The notes under the pieces were generated by a model. The model ran no database searches and was not told where the DNA came from. It saw only the letters and a list, made by a program, of their open reading frames with translations. From positions 1-64,000 of the forward strand of contig CANQQE010000009.1 of the NCBI GenBank assembly GCA_947625935.1: a stretch of 64,000 nt of DNA. The letters run 5' to 3'. The position numbers were made by a program, and so were the translations under genes. Source of the DNA: an uncultured Muribaculaceae bacterium (lineage in GTDB: Bacteria; Bacteroidota; Bacteroidia; Bacteroidales; Muribaculaceae). The stretch's first letter is position 1. Every line of letters begins with the position of its first letter. Shown in pieces: positions 1 to 64,000 of the stretch.

Positions 1-577
1 GATTATAATACTCATAATAAGTTTTGTATCGCTTATAATCATGATCGGAGCGTTATGGATTATAAAGACGCGTCGCCGGCGGGAACGGGAGAATGAGGAG
101 CGTATCGAGGCGTTGCAAAAGATGGTCGACGAGTATAGGGCCGCACCACACACGCAAGCCCCCGAAGCCAATGATTCGTCAGCGTTGAGGAGCGCCATGC
201 TCAAGCAACTCGGAATCATCAAATTGGTAGCCGAGACACCCACCGAGCAGAACCGCGAGATGCTGCGTAAGATCTCAGCCATTGACGGCGAAACCAACGG
301 CGAACTCGTTGATTGGGCGAATCTCTTTGAGATAATAGACAGCCTCTATTTCGGATTTTACAGTAAACTCCACCGACAATATGGTGACCTTATCAGTTCT
401 AAGGAGGAACAAATAATCGTCCTGATGGTGGCCGGATTCTCGACGAAAGAGATAAGCGTTATCACGGGGCAGACCACATCAACAATCTATGTCAAAAAAT
501 CCTCGATAAGAAAGAAGCTGGGTGTGCCCGAAAAGGAGGATATCGTCAGATTCCTGGATAACAGGCATCAGGATTAA
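1..577 (+). CDS. Membrane-anchored LuxR-type HTH regulator, C-terminal part (5' end outside window)
   Basis: The reading frame is open from base 2, before the first visible ATG at 41, so the gene starts upstream of the window. The visible part begins with a hydrophobic segment (about 20 residues of I, L, V, F), followed by a basic stop-transfer stretch (KTRRRRERE) and a charged region likely to form a coiled coil. It ends in a GerE/LuxR-type helix-turn-helix (residues about 115-170 of the ATG-started part, containing STKEISVITG and IRKKLGV). In Bacteroidota, proteins with N-terminal TPR repeats, one membrane helix and a cytoplasmic LuxR HTH are common sensors; the missing N-terminus is inferred to be of that kind. 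The next operon begins 160 bases downstream and is a possible target. The partner signal is unknown. Confidence 0.75.
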   Translation, partial: IIILIISFVSLIIMIGALWIIKTRRRRERENEERIEALQKMVDEYRAAPHTQAPEANDSSALRSAMLKQLGIIKLVAETPTEQNREMLRKISAIDGETNGELVDWANLFEIIDSLYFGFYSKLHRQYGDLISSKEEQIIVLMVAGFSTKEISVITGQTTSTIYVKKSSIRKKLGVPEKEDIVRFLDNRHQD

Positions 578-604
578 GACATCATTAAGACCGGCGCAAG
601 GCCC

Positions 605-672
605 CATTAAAACTTTTAAGACATGCAGCCGCTGATAATCAGCGGCTTGCATCTCTCACATTAAAACTTTTA
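605..672. repeat. Pair of 14-bp direct repeats (CATTAAAACTTTTA)
   Basis: CATTAAAACTTTTA occurs at 605-618 and again at 659-672, 54 bp apart (about five helical turns). The second copy touches the -33 box of the promoter at 675-707. The spacing and position fit a transcription-factor operator for the lipoprotein/receptor operon, but this is inference from position only. Confidence 0.45.
627..647 (+). terminator. Hairpin downstream of the HTH regulator gene
   Basis: A perfect 9-bp stem AGCCGCTGA / TCAGCGGCT with a 3-base loop lies 50 bases after the regulator stop codon. There is no clean T-run directly after it, so it could be a weak terminator or a dyad operator between the two direct repeats. 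Confidence 0.4.
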
Positions 673-674
673 TA

Positions 675-707
675 TTTGGCATTAAAATCCCGTTAGACAT
701 AATTTTG
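675..707 (+). promoter_or_regulatory. Bacteroidota-type promoter for the lipoprotein/receptor operon
   Basis: The -33 box TTTG is at 675-678 and the -7 box TAATTTTG at 700-707, separated by 21 bases. This matches the Bacteroidota housekeeping consensus TTTG-N19..21-TAnnTTTG. The first gene starts at 738. Confidence 0.7.
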
Positions 708-737
708 CATCAGTAAATCATTAAAAACTGATGTAAA

Positions 738-1157
738 ATGAAAACAGGATTCAACATCTTCTCCATCGCATTTCTGATGGCCTCAACTCTCCTCCCGTCA
801 TGCTCCATGGGCAGAGGAGACCGCAGGGACAGCAATTTCGAACAGGCCGTGCTGACGCACCTTGACTCAACCTCCAATGTAGAATACGTGGGAATGTCAA
901 ACGTTCACACTCTCGAAGGCAACAGACTCCAATCTGTAGTAATATACTATGTGACGGACTCAATCGGAAACCGTATTGAGCGCAATGCCCGCATCATAAC
1001 CAACGCCGACTGCTCCGAGGTCTACACATGGGAAAATCTCGACACACAGGTAATCGGCTATGCCAAGCAAATGATAAGCGACAAATTGGAAGAAAATGGC
1101 ATAAATATGGATGGCAACAGCCTGATTGATGCACTGATTGAATTTAAAAAACGATAA
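738..1157 (+). CDS. Small lipoprotein of unknown function
   Basis: This 139-residue protein has an N-terminal signal sequence ending in a lipobox-like LLPSC (Cys at about residue 22), so it is probably lipidated and exported. The rest is soluble, without a family I recognise. It lies directly behind a good promoter and 13 bases before the beta-barrel receptor gene, so the two are almost certainly cotranscribed; a partner or surface role with that barrel is plausible. The start ATG at 738 is the only one that gives a complete signal peptide. Confidence 0.65.
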   Translation: MKTGFNIFSIAFLMASTLLPSCSMGRGDRRDSNFEQAVLTHLDSTSNVEYVGMSNVHTLEGNRLQSVVIYYVTDSIGNRIERNARIITNADCSEVYTWENLDTQVIGYAKQMISDKLEENGINMDGNSLIDALIEFKKR

Positions 1158-1170
1158 AACAATACGCAAC

Positions 1171-3483
1171 ATGAAACGGCAGTTCATCACCTCCCTCATT
1201 GTCGTAATCTCGGTGGCTACAACCTATGGCCGGGAGATAACCGGAAAAGTAGTGGAAAGAAACGGGTCTCCGCTTGACTTTGTTAATGTCGTGCTTTACA
1301 GCGATTCAACCTACGTCACAGGCACCGTGACCGATTCCGCCGGCCTGTTCTCTGTCGTCAACGACACCAATGCCAACCTTACCGCCCGGATATCGTTTGT
1401 CGGCTACGAGACGGCCTCCGTGCCAGTCCCGGCGTCAGGCAACTTAGGGATAATAAAACTCGCACCTTCAACCGTAAAACTCGACGAAGTCGTAGTGAAA
1501 GCCACTCGCCCTGCCACTACTATGAAAGGCAACGCTCTCGTAACCAACATCGAAGGCAGTTCACTCGCAATCGCAGGAACCGCCAACGATGTGCTGGCGC
1601 GTGTTCCGATGGTCGTTGACAATGGCGGCACACTGGAAGTATTCGGCAAAGGCTCGCCCGAAATTTACATCAACGGGCGCAAAGTGAATGACCTTCAGGA
1701 ACTCGCGCAACTCAATTCCAATGACATGAAAGATGTCTCGGTAATAACCAATCCGGGGGCTGCCTATGCCGCCAATGTGAAGTCTGTAATTCTCATCCGC
1801 ACAAAACCGCCGAAAGGCGATGGACTCAGCGGAACAATCCGTACCGATAACGGTTTTCAGCACTATTTCCGCACAGGCAACTCCATCGACCTCAAGTATC
1901 GTACCCGCGGACTCGAACTGTTTGCCAATTTCGGATGGTGGCGTGGCAACAACCGCGACTACCGTTCAAATGATATGATTACTGCCACTGCATCAGGCAC
2001 ATACAATCAGTCGTTTCAAACAATAGGCAAGCAGTCTTACAACGACATGACTGGCAAAGTCGGCTTTTCATTCATGTTCAATGATAAGCACAGCATCGGT
2101 GCTTATTATCAGAACAGTTGGAACCGCCACCACACAACCGGCACAATACCAAGTGAAGTCTGGCTGAACGGTACACTCCTTGATCGATATAATTCAGATG
2201 TCGACAATAAATCCACAGCGTTGCCGCGACACTACGCCAACCTCTATTACAATGGCCGAATAGGTAAACTCTCCATTGATTTCAACGCCGATTACCTTTG
2301 GTACAAGAACAGAGAACTATCGTTGAGCGACGAACTTAGCGTGACGGGAGATGACCGTAATGTAAGTACGGAATCCACCAACCACAACCGTATGTTCGCC
2401 GAGAAACTTGTGGTAAGCCATCCCATTTGGAAAGGACAGATACAGGTTGGCGAGGAATATACCGATACCCGCACCACTAATCTTTTTTCAGCCAATATCC
2501 CCGAAGTCCCGGATGCCGACAACAGAGTGGACGAAAGCAATATTGCGGCTTTCGTCCAGATAGCGCAGCAGTTCGGTCGTTTCAACGTCGGTGTCGGACT
2601 CCGCTACGAACATGTGAAATTCGATTACTACGAGATGGGGCAGCTCAGCGACGGCCAGAGCAAGAAGTACCACAATCTGTTCCCGTCACTGAATGTCTCC
2701 ACTCAGACAGGTAATGTCCGTATGGGACTGAACTACTCAGGCAAAACCGTCCGACCCGGTTACGGGCAGCTCGACGGAGCAGTCAGCTATATCAACCGCC
2801 TCACTTATGAGACCGGTAACCCGTATCTTAAACCCACAAAAATCCAGACTGTGGAATATATGGCACAGTGGCGGCAGTTCTTCGCCCAGGTGTCTTACAC
2901 CCACTTCAAGGATGGCGTCTACCACATCACCGAACCTTACGGCACTGACGGAGAAGCCACCATCATTCGGACGGCCAATCTCGACCGGCGTCATTATCTT
3001 CAGGCATTTGTGGGAGGCCGTTTCAACGTCGGTGTCTGGCAACCGCACGTCAATGCCGGCATGATGAAACAATGGCTGACCATGCCCGTAAACGGCCGTC
3101 TTACGAAGATGAACACCCCGGGCTTCCTCATCCAGTGGCAGAATGCAGTGCATCTCCCTTTCGACATCTGGCTGAATGTGGACGCACAGCTCATGACCAC
3201 CTCTTGGGACAACAACATGAAACTCTCCAACACACCATGGTATGTCAACGCCAAAATATATAAAGGATTCCTCAACAACGCGTTCAGCGTCACCCTCGAA
3301 GCGAAAGACCTGTTCAATTCTTCGCAAAAAGACGCTATCATGTATAACGACGCAGTGCAGATTGTTCAGAAAAATTACTCTCCGGGACGCTCCGTAATGC
3401 TCACCCTCCAGTACCGCTTCAACACCACCCGCGACCGCTATCGCGGCACCGGAGCCGGCAACGCCGAAAAATCGCGGCTCTAA
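1171..3483 (+). CDS. Outer-membrane beta-barrel protein, TonB-dependent-receptor-like
   Basis: The ATG at 1171 is chosen over an upstream in-frame ATG at 1138 because it gives a clean signal peptide (MKRQFITSLIVV...) and does not overlap the preceding gene. After the signal comes a carboxypeptidase-regulatory-like beta-sandwich (ITGKVVERNGSPLDFVNV), then a plug-like segment (about residues 90-215), then a long aromatic-rich barrel of the outer-membrane beta-barrel family that follows CarboxypepD_reg domains (PF14905-like). The end is an aromatic-rich strand plus a basic tail. Such proteins sit in the outer membrane and import or bind nutrients or peptides; the substrate cannot be read from sequence. 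No SusD partner lies nearby. The gene is the last of a two-gene operon. Confidence 0.8.
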   Translation: MKRQFITSLIVVISVATTYGREITGKVVERNGSPLDFVNVVLYSDSTYVTGTVTDSAGLFSVVNDTNANLTARISFVGYETASVPVPASGNLGIIKLAPSTVKLDEVVVKATRPATTMKGNALVTNIEGSSLAIAGTANDVLARVPMVVDNGGTLEVFGKGSPEIYINGRKVNDLQELAQLNSNDMKDVSVITNPGAAYAANVKSVILIRTKPPKGDGLSGTIRTDNGFQHYFRTGNSIDLKYRTRGLELFANFGWWRGNNRDYRSNDMITATASGTYNQSFQTIGKQSYNDMTGKVGFSFMFNDKHSIGAYYQNSWNRHHTTGTIPSEVWLNGTLLDRYNSDVDNKSTALPRHYANLYYNGRIGKLSIDFNADYLWYKNRELSLSDELSVTGDDRNVSTESTNHNRMFAEKLVVSHPIWKGQIQVGEEYTDTRTTNLFSANIPEVPDADNRVDESNIAAFVQIAQQFGRFNVGVGLRYEHVKFDYYEMGQLSDGQSKKYHNLFPSLNVSTQTGNVRMGLNYSGKTVRPGYGQLDGAVSYINRLTYETGNPYLKPTKIQTVEYMAQWRQFFAQVSYTHFKDGVYHITEPYGTDGEATIIRTANLDRRHYLQAFVGGRFNVGVWQPHVNAGMMKQWLTMPVNGRLTKMNTPGFLIQWQNAVHLPFDIWLNVDAQLMTTSWDNNMKLSNTPWYVNAKIYKGFLNNAFSVTLEAKDLFNSSQKDAIMYNDAVQIVQKNYSPGRSVMLTLQYRFNTTRDRYRGTGAGNAEKSRL

Positions 3484-3566
3484 CGCCCTCCGACAACGCC
3501 GCAAACCCGCCCGCCACATCGACGATCCCCCCCTCCCCTTCAACTCCCCGAAAAATAACCACCTCG

Positions 3567-3596
3567 CCGCCGAGAGAAACCGCACCCTCTCGGCGG
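3567..3596 (+). terminator. GC-rich hairpin after the beta-barrel gene
   Basis: The 10-bp stem CCGCCGAGAG / CTCTCGGCGG with a 10-base loop lies 84 bases after the stop codon. No strong T-run follows. It is probably the operon terminator, or a transcript-stabilising 3' end. Confidence 0.5.
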
Positions 3597-3687
3597 CTTC
3601 GTAATCGTCACCTTCAAACGCCCAAGCATAGCATCCCCAGCACAAGATGCGAATACCACACCAGTTCCCCAGAAACAACATACCAGT

Positions 3688-3731
3688 ACCACACCAGTAC
3701 CACACCAGTACCATACCAGTTCTATACCAGT
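3688..3731 (+). repeat. 11-bp tandem repeat, four units
   Basis: The units at 3688, 3699, 3710 and 3721 follow the pattern ACCACACCAGT, the last two diverged (ACCATACCAGT, TCTATACCAGT). Further ACCAGT-type pieces lie at 3655-3665 and 3682-3687. Because 11 is not a multiple of three, loss or gain of a unit shifts the frame of anything translated through it. Confidence 0.8.
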
Positions 3732-4044
3732 TCAGACCTTGATTGAGAAAGGGACAGATGTATTTATGACAGCATTGGAACTCGCAGAGTTATGTGGCCT
3801 AAAGAACATAAGATATTTCCGTAAATTATATCTCAATCCCGCGTTGGCAGAGGGGGCTATTGAGCGGCTGTATCCCGATCAGCCCAATCATCCGAAACAG
3901 AAATACCGCTTGACTGAGGCCGCAAAGGAATGGAAAAGATTAATACTTAAACTGCCTAACCTAACCTATTGGATGGGGGATGATTGAGTTGGGTTTGAGG
4001 CACCATATATGCCCGACCAAACTTATACAAATATGTCTTGCCAA

Positions 4045-4123
4045 GCAAAAGAAAAAGCGGCCAACCACTCGTTGACTGCTAAACCCGTGATCCCACTTGG
4101 GCTTCAACCAACCACTCCCCGCC
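4045..4123 (-). pseudogene. Decayed tRNA 3' end with its terminator (remnant A)
   Basis: On the minus strand, 4087-4123 resembles the T-arm and acceptor end of the tRNA at 20368-20441 with several substitutions. Its T-arm still pairs, but the T-loop reads TTGAAGC instead of TTCAAGC. Downstream (lower coordinates) is a hairpin equivalent to the tRNA terminator, with the shared stretch GCAAAAGAAAAAGC. It reads as the scar of an older integration event in the same tRNA. Confidence 0.6.
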
Positions 4124-4164
4124 AAACTCGGTTAAAACATTTAGGATTTAAGAATTTCAAGCGC

Positions 4165-4527
4165 TTACTCTCCTGTAGTTTCACCATATTCGGCAATAAT
4201 ACGTTCCACATCCTTCTTGAGTTTAGGAATATGTCTTACAACCAACCCCCATAAAAATTCAGTCTCTACACTGTCATAACCATGTATGATACGGTTGCGC
4301 GTGTTGATAATCTCCTTGGCATTTGGGATCTCAAATGTAGGATCTTTCTTCCGTATACGGTTGATTGCCTCTCCCATTATCTCAGTCTTGCGTTCGACAG
4401 CACAAATCCTCAAACCGTCTTGTTCAAACAAATCAAAGCGTCTGGGAAAGTCCGAAAAGAACCCCTCCAATTCATTTATCGCATCTAACACATCCTGAAG
4501 ATGTTTCAGTATATATTCGTCAGCCAT
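4165..4527 (-). CDS. hepT: HepT-like HEPN toxin of a MntA-HepT pair
   Basis: This 120-residue all-helical protein belongs to the HepT-like (DUF86) HEPN family. The catalytic RX4HXY motif is intact: R77, H82, Y84 in TRNRIIHGY. In characterised systems HepT is an RNase toxin that is neutralised when the nucleotidyltransferase MntA adds AMP to the motif tyrosine (type VII toxin-antitoxin). The start codon overlaps the end of the upstream mntA by 8 bases, implying translational coupling. The pair sits between two tRNA remnants, consistent with past arrival on an integrative element. A second, independent pair lies at 27904-28537. Confidence 0.85.
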   Translation of the reverse strand: MADEYILKHLQDVLDAINELEGFFSDFPRRFDLFEQDGLRICAVERKTEIMGEAINRIRKKDPTFEIPNAKEIINTRNRIIHGYDSVETEFLWGLVVRHIPKLKKDVERIIAEYGETTGE

Positions 4528-4825
4528 AAATCAATTGTTTGGTACGGTTCACGTTTTGAATGAAGTATTTGTTTTTCAGTCCTTTCTCTACCACCAAATC
4601 GACTTTCCTGCCAAAAAGCAGTTCCAACGCGTCACGAAAATCAAAGTAATTGGTAACGTAATCCCACTTCTCGTGATCGGTCGTGTCGAAGTTGACAAGC
4701 AAGTCCACGTCGCTTTGGTCATTGAATCTATCCGTCAGGATAGAGCCAAAGACGGCCAAAGTCTTGACCCTGTGCTTACGGCAAAGGTCGATGATTCGTT
4801 GCAGATTCAGTTCAATCAGCTTCAT
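4520..4825 (-). CDS. mntA: MntA-like minimal nucleotidyltransferase antitoxin
   Basis: This 101-residue protein belongs to the minimal nucleotidyltransferase fold. The GSX10DXD signature is complete (G27 S28, D39, D41). In MntA-HepT systems this enzyme transfers AMP to the HEPN toxin. It is the first gene of the two-gene operon, and the toxin follows with an 8-base overlap. A -7 box lies 21 bases upstream of the start. The N-terminal helix contains LCRKHRVKTLAVFGS, the usual lead-in to the nucleotide-binding loop. Confidence 0.85.
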   Translation of the reverse strand: MKLIELNLQRIIDLCRKHRVKTLAVFGSILTDRFNDQSDVDLLVNFDTTDHEKWDYVTNYFDFRDALELLFGRKVDLVVEKGLKNKYFIQNVNRTKQLIYG

Positions 4826-4845
4826 AGACGTTTGTGTTACAAATA

Positions 4846-4853
4846 CAAAGATA
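4846..4853 (-). promoter_or_regulatory. -7 box of the mntA-hepT promoter
   Basis: On the minus strand the sequence reads TATCTTTG, matching TAnnTTTG, 21 bases upstream of the mntA ATG. A clear -33 box is not visible. Confidence 0.45.
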
Positions 4854-4984
4854 GCGATTCATTCTGACATATTAACGCTTCTGCCCTGAAAAACGTTGGG
4901 AACCGACACAGGCGACTTTATATGCAGAGCCCAAGGGCACATCCGTATCGCTTGAAATATTACATCCTGTTGACTGCTAAACTC

Positions 4985-5060
4985 GTGGTCCCACTTGGGC
5001 TTCAACCAAGGACTCCCTGCCAAATGATAGACAATGTGAGTCAGGTGCTCTAACTAAAGG
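4985..5060 (-). pseudogene. Decayed tRNA-Met-like sequence (remnant B)
   Basis: Reading the minus strand, the D-arm/anticodon-proximal part (5037-5054, matching GAGTCAGGTGCTCTAAC of the intact tRNA on the plus strand) and the acceptor/T-arm part (4985-5018) are present. They are separated by unrelated bases that destroy the anticodon arm. The T-arm carries the same TTGAAGC loop as remnant A, so A and B share ancestry. It is not expected to be functional. Confidence 0.6.
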
Positions 5061-5070
5061 TTGATCTGTC

Positions 5071-5103
5071 AATAAAAAAGCAGCCAACCCCATGTTGACT
5101 GCT
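5071..5103 (-). terminator. tRNA terminator copy at the left island boundary
   Basis: On the minus strand, AGCAGTCAAC and GTTGGCTGCT form a 10-bp stem (one G-U pair) with a 5-base loop, followed by TTTTTT. It is the terminator that originally followed the tRNA 3' end before the island inserted. Confidence 0.7.
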
Positions 5104-5109
5104 AAACTC

Positions 5110-5153
5110 GTGGTCCCACTAGGGCTTGAACCTAGGACTCCCTGATTATGAGT
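5110..5153 (-). repeat. Left attachment site (44-bp direct repeat with the tRNA)
   Basis: These 44 bases are identical to 20367-20410 and comprise the acceptor end, T-arm, variable region and anticodon region of the tRNA on the minus strand. Identity stops at 5154 (AGGTGG here, CAGGTG at the tRNA), which places the crossover in or near the anticodon arm. Confidence 0.9.
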
Positions 5154-5282
5154 AGGTGGACGGCGTGATTTTGAACGAAACCGCATGAAACTTCGTTAAT
5201 AAGATACAATCTGATTATCAGATATTTGCAAGCATCAGAAGAAGTTTGTAATTTTGTGTGAGACCTCTTGAAACTTGCGGGT

Positions 5283-5384
5283 TGTGTTCAAAATGTGTTC
5301 AAATCCCATTTGCTGAACACGCTCCCTGATTGTTTTTTAGGGTCTGGCAGGTCTGATAAAAACTTGAACACAACTTTGAACACA
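5283..5384. promoter_or_regulatory. Left cluster of TTTGAACACA/TGTGTTCAAA repeats (candidate integrase arm sites)
   Basis: Copies are TGTGTTCAAA at 5283-5292 and 5294-5303, TTGAACACA at 5364-5372 and TTTGAACACA at 5375-5384, plus a partial TGAACAC at 5314-5320. They form an inverted arrangement, two sites in each orientation, directly upstream of the integrase start. Tyrosine integrases commonly bind short arm-type repeats flanking the core site; a matching cluster lies at the right end. The sites also overlap the likely integrase promoter, so autoregulation is possible. Confidence 0.6.
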
Positions 5385-5389
5385 GCTAT

Positions 5390-6742
5390 ATGAACAAGGC
5401 TCTTTTTAGCGATGAATCCAGACGGTTCGCAGGAGCGACAATATATATCGTTCTCGCTCCGGACAACAGATATAAATTCGACACAGGCAAATCTGTGCCG
5501 TTGACAGTCTGCGTCACTCATCAGCGGTTGCGGCGATATTTCACGACCGGGTTAAAGGTATCGTCAATAAAAGAATACGAGGCATTGTTTTCCAAATCAA
5601 ATGCTGCCATTGAGATCCGAAAGGGACTCCGCAAGGTGTTTGACCAGATATGCACTAAAACAGACGAACTTATTTTGCTCAATCGGTTCTCGGTTGCCGA
5701 CCTCAAAAGCCATGTTGAAAAGTCAGAGGGGAAAGTGACAGAAAAAACGATGAGAGCTGATGATTCTTTTTCTTATTGGGCTACACTTGGCGCATCGAAA
5801 GAAAAAGTAAAGACCCGCGCGATGTATTCTTCTGCGCTTGACTGGTTCAAGCTATTCCGAAAGGATAAGCCTATTTCACTCGGTGCTGTCGATACCGCCA
5901 TAATCACACGCTTCGCCAAATGGCTTGATGAACAGAAAGCACGCAACGGCACAGATCAACCGCTTTCTTTGGACACACGAATGGTAATTCTCCGTGCCAC
6001 CCGCGCTGTATTCAATCAGGCTTATAAAGATGGACACACCACGATGGTACCAAATTTCAAAGGTCTTATACATGCCGGCAATCGTCGCCGCCTGAACGCC
6101 TTGACTGTGGAAGAAGTGTTGAAGTTGTGGGACTACTGGCTTGAAGCTCCCGATAAACAGTCAAAATATGCCCGTGCCGTAGGTCGCTGGTTGCTCCTTT
6201 ACTGTCTCAACGGGATGAATACCATAGATATGGCTAAACTTGTCTGGACAGAGAAAGCGGCAGTATCGCAGAAATTCCCGCAATTTGTTTTCATCCGCTC
6301 CAAGATTGACAGGGCAAACAAACCTGTCGGCAAGCAGCTTGATGAAACATCAGTACCGATTATTCCGCAGTTGCGGCAGTTGCTTGATGTGTATGCCTCG
6401 CCATATAGCCCCGGTGAACTTGTTTTCCCTGACATTTTTCTCAATGCCGTCACAGATGAGCAAAAAGCAATCCGCGTTCACGACTTTAACCGCCGGATTT
6501 CAAAGAACATCAAAGAGGTATGTGAGTCGCTTGGCATCCAATGCGTCACGCCCCAGTATGCCCGCAATTCCTTCATCTCAGCCTTGGCACATCACGGCGT
6601 TATGACAGCCTACATCGACTATGCCGTGGGACACGCCACATCGGAGGTGTCGGCACTCCTCGCCGGTTATATATCCAATGTAACACCAGCTATGATGCAG
6701 GCGTTCAATGAAAAAATCTTTATTGTTCCCCCTATTCAGTGA
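5390..6742 (+). CDS. int: Tyrosine recombinase (island integrase)
   Basis: This 450-residue site-specific recombinase has an N-terminal arm-binding-like domain (about 1-110), a SAM-like core-binding domain (about 125-230) and a C-terminal catalytic domain. Visible catalytic residues are R392 (QYARNSF), H415 (VGHATS) and the nucleophile Y427 (AGYIS). The usual His three residues before R392 is Gln389, and the first catalytic Arg region reads CLNGMNTIDMAKL; such departures occur in Bacteroidota integrases. It should integrate and excise the island at the tRNA site. It lies at the left end, reading inward. No excisionase was recognised nearby; the DUF3853 protein is a candidate. Confidence 0.9.
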   Translation: MNKALFSDESRRFAGATIYIVLAPDNRYKFDTGKSVPLTVCVTHQRLRRYFTTGLKVSSIKEYEALFSKSNAAIEIRKGLRKVFDQICTKTDELILLNRFSVADLKSHVEKSEGKVTEKTMRADDSFSYWATLGASKEKVKTRAMYSSALDWFKLFRKDKPISLGAVDTAIITRFAKWLDEQKARNGTDQPLSLDTRMVILRATRAVFNQAYKDGHTTMVPNFKGLIHAGNRRRLNALTVEEVLKLWDYWLEAPDKQSKYARAVGRWLLLYCLNGMNTIDMAKLVWTEKAAVSQKFPQFVFIRSKIDRANKPVGKQLDETSVPIIPQLRQLLDVYASPYSPGELVFPDIFLNAVTDEQKAIRVHDFNRRISKNIKEVCESLGIQCVTPQYARNSFISALAHHGVMTAYIDYAVGHATSEVSALLAGYISNVTPAMMQAFNEKIFIVPPIQ

Positions 6743-6897
6743 TTTTTTATGCCGAAAAATCGCTTATAATCCTCCAAAACCGTGTTGTTTCACCCACTTT
6801 TGGAGTGTTATAACGAGGTTTGGCTGAACAAGGCGCTTGTTTATCGTAGTACACAAACCTTAAATACACCCAATTATCGTAGTTCATGGGGCGAAAT

Positions 6898-6930
6898 TTT
6901 GCCAGTTTATCGAAGTTTTTTTTATCTTTG
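6898..6930 (+). promoter_or_regulatory. Promoter of the DUF4143 ATPase gene
   Basis: TTTG at 6898-6901 and TATCTTTG at 6923-6930 are spaced by 21 bases, a full match to the Bacteroidota consensus. The spacer ends in a run of T (T8 at 6916-6923), whose length could change the spacing by slippage. The gene starts at 6952. Confidence 0.65.
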
Positions 6931-6951
6931 CACCATAAATACAAGACATTA

Positions 6952-8220
6952 ATGGAGACTTCTATACTACTTGAAATATTACGTGACCAACGAGAGGAGC
7001 TTGATACTCTTCGTTCCCAACGCTTTTGCAAACGGAAGGAAGAAGATATGGTTAAGCTTGAGAGCAAAAAGGCTCAAGTGGTAATAGGTGTACGCCGCAG
7101 TGGAAAATCGACATTGTGTTTCAACGTATTGGACAAAGCTCAGGTTAAATTTGCTTATGTGAATTTTGACGATGAGCGTTTAGTCCGTTTGACAGCCGAT
7201 GATCTGAACGATGTATTAAAGTGCCTTTACCAAATTTATGGTGATTTCACTCACTTATTTCTTGACGAGGCGCAGAATATAGAAGGATGGCATCTTTTCG
7301 TCAATAGATTGCTCAGGCACGGAATGAAAGTGTTTATAACCGGTAGCAATGCAAAACTACTCAGTAGCGAGCTTTCCACATATCTCACCGGACGCTATAA
7401 TGAAATCGAATTGTATCCTTTCTCGTTCCGTGAATTTTGCGAAATGGAGGAAGTGGAAACAACGAATCTTTCTACAAAAACAGACGCTTTACTCCGCAGA
7501 GCATTTGACAAGTACATGGAGACAGGCGGTTTTCCGGAGATAATCAGTGGTGAGGAAACTGCCGAGGAATATATTGACACATTGGTTTCAAATATTCTGG
7601 AAAGAGACATCGTGCAACGTTTTAAAGTAAGATACAAAGATGCCTTTAAGTCACTGTCGAATCATCTTTTGAATAATGCCCCATGCGAAATTGTCTATAC
7701 GGCTTTGCAGAAGACTTTTAATTTCAAAAATGACAAAACCGTTGAGAATTATGTCGGATACCTATATCAGGCTTATCTCCTGAAACAGCTACGCAAATAT
7801 TCCACTAAAAGTAGCGAGAGGATTCGTAACGCTAAATGCTACCCCATAGACGTATCTCTTATGAACGCCAGAAAGGATGCCTTTGCAAAAGATAATTTTG
7901 GATGGAGGCTTGAGTCTTTGGTTTATCTGGAGTTATGCAGGAAATATGGAACCGGTTACGATGTCTATTACCACAAAACAGACTCTTATGAAGTGGATTT
8001 CGTAGTTTGTCATCGGGCAACGGTTGTTGAACTTGTGCAGGTCTCCTATGACATATCCTCTGCAAAAACTCTTAATCGGGAAACTTCTGCTTTAGCGAAA
8101 GCCGGAACATCTCTCAAATGTGACAAATTAACTCTGGTGACCGCCTTTGAGGAGCGTATGTTGGATGTTAATGGACAAGTCATTAACGTCTATGCTGCTT
8201 ATAAATGGCTTCTAATATAA
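6952..8220 (+). CDS. AAA+ ATPase of the DUF4143 family
   Basis: The ATG at 6952 is preferred because it follows the promoter at 6898-6930; an upstream in-frame ATG at 6886 lies before that promoter. The 422-residue protein has a Walker A motif (GVRRSGKST), a Walker B motif (HLFLDEAQNI), a sensor region (KVFITGSNAKLL) and the C-terminal DUF4143 domain with its nuclease-like signature (YHKTDSYEVDFVV). Members of this family are widespread, often on mobile elements, and their role is not established. The gene stands alone with its own promoter, between the integrase and an unknown gene, so it is probably island cargo. Confidence 0.85.
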   Translation: METSILLEILRDQREELDTLRSQRFCKRKEEDMVKLESKKAQVVIGVRRSGKSTLCFNVLDKAQVKFAYVNFDDERLVRLTADDLNDVLKCLYQIYGDFTHLFLDEAQNIEGWHLFVNRLLRHGMKVFITGSNAKLLSSELSTYLTGRYNEIELYPFSFREFCEMEEVETTNLSTKTDALLRRAFDKYMETGGFPEIISGEETAEEYIDTLVSNILERDIVQRFKVRYKDAFKSLSNHLLNNAPCEIVYTALQKTFNFKNDKTVENYVGYLYQAYLLKQLRKYSTKSSERIRNAKCYPIDVSLMNARKDAFAKDNFGWRLESLVYLELCRKYGTGYDVYYHKTDSYEVDFVVCHRATVVELVQVSYDISSAKTLNRETSALAKAGTSLKCDKLTLVTAFEERMLDVNGQVINVYAAYKWLLI

Positions 8221-8349
8221 CCTCATTATCGTGGCTTCTCCTTCAAATTCCCCTTCAATTGCATATAATATATGGTGGTGAACACTTGGCAACTGGCGGT
8301 TGTTTGATACGTTGAGTGCCGTTATGCCATAAAGTTTAAGTAAAACAGC

Positions 8350-9534
8350 ATGGTTTATCGGTTCTCGTTATTCATCAACCCATCAAACCCCACTGTGCCT
8401 ATGCCAAATCCGACCCTTAAAGACATCGTGCCGCTGCTTGATGTGCTGAATCGGGATATAAAGTTTTCGCGCGTAATAAAGCACGACCTATACGGCCGGG
8501 CTTCAATGTTTAAGACGCTTAACGAACTTAATGCTATGGATATTGAGTCCATGGTTATAGAGACTCTCAATCTTGGTCTTGCCGGAAATACCATAGCAAA
8601 TACCCTGCGAAATCTCTTGGCTGAAATAGCTGCCCGGATTAATGATCTACGTTTCGTAAATCCTCAGATAGACAGAAAGGAAAAGAGTCCGGAAGATGCT
8701 TTTGACCGCTTTCAGCGAGAAATGATGGCCAGCCCAATTCAACATCTGCAATGCTCGTTTGATCTATACAATATGGCATGTGGTCGTTTGATTGCGGCAA
8801 ATGAAGAAAACGATAAAGCGGAAAAAGCCAATACAGACAAATATTTCGTCAAGACCTTGCCCGTTGGATTGATTCAGCGTGTAGATAAACACAGAAAGGA
8901 TTATATCAAGTCTAAACGGATATTGATGAAATGGATTCAGCGCAGTATCGAGTTTGAGGAAAATCTCGAAGATATGTGTACGCCACAACTCAGGCGGGCG
9001 GAACTGACTTGTGCTAAAATATCGAAGGTAATTTCAAGATATTTTCCACCATGCGAAATAATAATTCCCAAAATGCCTACTCAATACGAAGAGGAGCGTA
9101 AGAACAAGGGAAAACAAAATCAACAGGCATCTGACGACAAAACAGAAAGCAAGAGAGAACCAAGGGTGTGGATTGAACCCTTGTTCCCGATGATTTTAGT
9201 TTCGGAACTGTATGAGGTATGCGAAATGATATTTGAGGAATCGACCGAAACCCAGTTTCACTCATCGTTGAATCTTCATGGTAAGCATGAGCCACTGAAA
9301 ATAAAGCCTAAACAAAAAATCAAGGTTTGCTATCTCATCTCCAAGCTCTACGATATTGTGCCGGAAAAGCACAAGGCCGCATGGCGGGAGGACATACTTC
9401 TGCACTTCGACATAGACTCCTCATATTACGAAAGCAAGTATTCCCATCCGCGTGGAAGCGATGCCAGTAGGTCAAGTATGGCCTTCGCTGATGACATAGA
9501 TGAAATCATCAAAAACCATAAAAAGCGGGCTTGA
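8350..9534 (+). CDS. Unknown protein of the island
   Basis: I do not recognise this 394-residue protein. It is predicted to be soluble, mostly helical and charged, with a Lys/Gln/Glu-rich linker around residues 245-275 (EEERKNKGKQNQQASDDKTE). That linker splits a larger N-terminal half from a C-terminal part ending in KVCYLISKLYDIVPEKHKAAW. There is no signal peptide or membrane helix, and I see no nuclease or NTPase motif. An internal ATG at 8401 could also be the start (378 residues). It is followed by a strong terminator, so it forms its own transcription unit or ends one. Confidence 0.6.
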   Translation: MVYRFSLFINPSNPTVPMPNPTLKDIVPLLDVLNRDIKFSRVIKHDLYGRASMFKTLNELNAMDIESMVIETLNLGLAGNTIANTLRNLLAEIAARINDLRFVNPQIDRKEKSPEDAFDRFQREMMASPIQHLQCSFDLYNMACGRLIAANEENDKAEKANTDKYFVKTLPVGLIQRVDKHRKDYIKSKRILMKWIQRSIEFEENLEDMCTPQLRRAELTCAKISKVISRYFPPCEIIIPKMPTQYEEERKNKGKQNQQASDDKTESKREPRVWIEPLFPMILVSELYEVCEMIFEESTETQFHSSLNLHGKHEPLKIKPKQKIKVCYLISKLYDIVPEKHKAAWREDILLHFDIDSSYYESKYSHPRGSDASRSSMAFADDIDEIIKNHKKRA

Positions 9535-9610
9535 TAGTCCGTGCTACTTAAAGATACCACTCGCGCACCACTTTCACCACTCAAATTTCCACTTTTGAAA
9601 CCTTATGATA

Positions 9611-9648
9611 CTACCCGTTAGAGCCTGATACTCTGACGGGTAGTTTTA
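9611..9648 (+). terminator. Rho-independent terminator after the unknown island gene
   Basis: The stem CTACCCGT / ACGGGTAG extends through a further AGAG / CTCT pair around a 7-base loop and is followed by TTTTA. It separates the cargo genes from the replication/mobilization block. Confidence 0.8.
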
Positions 9649-9695
9649 GTAAGTGGAGAATAGGAATCCACATACATACCACTCATTACCGGTTG

Positions 9696-9703
9696 TAATT
9701 TTG
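9696..9703 (+). promoter_or_regulatory. -7 box before the DUF3853 gene
   Basis: TAATTTTG matches TAnnTTTG, 69 bases before the ATG at 9772. No convincing -33 TTTG is visible at the normal distance. Confidence 0.4.
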
Positions 9704-9771
9704 CAGTGTCCGGGAGATACTCGGATACGCTCTCTCAGAGGGCGGAAGTATAACTCAAACCCACACTGCGT

Positions 9772-10110
9772 ATGACAAAAGACCAGTTACTCAAACTTCC
9801 TCTCTGGCAGTACACCGGAGAACAATTTTTAGAATTACTTGACTCTCATTTTGTCAAGACCAAGACCGCTACCGAAAGCGTTACCTCTGACGAAAATGTT
9901 GCCACCACTGCAAAGCGTTGGCTCGTTTACGGAATCAAGGGTCTCTGCGAACTTCTCCAGTGCAGTAAGGCTACCGCACACCGTATCAAGAACAGTGGCG
10001 TAATCAAAGATGCCATAACCCAATCTGGCAGAAAAATCGTCATTGACGCCCAGAAAGCACTCGATCTCATACAAGAACATAAGAAAGGGGGTGAGGAATG
10101 GACGGAGTGA
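9772..10110 (+). CDS. DUF3853-family HTH protein (excisionase-like)
   Basis: This 112-residue protein has a C-terminal MerR/excisionase-like helix-turn-helix (GIKGLCELLQCSKATAHRIK, about residues 54-75), followed by IVIDAQKALDLI. DUF3853 proteins are found next to AAA ATPase and primase genes in Bacteroidota mobile elements, where they are thought to act as DNA-binding accessory proteins. The next gene starts 13 bases before its stop codon, indicating translational coupling. It may be an excision/recombination directionality factor or a replication-initiation helper. Confidence 0.7.
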   Translation: MTKDQLLKLPLWQYTGEQFLELLDSHFVKTKTATESVTSDENVATTAKRWLVYGIKGLCELLQCSKATAHRIKNSGVIKDAITQSGRKIVIDAQKALDLIQEHKKGGEEWTE

Positions 10111-11141
10111 AGCAAGACATCCTCAAACTATGGGAGGAAAAGCAGCTGCGAATCACGGATGAGATTCAGACCGCGCCGGAGGTACTGTATGCCAACGGCA
10201 GTGTCATTGGCACACTTGGCAATTTCTCGGCATCGACAGGCAAGGCAAAGAGCAAAAAGACCTTCAATGTCGCCGCCATCGTCGGAGCATCGCTCGTCAA
10301 TGGCAAAGTATTGGGCTACACAGCCGAGTTTCCCGATGACAAGCGCACAATCCTTTACTTCGACACCGAGCAAAGCCCGTATCATTGTCAGAAGGTAATG
10401 GAGCGGGCGTTGCGACTGGCGAAACTTCCGACCGATACCCATCCGGAACATCTGAAATTCGCCGCCCTACGTCAACTTACACCCTCATTGCGCCTTGAAG
10501 TTATCGAACAGGCGATAATCAACACTCCCGGTGTAGGACTTGTAATCATCGACGGTGTGCGCGACCTGATGTATGACATCAACTGTGCCAAGGAATCGAC
10601 CGACCTGATAGGCAAGCTAATGGAATGGACTGACAAATTCCAGATACATATCCACACGGTTCTGCACCTCAACAAGAGCGATGACAACGCCCGTGGTCAT
10701 GTCGGCACTGAGCTGAACAATAAGGCTGAGACCGTACTTCAGGTTAGCCGCAGTAAAACCGATGATACCGTGTCGGAAGTATGCGCCGCCATGATCCGCG
10801 CCGCCGAGTTTGACCCATTCGCCTTCCGTGTAAATGACTATGGATTGCCGGAGATTGCCAGCGGATATGTATTCACCGAACCGGGCAAGAAAGCCAAAGA
10901 TCCTTATCCATACAAGGAGTTGACCGAGGAACAGCACCGTGAGGCATTGGGCGTAATATTCGCCAACGGACCGATAAAAGGATGCCGGAACTTCGAGGCT
11001 GCGCTCAAAATAGGATATGCCGCCTGCGGTCATTCATATTCCAACAACAAGGTCAAGGGCTTGAAGACCTTTTTGGACAACAAAGGCATCATCCGTTACG
11101 AGAACCGCGAGTACATCTACAATCCGGATTTCTACTATTGA
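10098..11141 (+). CDS. RepA-like AAA ATPase (AAA_25-type helicase) of a mobilizable element
   Basis: This 347-residue RecA-fold ATPase has a P-loop at about residues 43-52 (SASTGKAKSKKT), a Walker B at about 149-154 (LVIIDGVRDL) and a downstream H-L-N-K segment. It resembles hexameric RepA/AAA_25 helicases encoded beside primase genes on Bacteroidota islands. The C-terminal 70 residues look like a winged-helix extension. The likely role is DNA unwinding or loading during transfer replication of the element, together with the primase encoded next. The gene overlaps the DUF3853 gene and is followed by a palindrome at 11155-11202. Confidence 0.75.
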   Translation: MDGVKQDILKLWEEKQLRITDEIQTAPEVLYANGSVIGTLGNFSASTGKAKSKKTFNVAAIVGASLVNGKVLGYTAEFPDDKRTILYFDTEQSPYHCQKVMERALRLAKLPTDTHPEHLKFAALRQLTPSLRLEVIEQAIINTPGVGLVIIDGVRDLMYDINCAKESTDLIGKLMEWTDKFQIHIHTVLHLNKSDDNARGHVGTELNNKAETVLQVSRSKTDDTVSEVCAAMIRAAEFDPFAFRVNDYGLPEIASGYVFTEPGKKAKDPYPYKELTEEQHREALGVIFANGPIKGCRNFEAALKIGYAACGHSYSNNKVKGLKTFLDNKGIIRYENREYIYNPDFYY

Positions 11142-11154
11142 GAAATACTATTCT

Positions 11155-11202
11155 GGTCTGGTTTAGAAAAGGGCATATATAATAGGCGCTAAACCAAAGA
11201 CC
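11155..11202. promoter_or_regulatory. Palindrome between the ATPase and primase genes
   Basis: GGTCTGGTTTAG pairs with CTAAACCAAAGACC (2-base bulge). The loop contains GGGCATATAT (11171-11180), the reverse complement of ATATATGCCC, a 10-mer that recurs at 20069-20078 and 4005-4014. It could be an operator, a replication-protein site or an mRNA hairpin. Confidence 0.45.
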
Positions 11203-11227
11203 ATCTCACCCACACATTTTAGCACCC

Positions 11228-12187
11228 ATGATAAAAGAGATTAAATCAATCCCTTTAGCCGCCTTCTTGTCCCGACTCGGACATGAACCGGCGGTGAGAA
11301 AAGGAACGAGGCTCTGGTACAGGTCGCCGTTGCGACAGGAACAGACGCCATCATTCAAGGTCGATACCGTGCTCAACTGCTGGTATGACTTCGGTCTTGG
11401 CAAAGGCGGCAACATCATCGACCTGGCAGCCGAGCTGTATCAGTCAACAGACCTGCGCCATCTCATGCGTTGCATCGCCAACAGCTATCCTGTGCCATCG
11501 GTGCAGACAGTCGCTTCCTATTATCCCCATCGGCACTCTGCACCGAGTATGGAACGGTTTGAATTCGTGCCACTGGAACACCGCGCACTTGTCGCATACC
11601 TCCAAGAGCGTGGTATTCCGGCACACATCGCCAAGGCGAAATGCAAAGAAGCTCATTACAGCGTCAACGGCAAACCATATTTTGCCGTGGCATTTGAGAA
11701 TGTCAGCGGTGGCTGGGAACTGCGCAACAGATATTTCAAAGGTTGCCGGGGACGCAAGGATATCTCATATCTGCCGTGGTCAAGAGACGGACCGTCAACA
11801 GAGTGTGCCGTGTTCGAGGGATTTATTGATTATTTCTCTGCCCTCGCACTCGACATCATCAGCGGAGCCGACGCAATCATACTCAACTCGGTTGTCAATG
11901 TCAACAAGGCAGTGCCATATCTCAAAGATTACACCACCATCAACTGCTATCTTGACAACGACAATGCCGGACAAACAGCACTCGCTGAGTTGACAGCCAT
12001 ATATGGCTCTGCTGTGATTGACCGCTCCACTCTCTACTCCGAGTTTAACGACTTGAATGATTTTCTTGTCAATCGAAGTTTCGCTCAAAACACAATTTTC
12101 AATGAAAACCGCCAAAGCACCAACAACAGCCGCATCCAAGTCAACCAAGTTGAACGATGCTCCCAAACCCAAAGTTTCACCATCTAA
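11228..12187 (+). CDS. Primase-like protein (CHC2-type N-terminus and Toprim domain)
   Basis: This 319-residue protein begins with a region resembling the zinc-binding primase domain (PLRQEQTPSFKVD, CWYDFGLGKGGNIIDL), but the zinc Cys/His ligands are largely absent, as in many element-borne primases. The Toprim part (about 190-275) has the Glu of VFEGFIDY and the DxD of CYLDNDNAG, which bind catalytic Mg2+. It probably makes primers for replication of the transferred strand or of the excised element. It follows the AAA ATPase by 86 bases containing a palindrome. The downstream DUF3408 gene overlaps its 3' end if that gene starts at 12102. Confidence 0.8.
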   Translation: MIKEIKSIPLAAFLSRLGHEPAVRKGTRLWYRSPLRQEQTPSFKVDTVLNCWYDFGLGKGGNIIDLAAELYQSTDLRHLMRCIANSYPVPSVQTVASYYPHRHSAPSMERFEFVPLEHRALVAYLQERGIPAHIAKAKCKEAHYSVNGKPYFAVAFENVSGGWELRNRYFKGCRGRKDISYLPWSRDGPSTECAVFEGFIDYFSALALDIISGADAIILNSVVNVNKAVPYLKDYTTINCYLDNDNAGQTALAELTAIYGSAVIDRSTLYSEFNDLNDFLVNRSFAQNTIFNENRQSTNNSRIQVNQVERCSQTQSFTI

Positions 12188-12608
12188 ATCCGAAGTTACA
12201 ATGAAATCAGATAACTCTATCAATTCCATCAACGCTATCAACGCGACCACTACTGTCAACAGCGACAACACTGTTAACAGCATCACTCCTGCCAGCGCTG
12301 ACAATCTGTTTGGCAACGAGCAGACAGCAAACATGGCAACTACCGTAACCGAGCAGCCGAAGCAACAGCGCATGGGCAAGCAACAGCGTAAGTCGGACTT
12401 CGCTGATTTCAAGGCTACATTCCTTGCGCCGTCAAAGCTGGTGAAGCGTCATCCGGTCAACATCGAGGACAGCGTATGGGAGAAACTTGAACGCATCGCC
12501 CGTATCCTCGGTGACCGCGACTCGACTGTCGGCAGCTACATCAACGCCATCCTTGTCGAGCATCTTGCAATGTACGCCGACGACACTGAAATCTGGCGCA
12601 AGCTCTGA
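12102..12608 (+). CDS. DUF3408-family mobilization-associated protein
   Basis: The protein has a long low-complexity N-terminus (Thr/Ser/Lys/Pro, then Asn/Ser/Ile repeats such as NSINSINAINATT) and a C-terminal DUF3408 domain: FLAPSKLVKRHPVNIEDSVWEKLERIARILG. This ribbon-helix-helix-like domain is common in Bacteroidota conjugative and mobilizable elements. The start is uncertain. ATG 12102 overlaps the primase gene by 86 bases; ATG 12201 avoids overlap and gives 135 residues. An upstream in-frame ATG at 12057 also exists. The conserved domain is unaffected. A partner role at oriT is inferred. Confidence 0.65.
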   Translation: MKTAKAPTTAASKSTKLNDAPKPKVSPSKSEVTMKSDNSINSINAINATTTVNSDNTVNSITPASADNLFGNEQTANMATTVTEQPKQQRMGKQQRKSDFADFKATFLAPSKLVKRHPVNIEDSVWEKLERIARILGDRDSTVGSYINAILVEHLAMYADDTEIWRKL

Positions 12609-12787
12609 GTGCGTGATTGCAACTACATTTTGACCGCTAAATAGTCCTCGTAGTTTCGCGCACCACGAAACTATCGCATGGGTTCGGAATCGGAGGGAGC
12701 GAGTTTATGTTTTCGTATTACAAGTAATCCTCAAACGACTCGCTCCCCTCCGCTCCCGATGGTCACAAACCTCAAACAGAATTTCCA
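12609..12787. other. Candidate origin of transfer (oriT) upstream of the mobilization genes
   Basis: This 179-base gene-free stretch carries two strong inverted repeats. One is TAGTTTCG (12651-12658) with CGAAACTA (12666-12673), loop 7. The other is CGGAGGGAGCGAGT (12691-12704) with ACTCGCTCCCCTCCG (12738-12752), one bulged base, loop 33. The position immediately upstream of mobC and the relaxase gene and the dyads fit an oriT with a nick region between or beside the stems. The second dyad might alternatively act as a terminator, but no T-run follows. Confidence 0.55.
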
Positions 12788-13183
12788 ATGAAGAAATCCA
12801 ACTTACGTCCCTCTAAAGGACGCCCCAAACTCCCGGCTGATGAACGTAAGTCCATCATGGTGCCGGTGAAATTTGACATAGACCAGTATCAGGTAATGAT
12901 GGACAAGGCTCTCGTGGCAGGGCTCAACCGATCGGAATATATTCGGCAGTCGGCACTGCATTGCAAAGTCGTGGAAAGGCTCACGCCAAGAGATGTCAAG
13001 GCAATCCGCGACCTTCAGGGAATCGCAGAAAATCTCAATCGCACGGCTAAATTTGTTGGTGCCATTCTAAAAGGTGGCGCCTCGGAAGAACAGTTTGTCC
13101 GTACATACAGAGAAATAATTCAGTGCAAGGATTTTGTTCTTTCACTGATAAAAAACTATCGTAATACACCCGACAGCGTATGA
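12788..13183 (+). CDS. mobC: MobC-like relaxosome accessory protein
   Basis: This 131-residue protein has an N-terminal basic tail, a ribbon-helix-helix segment (IMVPVKFDIDQYQVMMDKALVAG, LNRSEYIRQSAL) and a C-terminal helical part with the conserved NLNRTAKFVG-type stretch of the MobC/BfmC relaxosome family. Such proteins bind oriT and open DNA for the relaxase. The stop codon overlaps the relaxase start (ATGA), so the two are translationally coupled. The candidate oriT lies directly upstream. Confidence 0.8.
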   Translation: MKKSNLRPSKGRPKLPADERKSIMVPVKFDIDQYQVMMDKALVAGLNRSEYIRQSALHCKVVERLTPRDVKAIRDLQGIAENLNRTAKFVGAILKGGASEEQFVRTYREIIQCKDFVLSLIKNYRNTPDSV

Positions 13184-14388
13184 TGGGCAAGATAACAAAA
13201 GGCGGAAGTTTTGGCGGTTGCGTCGATTACGTTACCCGCCGAAAGAAGGATAATCCCGACGGTTCTCCATGCAAAGAATGGCGTCTTATAGACTGTAAAG
13301 ATGTATCTACGATAGAAGGGCGAAATGGGATAATTGCCTCTTTCGAGGATAATCTCGCCTTGAATCCGGGCTTGAAAAATCCGGTTGGTCATATTTCTCT
13401 GAACTTCCATGCCAACGACAAGGATAAGGTTGATGATCAGGTTATGGTAGAGATTGCCCAAAAATATATGAGGAAAATGGGTATCGAGGATACTCCATAC
13501 ATCATTGTACGTCATCTTGACAAGGGTTATCCACACTGTCATATCGTGTTCAGCCGAATAGATAACCACGCCGAAACCATTTCTGATAAAAATGATTTCA
13601 ATCGCAATCGGGCTGTCTGTCTTGATTTGACAAAGGAATATGGGCTGCATATTTCCGAGAGCAAGCGACAGACCAATGTTAATAAACTGCGTGGCACGGA
13701 AAAAATACGATACGAGATTTTCAACGCAGTTGATGCGGTATGGAACGATAAATCAGTCCATACTTTCGAGCAATTCGAGGCACGATTAAAGGCTGCGGGA
13801 GTAGGCATTGAATACAAATACAAATGTGGCAGCAATGAATTGCAGGGTCTTTGGTACACCCGAAAAGGGAAGCGTTTCGCCGCATCGAAGATTGACCGGC
13901 GATTCAGTCTGGGCAATATTCGCAAGCATCTGGCAAACAACAGACCGCTGCATCCTCAGTCTCAATGGATGTATGCAGATGGCTCCATTGTGCCTATCGC
14001 ATCATACAAAGGAGTGCGGTTTTCGGCGCAACAGATCAATGATTACGTTGCAGGGAAAGCTATCCGGGTTGACGGATGTCAGGGAGAAATGCCTGTTGTT
14101 TGGATAAAATTCAACCCACAGCGCATGACTCCGGGAGTCTATTCATCGAATCCTGACTTGGCCGGACAAGCCCCATCTCAGTCGCAAAACTATGGCCCCC
14201 GGTTATCCCATGTTTCAACCGCAGGAACCACACAACCGCAAGAAGGGTTCACTGACGGCAATGCGTTACCCGATGATTTCAAACTTTGGCTAAGCCGTCA
14301 TCCCGGACTTACCATAGAAGAGGCCCTTCATCGCTATCGCGAAGAACAAAAAACCAAACGCCGTCGACAAGGACCCAAACTACACTGA
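13180..14388 (+). CDS. mobA: Relaxase (MobA/VirD2-type mobilization nuclease)
   Basis: This 402-residue protein of the relaxase family (PF03432-like) has a metal-binding histidine triad, H112 (VRHLDKG), H119 and H121 (YPHCHIVFSRID). The likely nicking tyrosine is in the N-terminal segment (VDYVTRRKK, Tyr about residue 18). It nicks oriT, stays covalently attached and pilots the strand into a recipient using mating machinery supplied by another element. The C-terminus is Gln/Pro-rich and unstructured, ending in a basic tail. Two consecutive ATGs (13180, 13183) are possible starts. A strong terminator follows the stop. Confidence 0.9.
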   Translation: MMGKITKGGSFGGCVDYVTRRKKDNPDGSPCKEWRLIDCKDVSTIEGRNGIIASFEDNLALNPGLKNPVGHISLNFHANDKDKVDDQVMVEIAQKYMRKMGIEDTPYIIVRHLDKGYPHCHIVFSRIDNHAETISDKNDFNRNRAVCLDLTKEYGLHISESKRQTNVNKLRGTEKIRYEIFNAVDAVWNDKSVHTFEQFEARLKAAGVGIEYKYKCGSNELQGLWYTRKGKRFAASKIDRRFSLGNIRKHLANNRPLHPQSQWMYADGSIVPIASYKGVRFSAQQINDYVAGKAIRVDGCQGEMPVVWIKFNPQRMTPGVYSSNPDLAGQAPSQSQNYGPRLSHVSTAGTTQPQEGFTDGNALPDDFKLWLSRHPGLTIEEALHRYREEQKTKRRRQGPKLH

Positions 14389-14390
14389 CC

Positions 14391-14428
14391 ACAACGCCGC
14401 TGAGAGAAGTAGCCCTCGGCGGCGTTGT
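14391..14428 (+). terminator. Terminator of the mobilization operon
   Basis: A 14-bp stem ACAACGCCGCTGAG / CTCGGCGGCGTTGT (one G-U pair) with a 10-base loop starts 3 bases after the relaxase stop codon. Only short T-runs follow. It also marks the boundary to the AT-rich cargo. Confidence 0.75.
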
Positions 14429-14499
14429 TCATATAATCTCCTTAATGGATTCAGAGTTTAACGAATATAGCTGTCATATATGTTTCTCAGCATATTCGA

Positions 14500-14529
14500 T
14501 TGTCATATCAGAATTTTTCATTAAATTTG
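14500..14529 (+). promoter_or_regulatory. Promoter of the restriction-modification cargo operon
   Basis: TTG at 14500-14502 and TAAATTTG at 14522-14529 are separated by 19 bases. The XRE regulator starts at 14554, and all three cargo genes follow without a gap large enough for another promoter. Confidence 0.55.
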
Positions 14530-14553
14530 CGCTTAAATCAATGTTGTTGAGTT

Positions 14554-14754
14554 ATGGAAGACTTAAATCGACTTAAAGTAGTGCTTGTTGAAAAGAAAAG
14601 AACAAGCAGGTGGCTTGCAGCGGAACTAGGCAAGAATCCATCCACTGTTTCCAAATGGTGTACCAATGTGAGCCAACCCGATTTGCAAACTTTAAACAGG
14701 ATTGCAGAATTACTAGATGTCGATATTAAAGAGTTGATCAACAGCAATAGGTAG
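14554..14754 (+). CDS. XRE-family HTH regulator (candidate controller protein)
   Basis: This 66-residue Cro/CI-type protein consists almost entirely of a helix-turn-helix domain: SRWLAAELGKNPSTVSKWCTN, then DLQTLNRIAELLDVDIKEL. It sits 4 bases before the large restriction-modification fusion and shares its promoter. Small XRE proteins in that position are the classical controller (C) proteins that delay nuclease expression until methylation is established; that function here is inferred from position and size. A C-box operator was not identified with confidence. Confidence 0.8.
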   Translation: MEDLNRLKVVLVEKKRTSRWLAAELGKNPSTVSKWCTNVSQPDLQTLNRIAELLDVDIKELINSNR

Positions 14755-14758
14755 AATT

Positions 14759-17700
14759 ATGATAACCAAGACCAATCTTCGTCCATTACTGGTTAAACTG
14801 GGATTTATTCAAAATCCCATAATGGATTGTTATACAAAGGAATTTCCTGAATATGGAGATTGTATAATGGAAGTGGACTTTACAAATAACCACTTGGTGT
14901 ATCCTACTGCTATTCTAGGAAGAGAACGGAATACTAGTTTTGATAAGCCTGAAAATTTCGTTGTTTTTGAATGTGTTCATCGGCTTTTGCAAAAGGGATA
15001 CCGTCCTGAAACGATTGAACTTGAAAAAGTTTGGACACTCGGACATGAACAAAAAAGCGGTCGAGCGGATATTTGTGTATATACACATGACAAGTCTTCT
15101 ATATTGTTTATCTTAGAATGTAAAACTGCCGGAACGGAATACAAAAAGGCCGTAAGACAAACAAAAGAGGATGGTGGACAAGTATTTTCCTATTGGCAAC
15201 AAGAAAGAGCAACACAATGGCTTGGAATATATTCCAGCGATTTTCATCAGAATATTTTGAGTTATGAGAATCTTATTATAAATTGTTCTGATGATGCCAA
15301 TATTCTGAAGTTGGCTAAAAAAGATGATTCAGTTCTGGTGTATGCAAATCCAAGTGTCGCTGGTAATGCTCAGAATCTTTTCGAAGTATGGACTAGGACA
15401 TATCAACAGGAATTTCACGAAGGTCTTATCTTCGGGGACGATACTAGTGCATATAGAATCGGCATTAAACCATTAATAAAGAAGAATCTGAAGGACTTTA
15501 CTCCTGATGATAAAATCGTTAATAAATTTGAGGAGATTCTCAGACACAATAATGTAAGTGATAAGGAGAATGCCTTCAATCGTTTAGTTGCTCTGTTTAT
15601 ATGTAAACTTGTAGATGAGATTAGCAAAGATGACGATGACGTAGTTGATTTCCAATACAAAGTTGGAACAGACACATATGAAAGCCTTCAAGATCGACTT
15701 CAGTTATTGCATAAACGGGGGATGGAGGAATTTATGAAGGAGAAGATTTTCTACGTGTCAGCTGATTATGCAGAACGCTTGTTTTTGCAGTATACCGGCA
15801 GTCAAAGGACCGAGGCTATCAAAGACCTGAATAATACAATAAGAATCCTCAAATTCTATTCAAACAACGATTTTGCATTTAAAGACGTTCACAACGAGGA
15901 ATTGTTCTTTCAGAATGGTAAGATATTAGTTGAAGTCGTTCAATTGTTTGAACGATACAGGATCGTATATCGATGCAGACATCAATTTTTAGGAGACTTG
16001 TTCGAACAACTGTTGAGCAAGGGCTTTAAGCAAAATGAGGGACAGTTCTTTACTCCTATGCCCATAACCCGTTTTATTTGGGATGCTTTGCCAATTCAAA
16101 GTTATATATCAGAAAAAGGACTCCCCAAAGTAATTGATTATTCATGTGGGGCAGGACATTTTCTTACAGAAGCAGTAGCTGCCATTGATGAAGTAAGGGC
16201 TAATACTGATAATTCATGGGTGGAAAAACATATTTGGGGAATTGAGAAAGATTACCGCCTTTCAAGAGTAAGCAAGATCTCTATGTTTATGAATGGAGCA
16301 GGTGGAGCTAATATCATTTTTGGTGATGGGTTGGAAAATTATCCAGACAAACAGATTGAATCGGGTGAGTTTGATATCCTAGTAGCGAATCCTCCTTATG
16401 CTGTTTCAGCATTTAAGAGTCATTTAAAACTTAGAAATAACGATTTCGAGATTATAGGAAAAATATCTTCGGATGGTTCCGAAATTGAAACTCTATTTGT
16501 TGAACGTGCTGTACAATTACTGAAATCAGGAGGTATGGCTGCTATAATCTTGCCCGCTCCAATTTTATCTAAATCTTTGGGCAGTTATGTGATGGCAAGA
16601 GAATTGATCGTCAAAAATTTCTACATTAGAGCGATTGTAAGCCTTGAAAGCAAAACCTTCGGAGCAACTAATACAGCAACGGTCATTCTCTTTTTGGAAC
16701 GATTTAACGAACCACCAAAGATGTCTGCTATGGCAAAAGATGTGGCTGACGCAATTTTATCCGGACAAAATTTATCAAATTGGGAGGATGAAAAAGTCTT
16801 TTCAGAATATCTGAGTAAGATAGGAGTTAATGAAATTACTTATCGACAAGTAATTGAAAGACAATTAGCCAAAGAAGACCTCAATGGGATTGAGTATTTT
16901 AAGAGTTATGTAGAGGCTTTTGAACAAACCTCTCAGTCCTATCCCAAACGAATCTCAGAAGAAGAGAGACAAAATATTGAGCTTCAACGAATATATGATT
17001 TAATATTGCAAACTGAGCATCGGAAACTCACGGTTTTCGTATTAGTCCGGAACCAGCAGACTACAATCATCACGGCACCCACTGATAATAATAAACAAAA
17101 GGAATTTCTTGGCTATGATTGGAGTTCTCGCAAAGGTGCAGAGGGTATTGTAATTAAGAATCCGGGGGGAAAACTATATAATTCAAAGGACCGGTTTGCT
17201 CGTGGCACTTTAGCTTGTAAAATCCGAAATTCGTTCACTGGGGCTGAGACTAAGCTTCAGAGTGAATTAGAAAGTTATGCCGCTACTTATCAATTAAGTC
17301 AGTTAATTGATTTTTCGCAGTCATCATTTGATATCAACATTCGCACCTCTTTGCCCTCTACGTTTAAATTGCAAGGCAAATATCCTTTTATTCGGTTAGG
17401 AGAAATCGTCGAAATAAATGAAAGAGATATAAATCCTAAATCATTCGCTGATAAGAAATTTATATATGTTGACATTGCTTCTGTAGAAAATGGGACTGGA
17501 GATATATCATTTGATAACGAAATTTTAGGGAAAGATGCACCATCAAGAGCAAGAAGATTGGCACAAAAAGGAGACACTCTTATCTCCACAGTAAGACCCA
17601 ATTTAAAGGCCTTCGCTTATCTTAATCAGAATGTAGAAAATACTGTGTTTTCTACAGGTTTTGCCATATTGCATCCTAAAGATAACAACGTTCTTAGAGA

Positions 17701-18529
17701 TAAACTCATTTATATATTTTTTATGAATCTAGATATTGTCATGCAGCAGATTGTTGCAGCGATGCCTAAAGGACAGTATCCTAGTATCAATAGAACAGAT
17801 ATAGAGAACATTTTAATTCCAGTTCCTCAAATTGATGTTCAAGATAAAATAATACGAGAATGCGATATAGTAGATAAGGAATACGCATCTAGTCGTATGA
17901 CAATTACATCCTATCGAAAGAAAATCGCTAAGATTTTTGATGATCTTGAAATTGTTAAAAAATCTAAAATGGGGGGGGTAATTCGATTGGCTCAAATTTG
18001 TGAATATCAAACAAATAGAATAGACTATTCAAGCATTGATCCTACGAATTATATTTCTACCGAGAATATGTTGCAAGATTGTGAAGGAAAAATATATTAT
18101 GAGGGTTCACCAGAAGTGAATACAGTCATCGAATATAAAAAAGGTGATATTCTAGTCTCAAACATTCGTCCATACCTACAGAAGATATGGTTTGCTGATT
18201 GTGATGGAGGCTGCAATCCTGATGTGCTGGTTATCCGTGTGAAAAATCCAATGCGATATTCACCTGAATTTGTATATTACGCGTTGCGTAGAAAGGCCTT
18301 CTTTGACCATATGATGCAAGATAAGAGTGGTGTAAAAATGCCGCGCGGAAATAAGATAAACAATCTTCGTTTCGAGATTCCCAATGTGAACATTGATGAG
18401 CAAATAAAAATCTTAAATCAGGTTAGATTAATGGAGCAAAAAATCAGAGAAGCGGCAAAAACTATGCAAACTTATGAATCTTGTAAGCGAGAAATCTTAA
18501 ACAAATATATTTTTAATGTCCTTCCCTAG
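14759..18529 (+). CDS. Restriction-modification-specificity fusion (PD-(D/E)XK nuclease, N6-adenine methylase, two TRDs)
   Basis: This 1256-residue protein carries all three activities of a restriction-modification system. Residues about 60-150 form an HsdR_N-like nuclease domain with D104 (GRADICVY) and E120-C-K122 (ILECKT), the PD-(D/E)XK catalytic set. Residues about 400-680 form an N6-adenine methylase with motif I at 460-468 (DYSCGAGHF) and motif IV at 544-547 (NPPY). Two type I HsdS-like target-recognition domains follow, at about 870-1060 and 1075-1250, each ending in a helical conserved segment. The domain order resembles type IIG enzymes but with a double specificity module. A G8 tract at 17971-17978 lies exactly between the two TRDs, in frame in this sequence. 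The gene is visibly AT-richer than its neighbours, suggesting a distinct origin. Confidence 0.85.
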   Translation: MITKTNLRPLLVKLGFIQNPIMDCYTKEFPEYGDCIMEVDFTNNHLVYPTAILGRERNTSFDKPENFVVFECVHRLLQKGYRPETIELEKVWTLGHEQKSGRADICVYTHDKSSILFILECKTAGTEYKKAVRQTKEDGGQVFSYWQQERATQWLGIYSSDFHQNILSYENLIINCSDDANILKLAKKDDSVLVYANPSVAGNAQNLFEVWTRTYQQEFHEGLIFGDDTSAYRIGIKPLIKKNLKDFTPDDKIVNKFEEILRHNNVSDKENAFNRLVALFICKLVDEISKDDDDVVDFQYKVGTDTYESLQDRLQLLHKRGMEEFMKEKIFYVSADYAERLFLQYTGSQRTEAIKDLNNTIRILKFYSNNDFAFKDVHNEELFFQNGKILVEVVQLFERYRIVYRCRHQFLGDLFEQLLSKGFKQNEGQFFTPMPITRFIWDALPIQSYISEKGLPKVIDYSCGAGHFLTEAVAAIDEVRANTDNSWVEKHIWGIEKDYRLSRVSKISMFMNGAGGANIIFGDGLENYPDKQIESGEFDILVANPPYAVSAFKSHLKLRNNDFEIIGKISSDGSEIETLFVERAVQLLKSGGMAAIILPAPILSKSLGSYVMARELIVKNFYIRAIVSLESKTFGATNTATVILFLERFNEPPKMSAMAKDVADAILSGQNLSNWEDEKVFSEYLSKIGVNEITYRQVIERQLAKEDLNGIEYFKSYVEAFEQTSQSYPKRISEEERQNIELQRIYDLILQTEHRKLTVFVLVRNQQTTIITAPTDNNKQKEFLGYDWSSRKGAEGIVIKNPGGKLYNSKDRFARGTLACKIRNSFTGAETKLQSELESYAATYQLSQLIDFSQSSFDINIRTSLPSTFKLQGKYPFIRLGEIVEINERDINPKSFADKKFIYVDIASVENGTGDISFDNEILGKDAPSRARRLAQKGDTLISTVRPNLKAFAYLNQNVENTVFSTGFAILHPKDNNVLRDKLIYIFFMNLDIVMQQIVAAMPKGQYPSINRTDIENILIPVPQIDVQDKIIRECDIVDKEYASSRMTITSYRKKIAKIFDDLEIVKKSKMGGVIRLAQICEYQTNRIDYSSIDPTNYISTENMLQDCEGKIYYEGSPEVNTVIEYKKGDILVSNIRPYLQKIWFADCDGGCNPDVLVIRVKNPMRYSPEFVYYALRRKAFFDHMMQDKSGVKMPRGNKINNLRFEIPNVNIDEQIKILNQVRLMEQKIREAAKTMQTYESCKREILNKYIFNVLP
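17971..17978 (+). repeat. G8 homopolymer at the junction of the two specificity domains
   Basis: Eight G follow ATGs first two bases, in an otherwise AT-rich gene. With eight G the frame continues into TRD2. With seven G the codons read ATG GGG GGG TAA, an immediate stop. With nine G a TGA appears nine codons on. Either slip leaves a protein of about 1073-1080 residues with nuclease, methylase and only TRD1. This is the form expected of slipped-strand phase variation. Confidence 0.8.
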
Positions 18530-19979
18530 AGATATGCAGAATTTCATGGATGATATTATTGACAACTTTTATGCCGGTTTTGCTCATCTGTTAGCTTGCC
18601 AGATAAAAGATGAAGGCTTTACAGCTCCAGAGTATAACACTGCAGAGGAGATTATTCCAATTTGCAATATAGCGATTAACTGCTTGCTAAATACATTTGA
18701 GCGAGTAGTTAGTGAACTCTTAACATCCTTTGCGGATGTTAGGGAGTTTATTCACATCTATTCTTCTTTCTCGAATCCTACAAGCAAAAAACCAATAATC
18801 TTTAGGCATACTTGTCGATATATCCTTTCTATTCTGCCAAAACTCAAGTTAACATCAGAACGTTCTTCAAGGTCGGATGAACACAACATATTAGAACTGT
18901 GCAAATTAATTGCATTGACGAAGTTGTTACATACTTTCATACAAGCAAAGTCGATACAGATTATTGAAAATACTACCTGTTTAAAAATTGAGATTAACTC
19001 ATTTATAGGTATTGAATATACAAAACACAATATAATTGCACTAAATTCGGCACTTGGAAAAACGCCCTGTCTTATTCATAAGAATTTTGCGTCAGAGGAT
19101 GATTTCAAGCGTCTGATGTCTACGCTTGAAGATAACAGCCCAGTATTAAAAACATTGTTGGACTATGCCGCTCAATTTATAAGAAAAAGAGGTGATATTT
19201 TCGAAGTTACACGAGAAGTTGGTAAAACTGATAATGATCCAATTATTTCAGGGCTGACATACACTATAGAAAATGTTAATTTCTACGAAACAGTACACTC
19301 TCCATATAATATATTCCATCGTACTCGGTTTAGACCAATTTTGCAATTAAATATAGATAATGAAATACGCTATTTCACCACGTCATGGATGATAGTAGAA
19401 ACTTTTGACGAGCTAAGTACAAATTTGATACCCTACGGGGAATTGCCTAAAGGATGGGAAAAGGTGCATGATCTAAAACAACTTTGCAAGGATGTTACTC
19501 AACAGGTAGGAAAGTTGTTTGAAGATGAAGTTTTTAAGGTAATAAATCCTAAATATAGTGTCAAACGCAATATATCAGGATTTCATAATGTTTCGTTAAA
19601 AAAACAGGTGGTTCCCAATACTAAACGCAAAGTAGGGGAAATAGACTTCATTCTAATTGATAACATTCGAAAAATCATTTTTGTGATTGATGCAAAGTGT
19701 ACTAAGACCAAGTTCTATTTTCAATCTTTCACTAATGATAAGTCTACTTTTGAGGATTATTCTATCAAACTTAGTGATAAGGTCGAATGGATTGCTTCCC
19801 ATAAGACTGTGGTTGGTAAATTCTTCAGAATGAATAATATCAACGAATTTACGGTCGAAGGTTTATTCGTAACTAATTCACTAATATATTATAATTTCTT
19901 TTCTGTGTTCCCGATTATACCACTTGATAAATTGATACGATATATCGAGACATTGGATCGGATGTGCGTTATTCCATAA
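18516..19979 (+). CDS. Putative PD-(D/E)XK nuclease-like partner of the fusion enzyme
   Basis: This 487-residue protein is not recognised as a named family. A helical N-terminal part (1-150) and a middle part precede a C-terminal nuclease-like core: E375-I-D377 (VGEIDFILID) and D392-A-K394 (FVIDAKC). That spacing is typical of PD-(D/E)XK or NERD-like folds. The ATG at 18516 overlaps the fusion gene by 14 bases; ATG at 18534 just after its stop is an alternative start. Tight linkage implies coexpression. It may be a second cleavage subunit, a helper that doubles cutting on both sides, or an unrelated defence effector. It is AT-rich like the fusion gene and is the last gene before the right end of the island. 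Confidence 0.65.
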   Translation: MSFPRDMQNFMDDIIDNFYAGFAHLLACQIKDEGFTAPEYNTAEEIIPICNIAINCLLNTFERVVSELLTSFADVREFIHIYSSFSNPTSKKPIIFRHTCRYILSILPKLKLTSERSSRSDEHNILELCKLIALTKLLHTFIQAKSIQIIENTTCLKIEINSFIGIEYTKHNIIALNSALGKTPCLIHKNFASEDDFKRLMSTLEDNSPVLKTLLDYAAQFIRKRGDIFEVTREVGKTDNDPIISGLTYTIENVNFYETVHSPYNIFHRTRFRPILQLNIDNEIRYFTTSWMIVETFDELSTNLIPYGELPKGWEKVHDLKQLCKDVTQQVGKLFEDEVFKVINPKYSVKRNISGFHNVSLKKQVVPNTKRKVGEIDFILIDNIRKIIFVIDAKCTKTKFYFQSFTNDKSTFEDYSIKLSDKVEWIASHKTVVGKFFRMNNINEFTVEGLFVTNSLIYYNFFSVFPIIPLDKLIRYIETLDRMCVIP

Positions 19980-20051
19980 CATATATTGAAGAAAAAATTC
20001 AACAAACAATGTGAGTAGAACTTAAATTCTTTTATTCAAGTAATACAATTT

Positions 20052-20090
20052 GGTTTGGTTCGGGCTTTATATATGCCCGGGTAAACCTAA
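20052..20090. repeat. Palindrome with ATATATGCCC element near the island right end
   Basis: GGTTT and CGGGC (20061-20065) pair with GCCCG (20075-20079) and AAACC around an A/T-rich loop. ATATATGCCC occupies 20069-20078. The same 10-mer occurs inside the palindrome at 11155-11202 (inverted) and at 4005-4014 outside the island. It might terminate the cargo operon or bind an element protein. Confidence 0.4.
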
Positions 20091-20215
20091 ACCTATATAT
20101 AGGGCTGGGCAAAAGAAAAGCCAAACACCGGAAAAATCGGCTCAAACCAAAAAAATCCACCGGCCCAAAGAAAGTCTCAGTCTCTCCCTTATTATTTCCT
20201 TTTCATCAGCTATTG

Positions 20216-20313
20216 TTTGAACACAGAATTTGAACACAGGAGCATGAACACGGGAGCCTGCCATGGGCGGCTGAAATGAGTTGGCGCGGAGTTGTGTTCA
20301 GATTTGTGTTCAA
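20216..20313. promoter_or_regulatory. Right cluster of TTTGAACACA/TGTGTTCAA repeats (candidate integrase arm sites)
   Basis: TTTGAACACA lies at 20216-20225 and 20229-20238, TGTGTTCA at 20293-20300 and TGTGTTCAA at 20305-20313, with a diverged ATGAACACG at 20243-20251. The set mirrors the cluster at 5283-5384 just inside the other end. Confidence 0.6.
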
Positions 20314-20317
20314 CGCA

Positions 20318-20354
20318 AAAGAAAAAGCAGCTACGACTTATTTCGTAACTGCTT
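20318..20354 (-). terminator. Terminator of the tRNA gene (now island sequence)
   Basis: On the minus strand, AAGCAGTTACGA and TCGTAGCTGCTT form a 12-bp stem (one G-U pair) followed by TTTTCTTTT. It restores termination for the tRNA after integration, replacing the chromosomal terminator displaced to 5071-5103. Confidence 0.75.
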
Positions 20355-20366
20355 GATTTTTAAGGA

Positions 20367-20410
20367 GTGGTCCCACTAGGGCTTGAACCTAGGACTCCCT
20401 GATTATGAGT
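20367..20410 (-). repeat. Right attachment site inside the tRNA
   Basis: This copy of the 44-bp direct repeat equals 5110-5153 and covers the anticodon region through the acceptor end of the tRNA. Integration therefore rebuilds a complete tRNA. Confidence 0.9.
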
Positions 20411-20441
20411 CAGGTGCTCTAACCAACTGAGCTATGGGACC
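20368..20441 (-). tRNA. tRNA-Met (anticodon CAT)
   Basis: The 74-base cloverleaf is complete on the minus strand. The acceptor stem is GGTCCCA / TGGGACC, the D-arm contains AGTTGGTTAGA, the anticodon stem is CCTGA / TCAGG with loop CTCATAA, and the T-arm is CTAGG-TTCAAGC-CCTAG. The discriminator is A and CCA is not encoded. Anticodon CAT could belong to elongator Met or to Ile2 (lysidine-modified); the overall sequence favours elongator Met. It serves as the island integration site. Confidence 0.9.
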
Positions 20442-20474
20442 GGCTTGACGTCGGTGTGACATTCTAAGCGGGGA

Positions 20475-20505
20475 CAAAGTTAGGCATTTTTTTCTTGACA
20501 ACAAA
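20475..20505 (-). promoter_or_regulatory. Promoter of the tRNA
   Basis: On the minus strand, TTTG (20502-20505) and TAACTTTG (20475-20482) are spaced 19 bases apart, about 34 bases upstream of the tRNA 5' end. Confidence 0.65.
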
Positions 20506-20606
20506 ACACAAAACGTTTTTTTCGGAATTTTTTCGCCGATTTTACTCCAAAGCCCCATCATAAACCATCAAAAACCGTCAAGACCCACCAAAAGCAGCCT
20601 GCTCAG

Positions 20607-21395
20607 TCAGTCCCCGCCGAGAGCCGCCATCAAAGCCGTCACGGCAGCGGGAATGTCTGAGGGATTACGCTCAAGACACTTCACAAACAGCGACCCGACA
20701 ATTCCACCGGCCGAGCAGGCGCGGGCTGCGTTAAGCGTAGCAGGGTTGGAGATGCCGAAACCAATCAGACGCCTGTTACGCAGCCCCATGGAGTCGACTC
20801 GCCGGAAATAGGCGAGCTCCTCGGATCCGTAGCTGCCGCGGGTGCCGGTGGTGGACGCCGACGAAACCATATAGATAAATCCGCTGCAATTATCGTCAAT
20901 CAGACGGATGCGCTCCTCCGAAGTCTCGGGAGTGATGAGCATGATTATCGGCAGGTCATACTTGTCGCACAGCGGTTTATACTCCCTCAGATACTCGTCA
21001 AACGGCAGATCGGGTATGATCAGACCGTCGATGCCCGAAGCCTTGCACCGGGCAAACAGACGCTCTACGCCATATTGCAACATCGGATTGAGATAACCCA
21101 TCAGAATCATGGGGGTGTCGCCAGCGGCGGCGCGCGCCTCCTCAACCTGACCCAGAAGCCGGTCAAGTGTCATGCCGTTTTTCAACGCCACCGAAGAACT
21201 GTGCTGTATCACCACACCGTCGGCCATCGGGTCTGAGAACGGCACGCCGACCTCTATCATATCGACGCCCCCCTTTACTAACTCCCTGATAATTTCGCCC
21301 GTGGAGTCGAGCGAGGGAAATCCCGCCGTGAAATAGACCGACAGCAGGTCGCGGTCATTAAGTTTAAATAACGATTCTATTCGGTTCATTTTCAT
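20607..21395 (-). CDS. trpA: Tryptophan synthase alpha subunit
   Basis: It cleaves indole-3-glycerol phosphate to indole and glyceraldehyde-3-phosphate and passes indole to TrpB. The 262-residue TIM barrel is full length. The signature VEVGVPFSDPMADG holds a catalytic Glu, a catalytic Asp lies in GIDGLIIPDLPFDE, and the phosphate-binding end GFGISNP is present. The annotated ATG at 21395 overlaps trpF by 32 bases; an ATG at 21389 is an equally good start. It is the last gene of the trpDCFA block. Confidence 0.95.
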   Translation of the reverse strand: MKMNRIESLFKLNDRDLLSVYFTAGFPSLDSTGEIIRELVKGGVDMIEVGVPFSDPMADGVVIQHSSSVALKNGMTLDRLLGQVEEARAAAGDTPMILMGYLNPMLQYGVERLFARCKASGIDGLIIPDLPFDEYLREYKPLCDKYDLPIIMLITPETSEERIRLIDDNCSGFIYMVSSASTTGTRGSYGSEELAYFRRVDSMGLRNRRLIGFGISNPATLNAARACSAGGIVGSLFVKCLERNPSDIPAAVTALMAALGGD

Positions 21396-22059
21396 TGTAA
21401 ATTCTAAGTGACAGAATAAATTTCACTAACTTGTGGAGGTCCTTCACTCCGGCCGATGTCTCAAAACGGCTGTTTATGTCGATTCCCGCCAATCCGGGGC
21501 GCATGGCGGCCACTATAGCCTCCACATCGTCGGGGCCTATGCCTCCACCCAGAAGGTACTGTACGCCAAGCGGATAGTCCTCAAGTAACCCCCAATCAAA
21601 CTTTTCACCGCTGCCGCCGCGGGCCGGGGTCTTTTTGTCAAGCACAAAAAGATCCACGCATCCTTCGTAGGGGCGATAGTCAGCCCAATTCACGTCATTA
21701 TCTACCCCTATGGCCTTCAGCACCTTATACCCCTTGGAGCGCAGTCTGGCGCACTGCTCCGGCGGCTCCGTCCCGTGAAGTTGCAGATGCGTGATGCCAT
21801 ACCGCTCGGCTATCGACACAATCTCGTCATCGGTGCGGTCTACGAACACCCCCACCGGCCTTATGTATTCAGGAAGCGTTTTCACTACTTCGGGGTTCAG
21901 CCCCGAAGCGTCGCGCGGAGATGATTTGTGGAATATGAACCCCATGAGCATGGGGTGAAGCGCAGCCACATCCATGATGTTGGCCCGATCCTTCATGCCG
22001 CACACTTTGATGACCATGTCGGCATGGCGCGGTTGCTGAAATTTACTGTTTCCCATCAT
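21364..22059 (-). CDS. trpF: Phosphoribosylanthranilate isomerase
   Basis: It converts phosphoribosylanthranilate to the carboxyphenylamino-deoxyribulose phosphate that TrpC uses. The family N-terminus IKVCGMKD carries the catalytic Cys, VGVFVDRTDDEI follows, and YLLGGGIGPDD and GIDINSRFE (catalytic Asp) are near the end. The typical family start corresponds to the ATG at 22017; the ATG at 22059 adds 14 residues and overlaps trpC by 17 bases. Overlaps on both sides show tight translational coupling within the operon. Confidence 0.93.
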   Translation of the reverse strand: MMGNSKFQQPRHADMVIKVCGMKDRANIMDVAALHPMLMGFIFHKSSPRDASGLNPEVVKTLPEYIRPVGVFVDRTDDEIVSIAERYGITHLQLHGTEPPEQCARLRSKGYKVLKAIGVDNDVNWADYRPYEGCVDLFVLDKKTPARGGSGEKFDWGLLEDYPLGVQYLLGGGIGPDDVEAIVAAMRPGLAGIDINSRFETSAGVKDLHKLVKFILSLRIYNENEPNRIVI

Positions 22060-22831
22060 TTATAAAATCATTTAATGCCGACGCCGGGTCAGCGTACCTC
22101 ATAAACCTCTCACCCATCAAAAAACCTTGGTATCCGGCCGCTCTAAGCTCACTCACCTGTTCCATCGACGTCAGCCCGCTCTCCGCGACTTTCACGATAT
22201 CAGCCGGCAACATTGCAGCCATCGACAACGATTCCTCTATGTCGACCATGAACGTGGCGAGGTTGCGGTTGTTGACCCCGACCATATCCACCCCTTCAGC
22301 CACCATGTCGAGTTCACAGGCACCGTGCAGCTCCAAAAGCACCTCCAACCCCACACTGTGCGCGGTTTGCGTGAACCGTTCGACCTCTTTAGCCGTCAGA
22401 ACCGAGGCTATCAGCAACACCGCATCCGCACCGTAACACCGCGCCTCGAGTATCTGACGCTCATCGACCACAAACTCCTTACGCAGCAACGGCAACGACG
22501 ACGATTCACGAGCTGCGGCGAGGTCGTCGAGCGAACCGCCGAAGTAAGCGGTGTCGGTCAGTACCGAACAGGCCGCAGCCCCGGCCCGCTCATAGCCGCT
22601 CACCACCGTTCCGGCCATAGCCATCGGATGAAGCTCACCTTTCGACGGCGACCGGCGTTTGAACTCGGCTATTATGCCTGTTGGCGACTCGGCGAGCCGC
22701 CGACTCATCGACAGCGGGGCGCGCGCCGCCCGCGTCACACCCTCCTCAACCCCGCGGTAGAGGCCGAGAGCGGATTTGGCGGCTACCTCGCGCCGCTTGT
22801 TAGCCACTATTTGTTGCAGTATATCAGTCAT
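22043..22831 (-). CDS. trpC: Indole-3-glycerol phosphate synthase
   Basis: It closes the indole ring from carboxyphenylamino-deoxyribulose phosphate. The 262-residue TIM barrel begins with the usual MTDILQQIVANKRREVA. Conserved elements are IIAEFKRRSPSKG (substrate-binding Lys), LLRKEFVVDE (catalytic Lys), LLELHG, VGVNNRNL and VKVAESGL. It overlaps trpD by 8 bases and trpF by 17, consistent with a single mRNA. Confidence 0.95.
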   Translation of the reverse strand: MTDILQQIVANKRREVAAKSALGLYRGVEEGVTRAARAPLSMSRRLAESPTGIIAEFKRRSPSKGELHPMAMAGTVVSGYERAGAAACSVLTDTAYFGGSLDDLAAARESSSLPLLRKEFVVDERQILEARCYGADAVLLIASVLTAKEVERFTQTAHSVGLEVLLELHGACELDMVAEGVDMVGVNNRNLATFMVDIEESLSMAAMLPADIVKVAESGLTSMEQVSELRAAGYQGFLMGERFMRYADPASALNDFINDGKQ

Positions 22832-23825
22832 TTCCGTTAAGTTCTATGAATCGTTTGAAACATTTTAACGCCCGTCCCGATGCTATCGACTCCTCGGCCA
22901 TGGCAATAGCGTCGGCTAAGGGAAGCTGCGGCTCAAGTGTGATTAAAGCGAATGCGGCGTTGGCCACCACGCAATTGCGTTGCGCCGGGGTCGAATACCC
23001 CCCTAAGACGGCGTCAAAGATAGCGGAGGCCTCCTCGACCGTTTCACCCCCCGACAGCTCCTCCTCCCCGACCATGGGGAGCCCTATTTCCTCAGGGGTG
23101 TAAACCCTTTCGCCACTGACGTTTGCCACTTTGAAAGGAGCTGTCAGCGAAATTTCGTCATAACCGTCAAGCGAGTGTACGACCGTACAATTAATCCCCT
23201 CGTTCTGAGCTATGTAATTGTACAGGCGCATCAATTTCAGATTATACACCCCCAACAATTGATGGCGCGGCATGGTAGGGTTGACCAACGGGCCCAGCAT
23301 ATTGAAAAACGTTCTCACCCCAAGCGACCGCCTCACCGGGCCGACGCTTTTCAGCGCGGGGCTGAAAAACGGTGCGTGCAGATAAGCCACACCGCTTGCA
23401 TCCAACGACTTACGCAGGCGGTCGATGTCAGCCGTGAATTTGACACCATGCTGTTCAAGCACGTTTGACGCCCCTGAGATTGAGCTGGCGCCGTAATTGC
23501 CGTGTTTCACCACCTTACGCCCCGCCCCCGCAAGCACGAAGCAGGTTGCCGTCGAGATATTGAAACTGTTTTTGCCGTCGCCGCCGGTGCCCACTATGTC
23601 GATGGCATCGACACCACCGAAATCCACCGGCCGACGCCGTTCAAGTATGGCGTCGCGGAAACCCGTCAGCTCATCCAACGTGATGCTCCGCATCAGATAG
23701 ACCGTCATGAACGCCGAGAGCTGGCAATCGTTGTAACGCCCGTCGGCTATATTGAGCAGCACCTCGCGGGCTTCACCGCGCGAAAGGCTCTTGTGTTCAA
23801 ACATTTTGTAAAGCAGATTCTTCAT
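22824..23825 (-). CDS. trpD: Anthranilate phosphoribosyltransferase
   Basis: It transfers phosphoribose from PRPP to anthranilate. The 333-residue protein has the PRPP-binding signature DIVGTGGDGKNSFNIST, followed by KHGNYGASS and the GVRTFFNMLGPLVNP segment. It is not fused to the glutaminase TrpG as in enterics. It is the first gene after an internal promoter, leader peptide and terminator (23851-24048), so it heads the separately attenuated trpDCFA unit. Confidence 0.95.
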   Translation of the reverse strand: MKNLLYKMFEHKSLSRGEAREVLLNIADGRYNDCQLSAFMTVYLMRSITLDELTGFRDAILERRRPVDFGGVDAIDIVGTGGDGKNSFNISTATCFVLAGAGRKVVKHGNYGASSISGASNVLEQHGVKFTADIDRLRKSLDASGVAYLHAPFFSPALKSVGPVRRSLGVRTFFNMLGPLVNPTMPRHQLLGVYNLKLMRLYNYIAQNEGINCTVVHSLDGYDEISLTAPFKVANVSGERVYTPEEIGLPMVGEEELSGGETVEEASAIFDAVLGGYSTPAQRNCVVANAAFALITLEPQLPLADAIAMAEESIASGRALKCFKRFIELNGND

Positions 23826-23850
23826 CGCTCTTTGTCATTATTTTAAGTAT

Positions 23851-23893
23851 GGAAAAAAGAGAAGCCACCGCAATCATCTCTGACCCGATGGCT
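23851..23893 (-). terminator. Second trp attenuator terminator (upstream of trpD)
   Basis: On the minus strand AGCCATCG (23886-23893) pairs with CGGTGGCT (23863-23870), with one G-U pair, followed by TCTCTTTTTT. The 5' arm is also complementary to CCGATGGC inside the leader peptide gene (23947-23954), which in turn can pair with GCATCGG just after the Trp-Trp codons (23964-23970). These are the four segments of a ribosome-mediated attenuator. Confidence 0.8.
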
Positions 23894-23929
23894 AATTCAT
23901 ATTATTCATCTATTTTTTGAACAGGCTTG

Positions 23930-24013
23930 TCACAATGCAGTCAGCCGCCATCGGAATTTGTCACCGATGCGCCACCAACCATTTCGAAATATTGAGACAT
24001 TATTCATAATCAT
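23930..24013 (-). CDS. trpL: Trp leader peptide 2 (before trpD)
   Basis: The 27-codon frame contains GWWRIGDKFRW: a Trp-Trp pair (codons at 23972-23977) and a third Trp. The corresponding peptide before trpB contains WWRIGDENRW, so the arrangement is duplicated. The predicted transcription start from the adjacent promoter is so close to the first ATG (24013) that the ATG at 24007 may be the one used. Ribosome stalling at the Trp pair would block the first RNA segment and favour the antiterminator. Confidence 0.8.
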   Translation of the reverse strand: MIMNNVSIFRNGWWRIGDKFRWRLTAL

Positions 24014-24017
24014 GCTG

Positions 24018-24048
24018 CAAATATAGCTAATTTTTCTATGCTAACAAA
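24018..24048 (-). promoter_or_regulatory. Internal promoter of trpDCFA
   Basis: On the minus strand, TTTG (24045-24048) and TATATTTG (24018-24025) are 19 bases apart, immediately before leader peptide 2. Confidence 0.65.
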
Positions 24049-24084
24049 TATTTATTCAAAATAGACTTATAATTTTTATATTTA

Positions 24085-24168
24085 TTATGTCGTTTGGCTT
24101 GCCGCCGCCGACATCAGATGGCAATACATCGCCGCGAAAAACACCAATGCCACCCCAAAGATGGCCAT
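24085..24168 (-). CDS. Possible 27-residue membrane peptide after trpG
   Basis: A short frame just downstream of trpG encodes MAIFGVALVFFAAMYCHL and a short polar tail, one predicted membrane helix. The bases AAGAGGAG lie about 7 bases before the ATG and could bind the ribosome. Upstream in-frame codons add KRRW, but no earlier ATG exists. It may be chance coding; no family is recognised. Confidence 0.3.
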   Translation of the reverse strand: MAIFGVALVFFAAMYCHLMSAAASQTT

Positions 24169-24210
24169 AAGCCATCTCCTCTTTATCGTTCCTATTCCCG
24201 GAAATTGCAG

Positions 24211-24780
24211 TCAATGTTTTAACCAGTTGGAGATAATCGTCAGCCCGTCGGGGGTCAGTATCGACTCCGGGTGAAACTGCACCCCTCTGATGTCAAGATC
24301 GCGGTGACGCATCGCCATGATTTCGCCGTCGGGGCTGACTGCCGTCACCTCCAAGCAGTCGGGCAACCCGGTTGAATCCACCACCCAGGAATGATAGCGG
24401 CCAACTTTAAACTCCTTGGCCAACCCCTCAAACAGATAATCGGGCTTCAGCACTGTAGCGGTCGACTGCAGACCGTGATACACCTGCGACAGGTTGCGCA
24501 GACGCGCACCGAAGCACTCCCCTATTGCCTGATGACCCAGACATACACCGAGAATCGGTTTCTCCGCAGCATAGCGGCGTATCACCTCATCCACAATCCC
24601 TGCCTCTGCCGGGACACCCGGGCCAGGCGATATTATTATCTTGTCATATTTCCCCACCTCGGCCACACCTATCGCGTCGTTGCGCGCCACGGCCGGTTCC
24701 ACCCCAAGCTCGCGCGCCGCATGGACTATGTTGTAGGTAAACGAGTCGTAGTTATCTATTATAAGCAGTTTCATCATCAT
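24211..24780 (-). CDS. trpG: Anthranilate synthase glutaminase component
   Basis: This class I glutamine amidotransferase supplies ammonia to TrpE. The 189-residue protein has IIDNYDSFTYN at the start, the nucleophile Cys in ILGVCLGHQAIGE, and the catalytic His/Glu in VQFHPESI. Three consecutive ATGs (24780, 24777, 24774) are possible starts. It lies 14 bases after trpE and ends the upstream trpBEG block; a 385-base regulatory gap follows before trpD. Confidence 0.95.
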   Translation of the reverse strand: MMMKLLIIDNYDSFTYNIVHAARELGVEPAVARNDAIGVAEVGKYDKIIISPGPGVPAEAGIVDEVIRRYAAEKPILGVCLGHQAIGECFGARLRNLSQVYHGLQSTATVLKPDYLFEGLAKEFKVGRYHSWVVDSTGLPDCLEVTAVSPDGEIMAMRHRDLDIRGVQFHPESILTPDGLTIISNWLKH

Positions 24781-24794
24781 ATTTTTCTAATCGG

Positions 24795-26198
24795 TTAAAA
24801 ACTCTCGGCATATTTTATGGCACCCACGAGCGCGCCGAGCTTATTGTTGGTCTCCTGCAATTCGTTCTCAGGCACCGACCGCGCCACTATTCCCGCGCCT
24901 GCCTGCGAATAGAGGCGATTGCCGTGACTCAGAAAGCTCCTGATGGTGATGGCCTGGTTAAGGCTTCCGTCAAAGCCGATGAAGCCTATACACCCGGCAT
25001 AGGTCATGCGGCCGTATGGCTCAATCTCGTCGATGAGCTGCATGGCTCTCACCTTGGGCGCGCCGCTAAGTGTCCCGGCGGGAAATGTCCCGGCATAGAG
25101 ACGGTAGGTGTCGGCGGCCGCGGGTAGCTTGGCTTTGACCCTCGACACCATGTGAATGACGTGGGAATAATACTGTATCTGTTTCAGGAAATCAATCTCG
25201 ACCTTCCCCCCGCCGCGGCTCAGGTCGTTGCGGGCTAAGTCGACGAGCATTATATGCTCGGCGTTCTCCTTCTCGTCGGCGAGCAACGCCTCGGCAAGCT
25301 CCCGGTCCCGCGACTCATCGCCGGTGCGCCTGAACGTCCCCGCTATCGGGTCGATGTAGGCATAGCCGCCCGATACCCTCAGATGCGTCTCGGGCGAGGA
25401 ACCGAACACTTTGAACGACCCGAAATCGAAGTAAAACAGATAGGGCGACGGATTGATGCTGCGCAACGCACGGTAGACGTTGAACTCGTCACCCTTGAAA
25501 CCCTGCTCGAAACGCCGCGACAGCACTATCTGAAACACATCGCCACGCCTGACGTGCGATATGCCCCGCTCAACCATCCGGCAATATTCGGCATCGGTGA
25601 TCGGCGACGTGGAGTCACCCACCGCCTTGAATGGATATTGAGCCACGTTATTGTTGCGTATCACGCTCACCACCTCGTCTATGCGCGACTGCTCCCCGGG
25701 GAGCAGATGCTCGTGAATCGCCATCGTGTTCTTGTAATGGTTCACTTTGACGATAAAGCGGTAGAGCACGTACTTCATATCGGGGATGTCGCGGAATGTC
25801 TCATCTTTGGGCTGCACATCCACCCGCTCGAAATATCTCACGGCATCATATGCCGTATAGCCAAGCAGCCCGTTGACATCACCGCTTCCCTCCCCCTCGA
25901 CGGCAAACGATTCCACATAACCGCGCAGCTCCCCGATCACATCGACGCCGTCGGCTATCGGTTTCACGAAGGTTTCACCGCCGGGATACGACGCTGTCAC
26001 CATCTCGTTGTTGACCGTGAACGAAGCTATCGGGTGTATCCCTATGTAGCTCACCGAATTTTGCGACGCGTGATAGTCGGAGCTTTCGAGCAACGCCGAC
26101 TCTGGATAAAGGTCACGGATTTTGAGATATATCCCCACCGGGGTTTCGAGGTCGGCCGGAAGCTCGCGGCTGACCACTGTCAGTTCATGCTTTTTCAT
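24795..26198 (-). CDS. trpE: Anthranilate synthase component I
   Basis: It makes anthranilate from chorismate with ammonia from TrpG. The C-terminal chorismate-binding domain contains [55 protein letters not shown] and [17 protein letters not shown]. The N-terminal domain has the [16 protein letters not shown] region that includes the usual feedback (Trp-binding) ESS-type motif. The ATG at 26198 is chosen, since the frame upstream has only a TTG at 26204; it overlaps the trpB stop, indicating coupling. Confidence 0.95.
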
Positions 26199-27384
26199 TG
26201 TCAAAATATTTCATGTAAGTGTGCATATCTTTGTCACCACGACCCGAGAGGTTGACCACCACCACATCATCCGGGGCAAACTCCAGGAGATCGAGAGCAC
26301 CCAGCGCGTGGGCCGATTCGAGAGCGGGGATGATTCCTTCGAGACGTGTCAGCGTCAACGCCGCGTCGAGAGCCTGACGGTCGGTGACGGCAACCATCTC
26401 CGTGCGCCCGGTCGAAGCCAGAAAAGCGTGCAACGGCCCTATACCAGGATAGTCGAGACCGGCCGACACCGAATAGGGCTCCACAATCTGGCCGTCTGCC
26501 GTCTGCATCACCATGGTGCGCGCACCGTGGATGATACCCTCCGACCCCGCCTGCATCGTCGCGGCGGTCATCCCGGTGTCGACCCCAAGCCCCGCGGCCT
26601 CGGCGGCAACAAGCCTCACTGCCTGATTGTCAATGAAATGGTAAAACGCCCCGGCGGCATTGCTTCCCCCGCCCACACAGGCGATAACGCAGTCGGGATA
26701 ACCGCGCCCGGTCTGTTCGCCAAGCTGCGAAATCATCTCCTCGCTTATGACCGACTGAAATCTCGCCACCATCTCAGGATAGGGATGAGGGCCTACAGTG
26801 CTCCCTATCACATAGAAACTGTCGGGATTGCAACACCAGTCGCGTATAGCCTCATTCGTGGCATCCTTCAGCGTCATGTTACCGCTGCTCACAGGCACCA
26901 CCCGCGCTCCGAGCATCTTCATCCGTTCCACGTTGGGCTGCTGGCGTGCCACGTCGGTAGCACCCATGTAGACCACGCATTCAAGCCCCATTAAGGCGCA
27001 CACCGTCGCAGTTGCCACCCCGTGCTGCCCCGCGCCGGTCTCGGCTATGATGCGCCGCTTACCCATGCGTTTGGCGAGCAACACCGAGGCGATGGCGTTG
27101 TTTATCTTGTGGGCACCGGTATGGTTGAGATCCTCTCGTTTGAGATAAATGTTTGTGTGATACCGCGCACTGAGCCTTTCCGCTTTGTATAGCGGCGATG
27201 GACGTCCAACATAGTCGCGCAGCAGTCCGCGGAACTCAGCGTTAAACTCCTCGTCGTCGATATAACGGTAATATGCTTCAGTGAGCCGCTCGATGTTGCC
27301 GTGAAGAATCTCCGGGATGTATGCCCCCCCGAACCGCCCGTAGTAGCCGGCATCGTCGACCGGCAGGTCATGGTGAAATCTCAT
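26185..27384 (-). CDS. trpB: Tryptophan synthase beta subunit
   Basis: This PLP enzyme condenses indole with serine. The 399-residue protein has the PLP lysine in [12 protein letters not shown], the [10 protein letters not shown] loop with its catalytic neighbourhood, the phosphate-binding [10 protein letters not shown] and the C-terminal NLSGRGDKD. It is the first structural gene of the locus, as usual in Bacteroides-type trp operons (trpBEGDCFA). It follows a 200-base leader that contains a promoter, a Trp-rich leader peptide and a terminator. Confidence 0.96.
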
Positions 27385-27410
27385 ATCCTATAGTTATTGA
27401 TTTGCATAAA

Positions 27411-27444
27411 CAAAAAGCCATCGCAGTGTTTCAACCCGATGGCT
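27411..27444 (-). terminator. First trp attenuator terminator (upstream of trpB)
   Basis: On the minus strand AGCCATCG (27437-27444) pairs perfectly with CGATGGCT (27416-27423) around a 13-base loop and is followed by TTTTT. The 5' arm extends to AGCCATCGG (27436-27444), which is also a perfect 9-base complement of CCGATGGCT in the leader peptide gene (27512-27520). That segment can instead pair with GCATCGG at 27530-27536, next to the Trp-Trp codons. Confidence 0.85.
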
Positions 27445-27492
27445 CAATATAACTTAATTAACTCTTAAACTTTAAATCATTCCGACAATGCT

Positions 27493-27561
27493 TCAACAAC
27501 ACCGCCGCGACAGCCATCGGTTTTCATCGCCGATGCGCCACCAACAAAGCTGATATGTCAT
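27493..27561 (-). CDS. trpL: Trp leader peptide 1 (before trpB)
   Basis: The 22-residue frame reads MTYQLCWWRIGDENRWLSRR and ends in two Cys. It has adjacent Trp codons at 27538-27543 and a third Trp just before the second RNA segment. It starts about 28 bases after the predicted transcription start and ends 49 bases before the terminator hairpin, a layout like enteric trpL. Three Trp in 22 residues, duplicated in leader 2, is far above chance for Trp. Confidence 0.85.
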   Translation of the reverse strand: MTYQLCWWRIGDENRWLSRRCC

Positions 27562-27594
27562 GTCGTTTAACATTATGGTATAATAATTACGTTG

Positions 27595-27626
27595 CAAATT
27601 TATAAACATTCAATATAAAAACCAAA
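27595..27626 (-). promoter_or_regulatory. Promoter of the trpBEG block
   Basis: On the minus strand TTTG (27623-27626) and TAAATTTG (27595-27602) are separated by 20 bases. It sits upstream of leader peptide 1. Confidence 0.7.
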
Positions 27627-27903
27627 TCTTTATTCAAAAAGTTTTGCATTAAATGGATTTTTATACCATCCTCCGGCATTAAGACGGATTTGTGCAAAAA
27701 TTCAGCTATTACGATTAGTCCACACAAACCAGAGTATCGGCCATCTTAGAATGCGCACAAAACTTACGGACCCGCACATCATTGTAAATCAAGGATGGAT
27801 GTCACTTCACAAGCATTCGATCTCTCACATTTAAGATTTTAAACTTAATTTGAACATTTATCCGATTGTAATCATTAACTTTGTAATCAGACAATAAAAT
27901 ATC
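27627..27903. other. Divergent intergenic region between trp promoter and mntA-hepT
   Basis: AT-rich sequence without a credible gene. Besides the promoter element before the second mntA I see no further structure. Confidence 0.5.
27876..27883 (+). promoter_or_regulatory. -7 box before the second mntA-hepT pair
   Basis: TAACTTTG matches TAnnTTTG. A TTTG lies at 27849-27852, but the 23-base spacing is longer than usual. The gene starts 20 bases downstream at 27904. Confidence 0.4.
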
Positions 27904-28206
27904 ATGCACCTCATTAACGACAACATACAAAAGCTCTTTGCTCTATGCCTGAAACACAAGGTGAGAAAATTATATGCCTTTGGCTCCATTCTTACCACAG
28001 ACTTCAATGAGCATAGCGATGTGGACATACTTGTGGATTTCAATTCAGACATTGACCACAATAGCTATGCCGACAATTTCTTTGATTTCTACCACGCCTT
28101 GAAAGCTTTATTTGGGCGTGATGTTGACCTCGTTGATGAATCGTGTGTAAATAACCCTTATTTCAAAGAAGAACTTGAGGATACAAAATACCTTATATAT
28201 GGATAG
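27904..28206 (+). CDS. mntA: MntA-like minimal nucleotidyltransferase antitoxin (second pair)
   Basis: This 100-residue minimal nucleotidyltransferase has the intact GSX10DXD signature (G27 S28, D39, D41 in FGSILTTDFNEHSDVDI). It is clearly related to the MntA at 4520-4825 but well diverged, so the two are not a recent duplication. By analogy with characterised pairs it modifies the partner HEPN protein with AMP. Its stop overlaps the start of hepT by 8 bases. Confidence 0.85.
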   Translation: MHLINDNIQKLFALCLKHKVRKLYAFGSILTTDFNEHSDVDILVDFNSDIDHNSYADNFFDFYHALKALFGRDVDLVDESCVNNPYFKEELEDTKYLIYG

Positions 28207-28537
28207 AAAACTGAGGAAATATCTGTCTGACATTCTTTCCTCAATCATAGAAATCGAATCTTTCATGGATAACAGGCCGAGGGAGTATGCCACATTTTGT
28301 AATGACATTCTTTTTAGAAGGGGTGTTGAAAGGAACATGGAGATAATGGGGGAGGCTATGAACCAAGTTTTAAAAATCAATCCCGATATTCCTATAACAG
28401 CCTCCAGGAAGATTGTGGACACACGAAACTTCATAATCCATGCCTACGATTCCTTGAAGCCTGACATACTTTGGGGAATAGTAATCAACCATATGCCACT
28501 TTTGAAAATGGAGATTGAGACATTATTGAATGATTGA
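28199..28537 (+). CDS. hepT: HepT-like HEPN toxin (second pair)
   Basis: The ATG at 28199 gives 112 residues and the same 8-base overlap with mntA seen in the other pair; an upstream in-frame ATG at 28175 would overlap more. The RX4HXY motif is complete (R76, H81, Y83 in TRNFIIHAY). The protein is all-helical, as in the HepT family of RNase toxins. No mobile-element features are seen around this copy; it lies between the trp leader and a housekeeping TPR gene. Confidence 0.85.
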   Translation: MDRKLRKYLSDILSSIIEIESFMDNRPREYATFCNDILFRRGVERNMEIMGEAMNQVLKINPDIPITASRKIVDTRNFIIHAYDSLKPDILWGIVINHMPLLKMEIETLLND

Positions 28538-28718
28538 ATGGGAAACTGAAGCCTCTTTTATAGCTGTTAACACCACCAGAGAATATACCAAAACAATAAA
28601 AATCAATCCACTCTGAATAAATATTTCAATCCCGTTTCACTTTACGACCATAAATCATTCGGTTTATGGTTTATGAAACCCCGGCACAGATTATTTTCGC
28701 GACTAAGCATTTCCAAAA

Positions 28719-28750
28719 TTTGGGAGTCTTGGGAATAACCATTATCTTTG
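28719..28750 (+). promoter_or_regulatory. Promoter of the TPR-MATE operon
   Basis: TTTG at 28719-28722 and TATCTTTG at 28743-28750 are 20 bases apart. The gene starts at 28803. Confidence 0.7.
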
Positions 28751-28802
28751 CAGCTTGGATAATACCAATTAACACAGCCGAAAAAAGAAAATATCACATA
28801 AC

Positions 28803-29486
28803 ATGGCAAACAAGAATCAACAAGAAACCCGCACCACTATCGACGAGCTTAACGACTCGCTGACATCGGTAACCGAAAAGGTGCAAGCCAACAAAAAGTA
28901 CATCGTTTGGGCCGCTGTGGCCGTAATCGTGCTCGTATGCGCCGCCCTCCTCTATGTATGGGCGTTCCGTCAGCCCGCTATCCAGAAAGGCAATGACGCA
29001 ATCGGTCAGGCCGACCTGCAGCTCGCAGCCGGAAACGACTCTATCGCATTAGTGCAATATCAGGCCGTGGCCAACGATAACAGCTACGACGCAGGCAACC
29101 GCGCCGCGCTTCAGGCCGCGATTCTCCTTTACAAAAACGGCAAATATCAGGAAGCCCTCAACTACCTCGACAAATTTGACGCCAAAGAATCAATCATAAG
29201 CGCCGGAGCATACTCCCTCGAAGGCGACTGCTACGTCAACCTCAACAAGCTCGACGACGCTCTGAAATGCTTTGAAAAAGCGGTCGACGCTTCCGACGAG
29301 AACCCCGTCTACACCCCCTTCTTCATGCTGAAAGAAGCCCGCGTGTACCGCGCGAAAGGCGACTTCGCCAAAGAAGCCGGCGTGTATGAGCAGATCAAGA
29401 ACGAATATCCCCAATACGCCGGAGCATACGGCTTGGACGTAGACCGATATATCGAGCGTGCTAAAGCACAGGCCGAGGCAAAATAA
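28803..29486 (+). CDS. Membrane-anchored TPR protein
   Basis: This 227-residue protein has a charged N-terminus, one membrane helix at about residues 33-52 (YIVWAAVAVIVLVCAALLYV) and a periplasmic TPR region (ALNYLDKFD, SLEGDCYVNLNKLDDALKCF, AGVYEQIKNEYPQYAG). The architecture resembles YfgM/tetratricopeptide-like proteins of Bacteroidota that scaffold envelope processes; the partner is unknown. The following MATE gene begins 29 bases before its stop (GTG start), so they may be coupled. Confidence 0.75.
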   Translation: MANKNQQETRTTIDELNDSLTSVTEKVQANKKYIVWAAVAVIVLVCAALLYVWAFRQPAIQKGNDAIGQADLQLAAGNDSIALVQYQAVANDNSYDAGNRAALQAAILLYKNGKYQEALNYLDKFDAKESIISAGAYSLEGDCYVNLNKLDDALKCFEKAVDASDENPVYTPFFMLKEARVYRAKGDFAKEAGVYEQIKNEYPQYAGAYGLDVDRYIERAKAQAEAK

Positions 29487-30858
29487 CGATAACGCAACCA
29501 ACGGGGCCGACAAGCTCCGCGACTTGCTGACGAGACCGGTAGGGAGGCTGTTATGGGAATACAGCCTCCCTACCGTAATTGGTATGGTCGTGATGTCGCT
29601 CTACAACGTAATCGACCGAATATTCATAGGCCGAGGAGTTGGAAGCGATGCCATAGCCGGGCTGACCATAACATTCCCCGTAATGAACCTTGCCGCCGCC
29701 CTCGGTGTGCTGATAGGAGCCGGAGCGAGCGCAAGAGTCTCGATAATGCTCGGAGCCAAGGATGAGAAGGGGGCGCACCTTGTGCTTGGCAACTCATTGG
29801 TGCTGATTATTGTCAACGCAATCATCTACCTGACATTTTTCGCGATATTTCTCGATGAAATCCTGATAGCTTTCGGCGCAAGCAAGGCCACACTCCCCTA
29901 CGCTCGCGACTTCGTGCTATACATACTCCCCGGTATGCTGGTCATGAACGTCATGTTCAGCTTCAACAACATCATGCGCGCCTCAGGCTACCCCATCCGA
30001 GCGATGGTGACAATGCTGATCGGAGCCGGCGCAAATCTGATTCTCGCCCCCATCTTCATTTTTGTCCTCGACCTTGGAATAAAAGGAGCCGCCATAGCCA
30101 CCGACATAGCAATGTCAATATCGGCAGTGTTCGTAATGATTCACTTCTTCGACCGACGGAGCACTCTGCGTTTTCGGCACGGCATCTACCGGCTGAAATG
30201 GCGCATCGTATTGAGCATCATAGCCATAGGTGCGGCACCGTCACTTGTCAACGCAGCAAGCAGCGCGATCAATGCCATTATCAACACAACCCTCCGCGAC
30301 TACGGCGACAACGCCATCGCGGCAGCAGGCATTTTCGCCACCTACACATCATTGCTCTGCATGGTCATCGTGGGACTCTGCCAGGGGATGCAACCCATCA
30401 TCGGTTATAACTACGGAGCCGGGCGCACCGACCGCGCAACCTCGACACTTTGGCTCACCGTTGGCGTAAGCAGCGCGGTCAGCATGGGCGGATGCGCTTT
30501 CGGTCTGCTATGCCCCGACCTCATAGCCAAAGCGTTCACCATCGACACCCACCTAATCGACGTGACCGTTCAGGCTCTGTCTATCTCTCTCGTAATGTTC
30601 TGGATTGTTGGATTCCAGATTGTTGCGACCAACTTCTTCATGTCAATCGGCAAGGCAGGGCGTTCAATCTTCCTGAGCCTCACGCGCCAAGTACTGTTTC
30701 TCATACCCCTGCTGCTGATATTGCCGCGTCATTTAGGACTGCAAGGAGTCTGGGCTTCTTTTCCCGCAAGCGACACAATAGCCACTGTCGTTACCGCCAC
30801 CATGATTATATGGGAATTGCGCCACTTCAGGAAGCTCGCCTCCCCGACACAAATCTAA
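29458..30858 (+). CDS. MATE family multidrug/metabolite exporter
   Basis: This 466-residue inner-membrane protein has about 12 hydrophobic helices. It contains the MATE repeats LPTVIGMVVMSLYNVIDRIFIG and GLCQGMQPIIGYNYGAGR in its two halves, the latter a family hallmark. These transporters use Na+ or H+ gradients to export cationic drugs or metabolites; the substrate is not predictable. The start at the GTG 29458 lies inside the TPR gene; no ATG is available before the first helix, so a GTG or another alternative start is needed. Confidence 0.88.
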   Translation: MLKHRPRQNNDNATNGADKLRDLLTRPVGRLLWEYSLPTVIGMVVMSLYNVIDRIFIGRGVGSDAIAGLTITFPVMNLAAALGVLIGAGASARVSIMLGAKDEKGAHLVLGNSLVLIIVNAIIYLTFFAIFLDEILIAFGASKATLPYARDFVLYILPGMLVMNVMFSFNNIMRASGYPIRAMVTMLIGAGANLILAPIFIFVLDLGIKGAAIATDIAMSISAVFVMIHFFDRRSTLRFRHGIYRLKWRIVLSIIAIGAAPSLVNAASSAINAIINTTLRDYGDNAIAAAGIFATYTSLLCMVIVGLCQGMQPIIGYNYGAGRTDRATSTLWLTVGVSSAVSMGGCAFGLLCPDLIAKAFTIDTHLIDVTVQALSISLVMFWIVGFQIVATNFFMSIGKAGRSIFLSLTRQVLFLIPLLLILPRHLGLQGVWASFPASDTIATVVTATMIIWELRHFRKLASPTQI

Positions 30859-30910
30859 TCCGCTACCATACCGATACATGACGGCTTCTCCACGCCCGGG
30901 ACATCAAATT

Positions 30911-30949
30911 CGCCGGATCTGAAAACAGAACCCCGCCGAATCTGAAAAC
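30911..30949. repeat. Short imperfect direct repeat in the convergent intergenic region
   Basis: CGCCGGATCTGAAAAC (30911-30926) and CGCCGAATCTGAAAAC (30934-30949) differ at one base. They lie between the ends of two convergent genes. Function unknown. Confidence 0.5.
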
Positions 30950-32976
30950 TATTTTACTTTTTTGGGGTCAGCCGGATATGACACGCGGGCGTGATACATC
31001 GTGCGCAGACGTCGGATGAACGCATCCTTAATAGTTGTGATGTCGCGGAACGAGATAGGCGAATCATTGTGCAGCCCGTCAGCTATCTGCGCATCAATTA
31101 TGCGGTTCACTAAATCCGTTATCGACTTCTCGCTGTAATCTTTCAACGAGCGCGACGCCGCCTCCACAGCATCGGCCATCATCATGATGGAAGCCTCGCG
31201 GGTCTGTGGATTAGGCCCTGGATAAGTGAAAGGCTCCGGATCCACATCCTCACCGGGATGCTGGCTGCAGTATGTATTGTAGAAATACTTTGCCTTACCC
31301 CTGCCGTGATGCTGGGAGATAAAATCTTTCACTACCTGAGGCAACTTCGCCTTGTCAGCGCGGCGCAAGCCGTCGGGCACATGGCGTATCACTATTTTCG
31401 CGCTTTGCACCGGGTCGAGAGCGTCATGGGGGTTCACCCCGTGCTGGTTCTCGGTGAAAAAAGCCGGATTATCGATTTTACCTATATCGTGATACAGCGC
31501 GGCCGTCCTGACAAGCTGCACGTTGGCGCCCACCCTGAGAGCAGCGTCACTCGCTAAGTTGCTGACGGCCATCGAATGCTGGAACGTCCCGGGGCATTCC
31601 TCTGAAAGCTCGCGCAAGGTCGGGTTGTTGATATCCGAAAGCTCCACAAGCGAAACAACCGACGTGTAGCCGAACACCTTCTCAAGAATAAAAATAAACA
31701 GATAGGCGAAAGAGGTCAGCACCGCATTAATGCCGAAGTAGCCTATCATCCTCACCGACACGGTCGAGATGTCGCCGTTGAGCATCAGCTCCAGAGCGGT
31801 GTAGCTGACGGTGTAGGCAACGAAAACAAGCACAGCCGACCTGACGAGCTGCGAACGCCGCGAGAACTCTTTGAGTGAATAGATTGCCGTGATGCCGGCG
31901 ATAAACTCGATAAACGAGAACTCAAGCGGGAACGGCGACAACGGAGTGCACAGAAGTATCTCAAGCAGCAGACAGAAGGTTGCCGTGCGCAAATCAAAGA
32001 ATACGCCGGGAACTATCGACAGTATAGCGAACGGAACGATATATAGCGCACCGGGAACCACGTTGTGGCACAGCACCGCGAATATATAAAACCCGACCAT
32101 CAGAGTGACGATACAAACCACCGCCTTGACACTCTCGAAAATTCGCGGCCGGAATAACGCTAAATAACAGTACAACGCACCTAAAATCACCATGATGAAC
32201 GCCAGTTGGCCGGCCCAGGTGAGGTAACGCGCGCTCCGCGACACCGTCGTGCTGGCGGCGGCCATCGACTCATAGGTCTTGAGCACGGTGTAAAGCTGCG
32301 GGGTCACTATGTCACCCTTGTCGATGATGCGCTCCCCGTTCTGTATCACACCGATAGGAGCCATGGCGCGGCGCAGCTTCTCATCGAGCAGACGCCGCGA
32401 CTCAACCGAATCGGGTACGACGTTAGGAGCCAGCAGCGACGAGAGTTTTATGGCCTGAATCCCCTTTTTGGAATGGACATCGGGAAAAGCCTTGTCGATT
32501 TCCTCATAAGCCTTACGTTGCGACAGCAACCCCTCCGTCGATTCGGTAGTGGCTATCGAGTTGTCGATAAACCTGACACTCGGCAATTCGCCCCCTTCGA
32601 TCAACCCCCATGTCGACTGGCTGACTACACCGGTCTTATAGACCTTATCCACAACATTGGCAAGCCTGAGACGCTCAGCGGGCGAAAGCATCTCAGCCGA
32701 CCTAACCGATTCAAGCAGACGCGCCTTTGGCTCATCGACACGCTTATAGACCGGGATAAACGCCGCATTGATGGAATCGCGGAGCTGCTGCAGACTCAAC
32801 GAGTCGCGCTGCACGGGGATGTCAAACGGCGCGGTCAGCAGCGAATAGGCCCACGGACGGTTTATCTCATAGTTGAAATGCCGCTCGTTACCGCGCGGCA
32901 GGGAATAAAACAGCACCAAAGTGGCTGCTATGAATACGGCGGCCTTAATCCACCCTTTGCTTGTCATCGGTTTCAT
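30949..32976 (-). CDS. PgpH-like 7TM HD-domain phosphodiesterase
   Basis: The N-terminus has a signal/anchor helix (WIKAAVFIAATLVLFYSL) and a large extracytoplasmic domain (about 40-280). Seven membrane helices follow (about 285-470), then a cytoplasmic HD domain with TAALYHDIGKIDNPAFF, IRHVPDG and FISQHHGRGK. This is the layout of PgpH/YqfF, which degrades c-di-AMP; the substrate is inferred by family. The ATG at 32976 is chosen because it lies 4 bases after the stop of the rel gene; the longer frame from 33012 would overlap it. Coupling to rel may link two nucleotide second messengers. Confidence 0.85.
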   Translation of the reverse strand: MKPMTSKGWIKAAVFIAATLVLFYSLPRGNERHFNYEINRPWAYSLLTAPFDIPVQRDSLSLQQLRDSINAAFIPVYKRVDEPKARLLESVRSAEMLSPAERLRLANVVDKVYKTGVVSQSTWGLIEGGELPSVRFIDNSIATTESTEGLLSQRKAYEEIDKAFPDVHSKKGIQAIKLSSLLAPNVVPDSVESRRLLDEKLRRAMAPIGVIQNGERIIDKGDIVTPQLYTVLKTYESMAAASTTVSRSARYLTWAGQLAFIMVILGALYCYLALFRPRIFESVKAVVCIVTLMVGFYIFAVLCHNVVPGALYIVPFAILSIVPGVFFDLRTATFCLLLEILLCTPLSPFPLEFSFIEFIAGITAIYSLKEFSRRSQLVRSAVLVFVAYTVSYTALELMLNGDISTVSVRMIGYFGINAVLTSFAYLFIFILEKVFGYTSVVSLVELSDINNPTLRELSEECPGTFQHSMAVSNLASDAALRVGANVQLVRTAALYHDIGKIDNPAFFTENQHGVNPHDALDPVQSAKIVIRHVPDGLRRADKAKLPQVVKDFISQHHGRGKAKYFYNTYCSQHPGEDVDPEPFTYPGPNPQTREASIMMMADAVEAASRSLKDYSEKSITDLVNRIIDAQIADGLHNDSPISFRDITTIKDAFIRRLRTMYHARVSYPADPKKVK

Positions 32977-32980
32977 CAGT

Positions 32981-35212
32981 TCAATAGATACGGCGCGCGC
33001 GCTTGACGCCATTTATTTTTTTTACCTTGGAGCATAAGTCGTTAACTACCCTGGTGTCATCGACCCTGACGTTCAGGTCACAGTGGAACACCTCTTTCTC
33101 AGCCTCGATGTCGAGACGACGTATATCGAGAGCCATATTGGTGGAGATCATCTGTATCAGCTCTTGCAGGATACCCTGACGGTCGACACCCTCAATGCGG
33201 ACATGAGCGAGGAATTTGCCCTCGTTGACATCCCAGCGCGTCGAGACGATGCGCGGCCCCATGCTCGCCTTCATAGCGAGAGCCCGGAGGCATATCAGCG
33301 AATGGACCACCACCTCATTGTTGTCGTTGACAAACCCAAGCACGTCATCGCCGGGAATGGGATTGCAGCAATCGGCCAATTTGAAATTGGCGCCGGTCTC
33401 GTCATAGTGCAACACATAAGTCTCTTTTGTGTTTACCGGCGGCAGCTTCTTGGTCGATTCGGGCTGTACCGACACGGCTCCACGGTTGCGGCGCAACAGC
33501 TTTTTCCAGATTGACTGCGATTGGGTCGGCGCGGTACCGGGAATCACCAGATCCTGGGGCAGCACCTCCTCACGGCCAAGCATCAGATAAAGCTCCTCAC
33601 GGTTGGTCAGATGGTAGTTACCGAGCACCTTCGTCACCACCTCGTTGGTAGGCTCTATCGAACGCTCCTCAAGCAGCTTTTCCCAAATTTCAGCACCACG
33701 GTCTATAACCGGCTGAAGCTCCTTGCGCAAAGCGGCGCGCAGCCGCGTCTTACCCTTGGCTGTGGCGAGGAAGTTGAGCCACTCAGGCTGCGGGGTCTGT
33801 GACTGCGATGTCAGCACCTCAACCTGGTCGCCGCTCTGCAGGCGGTGCGACAGCGGCACGAGCTTATGGTTCACCTTGCCGGCTATGCAGTGCATACCGA
33901 TCTGGCTGTGGAGCGAAAACGCCACGTCGAGCACCGTCGAGTTATTGGGCAGCGTTATAAGCTCCCCCTTGGGGGTGAACACCACTATTTCCGACGAGAA
34001 CAGGTTCAGTTTCAACGTGTCGAGAAAATCCATCGCCGTCGGCTCCGGGTTGTCGAGAATATCCTTGATGGTGCGCAGCCACACATTAAGCTCCGACTCC
34101 TCATCACCCTCACCGATTTTGTATTTCCAGTGGGCGGCGAAACCCTTCTCGGCGATTTCGTCCATGCGACGGCTGCGTATCTGCACCTCAACCCAATTGC
34201 CGTCGGGGCCCATCACCGTAAGGTGCAACGCCTGATAGCCGTTGGCCTTGGGATTGCTAAGCCAGTCGCGGGTACGGTCGGGGTGAGGTTTGTAGAGGTC
34301 GGTTATAGCCGAATAGATGTTCCAGCATATGTTCTTCTCCTTCGACTGGTCGTCACACTCGAAGATTATCCTGACGGCATACAGGTCATAGACCTCCTCA
34401 AACGGTATATGCTTGGTTTCCATCTTCTTCCAGATGGAATAGTTTGATTTCAGGCGCGCCTTGGCCTCAAACGTCAGCCCCAGTCCGCGCAATTTCTCCT
34501 TAATCGGAACAAGAAAATCGTTATACTCCGCCGAGCGCGGCCCCTCGGAGTCCTTAATCTGTTGCGAAATGCGGGCATAGGCCGCCGGGTGTTCATACTT
34601 GAAACTGAGATCCTCAAGCTCGGTCTTTATGGCGAAAAGCCCCAGACGGTGAGCCAGCGGCGCATAGATATACAGCGTCTCACCGGCGATTTTATACTGC
34701 TTGTTTGGAGCCATCGACCCAAGCGTGCGCATATTGTGCAGACGGTCGGCCATCTTTATGAGCACCACGCGTATATCCTCCGACATCGTCAGCAGCAGTT
34801 TCCTGAAATTCTCGGCCTGCGCCGAAGCCTTGTCGCCGAAAATGCCACCCGAGATTTTGGTAAGACCCGCCACAAGCTGCGCGATCTTCGGCCCGAAATG
34901 CTGCTCTATATCCTCGACGGTGTAGTCAGTATCCTCAACGACGTCATGAAGCAGGGCGGCGCATATCGACGTCGACCCAAGCCCTATTTCCTGGCTCGCT
35001 ATTTTAGCAACGGCGATTGGATGCAGGATGTATGGCTCTCCCGAACGGCGGCGTATACCTTTGTGGGCTTCCTTCGCAAAGCGGAAAGCGCGGTCGATTA
35101 TCTCAACCTTCTTGCGATGGTTGCTTTTGAGGTAGCCCGAGACGACTTCCTGATAAGCGGCTTCAATCATGCGGTCTTCGTCGGCCGGCGACATAGTTGA
35201 GTTCTGGGTCAT
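32981..35212 (-). CDS. rel: Bifunctional (p)ppGpp synthetase/hydrolase (RelA/SpoT homologue)
   Basis: This 743-residue enzyme controls the stringent response. Domains in order are the HD hydrolase (EPYILHPIAVAKI, ALLHDVVEDT, KMADRLHNMRTL), the synthetase (about 230-340, with DLYAVRIIF and NPKANGYQALH), the TGS domain (about 400-460, VVFTPKGELITLP), a Cys-containing region (ADCCNPIPGDD) and a C-terminal ACT domain. The HD residues are intact, so hydrolase activity is expected. The ATG at 35212 is used; upstream there is only an in-frame TTG. It is first in an operon with the HD phosphodiesterase. Confidence 0.93.
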   Translation of the reverse strand: MTQNSTMSPADEDRMIEAAYQEVVSGYLKSNHRKKVEIIDRAFRFAKEAHKGIRRRSGEPYILHPIAVAKIASQEIGLGSTSICAALLHDVVEDTDYTVEDIEQHFGPKIAQLVAGLTKISGGIFGDKASAQAENFRKLLLTMSEDIRVVLIKMADRLHNMRTLGSMAPNKQYKIAGETLYIYAPLAHRLGLFAIKTELEDLSFKYEHPAAYARISQQIKDSEGPRSAEYNDFLVPIKEKLRGLGLTFEAKARLKSNYSIWKKMETKHIPFEEVYDLYAVRIIFECDDQSKEKNICWNIYSAITDLYKPHPDRTRDWLSNPKANGYQALHLTVMGPDGNWVEVQIRSRRMDEIAEKGFAAHWKYKIGEGDEESELNVWLRTIKDILDNPEPTAMDFLDTLKLNLFSSEIVVFTPKGELITLPNNSTVLDVAFSLHSQIGMHCIAGKVNHKLVPLSHRLQSGDQVEVLTSQSQTPQPEWLNFLATAKGKTRLRAALRKELQPVIDRGAEIWEKLLEERSIEPTNEVVTKVLGNYHLTNREELYLMLGREEVLPQDLVIPGTAPTQSQSIWKKLLRRNRGAVSVQPESTKKLPPVNTKETYVLHYDETGANFKLADCCNPIPGDDVLGFVNDNNEVVVHSLICLRALAMKASMGPRIVSTRWDVNEGKFLAHVRIEGVDRQGILQELIQMISTNMALDIRRLDIEAEKEVFHCDLNVRVDDTRVVNDLCSKVKKINGVKRARRIY

Positions 35213-35258
35213 AACATTCCTTGGATTATATTTTAAGCCCTGCAAAGCGGCACTATTG

Positions 35259-35266
35259 CAAATTTA
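35259..35266 (-). promoter_or_regulatory. -7 box of the rel operon
   Basis: On the minus strand it reads TAAATTTG, 46 bases upstream of the start. It is divergent from the sigma-factor promoter element at 35321-35328; the -33 element is unclear. Confidence 0.45.
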
Positions 35267-35320
35267 GCTAATTTCCGCGAACCTCTGCATAATTTTTTCC
35301 AATCTCACGCGTAATTTTTC

Positions 35321-35328
35321 TATTTTTG
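35321..35328 (+). promoter_or_regulatory. -7 box before the ECF sigma gene
   Basis: TATTTTTG matches TAnnTTTG, 40 bases upstream of the ATG at 35369. A TTTG at the -33 distance is not visible, leaving open an alternative sigma factor or autoregulation. Confidence 0.4.
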
Positions 35329-35368
35329 CAATGTAACGTTTCCAAGGGTGGTTGCGTCATAAAAGTGA

Positions 35369-35863
35369 ATGGACCGGAAAAACTTTGAAATCCTCGCCCG
35401 ACGGATGCGTCCCGACATCTATCGTACAGCTCTCAGCATCGTCAAAGATGTCGAGACGGCCGACGATGTCGCTCAAGACGCACTTCTAAAGCTCTGGACC
35501 ATGGGAGAAAAGCTCGACGCCTACGACCATCCCGAGGCTCTCGCCTGCGTCATCTCACGCAACCTGGCCATCTCCCACCTGCGGCGACGTGGCGGAGGCG
35601 ACACCGCGCTCGACGAGGCCCTCTGCCTCGCGACCGAGCCGTCGCCCGAAGAGACGGTGACACGACGCGAGGATGCCGAGCACATCGACCGGCTACTCTC
35701 GATGCTCCCCGACTCCCAACAGGCCATCCTCAGGATGAGGCACGTCGAGGGGATGGAGACCGAGGAGATAGCGGAGTTGATCGGTTCTACTCCGGGTGCG
35801 GTGCGAGTGGCGTTGTCACGCGCACGACATAAAGTCAAACTAATGTTTATTCAAAGGCTATGA
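35369..35863 (+). CDS. ECF-type RNA polymerase sigma factor
   Basis: This 164-residue sigma-70 family protein has region 2 at about 15-75 (DVETADDVAQDALLKLWTM, ISRNLAISHLRRR) and region 4 at about 105-160 (LPDSQQAILRMRHVEGMETEEIAELIGSTPGAVRVALSRAR). The stop overlaps the start of the next gene (ATGA), a membrane protein that is the likely anti-sigma factor. Such pairs sense envelope or nutrient signals and switch on target genes, often including the genes cotranscribed with them. Confidence 0.9.
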   Translation: MDRKNFEILARRMRPDIYRTALSIVKDVETADDVAQDALLKLWTMGEKLDAYDHPEALACVISRNLAISHLRRRGGGDTALDEALCLATEPSPEETVTRREDAEHIDRLLSMLPDSQQAILRMRHVEGMETEEIAELIGSTPGAVRVALSRARHKVKLMFIQRL

Positions 35864-36402
35864 AGACTATAGACGACCGACAGGCACAGGCTCTGATGGA
35901 AAAATTTCTCGACGGAGCCACAACGATAGCTGAGGAACAGCAACTCTACCGCTACTTCGCTGGCGGCGAAGTAGCCCCGGTGTTGCAGCAATACCGGCCG
36001 ATGATGCAGTGGTACGACTCCCTTTCAGCCGATGCTGAACCGGCCCAAAAGCCGGCAACGCGTCCGCGAAGCGTCCTGAGCCGCTTCCGGTTCGTGTCAG
36101 GCATAGCGGCATCGGTGGCAGTGCTCGCGGCAATCGGATTCGCCGCCCTCATGCCCCACAACCGCCTCGACGACGAACAGATAGCCTACAGCGGAAGCTA
36201 TGTAATAGTCAACGGCGTGAAAACCACCGACATAGATCGTATACTTCCCCAGCTACGCAGAGCGGAGCAAATCGCCGACAGCGTAAACCGCCTCGTAGCG
36301 AGCATAAAAAGCACTCCCGACATATGGGAGAACGAGCTGGCCGGAATTACCGACTCGGTGACACGGCGAATGATACTACAGACCATTCATGACGATAACT
36401 AA
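35860..36402 (+). CDS. Putative anti-sigma factor (single-pass membrane protein)
   Basis: This 180-residue protein has a cytoplasmic N-terminal half with features of a zinc-less anti-sigma domain (ALMEKFLDGATTIAEEQQLYRYF), one membrane helix at about 77-97 (FVSGIAASVAVLAAIGFAAL) and a periplasmic tail. It overlaps the sigma gene by 4 bases, so equimolar synthesis is expected. It probably sequesters the sigma factor until a periplasmic signal arrives. The next gene starts 16 bases downstream. Confidence 0.7.
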   Translation: MKTIDDRQAQALMEKFLDGATTIAEEQQLYRYFAGGEVAPVLQQYRPMMQWYDSLSADAEPAQKPATRPRSVLSRFRFVSGIAASVAVLAAIGFAALMPHNRLDDEQIAYSGSYVIVNGVKTTDIDRILPQLRRAEQIADSVNRLVASIKSTPDIWENELAGITDSVTRRMILQTIHDDN

Positions 36403-36418
36403 TAAAACGACCAGACAT

Positions 36419-37204
36419 ATGAAGACAGCACGTTTATTTCTCACACTTGCAATCCCGTTGGCCTCAGTGCTCTCCCTATCAGCACAGAAAGCGATTGACG
36501 ACGAGATTGCGCGGCTCGAAAAGCGGTCTGACGTTCAAGTATACTACACCGAGAAGCGCAACCCCGCGACAAAAAAAATCTACAAGGAGTCAAAAACAAT
36601 CATAATGTCGACATCACTCCCTGTCAAACGCATCAAGGCGGCTTTTGACCGCGAGCGGGAGAACTCCACCGAAGCCACACGTTCAAAAGGAGGAATACAG
36701 TCCATGACATTCCGCACCAAGGACACCAAAGCCGAATACAACCTCGTCGAGAACCAGAACGGAGCCGTACTCACCGTGGAGCGAAAAGAATACTCCCGCT
36801 ACCCCAAAGGCGACGGCTACATCATAATCGACGGTAAAAAGATGGATTTCAGCGGCGGCGAGTTCAACGACATCACCTCTCTCGACGGACTTGAACAGCT
36901 CGGACGGCTCGAAGACTACGACTTCGACTCTGTGGCGCGACTGCTCGACAACATCGACTGGAGCGGCCTCACTGGATGGAACGACTATTCGACCAAAACA
37001 GTCACCGTCGTGAAAAACAAGCCTTCCCGCAAAAAGAACAAATCAAAATCCAAGAGCAAAAACAAGTCAAAATCCGTATCCACATCAACCTCGATATCCA
37101 CATCTTCAAGCTCCGCGAAAGGGAAAGGCTCAAAGACAAAAACCATAACTGTCATCGAGGCCAACGACGACAACACCACCACGACCACGACCTACTCCAT
37201 CTGA
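36419..37204 (+). CDS. Secreted protein of the sigma operon (DUF5024-like)
   Basis: The ATG at 36419 gives a signal peptide (MKTARLFLTLAIPLASVLSLSA, cleaved after SLSA-Q); an upstream in-frame ATG at 36389 lies inside the anti-sigma gene. The mature part begins IDDEIARLEKRSDVQVYYTEKRNPATKKIYKESK, which resembles the DUF5024 family found with sigma/anti-sigma pairs in Bacteroidales. The C-terminal 70 residues are extremely basic and Ser/Thr-rich (KKNKSKSKSKNKSKS, then STSTSISTSSSSAKGKG) and end in TTTTTTYSI. A periplasmic or surface role is likely; the basic tail could bind nucleic acid or polyanions. Confidence 0.65.
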   Translation: MKTARLFLTLAIPLASVLSLSAQKAIDDEIARLEKRSDVQVYYTEKRNPATKKIYKESKTIIMSTSLPVKRIKAAFDRERENSTEATRSKGGIQSMTFRTKDTKAEYNLVENQNGAVLTVERKEYSRYPKGDGYIIIDGKKMDFSGGEFNDITSLDGLEQLGRLEDYDFDSVARLLDNIDWSGLTGWNDYSTKTVTVVKNKPSRKKNKSKSKSKNKSKSVSTSTSISTSSSSAKGKGSKTKTITVIEANDDNTTTTTTYSI

Positions 37205-37257
37205 CCGCCCGTGGGCAAGCCGCCCGCTCATGCGGAGCCGATTACCGCACAACCAAT

Positions 37258-37285
37258 AGATAACAGATAACAGATAATAGATAAC
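37258..37285. repeat. 7-bp tandem repeat (AGATAAC), four units
   Basis: Four units of AGATAAC (third unit AGATAAT) lie in the gap between two convergent genes. A GC-rich segment able to fold (CAGCGG / CCGCTG and ACGGCGG / CCGCCGT) follows and may terminate both transcripts. Confidence 0.7.
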
Positions 37286-37327
37286 AGCAGCGGCGGACGG
37301 CGGAGTGATTCCGCTGCCCGCCGTATT

Positions 37328-39640
37328 TCAGGCCGACCCCCTGAGGACAGCTTTATAAGCCGCTATTGACTTCAACAGCCGCTTCTCGAGCTTTTTCACA
37401 TAAGCACCCATGAAAGGCCAGTCGATTTCACCTGAGACCGTGACTGGCAATGGCAACTTCTCGTTAGGTATGTCATTGCTGTTTGCCATATCCTTGAACT
37501 TGAATTTAGAACAAACCGCCTTAAGCACCGTACAAACGAACAAAGCCTGATGACGGTTTATCCTACGCTTAGGATTGAGCATGATTATTGAGGAGCCTGC
37601 GCCTCCGCGACCAAGAAAATCATGCGGTTGATAAAACGCCGAACCGTCAACCGGACTGAGAGTAATACACCCTCCCGAGTCCAAAGCCTCACCCCCAATG
37701 GGAGCTACATAACATTCGACCCCATTATGTCTGTTTTTTGAAGATACAAACGGAACACAGCCCGCCTCATATTTCGATTTGCTCCTCGCTGCCGGACGGC
37801 CTGGGCGACCGAACACGTCAGAGACTTTCAAATCATGATTCCAGTCCGATGTGTCAATATCTTTTCGGCTACCTCCCACAAAACTCTTGACAAGCAGGAG
37901 TTCTTCGGTCGTTCGACCGCCATATAGCAATAAATCGGAAATATAGCTCTTAAACTCAATCTCGTCCACACCATTTTCAAACAACAGGAAATCCATCACT
38001 GTTTTCTGAAAATCAGACGATGACAACTCCAATGCTTCTTCGGGCATTTTGTAGCACAGCTTGTCTCCGGCTGACCGGCTAATCCATTTCACCGAAACAT
38101 CATCACGACGGTGCAGAATAACGTCAACCCAATAATCCTCAATCTCACCCCACTTGCCCTTTACATCCTGACGGCCCTGGTTTTTAACAGTTTCCAACCC
38201 ATCATCGGCTATATAACAGGTGAAAATCTTATCACTCGGCGTCCCCCCTATACCTGACGTGAACATAAAAATCGAAGTCTCAACGCCTGGGAAAAGGTCT
38301 TGCGGCAGTTTGATTATCTTGTCAAGCCTATGGTTCGACAATATCCGTTGTGCCCTATGGGCGTTTTTAATCAGCTTATTGTCAGGTAATATAAATGCGC
38401 AAACAGCCCGCTTGGCAACATTATCCAACACATTCTCCACTATCTCAAGACATCCGAACTTGTTTTCAAACGGAGGATTCATCAACACTCGCGTTATCCC
38501 CTTCTCGGCTATCCACCGACAAGCTGTTTGAGTTCTGCTGTCAAAATCAACAAGATTGGTTTTGCCATCTTTATGGATAAGCATATTGGCACACGCCAAC
38601 GCATATATCTCCCGGTGGTTTTCAATTCCATACAATTGGCTTTGCGCTATAAACTCGGCCTTGGCGGTATGTATTCCACCGGCTTCATCTATCATGTTGC
38701 ACATGGCTTTGACAAGAAAAGCGCCACTGCCGCAAGCCGCGTCAAGCACACGGTCATCCTTCCTGGTTTCCGTTATACGATACATCAACGAAGTTATATG
38801 GTCGGGAGTGAATACCTGACCACTCTCCGGCTTTTTCTTGTAACGATTGAACTCATTGAAAAATATCGCCATGACATCCTCACCGTTCCAGTAATCAGAG
38901 TTGATATTTTCCGAAATTTCTGTGATGTCATCTATAAATCCGTTTATCGCTGCCGGGCGGCAAGCCTTGTTGAGTTTTATCTCGGAATATACGTCGAGTA
39001 ATGTCTGTAATTTTATATTTTTTGACAGGTCGTCTCCCAAAGAACTTTTGAGTTTATCGCATATTGAGCCGCTGAACAAATCGAAAGACATATCATGGAA
39101 CAGAATCGCTCCATAGCGTTTCGCCACCAGCGCGCACGCTGTAAAAATCATTCTATGGTATAGATTGTGTATACCGAAATCTATATGGAGCGAATCATTT
39201 ATACTTTTTGTCAGAGAATATATTAACCCCTTGTCTATGCTGTTTTTAGAGAACAGCTCCAAATAATATTCCTTATTTCTAAGTTCCCGTTCATCCTCTA
39301 TCAGCTCGCGATTCTTATACACCTCAACCTCATAACCATTATACAAAATGCCTATCACCTTACCGTAACGGCTCATGGCAATATCGACATTTTTCATCAA
39401 TTCTTCACGATGCTTTGATGAAAAACGTGTACTGCTGTTTTTAGTCTCAAGTATAATCGCAGGCTGACTGGTCTCATTCGGAAGATACCAACCGTCAGGT
39501 TTATCCAATATTCCCGGAAATCCCAACTGATTAAACGTCCGCAACTGGCCGGTATCGGATTGAGCGTTTTCAGTATCGGCAAAACGCAATATAACTCTCG
39601 CTTTGTCTCTAACCTGATCCTCTGTCAAGACATTCCCCAT
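37328..39640 (-). CDS. Type IIG-like restriction-modification enzyme (nuclease-methylase with one recognition domain)
   Basis: This 770-residue single-gene system has an N-terminal nuclease-like domain with D49 (KPDGWYL) and E65-T-K67 (AIILETKNSS). An N6-adenine methylase core follows, with motif I near residue 300 (VLDAACGSGAFLVKA) and motif IV near 387 (RVLMNPPFEN). A C-terminal recognition domain (about 600-770) ends in helices. The order is that of BcgI-A/type IIG enzymes. It has its own promoter and no adjacent specificity or helicase gene, so it should both cut and modify. It is core-located, with no integrase nearby, and related in architecture to the larger fusion at 14759-18529. Confidence 0.8.
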   Translation of the reverse strand: MGNVLTEDQVRDKARVILRFADTENAQSDTGQLRTFNQLGFPGILDKPDGWYLPNETSQPAIILETKNSSTRFSSKHREELMKNVDIAMSRYGKVIGILYNGYEVEVYKNRELIEDERELRNKEYYLELFSKNSIDKGLIYSLTKSINDSLHIDFGIHNLYHRMIFTACALVAKRYGAILFHDMSFDLFSGSICDKLKSSLGDDLSKNIKLQTLLDVYSEIKLNKACRPAAINGFIDDITEISENINSDYWNGEDVMAIFFNEFNRYKKKPESGQVFTPDHITSLMYRITETRKDDRVLDAACGSGAFLVKAMCNMIDEAGGIHTAKAEFIAQSQLYGIENHREIYALACANMLIHKDGKTNLVDFDSRTQTACRWIAEKGITRVLMNPPFENKFGCLEIVENVLDNVAKRAVCAFILPDNKLIKNAHRAQRILSNHRLDKIIKLPQDLFPGVETSIFMFTSGIGGTPSDKIFTCYIADDGLETVKNQGRQDVKGKWGEIEDYWVDVILHRRDDVSVKWISRSAGDKLCYKMPEEALELSSSDFQKTVMDFLLFENGVDEIEFKSYISDLLLYGGRTTEELLLVKSFVGGSRKDIDTSDWNHDLKVSDVFGRPGRPAARSKSKYEAGCVPFVSSKNRHNGVECYVAPIGGEALDSGGCITLSPVDGSAFYQPHDFLGRGGAGSSIIMLNPKRRINRHQALFVCTVLKAVCSKFKFKDMANSNDIPNEKLPLPVTVSGEIDWPFMGAYVKKLEKRLLKSIAAYKAVLRGSA

Positions 39641-39667
39641 GATTTAGATTATATTTATTGTTCCAAG

Positions 39668-39699
39668 CAAAAGTAACTACTCAGCGAGTTAACGACAAA
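39668..39699 (-). promoter_or_regulatory. Promoter of the type IIG-like gene
   Basis: On the minus strand TTTG (39696-39699) and TACTTTTG (39668-39675) are 20 bases apart, 28 bases upstream of the start codon. Confidence 0.7.
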
Positions 39700-39785
39700 A
39701 AACATTGATTTATTTATATTAAATTAGCAATAATGATTAACTTGGGCAAAACTGTTGCCCGCATTTGCTTTTACATTAAAACTAA

Positions 39786-39820
39786 GGTCGCATTCAGCTG
39801 ATATTTCGCCGAATGCGACC
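39786..39820 (-). terminator. Terminator after the DUF4348 gene
   Basis: The perfect 10-bp stem GGTCGCATTC / GAATGCGACC lies 23 bases beyond the stop codon on the minus strand; TTAGTTTTAATG follows. Confidence 0.75.
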
Positions 39821-39842
39821 GATATTAAGTCTACTAGCCGGG

Positions 39843-40271
39843 TTACTCGACGACAATCTTGGCGAGATACCATTTCTCGCCGATGCGTTTGAACTCGAAC
39901 GTATGGTCTGAGAACGAATCGACATAACCGCAATCGAGATAGGCCGAGTTGCGCTGAAGCTCGCCCCACGCCTGATAATACTCCTCGCCGTCCTTGGCGA
40001 AAGGCACTTTGGCGGTGAACGTCTCGGGGGTGAGCAGGTCGGCGAACTGGCTGCGCTGAGCGTCACTGATTTTCAGTCGCGACTCCATGAAATCTTTGTC
40101 GGTTGAAAACTTGGCGATGAACTTGCGGAAAGGCTCGGCGCCCTGGTTGCAATCGGTCGATGCGTTTTCCATCTTTTTGACCGAGGCGTTGACTTCGGCC
40201 GCTGTCTGCGCCGACATGGCGCCTACGGCGGCTACAACAGCGACAGCTAATGCTAACAATCTGTTTTTCAT
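39843..40271 (-). CDS. Secreted DUF4348-family protein
   Basis: This 142-residue protein has a signal peptide (LLALAVAVVAAVGAMSA, cleavage before Q) and a small alpha/beta domain with conserved FRKFIAKFSTDKDFMESR and FEFKRIGEKWYLAKIV. DUF4348 proteins are periplasmic or outer-membrane proteins of Bacteroidales with no established function. It starts 45 bases downstream of the small membrane protein gene on the same strand and is followed by a terminator. Confidence 0.75.
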   Translation of the reverse strand: MKNRLLALAVAVVAAVGAMSAQTAAEVNASVKKMENASTDCNQGAEPFRKFIAKFSTDKDFMESRLKISDAQRSQFADLLTPETFTAKVPFAKDGEEYYQAWGELQRNSAYLDCGYVDSFSDHTFEFKRIGEKWYLAKIVVE

Positions 40272-40316
40272 ATAATTTTCGTTCTTAAAATGTGATGATT
40301 CAATCCCATGGTGTGA

Positions 40317-40673
40317 TTAAGCCGAGGGAATCGACTTCAGCATATCGACACCTATGATGACGATTACAAATATGATGACTATGACTCCCGAAAACACAAG
40401 AGCCGCCGTCGACGCACCTCGCGGACTGCGCCTGAGCGACACAAGACCCATCACGAATGCCACAGCCGCTGTTACACCGCTTGCCGCCCCGCAGGCCAGA
40501 CTCGCGTCATACGGCAGAAATCCGCTGATGATAAACAGTGCCCAGGCGGCAAGGGCCACCGCAAAAGCCCAACGCCCCAGCTTGTTCGGGCGGCGCGGCG
40601 TTTCAGCCGGCTGCTCGGCGGCCTGCAGCGGTTGATCCTCAACGTGACCCTCAATTTCTTTATTGGATTCCAT
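40317..40673 (-). CDS. Small inner-membrane protein (DUF4190-like)
   Basis: This 118-residue protein has a Glu/Pro/Gln-rich N-terminal tail and then three predicted membrane helices: AFAVALAAWALFIISGFL, a Gly/Ala-rich helix and ALVFSGVIVIIFVIVIIGV. The arrangement of paired helices with a basic loop (SLRRSPRG) resembles DUF4190 proteins. It lies 14 bases after rpiB on the same strand. Function unknown. Confidence 0.6.
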   Translation of the reverse strand: MESNKEIEGHVEDQPLQAAEQPAETPRRPNKLGRWAFAVALAAWALFIISGFLPYDASLACGAASGVTAAVAFVMGLVSLRRSPRGASTAALVFSGVIVIIFVIVIIGVDMLKSIPSA

Positions 40674-40687
40674 AACGTCATCAGAGT

Positions 40688-41143
40688 TTAACGTGACACG
40701 GGGATTTTGGCCACTCGCGCTTCATGGCGACCCCCCTCAAACGGCGTGCTGAGAAATGCGTCGACGATAGCGAGAGCCGTAGCCGGCTCAATGAAACGCG
40801 CGGGCAGCACGAGCACATTCGCGTCATTGTGCTGGCGGGCGAGCGAGGCAAGCTCTACAGTCCAGCACAGAGCCGCGCGGATGCCCTGGTGCTTGTTGAG
40901 TGTCATCGCTATGCCGTTGCCTGAGCCACACATCGCAATCCCCGGATAGCAACGCCCGGCCTCGATGGCGGCGGCGCAGGGATGCGCATAGTCGGGATAG
41001 TCGCAACTCTGGGTGGAATCTGTTCCAAAATCCTCATACTCGATATCCTGCGACATGAGATAACCCTCGATGATTGACTTCAGCTCATACCCGGCATGAT
41101 CGCTGCAAAGAGCCACTTTTTTTCCTGATTTTAATATTGACAT
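40688..41143 (-). CDS. rpiB: Ribose-5-phosphate isomerase B
   Basis: It interconverts ribose 5-phosphate and ribulose 5-phosphate in the pentose phosphate pathway. The 151-residue LacAB/RpiB-fold protein has LCSDHAGYELK (substrate phosphate binding), SCDYPDYAHP, and the active-site Cys in IAMCGSGNGIAM. The length is normal for the family. Confidence 0.95.
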   Translation of the reverse strand: MSILKSGKKVALCSDHAGYELKSIIEGYLMSQDIEYEDFGTDSTQSCDYPDYAHPCAAAIEAGRCYPGIAMCGSGNGIAMTLNKHQGIRAALCWTVELASLARQHNDANVLVLPARFIEPATALAIVDAFLSTPFEGGRHEARVAKIPVSR

Positions 41144-41177
41144 GATTCAGTGTCTATGTGTATGGTGAATGTTTAGC

Positions 41178-41930
41178 TTATGTTCGTTTTTGGTTGACGG
41201 TCAAGCCTATGCGCTTCCAAGCGGCACGGGGCAACGCCCGCCATAAAGCCGTCACAACCCCCCAACGCCAGTCTATGTAGGCCACGCGGCGACGGTGGAG
41301 TATGGCACGCTCAACCAACGGCACGGCATAACCGAGCGACATGGTCATCGGCAGGTCATGGTTGCCGTTGAGCAGCGGAGTGTCGATGAATCCGGGTCGC
41401 AGGTCAGTGAAATCGACGGCCACCCCCTCCTGGCGCGCGAGCTGCTCAAGTGCGTCGATATATGTGCTTTGGAACCGCTTTGACGCGCTGTAGGAAGCTG
41501 CGATTCCTATCCCCTTTGTCCCAGCCACCGACGTGATGGCGGCGATGTGGCCGCGGTCAGCCGAGGCTGTGGACTTGTAGTTGTTGTAGGCTGCGTCGAT
41601 TATCCTGACGAAACCCGAGCAATTGACGGCTACGGTCTGCGTGTCGATGTCGTTCTGAAGCTGAGGGTTAAGCCACCCGACTCCGGCCGACATAAGCAGC
41701 ACATCCATCCCGTCTATCAGCTCTATCAGGTCAAGAAAACGCCGGGGCGCGTCATCGGCGGTAACATCGATGACCGAGTAGGCGATGCGGTCGGGATACT
41801 GCGATTTCATCTCCTTCAGCCGTTCCTCACTGCGCGCGGCGATTCCCACGCGCCATCCCCCCCTCGCAAAATCGAGGGCCACCTGTCGTCCGATTCCCGA
41901 CGACGCTCCGATAACGATTATCTTTCTCAT
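41178..41930 (-). CDS. Short-chain dehydrogenase/reductase
   Basis: The ATG at 41930 overlaps the upstream stop as ATGA; the open frame extends further upstream, but that part is antisense-like and lacks any Rossmann feature. The 250-residue SDR has the NAD(P)-binding GASSGIGRQVAL, the MSAGVG segment (NAG-type), the catalytic Ser in AAITSVAGT and YxxxK as YSASKRF. The C-terminus is hydrophobic and basic (RWGVVTALWRALPRAAWKRIG) and could sit at the membrane. Substrate unknown. It is the last gene of a five-gene envelope cluster. Confidence 0.88.
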   Translation of the reverse strand: MRKIIVIGASSGIGRQVALDFARGGWRVGIAARSEERLKEMKSQYPDRIAYSVIDVTADDAPRRFLDLIELIDGMDVLLMSAGVGWLNPQLQNDIDTQTVAVNCSGFVRIIDAAYNNYKSTASADRGHIAAITSVAGTKGIGIAASYSASKRFQSTYIDALEQLARQEGVAVDFTDLRPGFIDTPLLNGNHDLPMTMSLGYAVPLVERAILHRRRVAYIDWRWGVVTALWRALPRAAWKRIGLTVNQKRT

Positions 41931-42868
41931 TGTTGCTCTGTTGTTTGGTCTGGCAGAGGAAGCGGTTCCGAATGTAGCGGCTCCTCCGTCACATTTCCAA
42001 CCGCCGGAGCGCGTCGCTTGTTCAGCGGGATGGTATAATAAATCGAAAAACTGCCCGCCCACGCTCCATTGCGGCTGCCGTAGCCGGGGATATACCACGG
42101 ATCGCCATAGCGCGGACTGCCGTCGCTCATTATCGAGTGATAGCGCAGTATCCATCCGAGCGAGATGCCGCGCCACACCCTCACCTTTATTCCGAACAGA
42201 AATTCAAAATAAGACGCGGTGACGCTCTGCGACGGGATATTAAACCGTGTCGTCTCATCCCAATATGGTGAATTGACGGTTATGTCGGTCAGCTCATAGC
42301 TGAAATGCGAGAATCCGAAACGCACGCCGGCATATGCTTCATAGGCCGGATTGGAATTATAAAGGAAATTATAGTCCATCCCTATCTTGAAATAGGGTGC
42401 CGTCTTACCCTTGTAGGTATAATTGCCGTCGTCGGGGGTATAGGAAGCGTTGCCTATTCCTATTTCCACCACCGGGCGGTAACGGTTGTGGAGATTAACG
42501 CCCGCCGAGAATCCTATCAGCCCGTAGTGCTGCCCGAAAGCCCTCATGATGGGGTCCCATAGGTCTACACCGACAGTGGCCGAGTACCATAGCGGGTACT
42601 GCATCTTGGGGAGGGTGTCTTTTTCGGAGGATAAAGTCGTGTCGGCGACCTCGCGCCCCGTCACGGTATCGACAAGCACCACGTTACCCTCAGCGTCATG
42701 AAAATGGACAAAGTGGGATGGATCAAAAGCGGCGGTATCGGTTTTCTCCGGCTCCACCGGCTTGCCGGCCGCGGGTGTGGCGGTCACCGGGGTGATGCGC
42801 CGCTGCGCCGTCAGCGTCATGGTCATCAACGCCACAAAAGCTATAATCGTCAGCGGTAAACGTCTCAT
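41927..42868 (-). CDS. DUF6048-family outer-membrane protein
   Basis: This 313-residue protein has a signal peptide (LPLTIIAFVALMTMTLTA-Q), a Pro/Thr-rich stretch and a small beta-barrel-like domain with many aromatic alternations (YFKIGMDYNFLYN, FGFSHFSYELTD, FEFLFGIKVRVWRGISLGW). It resembles DUF6048 proteins, which occur next to DUF6452 lipoproteins in Bacteroidales. ATGA overlaps exist on both sides, so it is translationally coupled to its neighbours. Role in the outer membrane is inferred. Confidence 0.72.
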   Translation of the reverse strand: MRRLPLTIIAFVALMTMTLTAQRRITPVTATPAAGKPVEPEKTDTAAFDPSHFVHFHDAEGNVVLVDTVTGREVADTTLSSEKDTLPKMQYPLWYSATVGVDLWDPIMRAFGQHYGLIGFSAGVNLHNRYRPVVEIGIGNASYTPDDGNYTYKGKTAPYFKIGMDYNFLYNSNPAYEAYAGVRFGFSHFSYELTDITVNSPYWDETTRFNIPSQSVTASYFEFLFGIKVRVWRGISLGWILRYHSIMSDGSPRYGDPWYIPGYGSRNGAWAGSFSIYYTIPLNKRRAPAVGNVTEEPLHSEPLPLPDQTTEQQ

Positions 42869-43431
42869 GGCTCATCGGTGGGGTTAACGGGGTTATCCGG
42901 GTTTTCAGGCTCCTCCGGTTCCTCAGGATTTATCGTCGCGACCTTGAAATATATTCGCAGCCGCTCTGTGTCGACATTGGTTATGAGCGAATCGACGAGC
43001 ACCACCGAGTCGATCAGATGGGTGGTATAGTCGAGACGGCTCACTTTGTAGCGGTACATAGCCCCGCACTCCTCCGATGCGAAATAAGGCTCCGATGCGT
43101 AGGTGAAACCGATGGTATCGTTCAACGCCGGGTCATCAAGCCCCTGCTCCGGGTAGGCGTAATGGACGAAAAACTCGGTGAAATCTTTTTGCGAGCGCAG
43201 TGGCAGATAGACGCTCGACGCCGCGCGCCCGGCCTTCAAAAGCAAAGAGTCGTCGACCGCACCGACGCCCCCTATGTCGAGCGAGTCGAGCGATACCGGC
43301 GCGCCTGTCTCGCTCGCATAGAAACCGGCGAGCGGAAGGCTGTTCTGGTTGTCGAGACAACCTGAGGTGTTGCACCCCGCGAAGGCAGCCGTCAGAAGCG
43401 TCATGACCGTTATGACCGGGAGAAATCTCAT
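42865..43431 (-). CDS. DUF6452-family lipoprotein
   Basis: This 188-residue protein has a signal sequence ending in FAGC (lipobox, Cys at about residue 19) followed by NTSGCLDNQNSLPLAGFYAS. The C-terminus is Pro/Glu/Asn-rich (PEEPEEPENPDNPVNP). It matches the DUF6452 family, which pairs with the DUF6048 barrel encoded next. It overlaps both neighbours by 4 bases. Probably a lipoprotein partner of that barrel. Confidence 0.72.
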   Translation of the reverse strand: MRFLPVITVMTLLTAAFAGCNTSGCLDNQNSLPLAGFYASETGAPVSLDSLDIGGVGAVDDSLLLKAGRAASSVYLPLRSQKDFTEFFVHYAYPEQGLDDPALNDTIGFTYASEPYFASEECGAMYRYKVSRLDYTTHLIDSVVLVDSLITNVDTERLRIYFKVATINPEEPEEPENPDNPVNPTDEP

Positions 43432-44384
43432 CGGGTGATCTCCTCCTCTATCTCGTAGTTATTGCGCCGGGGCGAATTTCGCACTATCAGCTCGCCGATA
43501 AAGCCCGTGAGGAAAAGCTGAGTGCCGAGTATCATCGTCACCAGTGCTATGTAGAAGTAGGGCGAATCCGTCACAAGCGTGTAGGGATGCCCCGAATACA
43601 TATGGTAGAGTTTCATGCTGCCCACCATCATCACCGCCAGCAGACCGATCAGGAACATCAGGCTGCCGAGCAATCCGAAAAAGTGCATCGGCTTGATTCC
43701 GAACTTATTGGTGAACCACAACGTGGCAAGGTCAAGATAGCCGTTGACAAACCGGTCGAGCCCGAATTTTGTCTTGCCGTATTTCCGCGCCTGATGCTTC
43801 ACAACCTTCTCGCCGATACGGTTAAACCCTGCGTTCTTGGCCAGAAACGGTATGTAGCGGTGCATATCGCCGTAGACCTCGATATGTTTCACCACCTTGT
43901 TGCGGTAGGCTTTAAGCCCGCAGTTGAAGTCATGCAGGTTGTGAATGCCGCTGACTCGACGGGCGGTGGCGTTGAACAATTTGGTGGGGATAGTCTTCGA
44001 CAGCGGGTCATAGCGTTTCTGCTTCCAACCCGACACGAGGTCATATCCATCCTCCCGGATCATGCGCACCAACTCGGGAATCTCGTCAGGGCTGTCCTGG
44101 AGGTCTGCGTCCATCGTTATCACCACGTCACCCTTGGCGCGCGTGAATCCGGTGTTGAGCGCGGGCGATTTCCCGTAATTACGTCTGAAGCTAACACCGC
44201 GCACACAGGGGTTGCTCTCGCTCAGACGCTCGATTACCTCCCATGAGCGGTCGGTGGAACCGTCATTGATAAACAATATCTCATAGCTGAAACCGTTGGC
44301 CTCCATCACGCGGCGTATCCACGCCTCCAGTTCGGGAAGCGACTCCTCCTCATTGTATAGTGGGACGACAACCGATATATCCAT
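43428..44384 (-). CDS. GT2-family glycosyltransferase (DPM1/GtrB-like)
   Basis: This 318-residue enzyme has an N-terminal GT-A domain: VVVPLYNEEESLPEL, FINDGSTDRSW and the metal-binding MDADLQDSPDEI. Two C-terminal membrane helices (FFGLLGSLMFLIGLLAVMMV and FYIALVTMILGTQLFLTGF) anchor it in the inner membrane. Such enzymes load a sugar onto undecaprenyl phosphate for envelope glycan assembly; the donor is not predictable. It is the second gene of the cluster that begins with the DUF4199 protein. Confidence 0.9.
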   Translation of the reverse strand: MDISVVVPLYNEEESLPELEAWIRRVMEANGFSYEILFINDGSTDRSWEVIERLSESNPCVRGVSFRRNYGKSPALNTGFTRAKGDVVITMDADLQDSPDEIPELVRMIREDGYDLVSGWKQKRYDPLSKTIPTKLFNATARRVSGIHNLHDFNCGLKAYRNKVVKHIEVYGDMHRYIPFLAKNAGFNRIGEKVVKHQARKYGKTKFGLDRFVNGYLDLATLWFTNKFGIKPMHFFGLLGSLMFLIGLLAVMMVGSMKLYHMYSGHPYTLVTDSPYFYIALVTMILGTQLFLTGFIGELIVRNSPRRNNYEIEEEITR

Positions 44385-44411
44385 TGTTGCAATTGTTTTT
44401 ATCCAAAGTCT

Positions 44412-44936
44412 TTACATTCTATCGACCCTCCGGGCCTTAACGAGCAACGTCATCAACATCGACAGCATCGAGCCGCTGAAAATACCGAGCCACACAAACT
44501 CCACGGCGACCTCGGCGGGGGTAGGGAGAGCGTGACGGGCCACGGCGTTGTCCACCATGTCGGCTATCCCCGTTTCACCCGCCTCGCGGTAGAGTGCGGC
44601 CACGGTGGTCACCTGCGTGGTGATGAACGACGGTTCAATCCAGCGCATATATGCCAGAGCGACAACAGCCATGATGACCGACCCTCCGGCAAAGATGATG
44701 ATGCCCTCCATCCACAGCTCGCTGAACTTCGACAGACCCAGGTCCGACCGATAGGAACGTCGCAACAGGCCATAGGTGAGAAACGGGACTCCAAGCATCA
44801 TCACCATCGACAACAGGCCCAGCCATGCGATCTCAAGAGAATTGGCCATGGCAAGAAACAGCACCGACAGAAAAACTCCCATCACAAGGCCGTTCTCGGC
44901 CCCGCGCCGATAGATTGATTTGCGTTGTTGTGTCAT
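44412..44936 (-). CDS. DUF4199-family membrane protein
   Basis: This 174-residue inner-membrane protein has about four helices (GLVMGVFLSVLFLAMANSL, GLLSMVMMLGVPFLTYGLL, FAGGSVIMAVVALAYMRWI, LGIFSGSMLSMLMTLLV). DUF4199 genes typically precede a GT2 glycosyltransferase in Bacteroidales, exactly as here (27-base gap). They may form a functional unit in lipid-linked sugar transfer; the molecular role is unknown. Confidence 0.8.
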   Translation of the reverse strand: MTQQRKSIYRRGAENGLVMGVFLSVLFLAMANSLEIAWLGLLSMVMMLGVPFLTYGLLRRSYRSDLGLSKFSELWMEGIIIFAGGSVIMAVVALAYMRWIEPSFITTQVTTVAALYREAGETGIADMVDNAVARHALPTPAEVAVEFVWLGIFSGSMLSMLMTLLVKARRVDRM

Positions 44937-44946
44937 AATTTTACCG

Positions 44947-44954
44947 CAAAGATA
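44947..44954 (-). promoter_or_regulatory. -7 box of the DUF4199-GT2-SDR operon
   Basis: On the minus strand it reads TATCTTTG, 10 bases upstream of the ATG at 44936, giving a very short 5' leader. The -33 element is not clear. Confidence 0.45.
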
Positions 44955-45007
44955 CTGAATTTGGCTATATTAACTAAGTGGAAGATGGTTTTTTACACAA
45001 TATTTTG

Positions 45008-45015
45008 TATTTTTG
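45008..45015 (+). promoter_or_regulatory. -7 box of the BspA-like gene
   Basis: TATTTTTG matches TAnnTTTG and lies 87 bases before the chosen ATG. A T-rich run is present near the -33 position but no exact TTTG. Confidence 0.4.
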
Positions 45016-45102
45016 CACGCTATCTTATAAGCGGGAATTGCGTCACGCCGCAGCCATGCGGCTCAAGCAATTTCCATGAATCTCACCGAATTATCCTATC
45101 AG

Positions 45103-46599
45103 ATGAAGCTACATAGACAACTTATTTTTCTCCCTTGCGTCGCTTTGGCGCAAATAGCTTTGGCTCTCGATGTGACCTCGACACCCGGTAACCTCGCGGA
45201 GGCTGTAGGCACCCAGACATCAATCTCATCGCTGACCGTCAAAGGCCGGATCAACGCTGCCGACTTTGAGTTTATCGCAGACAAACTCCCGGCTTTGCGC
45301 TCGCTCGACCTCAGCAACGCCACGGTATCGGCCTACGAGGGCGACGCGCTGATCACAAGCGCCCACACAGCCCCGGCGGCTGAGATACCCCCCTACGCCC
45401 TCGCCGGATCACAGATAACCTCCATCAAGCTCCCGCAAGGCATAACGGCCATAGGAGAAGGGGCGTTTCTGTCTGTCCCGTTGACAGCAATTGAAATCCC
45501 GGCATCGGTCAAGACCATAGGGTCAGCCGCTTTCAGCGGTTGCCGCTCACTCTCCAACGTCAGCATCCCGTCGACAGTCAATTCAATTGGCTCACACCTG
45601 TTCATGGGGTGCGACAAACTGAAAAAAGCTACCCTTCCGGCTACGCTGACAACGATTCCCGCTGCGACATTTGCCGATTGCCGACTGCTTGCCGACGTAA
45701 CCATCCCGGCCAATGTGACAGCCATCGACTCGGCGGCATTTGCCGGTTGCGCTTCACTGACGGCGATTGACCTCGGCAACGACCTCAGGGCCATCGGGGC
45801 GGCAGCTTTCAGAAACAGCGGAATCACGGAAATAGACCTCAGCGGCTCATCGTCGCTCGACGCTATTGGAGCATGGGCGTTTGCCGATTGCGAAGCTCTG
45901 GCGTCGGCCCGGATTCCCGACGGAGTGGCCTCGATAGGAGAAGGGGCGTTTTTCAATGACGCAGCCCTCGTAACGACCAACTTCCCATCGGCGGCCGACC
46001 GAATGGAAAACTACACCTACAATGGCGCGGCATCACTCGACCCCGCCGATATAAGCCACAACGGAATCACATCCATAGGCGATTACGCGCTGCGCGGACT
46101 CACCCAAGCTACCAAATTTGAGATTCCCGCTTCTCTTGAATCTATAGGCGACTACGCAATGGAGGATTGGACTTCTCTGAAAGAGATGACCGCATACACC
46201 AACTCGGTTCCGTCAATCGGTGTTGACGTGTGGGCTGGAGTGAATCAACCTGCCGTGAAGCTCTATGTCAACACGAATATGCAGAGCGAGTTCACCGAGG
46301 CCCCGCAATGGAAAGAATTTGACATTGTGCAATCTACGGGTGTCAGCGACGACATCATGGCCGATGGGGCCGACAGCGGCGTGAAAGCGTTCTTCTCGGG
46401 CACCGACCTGATTGTCAAGGCCACGACCGAGATTGACAACGTGCGCGTCTACGACTCGGCTGCCCGACAGTGGGTTTACGTCGAGCCGGCATCCGAGGAA
46501 ATCACAATCGACACCGCAGCCTGGAACAGCCGCATCTACATTGTGGCCGTGGTGCTGACCGACGGTCGCACCGCCAACATAAAGCTCGCGCGCCGATAA
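45103..46599 (+). CDS. BspA-like leucine-rich repeat surface protein
   Basis: The ATG at 45103 gives a signal peptide (MKLHRQLIFLPCVALAQIAL); an upstream in-frame ATG at 45076 adds nine polar residues. The 498-residue protein contains about ten LRR_5 (BspA/TpLRR) repeats of roughly 23 residues with the pattern I..AF..C..L..V.IP..V..IG, for example IGSAAFSGCRSLSNVSIPS and IDSAAFAGCASLTAIDLGN. The C-terminal 100 residues form a beta domain like the sorting regions of secreted Bacteroidales proteins. BspA-type proteins bind host matrix or other bacteria; that role here is inferred. Confidence 0.85.
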   Translation: MKLHRQLIFLPCVALAQIALALDVTSTPGNLAEAVGTQTSISSLTVKGRINAADFEFIADKLPALRSLDLSNATVSAYEGDALITSAHTAPAAEIPPYALAGSQITSIKLPQGITAIGEGAFLSVPLTAIEIPASVKTIGSAAFSGCRSLSNVSIPSTVNSIGSHLFMGCDKLKKATLPATLTTIPAATFADCRLLADVTIPANVTAIDSAAFAGCASLTAIDLGNDLRAIGAAAFRNSGITEIDLSGSSSLDAIGAWAFADCEALASARIPDGVASIGEGAFFNDAALVTTNFPSAADRMENYTYNGAASLDPADISHNGITSIGDYALRGLTQATKFEIPASLESIGDYAMEDWTSLKEMTAYTNSVPSIGVDVWAGVNQPAVKLYVNTNMQSEFTEAPQWKEFDIVQSTGVSDDIMADGADSGVKAFFSGTDLIVKATTEIDNVRVYDSAARQWVYVEPASEEITIDTAAWNSRIYIVAVVLTDGRTANIKLARR

Positions 46600-46785
46600 C
46601 CCCCGCCCAACAATCGTTCACTCACTATTGATGTTGTCACGGAATCTTCCTGTCAAATGTCGGGCCTGTCACACTCTAATTCATATATTATTGCAAATCA
46701 GGCTTGGTAGGGTCTGCCCATAGGCAAACCGACGGGCAGCGGTCTATTGCCGGTAGTTACGCGACATACACTTTCTTAAATCATA

Positions 46786-47583
46786 ATGGGAAAAAACAAA
46801 CTGAAAAAATTCAGGGATATGGAAACAATTGATTTTGTTTTTCAATATCCCTTTGCCGTTCTTAAAGAGGAGGGATTCCCCCTCAAAGAGAAATGGCGGT
46901 CTACCTTTTTCAAAAACAACAATCCCATCGTGCTCGAACTTGGATGCGGCAAGGGGGAATACACCGTGGGGCTTGCCCGCAGATTCCCCGACCGAAACTA
47001 CATAGGAGTTGACATTAAAGGGGCGCGTATGTGGACAGGTGCCTGCCAGGCGCGCGACGAGAAACTCGGCAACGTGGCGTTTCTGCGCACCGACATCGAG
47101 CTTATCGACCACTTTTTCGCTCCCGGCGAAGTCGATGAGATATGGGTGACGTTCGCCGACCCGCAGATGAAGAAAGTCAGGAAACGACTCACAGGCACAC
47201 GCTTTCTGTCGCTTTACCGGCATATACTCACCCCGGGCGGACTTATCCACCTCAAGACCGACAGCCCGTTCCTCTACACCTATACGCGGCTGATGGCGCG
47301 GCACAACTCCATCCCGGTGGAAATCGACACCGACGACCTCTATAACGGCGACGGCGCGCTGACAGGCCCGATACTCGACATCAAGACTTTCTATGAACAG
47401 CAATGGCTCGACCGAGGGCTGACAATCAAATACCTGCGTATGCGACTACCCGCCCAAGGGCAACTAACCGAGCCGGAGGCCGACATTGAGCCTGACACCT
47501 ACCGCAGCTTCTCGCGCGGATGGATACAATGCCCCGACGAGATGGCCCGCCGGACTGCCGACACCGGCAATCAAACCCTGTAA
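46786..47583 (+). CDS. trmB: tRNA (guanine-N7-)-methyltransferase
   Basis: It forms m7G46 in tRNA. The 265-residue SAM-dependent enzyme has the SAM-binding [15 protein letters not shown], the ribose-binding [12 protein letters not shown], and the family-specific [16 protein letters not shown] (TrmB has FPDPxxKxRHxxRR here; the usual first Pro is Ala). [15 protein letters not shown] follows. The C-terminus carries an extra 40 residues beyond many TrmB proteins. The gene is 21 bases before the Mrp gene, on the same strand. Confidence 0.92.
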
Positions 47584-47604
47584 AAAAACTAAAAACATAA
47601 CCAA

Positions 47605-48714
47605 ATGGAAACGTTATATCCCGCAAAAATAATCGAAGCACTGCGCACAGTCCGCTATCCCGGCAACGGCAAAAACATCGTGGAACTCGGCATGGTCGAG
47701 GACGATATTCGCATCGACGGCAACCGCGTGAGCTTCTCTCTTATATTCGACCGCCCCACCGACCCGTTTATCAGATCGTTGGTGAAATCGGCTGAAACAG
47801 CCATCCTCACCCATGTGTCGCCCCAGGTCGACATAAAGGGCAACATCGCCGTGAAGACCCGGCAGGCCGCTCCGGCCGCGCCTGTGAATCCGCTCCCGGG
47901 TGTCAAAAACATAATCGGCGTTTCGTCGGGAAAAGGGGGTGTCGGCAAATCGACCGTAGCCAGCAACCTCGCCGTGGCGCTCGCACGCGAAGGCTACAAG
48001 GTCGGGCTGCTCGATGCCGACATATTCGGCCCGTCGGTGCCTAAAATGTTCGGCGTTGAAAATGAAGGGCTTTATATGCACAACGTCGATGGGCGCGACC
48101 TAATCATACCGTTGGAACGCTACGGCGTGAAAGTGCTGTCAATCGGTTTCCTTGTCGACAAAAACAGCCCCGTGCTATGGCGGGGGGCCATGGCCTCGAC
48201 CGCGCTTAAACAACTCATAAACGATGCCGACTGGGGCGACCTCGACTATTTCCTGATTGATATGCCACCCGGAACGAGCGACATACATCTGACACTCGTG
48301 CAGACACTCGCCATCACAGGGGTAGTCATCGTCAGCACTCCTCAGGAGGTAGCGCTCGCCGACGCCCGAAAAGGGATAGCCATGTTCACAGGCGACAAGG
48401 TAAACGTACCCATTCTCGGAATTGTCGAGAATATGGCCTGGTTCACCCCAGAGCGACACCCCGACGAACGTTATTACATCTTCGGCAAAGAAGGTGCGGT
48501 GAATGTAGCCAAGGAGCTTGGCATAAGACTGTTAGGGCAGATTCCGATTGTGGGCGCCATCTGCGAGGGCGGCGACAACGGAACACCCATCGCGCTTCAG
48601 GATTCCATTACGGGTCAGGCGTTTATGCACGTCGCCCGCGAGGTGATCGACGCTGTCGATGAGCGCAACGGAACCCTACCACCTACCCGAAAAGTCGATG
48701 TAACAAAGAAATAG
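47605..48714 (+). CDS. mrp: Mrp/ApbC-type iron-sulfur cluster carrier ATPase
   Basis: This 369-residue protein has an N-terminal MIP18-like domain (about 1-90) and a P-loop ATPase with the deviant Walker A VSSGKGGVGKST (about 106-117), DADIFGPSVPKM, and DYFLIDMPPGTSDIHLTL. The bridging CxxC cluster motif at the C-terminus is not obvious, as in part of the family. It likely delivers Fe-S clusters in the cytoplasm. The gene is between trmB and an esterase gene, with short gaps. Confidence 0.9.
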   Translation: METLYPAKIIEALRTVRYPGNGKNIVELGMVEDDIRIDGNRVSFSLIFDRPTDPFIRSLVKSAETAILTHVSPQVDIKGNIAVKTRQAAPAAPVNPLPGVKNIIGVSSGKGGVGKSTVASNLAVALAREGYKVGLLDADIFGPSVPKMFGVENEGLYMHNVDGRDLIIPLERYGVKVLSIGFLVDKNSPVLWRGAMASTALKQLINDADWGDLDYFLIDMPPGTSDIHLTLVQTLAITGVVIVSTPQEVALADARKGIAMFTGDKVNVPILGIVENMAWFTPERHPDERYYIFGKEGAVNVAKELGIRLLGQIPIVGAICEGGDNGTPIALQDSITGQAFMHVAREVIDAVDERNGTLPPTRKVDVTKK

Positions 48715-48727
48715 CCCCGAAAAAGCC

Positions 48728-49657
48728 ATGAAATCCATCCTAACTTTGGCCGCAACCGTTTTGCTGTCAGCCATTTCAGTCTTAGCAGCTCCCCCAGTTA
48801 TAACCCCATCCGGCAAGTCTGTTACATCCGGTAGGCTCGAAACCGCCAGAATCTATTCTCCCGAGATGGCCGACAGCATCGACATTGACATCTGGACACC
48901 TGACGGATACCCCTCCGCGGGGCGTTACCCGGTGGTGTATATGCACGACGGGCAAAACCTCTTTGACGCGGCTACGACATGGAACCGACAGGCATGGGAA
49001 ATCGACTCCGTCGCAGGCCCCTTGATGGCCGATGGACTGATCAGACCCGCGATAATCGTGGGAATCTACAGCAAAGATGCCACCCGCGTGGGCGACCTGA
49101 TGCCCGACAAGCCGGTTGCTGCGATCAGCAACGACTCCATCAGCGGGATATTGGCCCGGTTCTGTCCCGGAGGAGTGAAAGGGGGCAAATATGTCGAGTT
49201 TATCGCCAAGACGCTCAAACCGTTCATCGATGCCGCCTACCCTACGTTGCCCGAACCTGAGGCAACATTCGTGATGGGCTCAAGCATGGGCGGACTCGCG
49301 TCAATCTACGCCATGTGCGAGCACCCCGAAACATTTGGCGGAGCGGCCTGCCTTTCGACCCACTGGTCGGGGCTAACCTATCGCAACGACATATTTCCCG
49401 CCGCGATGCGCGGTTATCTCACCGCCTCACTGCCCCGCGACAACCGACACAAACTCTACATGGACTGCGGCGACCGCACCATCGACGAGGTCTACATCCC
49501 CTACTTCTTCGAGATGAACGCGCTGGCCGACAGCCTCGGCTACGACAACGCACGGCTGCTCACGCCGTTCTTCCCCGGCCACAGACACAGCGAGGACTCT
49601 TGGGCATCACGCGTGGCCGTCCCGCTGCGCTTCCTGCTCCCGCCTGAACGCCAATGA
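48728..49657 (+). CDS. Secreted esterase-D-like alpha/beta hydrolase
   Basis: This 309-residue protein has a signal peptide (ILTLAATVLLSAISVLA) and an alpha/beta-hydrolase of the esterase D family (PF00756-like). YMHDGQNLFD lies early, the nucleophile Ser is in FVMGSSMGGLAS, the acidic residue is probably in DCGDRT, and the His is in FFPGHRHSEDSW. These enzymes remove acyl groups from carbohydrates or siderophores. It is probably cotranscribed with the Mrp gene (13-base gap). Confidence 0.85.
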   Translation: MKSILTLAATVLLSAISVLAAPPVITPSGKSVTSGRLETARIYSPEMADSIDIDIWTPDGYPSAGRYPVVYMHDGQNLFDAATTWNRQAWEIDSVAGPLMADGLIRPAIIVGIYSKDATRVGDLMPDKPVAAISNDSISGILARFCPGGVKGGKYVEFIAKTLKPFIDAAYPTLPEPEATFVMGSSMGGLASIYAMCEHPETFGGAACLSTHWSGLTYRNDIFPAAMRGYLTASLPRDNRHKLYMDCGDRTIDEVYIPYFFEMNALADSLGYDNARLLTPFFPGHRHSEDSWASRVAVPLRFLLPPERQ

Positions 49658-49680
49658 CACCGAAGCCCGCGAAATTCTTG

Positions 49681-49711
49681 TTGGGGATTAGAATGGAATT
49701 TTGTAATTTTG
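49681..49711 (+). promoter_or_regulatory. Promoter of pyrG
   Basis: TTG at 49681-49683 and TAATTTTG at 49704-49711 are 20 bases apart; the GTG start of pyrG is 29 bases downstream. Confidence 0.65.
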
Positions 49712-49719
49712 CGCTTTAA

Positions 49720-51357
<1,638 letters not shown>

Positions 51358-51401
51358 ATAGCGATAATTAACAACGATCACACAACCACCAAATTTAGCT
51401 A

Positions 51402-53495
51402 ATGGATAAAAACACCATTTTAGGACTGCTCATGATGGCTGCCGTCGTCTTTGGGTTCATGTACCTCAACAAGCCGTCTGAGGAGGAGATTCAGGCTCAG
51501 AAAGCCTTGCAGGAACAAGCCGAGCGGCAGCAACGACAACAGGCCGACGAAGCCGCGCGACGCGCCATGACTCTCGACTCGATAACACCCGCCGAGACAT
51601 CGACTCTGCGACGGGTTATAGCGACCGCCGGGGTCGCCGACTCGACCGGGCGTCACAACTACACCACAGCGGCAGTGAAACTGACCGCCGACGCCGACGG
51701 AAACATCTCTGGCTCGGTCAACGCCCTCGACACCACAGTCAGCGTTAACGATCTGCTCGCCAACAACTACTCCGGGCTCACCCGCCAGCAAGCGATCGAC
51801 GCCACGGCCAACCTGCGCCGCGCCATTGCCGACGGAGACCGCTACGGCAGCTTCGGACGCCACCTGCACGGCGACTCATCGACCGTAGTGCTCGAAAACG
51901 ACCTGCTCAAGCTCGAACTCGCCAACAAGGGCGGTATCATTTCTCAGGCAACGCTAAAAGACTATGACACCTACGTCGGCGGCGACACAGCCTTGGTCAA
52001 ACTGTTCACCCCGCAGACGAGCGGCTACAGCTTCATCCTGTCGTCAGCATCGCAACGCTTCGACACCGGCGACTTCTACTTCACCCCTGTCGTGGAGAAC
52101 GACTCGACAGTCCTGATGAAGCTCGACCTTGAGAAAGGCGCGATGTGGGGGCTGCGCTACACCCTCCGCCCAGGCAGCTACGTCGTGAAGATGGAAGTAG
52201 TGCAGTCAGGCATGAACACAATCATACCATCGTCGGTAGCTTCGATTGACATGCAGTGGAGCCAGAAGATGGCGCGCAACGAGACCGGACGCACATTCGA
52301 GGAGCGCAACAGCGGCATCTTCTACAAATACTCGGGCGAGGGACCCGACAACCTCAGCGAGACATCCGACGACTCCAAATCGCTCAACCAGAAAGTGAAA
52401 TGGATTTCGTTCAAAAACCAGTTCTTCTCGTCGGTGATGATTCCCACCACATCGTTCGCATCGGCCGAACTGAAATCAACCGTGATAAAGGACGACCCCC
52501 GCTTCCTGAAACAGATGGATGTGAAGGCCACAATGGACTACTCGTCGACATCGGCCAACCCCGTCAGCTTCGACTTCTTCCTCGGTCCCAACCTCTATCC
52601 CCTTTTGGCGAGCCTCGACGACACCGTCTCACCCGACGAAGACCTTGAACTGACCCACCTGATTCCGTTGGGATGGAGCCTGTTCCGCTGGATCAACACG
52701 CTGATAATCATCCCCGTGTTCACCTTCCTCGGCTCGTTCATCTCCAACTACGGCGTCATCATACTCCTGCTCACCATCTTCATCAAGATAATCCTCTTCC
52801 CCTTCACCTACAAGAGCTATATGTCGCAGGCCAAGATGCGCGTGCTCGCCCCCGAGATAAAGGAAATCAACGACAAATATCCCGGCAACGAGAACGCGAT
52901 GACCCGCCAGCAGAAGACCATGCAGCTCTACAGCAAAGCCGGTGCCAGCCCATTCTCAGGCTGTCTCCCGCTGATGCTCCAGATGCCGGTGCTGATTGCC
53001 ATGTTCTCATTCTTCCCCTCATGTATCGAGCTTCGCGGCGAGGCGTTCCTTTGGGCGAAAGACCTCTCCGCCCCCGACGTGATTTTCACCCTGCCGTTCA
53101 CCATACCCTTCTACGGCAACCACGTCAGCCTGTTCTGCTTGCTCATGACCGTGACCAACATCCTCTACACCCAGATCAATATGCAGAACCAGCCCACATC
53201 GGCCTCAATGCCGGGCATGAAATGGATGATGTATCTGATGCCGCTGATGTTCCTGTTCTTCTTCAACGACTACACGTCGGGGCTCAGCTACTACTACTTC
53301 CTGTCGCTTCTCATCACCATCATACAGACCTACATCTTCCGCCGTTGCGTCAACGAGAAGAAGGTGCGCGAACAGATGATGGCCAACGCCGCCAAGCCCA
53401 AAAAGAAATCAGGCTTCATGGCGCGCCTTGAGGAAGCGCAGCGTCGCCAGCAAGCCATGCTCCGCGAACAGCAGAAGCAGCAGAAACGGCGTTAA
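51402..53495 (+). CDS. yidC: Membrane protein insertase YidC
   Basis: It inserts and folds inner-membrane proteins. The 697-residue long form has an N-terminal helix (ILGLLMMAAVVFGFMYL), a Gln/Ala-rich charged segment and a large periplasmic beta-domain (about 160-400). The five-helix insertase core starts around residue 450 (NYGVIILLLTIFIKIILFPFTYKSY, containing the groove Lys/Arg region) and ends with LSYYYFLSLLITIIQTYIFRR. The C-terminal basic tail (KPKKKSGFMARLEEAQRR) can contact ribosomes. A strong terminator follows. Confidence 0.96.
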   Translation: MDKNTILGLLMMAAVVFGFMYLNKPSEEEIQAQKALQEQAERQQRQQADEAARRAMTLDSITPAETSTLRRVIATAGVADSTGRHNYTTAAVKLTADADGNISGSVNALDTTVSVNDLLANNYSGLTRQQAIDATANLRRAIADGDRYGSFGRHLHGDSSTVVLENDLLKLELANKGGIISQATLKDYDTYVGGDTALVKLFTPQTSGYSFILSSASQRFDTGDFYFTPVVENDSTVLMKLDLEKGAMWGLRYTLRPGSYVVKMEVVQSGMNTIIPSSVASIDMQWSQKMARNETGRTFEERNSGIFYKYSGEGPDNLSETSDDSKSLNQKVKWISFKNQFFSSVMIPTTSFASAELKSTVIKDDPRFLKQMDVKATMDYSSTSANPVSFDFFLGPNLYPLLASLDDTVSPDEDLELTHLIPLGWSLFRWINTLIIIPVFTFLGSFISNYGVIILLLTIFIKIILFPFTYKSYMSQAKMRVLAPEIKEINDKYPGNENAMTRQQKTMQLYSKAGASPFSGCLPLMLQMPVLIAMFSFFPSCIELRGEAFLWAKDLSAPDVIFTLPFTIPFYGNHVSLFCLLMTVTNILYTQINMQNQPTSASMPGMKWMMYLMPLMFLFFFNDYTSGLSYYYFLSLLITIIQTYIFRRCVNEKKVREQMMANAAKPKKKSGFMARLEEAQRRQQAMLREQQKQQKRR

Positions 53496-53521
53496 TCCGC
53501 CATCGCCATAACTACTTTACA

Positions 53522-53565
53522 GCGGGGGCTGCCGGATTTAGTCCGGCAGCCCCCGCCGGCATTTT
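53522..53565 (+). terminator. Strong terminator after yidC
   Basis: The perfect 15-bp stem GCGGGGGCTGCCGGA / TCCGGCAGCCCCCGC with a 5-base loop is followed by CGGCATTTTCA. Confidence 0.85.
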
Positions 53566-53780
53566 CATATATAAACATTTGTTAATTATAGTGGATCTAT
53601 CGAACATAATTATTTGTTAATCCATTACTATTTAACTGTGACACCTGTCAGAAAACAATCATTTTGAAAATGACTTCTAACACCACACCGTTCTTGCTAT
53701 AAGCGACTTTTCGCATGATTTATTTCAAGACAACAGGTCATTGATATCCAGACAAACTAACCCTTTAAAATATAACCAAA

Positions 53781-55220
53781 ATGATTGACAAGAATTTTCG
53801 CAACGGCGACGCAAAAACCGACACTTTCGGCTCAAACGCAATGCTTCAACCCGCTCCCGTAGACAAAATACCCGACGGACCGACCACTCCTGAAGTCGCT
53901 TACCAGATGGTAAAAGACGAGACTTTCGCACAAACCCAGCCCCGACTCAACCTCGCCACGTTTGTGACAACATATATGGACGAGTACGCCACAAAACTGA
54001 TGAACGAGGCCATCAATGTCAACTATATAGACGAGACCGAATACCCGCGCATCGCAGTAATCAACGGCAAATGCATAAACATTGTCGCCAACCTTTGGCA
54101 TTCCCCCGAACAGGAAAAGTGGAAGACCGGCGCATTAGCCATCGGATCATCTGAAGCGTGCATGCTGGGCGGTATCGCCGCTTGGATCAGATGGCGCGAA
54201 CGCCGTAAAAAAGAAGGTAAGCCCTACGACAAGCCAAACTTCATAATCTCGACCGGATACCAGATCGTATGGGAGAAATTCGCACAGCTATGGCAGATAG
54301 AGATGCGCACAGTTCCTTTGACTCTCGAAAAAACCACACTCGACCCGGAGGCTGTGATTAAGATGTGTGACGAAAACACAATATGCGTAGTGCCTATCCA
54401 GGGTGTGACATGGACCGGACTTAACGATGACGTCGAAGCCCTCGACAAGGCTCTCGACGAGTTCAACACAAAGACAGGCTACAACATTCCTATCCATGTC
54501 GACGCTGCGACGGGAGGTTTCATACTTCCGTTCCTCGACCCAGACAAGAAATGGGACTTCCGGCTGAAATGGGTTCTCTCAATAAGCACATCAGGTCATA
54601 AATTCGGCCTTGTATATCCCGGTTTGGGATGGGTGGTATGGAAAGACAAATCATATCTTCCCGACGTGATGTCGTTCAGCGTCAACTACCTTGGAGCAGA
54701 GATACGCCAGGTCGGTCTGAACTTCTCCCGTCCCGCCGCACAGATTCTTGGTCAATACTACCAGTTTATCCGCCTTGGATTCCAGGGTTACAAAGAAGTA
54801 CAGTACAACGCTATCACCGTATGCCGCTACCTGCATGAGCAAATCGGCAAGAGACCTCAGTTCCGGAACTACTCCGAGGATGTCCCCAATCCACTGTTCG
54901 CATGGTTGATGAAACCTGAATATCAGAAGACCGCAAAATGGACCCTCTTTGACCTTCAGGATAAACTCGCGCAGAAGGGCTGGATGGTTCCCGCCTACAC
55001 TATGCCGGCCAACATCGAGAACATCGTTGTGATGCGCGTGGTCTGCAAACAGGGCTTCAGCCGTGACATGGCCGATCAGCTCCTTGCCGACATCGACTTC
55101 GCCGTCAAAGAACTCGACGCCCTCGAATACCCCACCACGACCCGTATTGCCATGGAGAAAAACGTGCCTCTGACCTCAAAGGTAGCGTTCAACCACACTG
55201 GACGTCCGTCTACTAAGTAA
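53781..55220 (+). CDS. gadB: Glutamate decarboxylase
   Basis: This PLP enzyme converts glutamate to GABA while consuming a proton. The 479-residue protein has the conserved NLATFVTTYMDEYA, GSSEACMLGG, the PLP-pairing HVDAATGGF and the Schiff-base lysine K274 in STSGHKFGLVYPG. It pairs with the antiporter encoded next to form the glutamate-dependent acid resistance system; GABA release by gut Bacteroidales depends on this pair. Expression is probably linked through the mRNA hairpin between the genes. No clear consensus promoter is seen upstream. Confidence 0.96.
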   Translation: MIDKNFRNGDAKTDTFGSNAMLQPAPVDKIPDGPTTPEVAYQMVKDETFAQTQPRLNLATFVTTYMDEYATKLMNEAINVNYIDETEYPRIAVINGKCINIVANLWHSPEQEKWKTGALAIGSSEACMLGGIAAWIRWRERRKKEGKPYDKPNFIISTGYQIVWEKFAQLWQIEMRTVPLTLEKTTLDPEAVIKMCDENTICVVPIQGVTWTGLNDDVEALDKALDEFNTKTGYNIPIHVDAATGGFILPFLDPDKKWDFRLKWVLSISTSGHKFGLVYPGLGWVVWKDKSYLPDVMSFSVNYLGAEIRQVGLNFSRPAAQILGQYYQFIRLGFQGYKEVQYNAITVCRYLHEQIGKRPQFRNYSEDVPNPLFAWLMKPEYQKTAKWTLFDLQDKLAQKGWMVPAYTMPANIENIVVMRVVCKQGFSRDMADQLLADIDFAVKELDALEYPTTTRIAMEKNVPLTSKVAFNHTGRPSTK

Positions 55221-55259
55221 TACGGATTCGCATCGATTAACTGATATTAGTCTATGACA

Positions 55260-55325
55260 TTTCCCCCGGTGACAGTCCGCTGCCTACTTAAACTGTAGGG
55301 GGGCGATGGAGTCAGCGGGGGATTT
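55260..55325 (+). promoter_or_regulatory. Long hairpin between gadB and gadC
   Basis: TTTCCCCCGGTGAC (55260-55273) pairs with GTCAGCGGGGGATT (55311-55324), one mismatch, enclosing a second stem CCTAC / GTAGG. It could attenuate readthrough, protect the gadB mRNA end or act as a pH- or RNA-responsive element. Confidence 0.5.
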
Positions 55326-55348
55326 AATTAAAATATGTGTTAGGTATT

Positions 55349-56902
55349 ATGAAAACTACTAACGTGACTCAGATAAAAAAAACCGCCAAATTAGGGGTAT
55401 TCACACTCGTCATAATGAACGTGGTGGCTGTGGTGTCTCTGCGCGGACTGCCCGCAGAGGCCGAGTATGGAATGAGTTCGGCGTTCTATTATCTATTCGC
55501 CGCAATAGTGTTTCTTATTCCTGTGTCATTGGTCGCAGCCGAGTTGGCGGCCATGTTCCCCTATCAGCAGGGCGGCATGTTCCGATGGATCGGGGAGGCT
55601 TTCGGACGAAAAACCGGATTTCTCGGTATCTGGCTCCAATGGATTGAAAGCACCATCTGGTTCCCGACCGTACTGACATTCGGTGCGGTGTCATTGGCGT
55701 TCATCGGCATGGACCATGTGGCCGATTCGCATCTGGCCGCCAACAAAATCTACACCATAGTCGTTGTTCTCGGTATTTATTGGATTGCGACACTCATATC
55801 CATGAAAGGACTTGGATGGGTAGGCAAGGTTTCGAAAATAGGAGGTATCGTGGGAACTGTGATTCCGGCAATCATCCTGGTGGTGCTCGGCGTAATATAT
55901 CTCGCTACAGGCGGAACACCCCAGATGAATCTCCATGGCGACTTCTTCCCCGACCTGACCAATTTTGACAATGTAGTGCTTGCGGCCTCCATATTCCTAT
56001 TCTATGCGGGTATGGAAATGTCGGGCATTCATGTGCGTGATGTGAAAAACCCAACCGTCAACTACCCTAAAGCGGTATTTCTCGGCGCATTGATTACTGT
56101 GCTTATATTCGTCTTGGGCACATACGCTCTCGGTTTAATAATTCCAGCAAAGGATATCAACTTAGTGCAGAGCCTTTTGGTGGGTTTTGACAACTATTTC
56201 GCTTATCTACATCTCAACTGGCTCACCCCGGTAATCGCCATCGCATTGGCGTTCGGCGTACTCGCCGGCGTCCTTACTTGGGTGGCAGGCCCCTCAAAAG
56301 GTATTTTTGCCGTCGGACAAGCCGGCTATCTGCCACCCTTCTTCCAGAAAACAAACAAATCAGGGGTTCAGAAAAATATCCTTCTGCTTCAGGGTGGTGC
56401 GGTAACATTGCTTGCGCTGCTGTTTGTGGTGATGCCGTCAGTACAGAGTTTCTACCAGATTTTGTCGCAGCTCACCGTACTGCTTTATCTGATCGCCTAC
56501 CTGCTTATGTTCGCAGCCGCCATCTACCTCAGATATTCGATGAAGAACGCCCGACGTCCATTCCGCATCGGTTCCCGCGGTAATTGGCTGATGTGGGTAG
56601 TGGGAGGTGTAGGTTTTCTTGGTTCGTTACTTGCATTCGTGTTAAGCTTCTTCCCGCCCGACCAGATTTCGATGGGATCCACAGCCGTATGGTACACAGT
56701 CCTGTTTGCAGGTGTGGCGGTGTTTGTTATCGCTCCGTTCATCATACTGATGTTCCGTAAGCCGTCTTGGGTCGCCAAGGGTTCTGACTTCGTTCCGTTC
56801 CATTGGCAGAAAGATCCCGATTCGCAGGCAAAACTCGCAGCGGCCGCTAAAGCTTTCGAGGAGTCACAAACTGCAGATAACAATAGCACAGCACAGTCAT
56901 AA
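55349..56902 (+). CDS. gadC: Glutamate:GABA antiporter
   Basis: This 517-residue inner-membrane transporter of the APC superfamily has about 12 helices. The signature GMSSAFYYLFAAIVFLIPV and the AAELAAMFPYQQGGMFRWIGEAFG segment match GadC. It imports glutamate and exports GABA. The ATG at 55349 is used because the frame upstream has only GTG at 55337. The C-terminal cytoplasmic tail (about 60 residues), which plugs the channel at neutral pH in characterised GadC, is present. Confidence 0.94.
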   Translation: MKTTNVTQIKKTAKLGVFTLVIMNVVAVVSLRGLPAEAEYGMSSAFYYLFAAIVFLIPVSLVAAELAAMFPYQQGGMFRWIGEAFGRKTGFLGIWLQWIESTIWFPTVLTFGAVSLAFIGMDHVADSHLAANKIYTIVVVLGIYWIATLISMKGLGWVGKVSKIGGIVGTVIPAIILVVLGVIYLATGGTPQMNLHGDFFPDLTNFDNVVLAASIFLFYAGMEMSGIHVRDVKNPTVNYPKAVFLGALITVLIFVLGTYALGLIIPAKDINLVQSLLVGFDNYFAYLHLNWLTPVIAIALAFGVLAGVLTWVAGPSKGIFAVGQAGYLPPFFQKTNKSGVQKNILLLQGGAVTLLALLFVVMPSVQSFYQILSQLTVLLYLIAYLLMFAAAIYLRYSMKNARRPFRIGSRGNWLMWVVGGVGFLGSLLAFVLSFFPPDQISMGSTAVWYTVLFAGVAVFVIAPFIILMFRKPSWVAKGSDFVPFHWQKDPDSQAKLAAAAKAFEESQTADNNSTAQS

Positions 56903-56934
56903 CATTGAACTGATTTAACTTCATTGTCTGAAAA

Positions 56935-56975
56935 ACAAAAGAGCGGCGGCCCCGAAACCCGGGGTCGCCGCCTTA
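56935..56975. terminator. Bidirectional terminator between gadC and the Sus-like operon
   Basis: The stem GCGGCGGCCCCG / CGGGGTCGCCGC (one G-U pair) is flanked by A-rich bases on the left and CTTATTT on the right. It serves the converging gadC and Sus-like operons. Confidence 0.8.
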
Positions 56976-56994
56976 TTTGAAAATCTCGAGAAAA

Positions 56995-58476
56995 TCAGTC
57001 GATATAGACCACATAGCCCTTTCCTGAGGGTGAAAGCGCGCTCAGGTCGAGAGTGACGTGGTGAACGCCTGCGCCGGGCGATACCAAGTTCGCGCCACCT
57101 TGTACAAGCTCGTTCACATCGCCGCCGAGGTCAGCCACCCATTCGTCGTTGCAGCGGAACTTCCATTCACCCGTGCCAAACTCGATGTCGCCTTCCCATA
57201 CCAGGAAGTCGGCCGACGGAGTCAGCGGAGTGCTTGCGTTCCAGCCACCGGGGGTGGCGTCGCCGATCACACCGATGGTGTTCACCTGATAAAGCGCATA
57301 GGTGAGCTTGCTGACGTCAACGGTGCAATGATAGAGTCCGGCGGCGGGGCAAGTGAGGTTACCTGCTCCCGGATCGGTGCTGAGCTCGCCGTCTACGCCC
57401 GAGTTACCGAAGTTCACATGATCCCAGTCGGGAGCGGTTGTGAACTTGAAGCCGACGGGGTCAAGGTTCGCATAACCGACGTAAGAGATGTAGTCGGTGG
57501 TGTAGAGCATCTGAGAAGAAGCCTGGCTCCAGCCGTTGGCCTGACCCGGTGTCCAAAGGTTCGGGTAAGCCAGCTTGAACTCATAGGTGCCTTCCTCGAG
57601 GTTGATGCTGAACAGATAGCTGTCGGCAGTCATGACGCAACCTGCGCCGCAGTCTTCCGCAGCGGTGCGGGCTACGAGCATACCCGACAGAGCCTCATCG
57701 CCGTTTTCGGCGACACCGTAGGCTGAGTTGTCTGCATCGAGCCACTGACCTGCGTCATAGGTCGAAGCGGGGACAACCTTCCACCACCATCCGGCAGCGG
57801 CCTGGTCGGGGGTGATATCAACGGGGAGAGCGAACGTAGGCTCGTCATAGCCGCTGACACCTTCGCTGTGGTTGAACTTGACAGCCGTCGCGAAGTCCCA
57901 GTCGTTGATTGTACCGATCAGATAATAAGCGTCCTCGATTACCAAGTCGTTGGGATAGGGGCGCACGTTAAGTGCCAGAGGAGCCGCGCCGGCCAGAACG
58001 TTATATCCGGGCGCGCCGATGATCATCACGTTGTTTTTGTCTGACTTGTTGATTGCGTAGGCGGTCAGGCGGCCATAGATTGATTTATCCTTGGGGCTTT
58101 TGCTGATAGCCTTGAGATATTCCCCCTCAAAATCCTCCGGACTAACCATCACGGCGTTGTCGACTATCTCGGTCTTGACAGTGCCGATTTTTGAGAAATT
58201 CTCATCTTTGGAAATCTCGAGGTCGATTTTGATGTCGTAGTTTTCGGGGAAATCAACGAGCGACAGTGTGCCGACGTTGATTTTTTCCTGGGCATCGGTG
58301 AGAGCCTTGAGGTCCAACAGGTTGGCCACTTGCTCCGATGCCGTCACTGTGACTCCGTCGGCGGGAAGTGTCGGCTGCTGGGGATTGACCGGGATACCGG
58401 GCACATTCTCATCGTCGTCGCAGGCGGTGAAACCCAAGCACAGAGCCAATACCGACAATATAGCTAATTTCTTCAT
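56995..58476 (-). CDS. SusF/SusE-like outer-membrane glycan-binding lipoprotein
   Basis: This 493-residue protein has a lipoprotein signal (LALCLGFTAC, lipobox Cys at about residue 19). An N-terminal SusE-type domain with DLKALTDAQEKINVGTLSLVDFP is followed by two or three repeated starch-binding-like modules, each with an IGTIN/IG-type start and W residues (YYLIGTINDWDFATAV, NTIGVIGDATPGGWNASTPL). It is surface-exposed and binds glycan for the SusC/D porter. A terminator-like hairpin separates it from susE, which may lower its expression relative to susCD. Confidence 0.8.
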   Translation of the reverse strand: MKKLAILSVLALCLGFTACDDDENVPGIPVNPQQPTLPADGVTVTASEQVANLLDLKALTDAQEKINVGTLSLVDFPENYDIKIDLEISKDENFSKIGTVKTEIVDNAVMVSPEDFEGEYLKAISKSPKDKSIYGRLTAYAINKSDKNNVMIIGAPGYNVLAGAAPLALNVRPYPNDLVIEDAYYLIGTINDWDFATAVKFNHSEGVSGYDEPTFALPVDITPDQAAAGWWWKVVPASTYDAGQWLDADNSAYGVAENGDEALSGMLVARTAAEDCGAGCVMTADSYLFSINLEEGTYEFKLAYPNLWTPGQANGWSQASSQMLYTTDYISYVGYANLDPVGFKFTTAPDWDHVNFGNSGVDGELSTDPGAGNLTCPAAGLYHCTVDVSKLTYALYQVNTIGVIGDATPGGWNASTPLTPSADFLVWEGDIEFGTGEWKFRCNDEWVADLGGDVNELVQGGANLVSPGAGVHHVTLDLSALSPSGKGYVVYID

Positions 58477-58500
58477 ATTGTTATTAACGTGTTTATTGTT

Positions 58501-58545
58501 TTAAAAGAACCGGGCGGCGCGATCGGCTGTGCGACAGCCGCCCGG
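58501..58545 (-). terminator. Hairpin between susE and the susF-like gene
   Basis: CCGGGCGGC pairs with GCCGCCCGG, with an inner GGCTGT / ACAGCC helix; on the minus strand TTCTTTTAA follows. It probably terminates part of the transcripts after susE. Confidence 0.65.
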
Positions 58546-58561
58546 TCTTTGGTTGTTACTA

Positions 58562-59519
58562 TTATTCGTCTTTGATTTCAGTATTGCTTATGGTTACGGT
58601 CATATCCTTCATGTTCACTCTGACGTACATAGTGCCGCCGGGCCATGAGCTGAAGTTATAAGCACCCTTACCTTTCACCAAGCCGAAATCCTTATCCTCC
58701 CAGTTGCATACAAGGGGGCTGTCATCGGCCTGTGAGCCGTAGGAGTCGGCATCCCAGCCGGTCAGGGCGGTGTAGAAGCGGAACAACGCACATTCTGCGG
58801 GTATATCAAACACTCCGTAATAGATCTTCGACTCGATCTGGTCATCCTTCTCATACAGTTTCCAGTTCTCATAGAGGTCGGCGTTGTCGGCCATCGGGGG
58901 ATACCAGTCACCTACGGGGCTGCCTACAGCGGGCTGACCTATGAGATAGATGAAGCCCGGTTTGGCGAGCGAGAAGTAGGGTTTGACCTGATTGAGGGTG
59001 ACAATGTTGGACGACACTACGCGGTTGGCGGTGTTGAACTCCTCGTCGGGCGTGCCGGGATAGCATACGCCTCTGAAGTAGACCTTCATCACGCTGAGGT
59101 CGGCGGTGGCCTCATCCTCATCCTCCGTGTAGCCCTTCAGAGCGCAGATAGCCTGTGTGAGCTTCTTGCTGCTGATGGTCATAACCGAAGTCGTGGTGTT
59201 GGCCTTGATTTCGCGGTAGGTCGCGGGAGTCACGACGGTCCCGTCATCGCCCGTAACCGCGTCGTTGAAGTCGCCGGTGATTGACACCTCGACGCCATAA
59301 GTGATCGGGGCGATCGGCATCCCGTAGTCGGGCTGGCTCTTGCAGGTGATTTCGAAAGTTCCGTCAGCGCTCAGCTCAAGGTACTGGTCGGCCAGTGCGG
59401 GGGTGTTGAGCTGGAATGTCTCGGAGGTTGTCGAGTGAAAGACGGGGTCTCTGTCGGTTTCGCAGCTCGACAGACACGCGGCCATTCCGAGCATGGCCAA
59501 TATAACTTATTTTCTTCAT
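58562..59519 (-). pseudogene. SusE-like outer-membrane lipoprotein with frameshifted start
   Basis: From 59500 down, the frame encodes AMLGMAACLSSC (lipobox) and a SusE-family protein (YGVEVSITGDFND, FIYLIGQPAVGSPVGDWYP) that binds glycans at the cell surface. However, the natural start MKKISYI (ATG 59519) is in another frame. The bases between it and the lipobox are one too many, or two too few, and an in-frame stop lies 9 bases upstream of the only in-frame start, TTG 59500. Either translation starts at TTG with a signal peptide lacking its basic end, or this is a real inactivating or phase-variable frameshift, or a sequencing error. All downstream sequence is intact. Confidence 0.65.
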
Positions 59520-59548
59520 TGTTATATCGATTGTGGTTTAGGCTATTG

Positions 59549-61168
59549 TCAATAACCGGGGTTCTGTTTGAATGATGGCTGGGCGGCAATGATGTTGGTC
59601 GGGATAGGCATCACGGTCATGTAAGAAGCGAATGCCTGACCGTCGCGCACGTTGCCCTTCCACATCCAGTTGTAGTTGCTGGCAAACTTGTTGAAGCGCA
59701 CCAAGTCTGAGCGGCGGGTAAGCTCCCAGTAGAGCTCGCGGCAACGCTCGTTGAGGATGTTGTCCGAAGTCATGTCGATTGCAGTCCAGGAATCGACACC
59801 CGCGCGACCGCGCACATAGTTGACATATTTGAGAGCGTCGGCGGCGTTGCCTGCGCCGGCCATGATGTTACACTCGGCGTACATCAGGTAGACGTCGGCC
59901 AGACGGATCAGAGGGAGGTCAGTGTCGACCCATGTCTCTGCGCGAGGAGTCGAGTTTTTGTCCACGTTGGTGAACTTGATCACGGCGTAGCCCTTGTCAA
60001 AGTCGCCCATCTTGTCGTTGGAGATGGAGAAACCGTTGGCTTCCTTGCACCACTTTGACCAGCGGATATCCTCAGAGCTGAATTTCTCTGAGAACTGGCG
60101 GGAAGCGTGCATACATTTCCAGGGGTTGTTGATACCGTAGTCCGAGGATGACATATACCAGCCGTCAGAGTTGTTGGCCGTCGCCGCTGCGATCAGGAAC
60201 TGGGTGCCGCCGTAAGCCTGGGTGAAGTTGGCGTCGTAAGGTATACCCCACAGAATCTCGTTCTCGGCGTCGTTACCGCCGCCGGGCATATACTCATGGT
60301 TGTCGGCGCAGAACAGATAGAGGTAGTCGTTGGCCAGACCTGAGTTCTGGAAACCGCCTTTACCTTCGTGGCGGGCGATGACTTTGGAGCAAAGCTCGGC
60401 GCACTTGGCGTAGCCGTCGGTTACGGCTCCGTTGGTGTAGACACCGGCGTTGAGACAGAGGCGGGCGTGAAGAGCCTGAATACCGTCGAGACCGATTCGG
60501 CCATAGTTGACAGGTTCGCCGAGGAATTCCTCCTCAAACTGTGTCTCGATGTCGGTCAGCTCCCCGTCAAGCCATTCATAGAGGAACGCGCGGTCCTTCT
60601 GCTCGGGGCTGGAGAACATCGGGTCGGTGTCGAGGGTATAGGAACCCATGCCGAAGATGTCGATCACCCAATAGTAGCTCATTGCGCGCAGGGCGCGGGC
60701 TTCGAGCACCATCTTTCTGACGGCGGGGTCGCTGTTCTCCTTGGCCATGCGGATGAAGTCGTTGCAGACAGCTATGTGTGAATACAGACGAGAATATGTA
60801 CCGAACACGTTACCGTTATCTTTACCCCAGGTGTTGGTGACGAGGTCGATGACTCCGACATCGGGGTGAATCCAGATAGCCTCGTCGGTAGTGAACTCGT
60901 TCATCATGAACAGGGCGCGGGTGTACTGGCTCGTACCGCCGTCAAGGCCCGAGATGTCGCAGTTGCCGTTAGGGCCGCCCTGGCCTGAATAGGCCATTCC
61001 TCCGTAACATTTGTTCAATACCCCCTGGTAGTCATCGACGGTGAGATTCGCGCCGTTGATATAGTGGGGGTCGTTCGGGTCGAGGTCGAGATCGCCCACG
61101 CATGAGGTGGTCATTACCATCGCCGCACCGCAGAGACCCGCTAATATTCTATTGATTTTTGATTTCAT
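59549..61168 (-). CDS. SusD/RagB-family glycan-binding lipoprotein
   Basis: This 539-residue surface lipoprotein has the signal ILAGLCGAAMVMTTSC and the typical DLDLDPNDPHY after the lipid-attachment Cys. The SusD TPR-like core follows (LEARALRAMSYYWVIDIFG, AKCAELCSKVIARH), ending with ECNIMAGAGNAADALKYVNYVRGRAG and ILNERCRELYWELTRRSDLVRFN. It forms the lid of the SusC transporter. Gene order SusC-SusD-SusE-SusF matches polysaccharide utilisation loci; the substrate is not determinable, since no glycoside hydrolase is inside the window. Confidence 0.94.
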   Translation of the reverse strand: MKSKINRILAGLCGAAMVMTTSCVGDLDLDPNDPHYINGANLTVDDYQGVLNKCYGGMAYSGQGGPNGNCDISGLDGGTSQYTRALFMMNEFTTDEAIWIHPDVGVIDLVTNTWGKDNGNVFGTYSRLYSHIAVCNDFIRMAKENSDPAVRKMVLEARALRAMSYYWVIDIFGMGSYTLDTDPMFSSPEQKDRAFLYEWLDGELTDIETQFEEEFLGEPVNYGRIGLDGIQALHARLCLNAGVYTNGAVTDGYAKCAELCSKVIARHEGKGGFQNSGLANDYLYLFCADNHEYMPGGGNDAENEILWGIPYDANFTQAYGGTQFLIAAATANNSDGWYMSSSDYGINNPWKCMHASRQFSEKFSSEDIRWSKWCKEANGFSISNDKMGDFDKGYAVIKFTNVDKNSTPRAETWVDTDLPLIRLADVYLMYAECNIMAGAGNAADALKYVNYVRGRAGVDSWTAIDMTSDNILNERCRELYWELTRRSDLVRFNKFASNYNWMWKGNVRDGQAFASYMTVMPIPTNIIAAQPSFKQNPGY

Positions 61169-61208
61169 TCTGTTTTTCTAAGATTGAGTGTTTATAGTCT
61201 TTTCGTCA

Positions 61209-64000
61209 TTAGAATGTAGCCACGAGACCGAGCGAGTAAGTGGTCGAGCGGGGGTAGACGTTGTTGTCGATACCGCCGAACACCTCGGGGTCGATACCGC
61301 TGTACTTGGTGATCACGAAGGGGTTCTGCACAGCCCCGAACAGGCGCAGGTTCAGCTTGCCGTCGATGAGCTTGTCCCAGGTGTAACCAAGAGTGATGTT
61401 GTCGCAGCGCAGGAACGACGCGTTCTCAAGGAAGTAGTCGCTCATGTAGAAGTCGTTGACAGCCTTCTTGTTGGTGAAATAGTAGTCGGTTTTCACAAGG
61501 TTGCTCAGACCGTAGGTGGCGATACCGTCGATCGCGCTGTTTGAGGCGAGCACGTTGTTGTAGACGTAGTTGCCGATCGAGGCGCGGAGCGAGATGCCGA
61601 GGTCCCAGTTCTTGTAACGGAAGTTGTTGCTCATGGTCATGGTCACCTTGGGATCCGGTGAGTGGCAGATCACCTTGTCGTCAGAGTTGATGACACCGTC
61701 GTTGTTCTGGTCAACGAACATACCCTCGATGGGCTTGCCGTTGTTGTCATAAACCTGCTGCAGCAGATAGAACGAGCTTGCTGCGTGGCCAACGGCGTGA
61801 GCCTGAACGGTGTTACCCGTAGCACCCGAGATACCGCCGGTGGTGATGATGGTCGACGCGTCGTTGAGCTTGGTGATTTCATTATGGTTGTAACCCACAT
61901 TGTAGCTTACGGTCCAGTTGAAGTCCTTGGTAACGACGGGGCGGGCGGTGATGTTGAACTCGACACCGTAGTTCTCAAGGTCGCCGATGTTGCGGTTGAG
62001 CATGTTCACGGTCGACGAACCGGCGGGGATGGTCACATAAGAGAGAAGGTCTTTGGTCTTGCGCAGATACCAGTCAAACGATGCGTTGATGCGGTTGTTG
62101 AGGAATGCGAAGTCCAGGCCGGCGTTCCATGTGGTGGTGGTCTCCCACTTCAGGTCGGGGTTGTAGCCCTGGAGGAAGTAACCCGGCATATACACTATTT
62201 TGCCGTCGGTATCGACCACGGGATAGTAGGAACCGGGGCCGGCTATTTCATACAAGGGGAGATAGTTGCAGGTCGAGCCGATTTCCTGCTGGCCGGTCAT
62301 ACCCCAGCCGAGACGCAGCTTGAGGTCGTTCATCCAGCCGCGGGTGCCTTCCATGAAGCTCTCGTCGATGATGCGCCAGCCTAAGGCTACTGCGGGGAAC
62401 GCACCCCAGCGGTTATCCTTCGAGAAGCGTGAGGTGGCGTCGCCGCGCATTGTGAATGTGAACAGGTAGCGATCCTTGAACGTGTAGTTCAGACGGCCGT
62501 AGAACGACAGCAACTGCAGGTGGTTGCGGTAGTGGTAGTTGCCGTTGGCGTCAACAGGGTCATCTGCAAAATTAATGCCGATTTTGTCGAGCGAGCCGGG
62601 GTTGATGTCCATGGTGTAGGCGTCGCCGCTCTCAAAGAGGAGGGCGTTGCCTGTGCCTGAGAACACCGGCTGCTCAAAGCCGGGAGTGGTGGGACGGCCG
62701 CCGTTGCCGCTGTCCTTGTTCTGACCGTAGTTGTGTCCGCTTGTGTAGGAACGCTGCCAGTCATAACCGGCGGTAACATCGACATTTGACATGATCGACT
62801 CGAAATTCTTGCGGTAATTCAGATAGAAGCTCAACATGGTGTTGCTCTTGAACTGGTAGTAACGGTCGGTGAAGCCCGCGCCGTTCTTGTCATGCTCCCA
62901 GTAAGCGATCGGAGAGTTGGCGCACACTGAGTTGTGCTCGTCGGTGCGGCTCACGTCGTAACCCAAGTTGAGGTTGGCGTGCAGCTCGGGGAGGAAGTGG
63001 AAAGAGTAGTCCAACTGCAGGTTGCCGTTAGAGCGGTAAACCTTGGCGTAGTTGTCGCGGTCGTTGATGATCGACATAGGGTTCTTGCTCTGGTTCTGCT
63101 CCACGGTGACTTTGTTCTTATCATCGATGTTATACCAGGTGAAGTAACCGTTGTAGAGGTAGTTCATACCGCTGTTGCCGCCCGAGAGGGGGATGTTGGA
63201 ATAGACAGGCTTGGTCGGGTCGAAACCGAGGGCCGAGCTGATCGCTTCGGTGCTGGTGAACTGGTTTTTCACATAGAAGCCTCTGACGTTGGCGTTAACG
63301 CTCAGGTGGTTGTCGAAGAACTTGGGCGACAGGCTGAATCCGCCGGTCACGCGGTCCATCTTGGTGCCTTTGAGGATACCGTTGGAGTTGGTGTATGACA
63401 CATCGACGCGGTAGGGGAGGATGCCCGCTGTACCGGCGACGCTCAGGCTGTAGTCATGAGAAACGGTGGTGCGGAGCACTTCGTCCTGCCAGTCGGTATT
63501 GTGGATCACTCCGTTGAGACCAAGGCGGCCTGCCTCTTTGCTGTCGGGACCGAAATAGTTCTTAACCATGTCAGCGAACTCGTTGCCACTCAGCACATCC
63601 CACTTTTTGGCTGCGGTGTTGATGTGCATATTGGCCGCGAAACTGATTTTGGGACGGCCTGCGGTGCCTTTCTTGGTGGTGATGATGATGACGCCGTTCG
63701 ACGCGCGCGAACCGTAGATGGCTGTTGCCGAAGCGTCTTTAAGGATGGTCATCGACTCAACGTTGTCGGGGTTGACCATCGACAGGGGGTTGCTCATACC
63801 CTGCACGCCGCTGTTATCCAAGGGCACACCGTCGATAACGATCAGAGGGTCGTTGGAGGCGTTCAGTGACGAACCGCCGCGGATGCGGATGTTGGCCGAG
63901 CCTTCGGGGCCGCCGGCGGTGGTTACGACAACGCCCGGGGTCTGGCCCACAAGCATATCCTGAACCGAAGTAGCCAAACCGGCCTCAACATCGTCAGGTT
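61209..64000 (-). CDS. SusC/RagA-family TonB-dependent receptor (5' end outside window)
   Basis: The frame is open to the right edge of the window, so the N-terminus (signal peptide, CarboxypepD_reg domain, start of the plug) is missing. The visible 930 residues contain the plug (VGQTPGVVVTTAGGPEGSANIRIRGG, the SusC-specific NDPLIVIDGVPLD, ATAIYGSRASNGVIIITTKKG) and a complete beta-barrel ending in TYSLGLVATF. It transports oligosaccharides across the outer membrane using TonB energy, with SusD as the lid. It is the first visible gene of the Sus-like operon. Confidence 0.95.
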   Translation of the reverse strand, partial: PDDVEAGLATSVQDMLVGQTPGVVVTTAGGPEGSANIRIRGGSSLNASNDPLIVIDGVPLDNSGVQGMSNPLSMVNPDNVESMTILKDASATAIYGSRASNGVIIITTKKGTAGRPKISFAANMHINTAAKKWDVLSGNEFADMVKNYFGPDSKEAGRLGLNGVIHNTDWQDEVLRTTVSHDYSLSVAGTAGILPYRVDVSYTNSNGILKGTKMDRVTGGFSLSPKFFDNHLSVNANVRGFYVKNQFTSTEAISSALGFDPTKPVYSNIPLSGGNSGMNYLYNGYFTWYNIDDKNKVTVEQNQSKNPMSIINDRDNYAKVYRSNGNLQLDYSFHFLPELHANLNLGYDVSRTDEHNSVCANSPIAYWEHDKNGAGFTDRYYQFKSNTMLSFYLNYRKNFESIMSNVDVTAGYDWQRSYTSGHNYGQNKDSGNGGRPTTPGFEQPVFSGTGNALLFESGDAYTMDINPGSLDKIGINFADDPVDANGNYHYRNHLQLLSFYGRLNYTFKDRYLFTFTMRGDATSRFSKDNRWGAFPAVALGWRIIDESFMEGTRGWMNDLKLRLGWGMTGQQEIGSTCNYLPLYEIAGPGSYYPVVDTDGKIVYMPGYFLQGYNPDLKWETTTTWNAGLDFAFLNNRINASFDWYLRKTKDLLSYVTIPAGSSTVNMLNRNIGDLENYGVEFNITARPVVTKDFNWTVSYNVGYNHNEITKLNDASTIITTGGISGATGNTVQAHAVGHAASSFYLLQQVYDNNGKPIEGMFVDQNNDGVINSDDKVICHSPDPKVTMTMSNNFRYKNWDLGISLRASIGNYVYNNVLASNSAIDGIATYGLSNLVKTDYYFTNKKAVNDFYMSDYFLENASFLRCDNITLGYTWDKLIDGKLNLRLFGAVQNPFVITKYSGIDPEVFGGIDNNVYPRSTTYSLGLVATF

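Follow-up and report, generated by a model that had tools for sequence, protein, structure and literature searches.

The trp operon of E. coli is governed by a ribosome-mediated attenuator (trpL), in which tandem Trp codons are combined with RNA segments that pair 1:2, 2:3 (antiterminator) or 3:4 (terminator). The open papers searched say very little about amino-acid attenuators in Bacteroidota; attenuators, some of them in Bacteroidetes/Chlorobi, were reportedly treated by Vitreschak et al. in 2004. One Bacteroidetes Trp peptide leader is already in print, namely the Bacteroid-trp RNA (RF01692; Weinberg et al., 2010, PMC2864571), entitled "Bacteroidete tryptophan peptide leader RNA" in Rfam. 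Tandem attenuators, in which a single operon is under the control of more than one translated leader ORF, are reported for Salmonella mgtCBR (PMC3641672).

We analyzed a window of 64,000 nucleotides from an uncultured Muribaculaceae bacterium (the whole stretch of DNA to which all positions refer). Its trp operon very probably carries two ribosome-mediated Trp transcription attenuators, one at the operon head and one before the second half (Table 1), and the RNA switches appear to be doubled in place of the usual single one. A first-pass annotation had assigned to each gene block a promoter, a leader peptide with WWRIGD and a later RW, and a terminator, together with mutually complementary segments pairing 1:2, 2:3 and 3:4. 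All these parts were located in both leaders, with the terminator at the end, and predicted folding agrees with the sequence. Of the limits given in that annotation, 23851 is the end of the leader 2 T run, and 27626 corresponds to the -33 box in leader 1. WW corresponds to tandem codons for the amino acid made by the pathway. In the leader reading frame, GCATCGG codes for part of R-I-G and CGATGG for R-W; the WWRIGD..RW motif is therefore largely dictated by the RNA arms, and its conservation does not constitute independent evidence.

Table 1. Features of the trp operon and its two leaders in the window. The trp gene names are assignments that we presume for the ORFs.
Feature	Position	Strand	Remark
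Leader 1	~27626-27411	-	5′ of trpB
Promoter P1	27595..27626	-	TTTG at 27626, TAAATTTG at 27602-27595; Bacteroidales type
Leader peptide ORF 1	27493..27573	-	26 aa, MLNDMTYQLCWWRIGDENRWLSRRCC; start 27573 or in-frame ATG further in
Leader 1 tandem Trp codons	27538..27543	-	
Leader 1 segment 1	27530..27535	-	CATCGG
Leader 1 segment 2	27512..27520	-	CCGATGGCT
Leader 1 segment 3	27436..27444	-	AGCCATCGG; terminator 5′ arm
Leader 1 segment 4	27423-27416	-	CGATGGCT; terminator 3′ part, T run to ~27411-27412
trpB	26185..27384	-	ORF; 80 loci, 65-81% identical
trpE	24795..26204	-	ORF listed from TTG; ATG 6 nt further in
trpG	24211..24780	-	ORF
Leader 2	~24048-23853	-	between trpG and trpD
Promoter P2	24018..24048	-	TTTG at 24048, TATATTTG at 24025-24018
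Leader peptide ORF 2	23930..24013	-	27 aa, MIMNNVSIFRNGWWRIGDKFRWRLTAL; or from ATG 24007
Leader 2 tandem Trp codons	23972..23977	-	
Leader 2 segment 1	23964..23969	-	CATCGG
Leader 2 segment 2	23947..23954	-	CCGATGGC
Leader 2 segment 3	23885..23893	-	AGCCATCGG; terminator 5′ arm
Leader 2 segment 4	23870-23863	-	CGGTGGCT; terminator 3′ part, T-rich run to 23853
trpD	22824..23825	-	ORF
trpC	22043-22831	-	ORF
trpF	21364-22059	-	ORF
trpA	20607-21395	-	ORF

P1 and P2 were recognized by the Bacteroidales promoter consensus given in PMC7366714. They are two of the 10 matches to TTTG-N17-22-TAnnTTTG on both strands of the window, against a mean of 0.95 and a maximum of 4 in 20 dinucleotide shuffles. 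As for the leaders, a covariance model (R2) made from 21 relatives, neither window leader included, finds leader 1 with E = 2.4e-14 and leader 2 with E = 2.7e-13 (66.2 bits) and nothing else convincing in the window; the best of its four other listed matches (E = 0.036) overlies the leader 1 terminator on the opposite strand. Recovery of both leaders in one operon by this leave-out model supports the earlier claim that the attenuator is doubled within one pathway. At gathering score, the sole Rfam match in the window is a tRNA (20368-20441), with no T-box or other known leader; RF01692 gives no window match at its gathering score of 49 bits, nor any around the leaders at E ≤ 10. ARRPOF, the sole Rfam family matched around the leaders at E ≤ 10, was rejected as a poor match (18.1 bits against a cut-off of 127.2).

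Leader 1 has counterparts 5′ of trpB in many relatives, where the tandem Trp codons recur and paired changes occur in the 1:2, 2:3 and 3:4 helices. Alignment A1 holds 23 of 35 candidate relatives (L003-L034, L040, L044, L077); it omits L020, L021 and L022 (no TGGTGG), L029 (contig edge), L019 (no terminator by the rule used), L011, L012, L014, L017 and L034 (other leader layout, or another TGGTGG picked) and L032 and L033 (other layout), while A2 is A1 minus L040, L077 and both window leaders. In the 25 leaders formed by A1 relatives and the two window leaders, mutually exclusive helices with covariation are found: standard pairs fill 91.9% (1:2), 86.6% (2:3) and 97.0% (3:4) of the cells, against 12.6-66.2% when the partners are slid by 1-3 columns, and 3/6, 5/9 and 3/8 pairs, respectively, are changed on both sides. 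The number of pair types seen in the alignment is attained by 198/500 shuffles for 1:2 and by 79/500 for 3:4, and the number of doubly changed 3:4 pairs by 81/500. The outermost 2:3 pair of leader 1 (column 48 with 153) is standard in just 3/25 leaders. The refuting observation named in the first-pass annotation, a lack of conserved Trp codons and arms in relatives, is not made for leader 1, whose codons and arms are kept; for leader 2 no counterpart was found in the genomes and loci examined.

Indeed, at E ≤ 1e-5 a leader match is present in 62 of the 398 family genomes, and only the window's genome has two. TGGTGG is absent from all 54 trpG-trpD gaps of other loci, and no leader match at E ≤ 0.1 is present in the three other genomes assigned to the same genus. 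Extra matches in G175, G254, G263 and G287 were discarded, since all six stretches are devoid of TGGTGG; the four of them that were read look like plain terminators. Those in G202 and G318 echo the same terminator on the opposite strand. Order-wide, 81/393 genomes match at E ≤ 0.01; however, 21 of 27 checked loci outside the family have no TGGTGG within 200 nt around the match start (an assumed position, which may be off for two short loci), and the matches outside the family were therefore not counted. Concerning trpB-only loci, four genomes with a lone leader-controlled trpB were searched and no trpC or trpA was found; these are four of nine such loci, the others being L017, L053, L078, L090 and L092.

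Folding was predicted for 23 leaders (L040 and L077, whose terminators were misaligned by MAFFT, are omitted). The terminator is predicted in the full-length RNA of all 23. Before segment 4 is made, 2:3 is predicted in 22/23 leaders with segment 1 masked, and 1:2 in 19/23 with segment 1 unmasked. At equilibrium, masking of segment 1 is predicted to bring both window leaders to 2:3, whereas masking of segment 2, or no masking at all, leaves the terminator favored. With segment 1 masked, the terminator is still preferred at equilibrium in 20/23 leaders, so that the switch has to act kinetically in these relatives. In leader 1, unmasked and before segment 4, 2:3 is predicted to be preferred over 1:2, and one of its two full-length folds lacks 1:2. 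The stop codon of each window leader begins 14-17 nt beyond segment 2; a ribosome waiting there may therefore cover this segment incompletely.

The Trp codons and the alternative pairings, together with these predictions, support the ribosome-stalling design put forward earlier. When Trp-tRNA is scarce, the leader ribosome would stall at the two Trp codons and cover segment 1; 2:3 would then pair, the terminator would be blocked, and the polymerase would enter trpBEG (leader 1) or trpDCFA (leader 2). With ample Trp, the ribosome would pass segment 2 to the nearby stop codon, or leave and let 1:2 re-form; in either case segment 3 would be free, 3:4 would form and transcription would end. This scheme presupposes transcription from both promoters, translation and stalling in the leaders, a Trp response and a benefit of separate control. 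The separate tuning of trpBEG and trpDCFA, as earlier proposed, is what we infer; yet the polymerase could arrive at the distal genes from P2, passing leader 2 only, or from P1, passing leaders 1 and 2, and control would thus be parallel and serial.

Could leader 1 be the only working attenuator, and leader 2 a decaying or neutral copy, or mainly a promoter keeping trpDCFA transcribed? The lack of a leader 2 counterpart among the genomes and loci examined would agree with this, as would two same-genus genomes in which trpBE and trpGDCF lie on different contigs, without a leader match. However, leader 2 retains every part although just 80.3% of 127 aligned positions are identical between the leaders, scores well in the leave-out model and is predicted to switch as required; we consider this alternative improbable. 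It is very hard to believe that the hairpins are ordinary terminators, the peptide match a by-product and the operon under another regulator (repressor, T-box or TRAP): model R1 does give weak matches without Trp codons in the four genomes named above, but tandem Trp codons beside segment 1 and doubly changed 2:3 pairs recur in relatives, and Rfam recognizes no other leader at gathering score.

The origin of leader 2 is a separate matter. Horizontal acquisition within the family, rather than copying from leader 1, is a possibility to which we lean less, and it is compatible with a double attenuator. Outside the genome, the trpG-trpD gap has its two best DNA matches in leaders from a different genus of the family (G701, 60 nt at 83%; G716, 34 nt at 94%), and leader 2 aligns better with L024 than with leader 1. 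On the other hand, leaders 1 and 2 are mutually nearest, with weak support (42/74), in a tree of 24 leaders (both window leaders, 19 of the 23 A1 relatives, L143, L150 and L151). Likewise, in quick trees holding 35 (trpBE) and 33 (trpDC) of 37 rows, namely those with the genes, 12 of the 13 other rows of the window's trpBE clade are found again in its trpDC clade, and the contig of the remaining row carries no trpC. These trees give no clear sign of a chimeric operon or foreign trpD block. A recent duplication was also rejected, given the identity stated above and the fact that the leaders rank just 2nd and 4th among each other's neighbors; the 200 nt upstream of the two leaders align with a score of 34.9, while the scores of 200 letter shuffles average 19.9 and reach 39.0 at most.

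Returning to the double attenuator, we give an even chance to a broader reading: a Trp attenuator class of the family's own, with an antiterminator logic unlike that of Bacteroid-trp, would in this lineage have been copied or brought into mid-operon, gating the blocks in parallel and in series, and the same class would gate lone trpB in other gut bacteria, Parasutterella among them, where Trp would probably be made from indole released by neighbors. A leader 5′ of lone trpB would point to Trp-controlled indole salvage in the gut, and the twin copy offers a natural test case for serial as opposed to parallel attenuation.

With E. coli trpL the present leaders share the tandem Trp codons beside segment 1 and the 1:2, 2:3 antiterminator and 3:4 terminator pairings; they differ in that the stop codon starts after segment 2 in 21/25 leaders, whereas that of trpL lies between segments 1 and 2, and the window has a Bacteroidales promoter and two copies in one operon. 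In mgtCBR both ORFs reportedly lie within one leader, whereas the window has two complete attenuators with separate promoters and different genes, sensing the same amino acid. RF01692 is alike in phylum, target genes, Trp-rich leader peptide and a terminator before trpB or trpE. Some RF01692 members (L084, L085, L090) are recovered by R1 with E = 4e-7 to 6e-6, although R1 also picks up plain terminators at about 1e-5. Conversely, the RF01692 model does not match L024, L047 or L116 at E ≤ 0.1; it occurs in 11/149 order genomes (7 over cut-off), and not in the window's genome (G000). The earlier statement that no published description is known for this lineage is qualified by Bacteroid-trp, but Rfam misses these leaders, and in the open papers searched we came across neither the version seen in this family nor its doubling. 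The wiring also seems to differ: segment 2 scores higher with the terminator 5′ arm in 24/26 present-type leaders, and with the loop plus 3′ arm in 18/18 RF01692-like leaders (8 of 11 Rfam loci, L089, L092 and L093 being unused, plus 10 hand-picked, Rfam-unconfirmed ones), in a comparison of our own rather than an Rfam definition, whose slightly longer 3′ target biases towards 3′. Leader 2 scores 19.0 with the 5′ arm and 13.5 with the loop plus 3′ arm; leader 1 scores slightly higher with the terminator 3′ side (22.0 vs 21.0). Segment 2 lies about equally far from the Trp codons in both types. Such a pair of designs, with different partners for a segment 2 in nearly the same place, would allow a natural comparison of how one sensor can be wired. 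The kind of attenuator is already known from E. coli trp and RF01692.

The trp genes of the window lie on the minus strand in the order trpB-trpE-trpG-trpD-trpC-trpF-trpA (the gene names are our own assignment), and the same set is present in relatives. One Trp leader stands before trpB (leader 1) and another between trpG and trpD (leader 2). The first-pass annotation had proposed for each of them its own promoter, a leader peptide containing WWRIGD and, further on, RW, as well as four RNA segments able to pair as 1:2, as an antiterminator (2:3) or as a terminator (3:4); all these elements are present in both leaders. The promoters follow TTTG...TAnnTTTG, the consensus quoted for Bacteroides in an excerpt of PMC7366714, with 19 or 20 nt separating the boxes, and the leader ORFs have 26 or 27 codons. 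Transcription of leader 2 is expected to start at its ATG or only a few bases away, so the mRNA of leader 2 may have almost no untranslated 5' end. Exact matches to TGGTGGCGCATCGG-N1-20-CCGATGG in the window's genome (G000) are leaders 1 and 2 only, which are also its sole matches below E 0.7 to R1, a covariance model of the leader. Frame 0 of the trpG-trpD gap is also open over a short distance (MAIFGVALVFFAAMYCHLMSAAASQTT), perhaps a remnant.

Relatives were collected by a trpB scan (80 loci, the best 80 of 183); 35 of these were checked for a leader, of which 23 qualified as clear examples of the window type, giving 25 with the window's two. The covariation analysis that had been suggested for these leaders was run on this set and found changes on both sides in all three helices. 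In the 1:2 helix, 91.9% of 148 cells are paired and 3/6 pairs changed on both sides; the corresponding values are 86.6% of 216 cells and 5/9 pairs for 2:3, whose outermost pair, present in leader 1, is standard in only 3/25 leaders, and 97.0% of 197 cells and 3/8 pairs for 3:4. When the partners were slid, paired cells reached at most 57.7% (1:2), 55.7% (2:3) and 66.2% (3:4). The observed pairing percentage or covariation score was reached by 0/500 shuffles, but kinship alone can give such a result without structure. The observed number of doubly changed pairs was reached in 3/500 (1:2), 7/500 (2:3) and 81/500 (3:4) shuffles, and that of further pair types in 198/500, 29/500 and 79/500, respectively. 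A covariance model of 21 relatives, built without either window leader, scored leader 1 at 71.0 bits (E 2.4e-14) and leader 2 at 66.2 bits (E 2.7e-13); the remaining four listed window matches had E 0.036 or worse, these E-values being rough. The window leaders are more than chance.

Folding was predicted for 23 leaders, after L040 and L077 had been set aside from the 25 as misaligned. The full RNA is predicted to form the terminator in 23/23 leaders and 1:2 in 20/23. With segment 4 still unmade, masking of segment 1 yields 2:3 in 22/23 leaders; with nothing masked, 1:2 forms in 19/23 and 2:3 in 2/23. In the full RNA at equilibrium with segment 1 masked, 2:3 is kept in only 3/23, both window leaders included, so that the remaining 20 would have to rely on kinetics for antitermination. 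On these predictions the leaders would behave as a classical attenuator should.

With the strict filters of the family-wide searches, at which weak matches are lost, a leader match at E <= 0.01 was obtained in 69/199 family genomes. Seven of them list two; in six, at least one match lacks TGGTGG or is an opposite-strand echo, and the seventh is G000. A strong match (E <= 1e-5) occurs in 62/398 family genomes, counted over all those drawn regardless of the presence of a trp operon, and in 13/30 genera; two such matches are found in G000 only. TGGTGG was found in the trpG-trpD gap of 0/54 loci with the two genes adjacent, where the gap measures about -4 to 236 nt and exceeds 70 nt in 16; that of the window is 385 nt. 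Leaders 1 and 2 share 80.3% identity over 127 aligned positions and therefore do not reflect a recent copy. A tree of 24 leaders that included upstream DNA places each nearest to the other, with weak support (42/74), yet the best two DNA matches of the window's trpG-trpD gap outside its own genome are leaders of another genus.

Three genomes of the same genus (G149, G150 and G151) have no leader match at E <= 0.1. In G149 and G150, trpB and trpD lie on separate contigs, and trpE is followed by several kb in which no trpG was found; in the trpBE tree neither genome (rows L022 and L021) falls beside the window. At the same-genus loci L021, L022, L132 and L133, trpBE and trpGDCF are at different places, and TGGTGG is absent from the 330 nt before trpB in these genomes.

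At four loci (table) trpB stands under a window-type leader with no other trp genes found beside it on these stretches. One of them, L047, is from a record titled Parasutterella excrementihominis; its trpB is Bacteroidales-like (69% identical), its leader is WWWPIDFTRWCW, and the arms match. Because P. excrementihominis is a betaproteobacterium, this copy is probably horizontal, and trpB and its attenuator were probably transferred together between phyla. In the four genomes, whose completeness is not given, trpC (PF00218) and trpA (PF00290) were each matched in 0/4; trpC was found in the other 2 genomes of the same search, and 14/14 control genomes match both families. Judged from gene content, a lone leader-controlled trpB without trpC and trpA has the look of indole salvage under Trp regulation; gut bifidobacteria are reported, in an excerpt of PMC11085991, to use external indole through TrpB.

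Coordinates of lone trpB genes and of individual leader regions
Locus	Coordinates	Feature
L013	7818-9188	lone trpB with window-type leader
L040	7829-9173	lone trpB with window-type leader
L047	7821-9155	lone trpB with window-type leader
L077	7803-9152	lone trpB with window-type leader
L047	7821-7950	leader and arms
L020	7601-8000	region before trpB
L075	3700-3824	RF01692-like leader
window	24085-24168	short open stretch

Other variants were seen upstream of trpB. A Duncaniella MAG (L020) has no tandem Trp codons there and an ORF beginning MKQNASYYLRWRRFG, possibly a one-Trp variant. L011, L014, L017 and L034 have WRWWR leaders whose terminator 5' arm has its pairing partner 14-16 nt past the Trp codons, apparently a more compact version of this arrangement. 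The titles of three MAG records, L004 (Lachnospiraceae), L010 (Paenibacillus) and L025 (Pseudoflavonifractor), look wrong, because their trp operons group within the Muribaculaceae-like set.

Among the matches listed for open-licence PMC articles (titles and starts of abstracts), none describes Muribaculaceae Trp leaders or two attenuators in one trp operon. The known counterpart is Bacteroid-trp (RF01692), which Table 1 of PMC2864571 gives as a Bacteroidetes motif with 'y' for RNA and cis-regulatory, and which, in an excerpt of PMC6414381, is likened to the Trp leader of E. coli and located before the Flavobacterium psychrophilum trp operon. Rfam matches RF01692 in 11/149 genomes of the order and not in the window's genome. 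In Hallella mizrahii (L075, trpDCFA first), an RF01692-like leader precedes trpD, not trpB. To compare the wiring, the leader segment downstream of the Trp codons was scored against both sides of the terminator, the 3' target being slightly longer than the 5' target. In 24/26 window-type leaders the segment scores higher with the 5' arm, the exceptions (5' vs 3') being leader 1 (21.0 vs 22.0) and L026 (18.5 vs 23.5); at most 3/60 shuffled segments were as good in 24/26 (exceptions L005 and L008), and the pairing segment begins 19-25 nt downstream of where the Trp codons start. In RF01692-like leaders, 10/18 of which are our own picks without an Rfam match, the higher score falls to the terminator loop plus 3' arm in 18/18; at most 3/60 shuffles were as good in 12/18, and the segment begins at 21-26 nt in 15/18. 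In L083-L088, L090, L091, L042, L043, L045, L068, L075 and others, a segment such as GUCGUGAG pairs with the loop and 3' arm, not the 5' arm, and in several cases it overlaps the leader stop codon. The Rfam structure of RF01692 is confined to the leader hairpin and leaves the terminator out. From the difference in the better partner, there seem to be two wirings of one and the same Trp sensor in the phylum.
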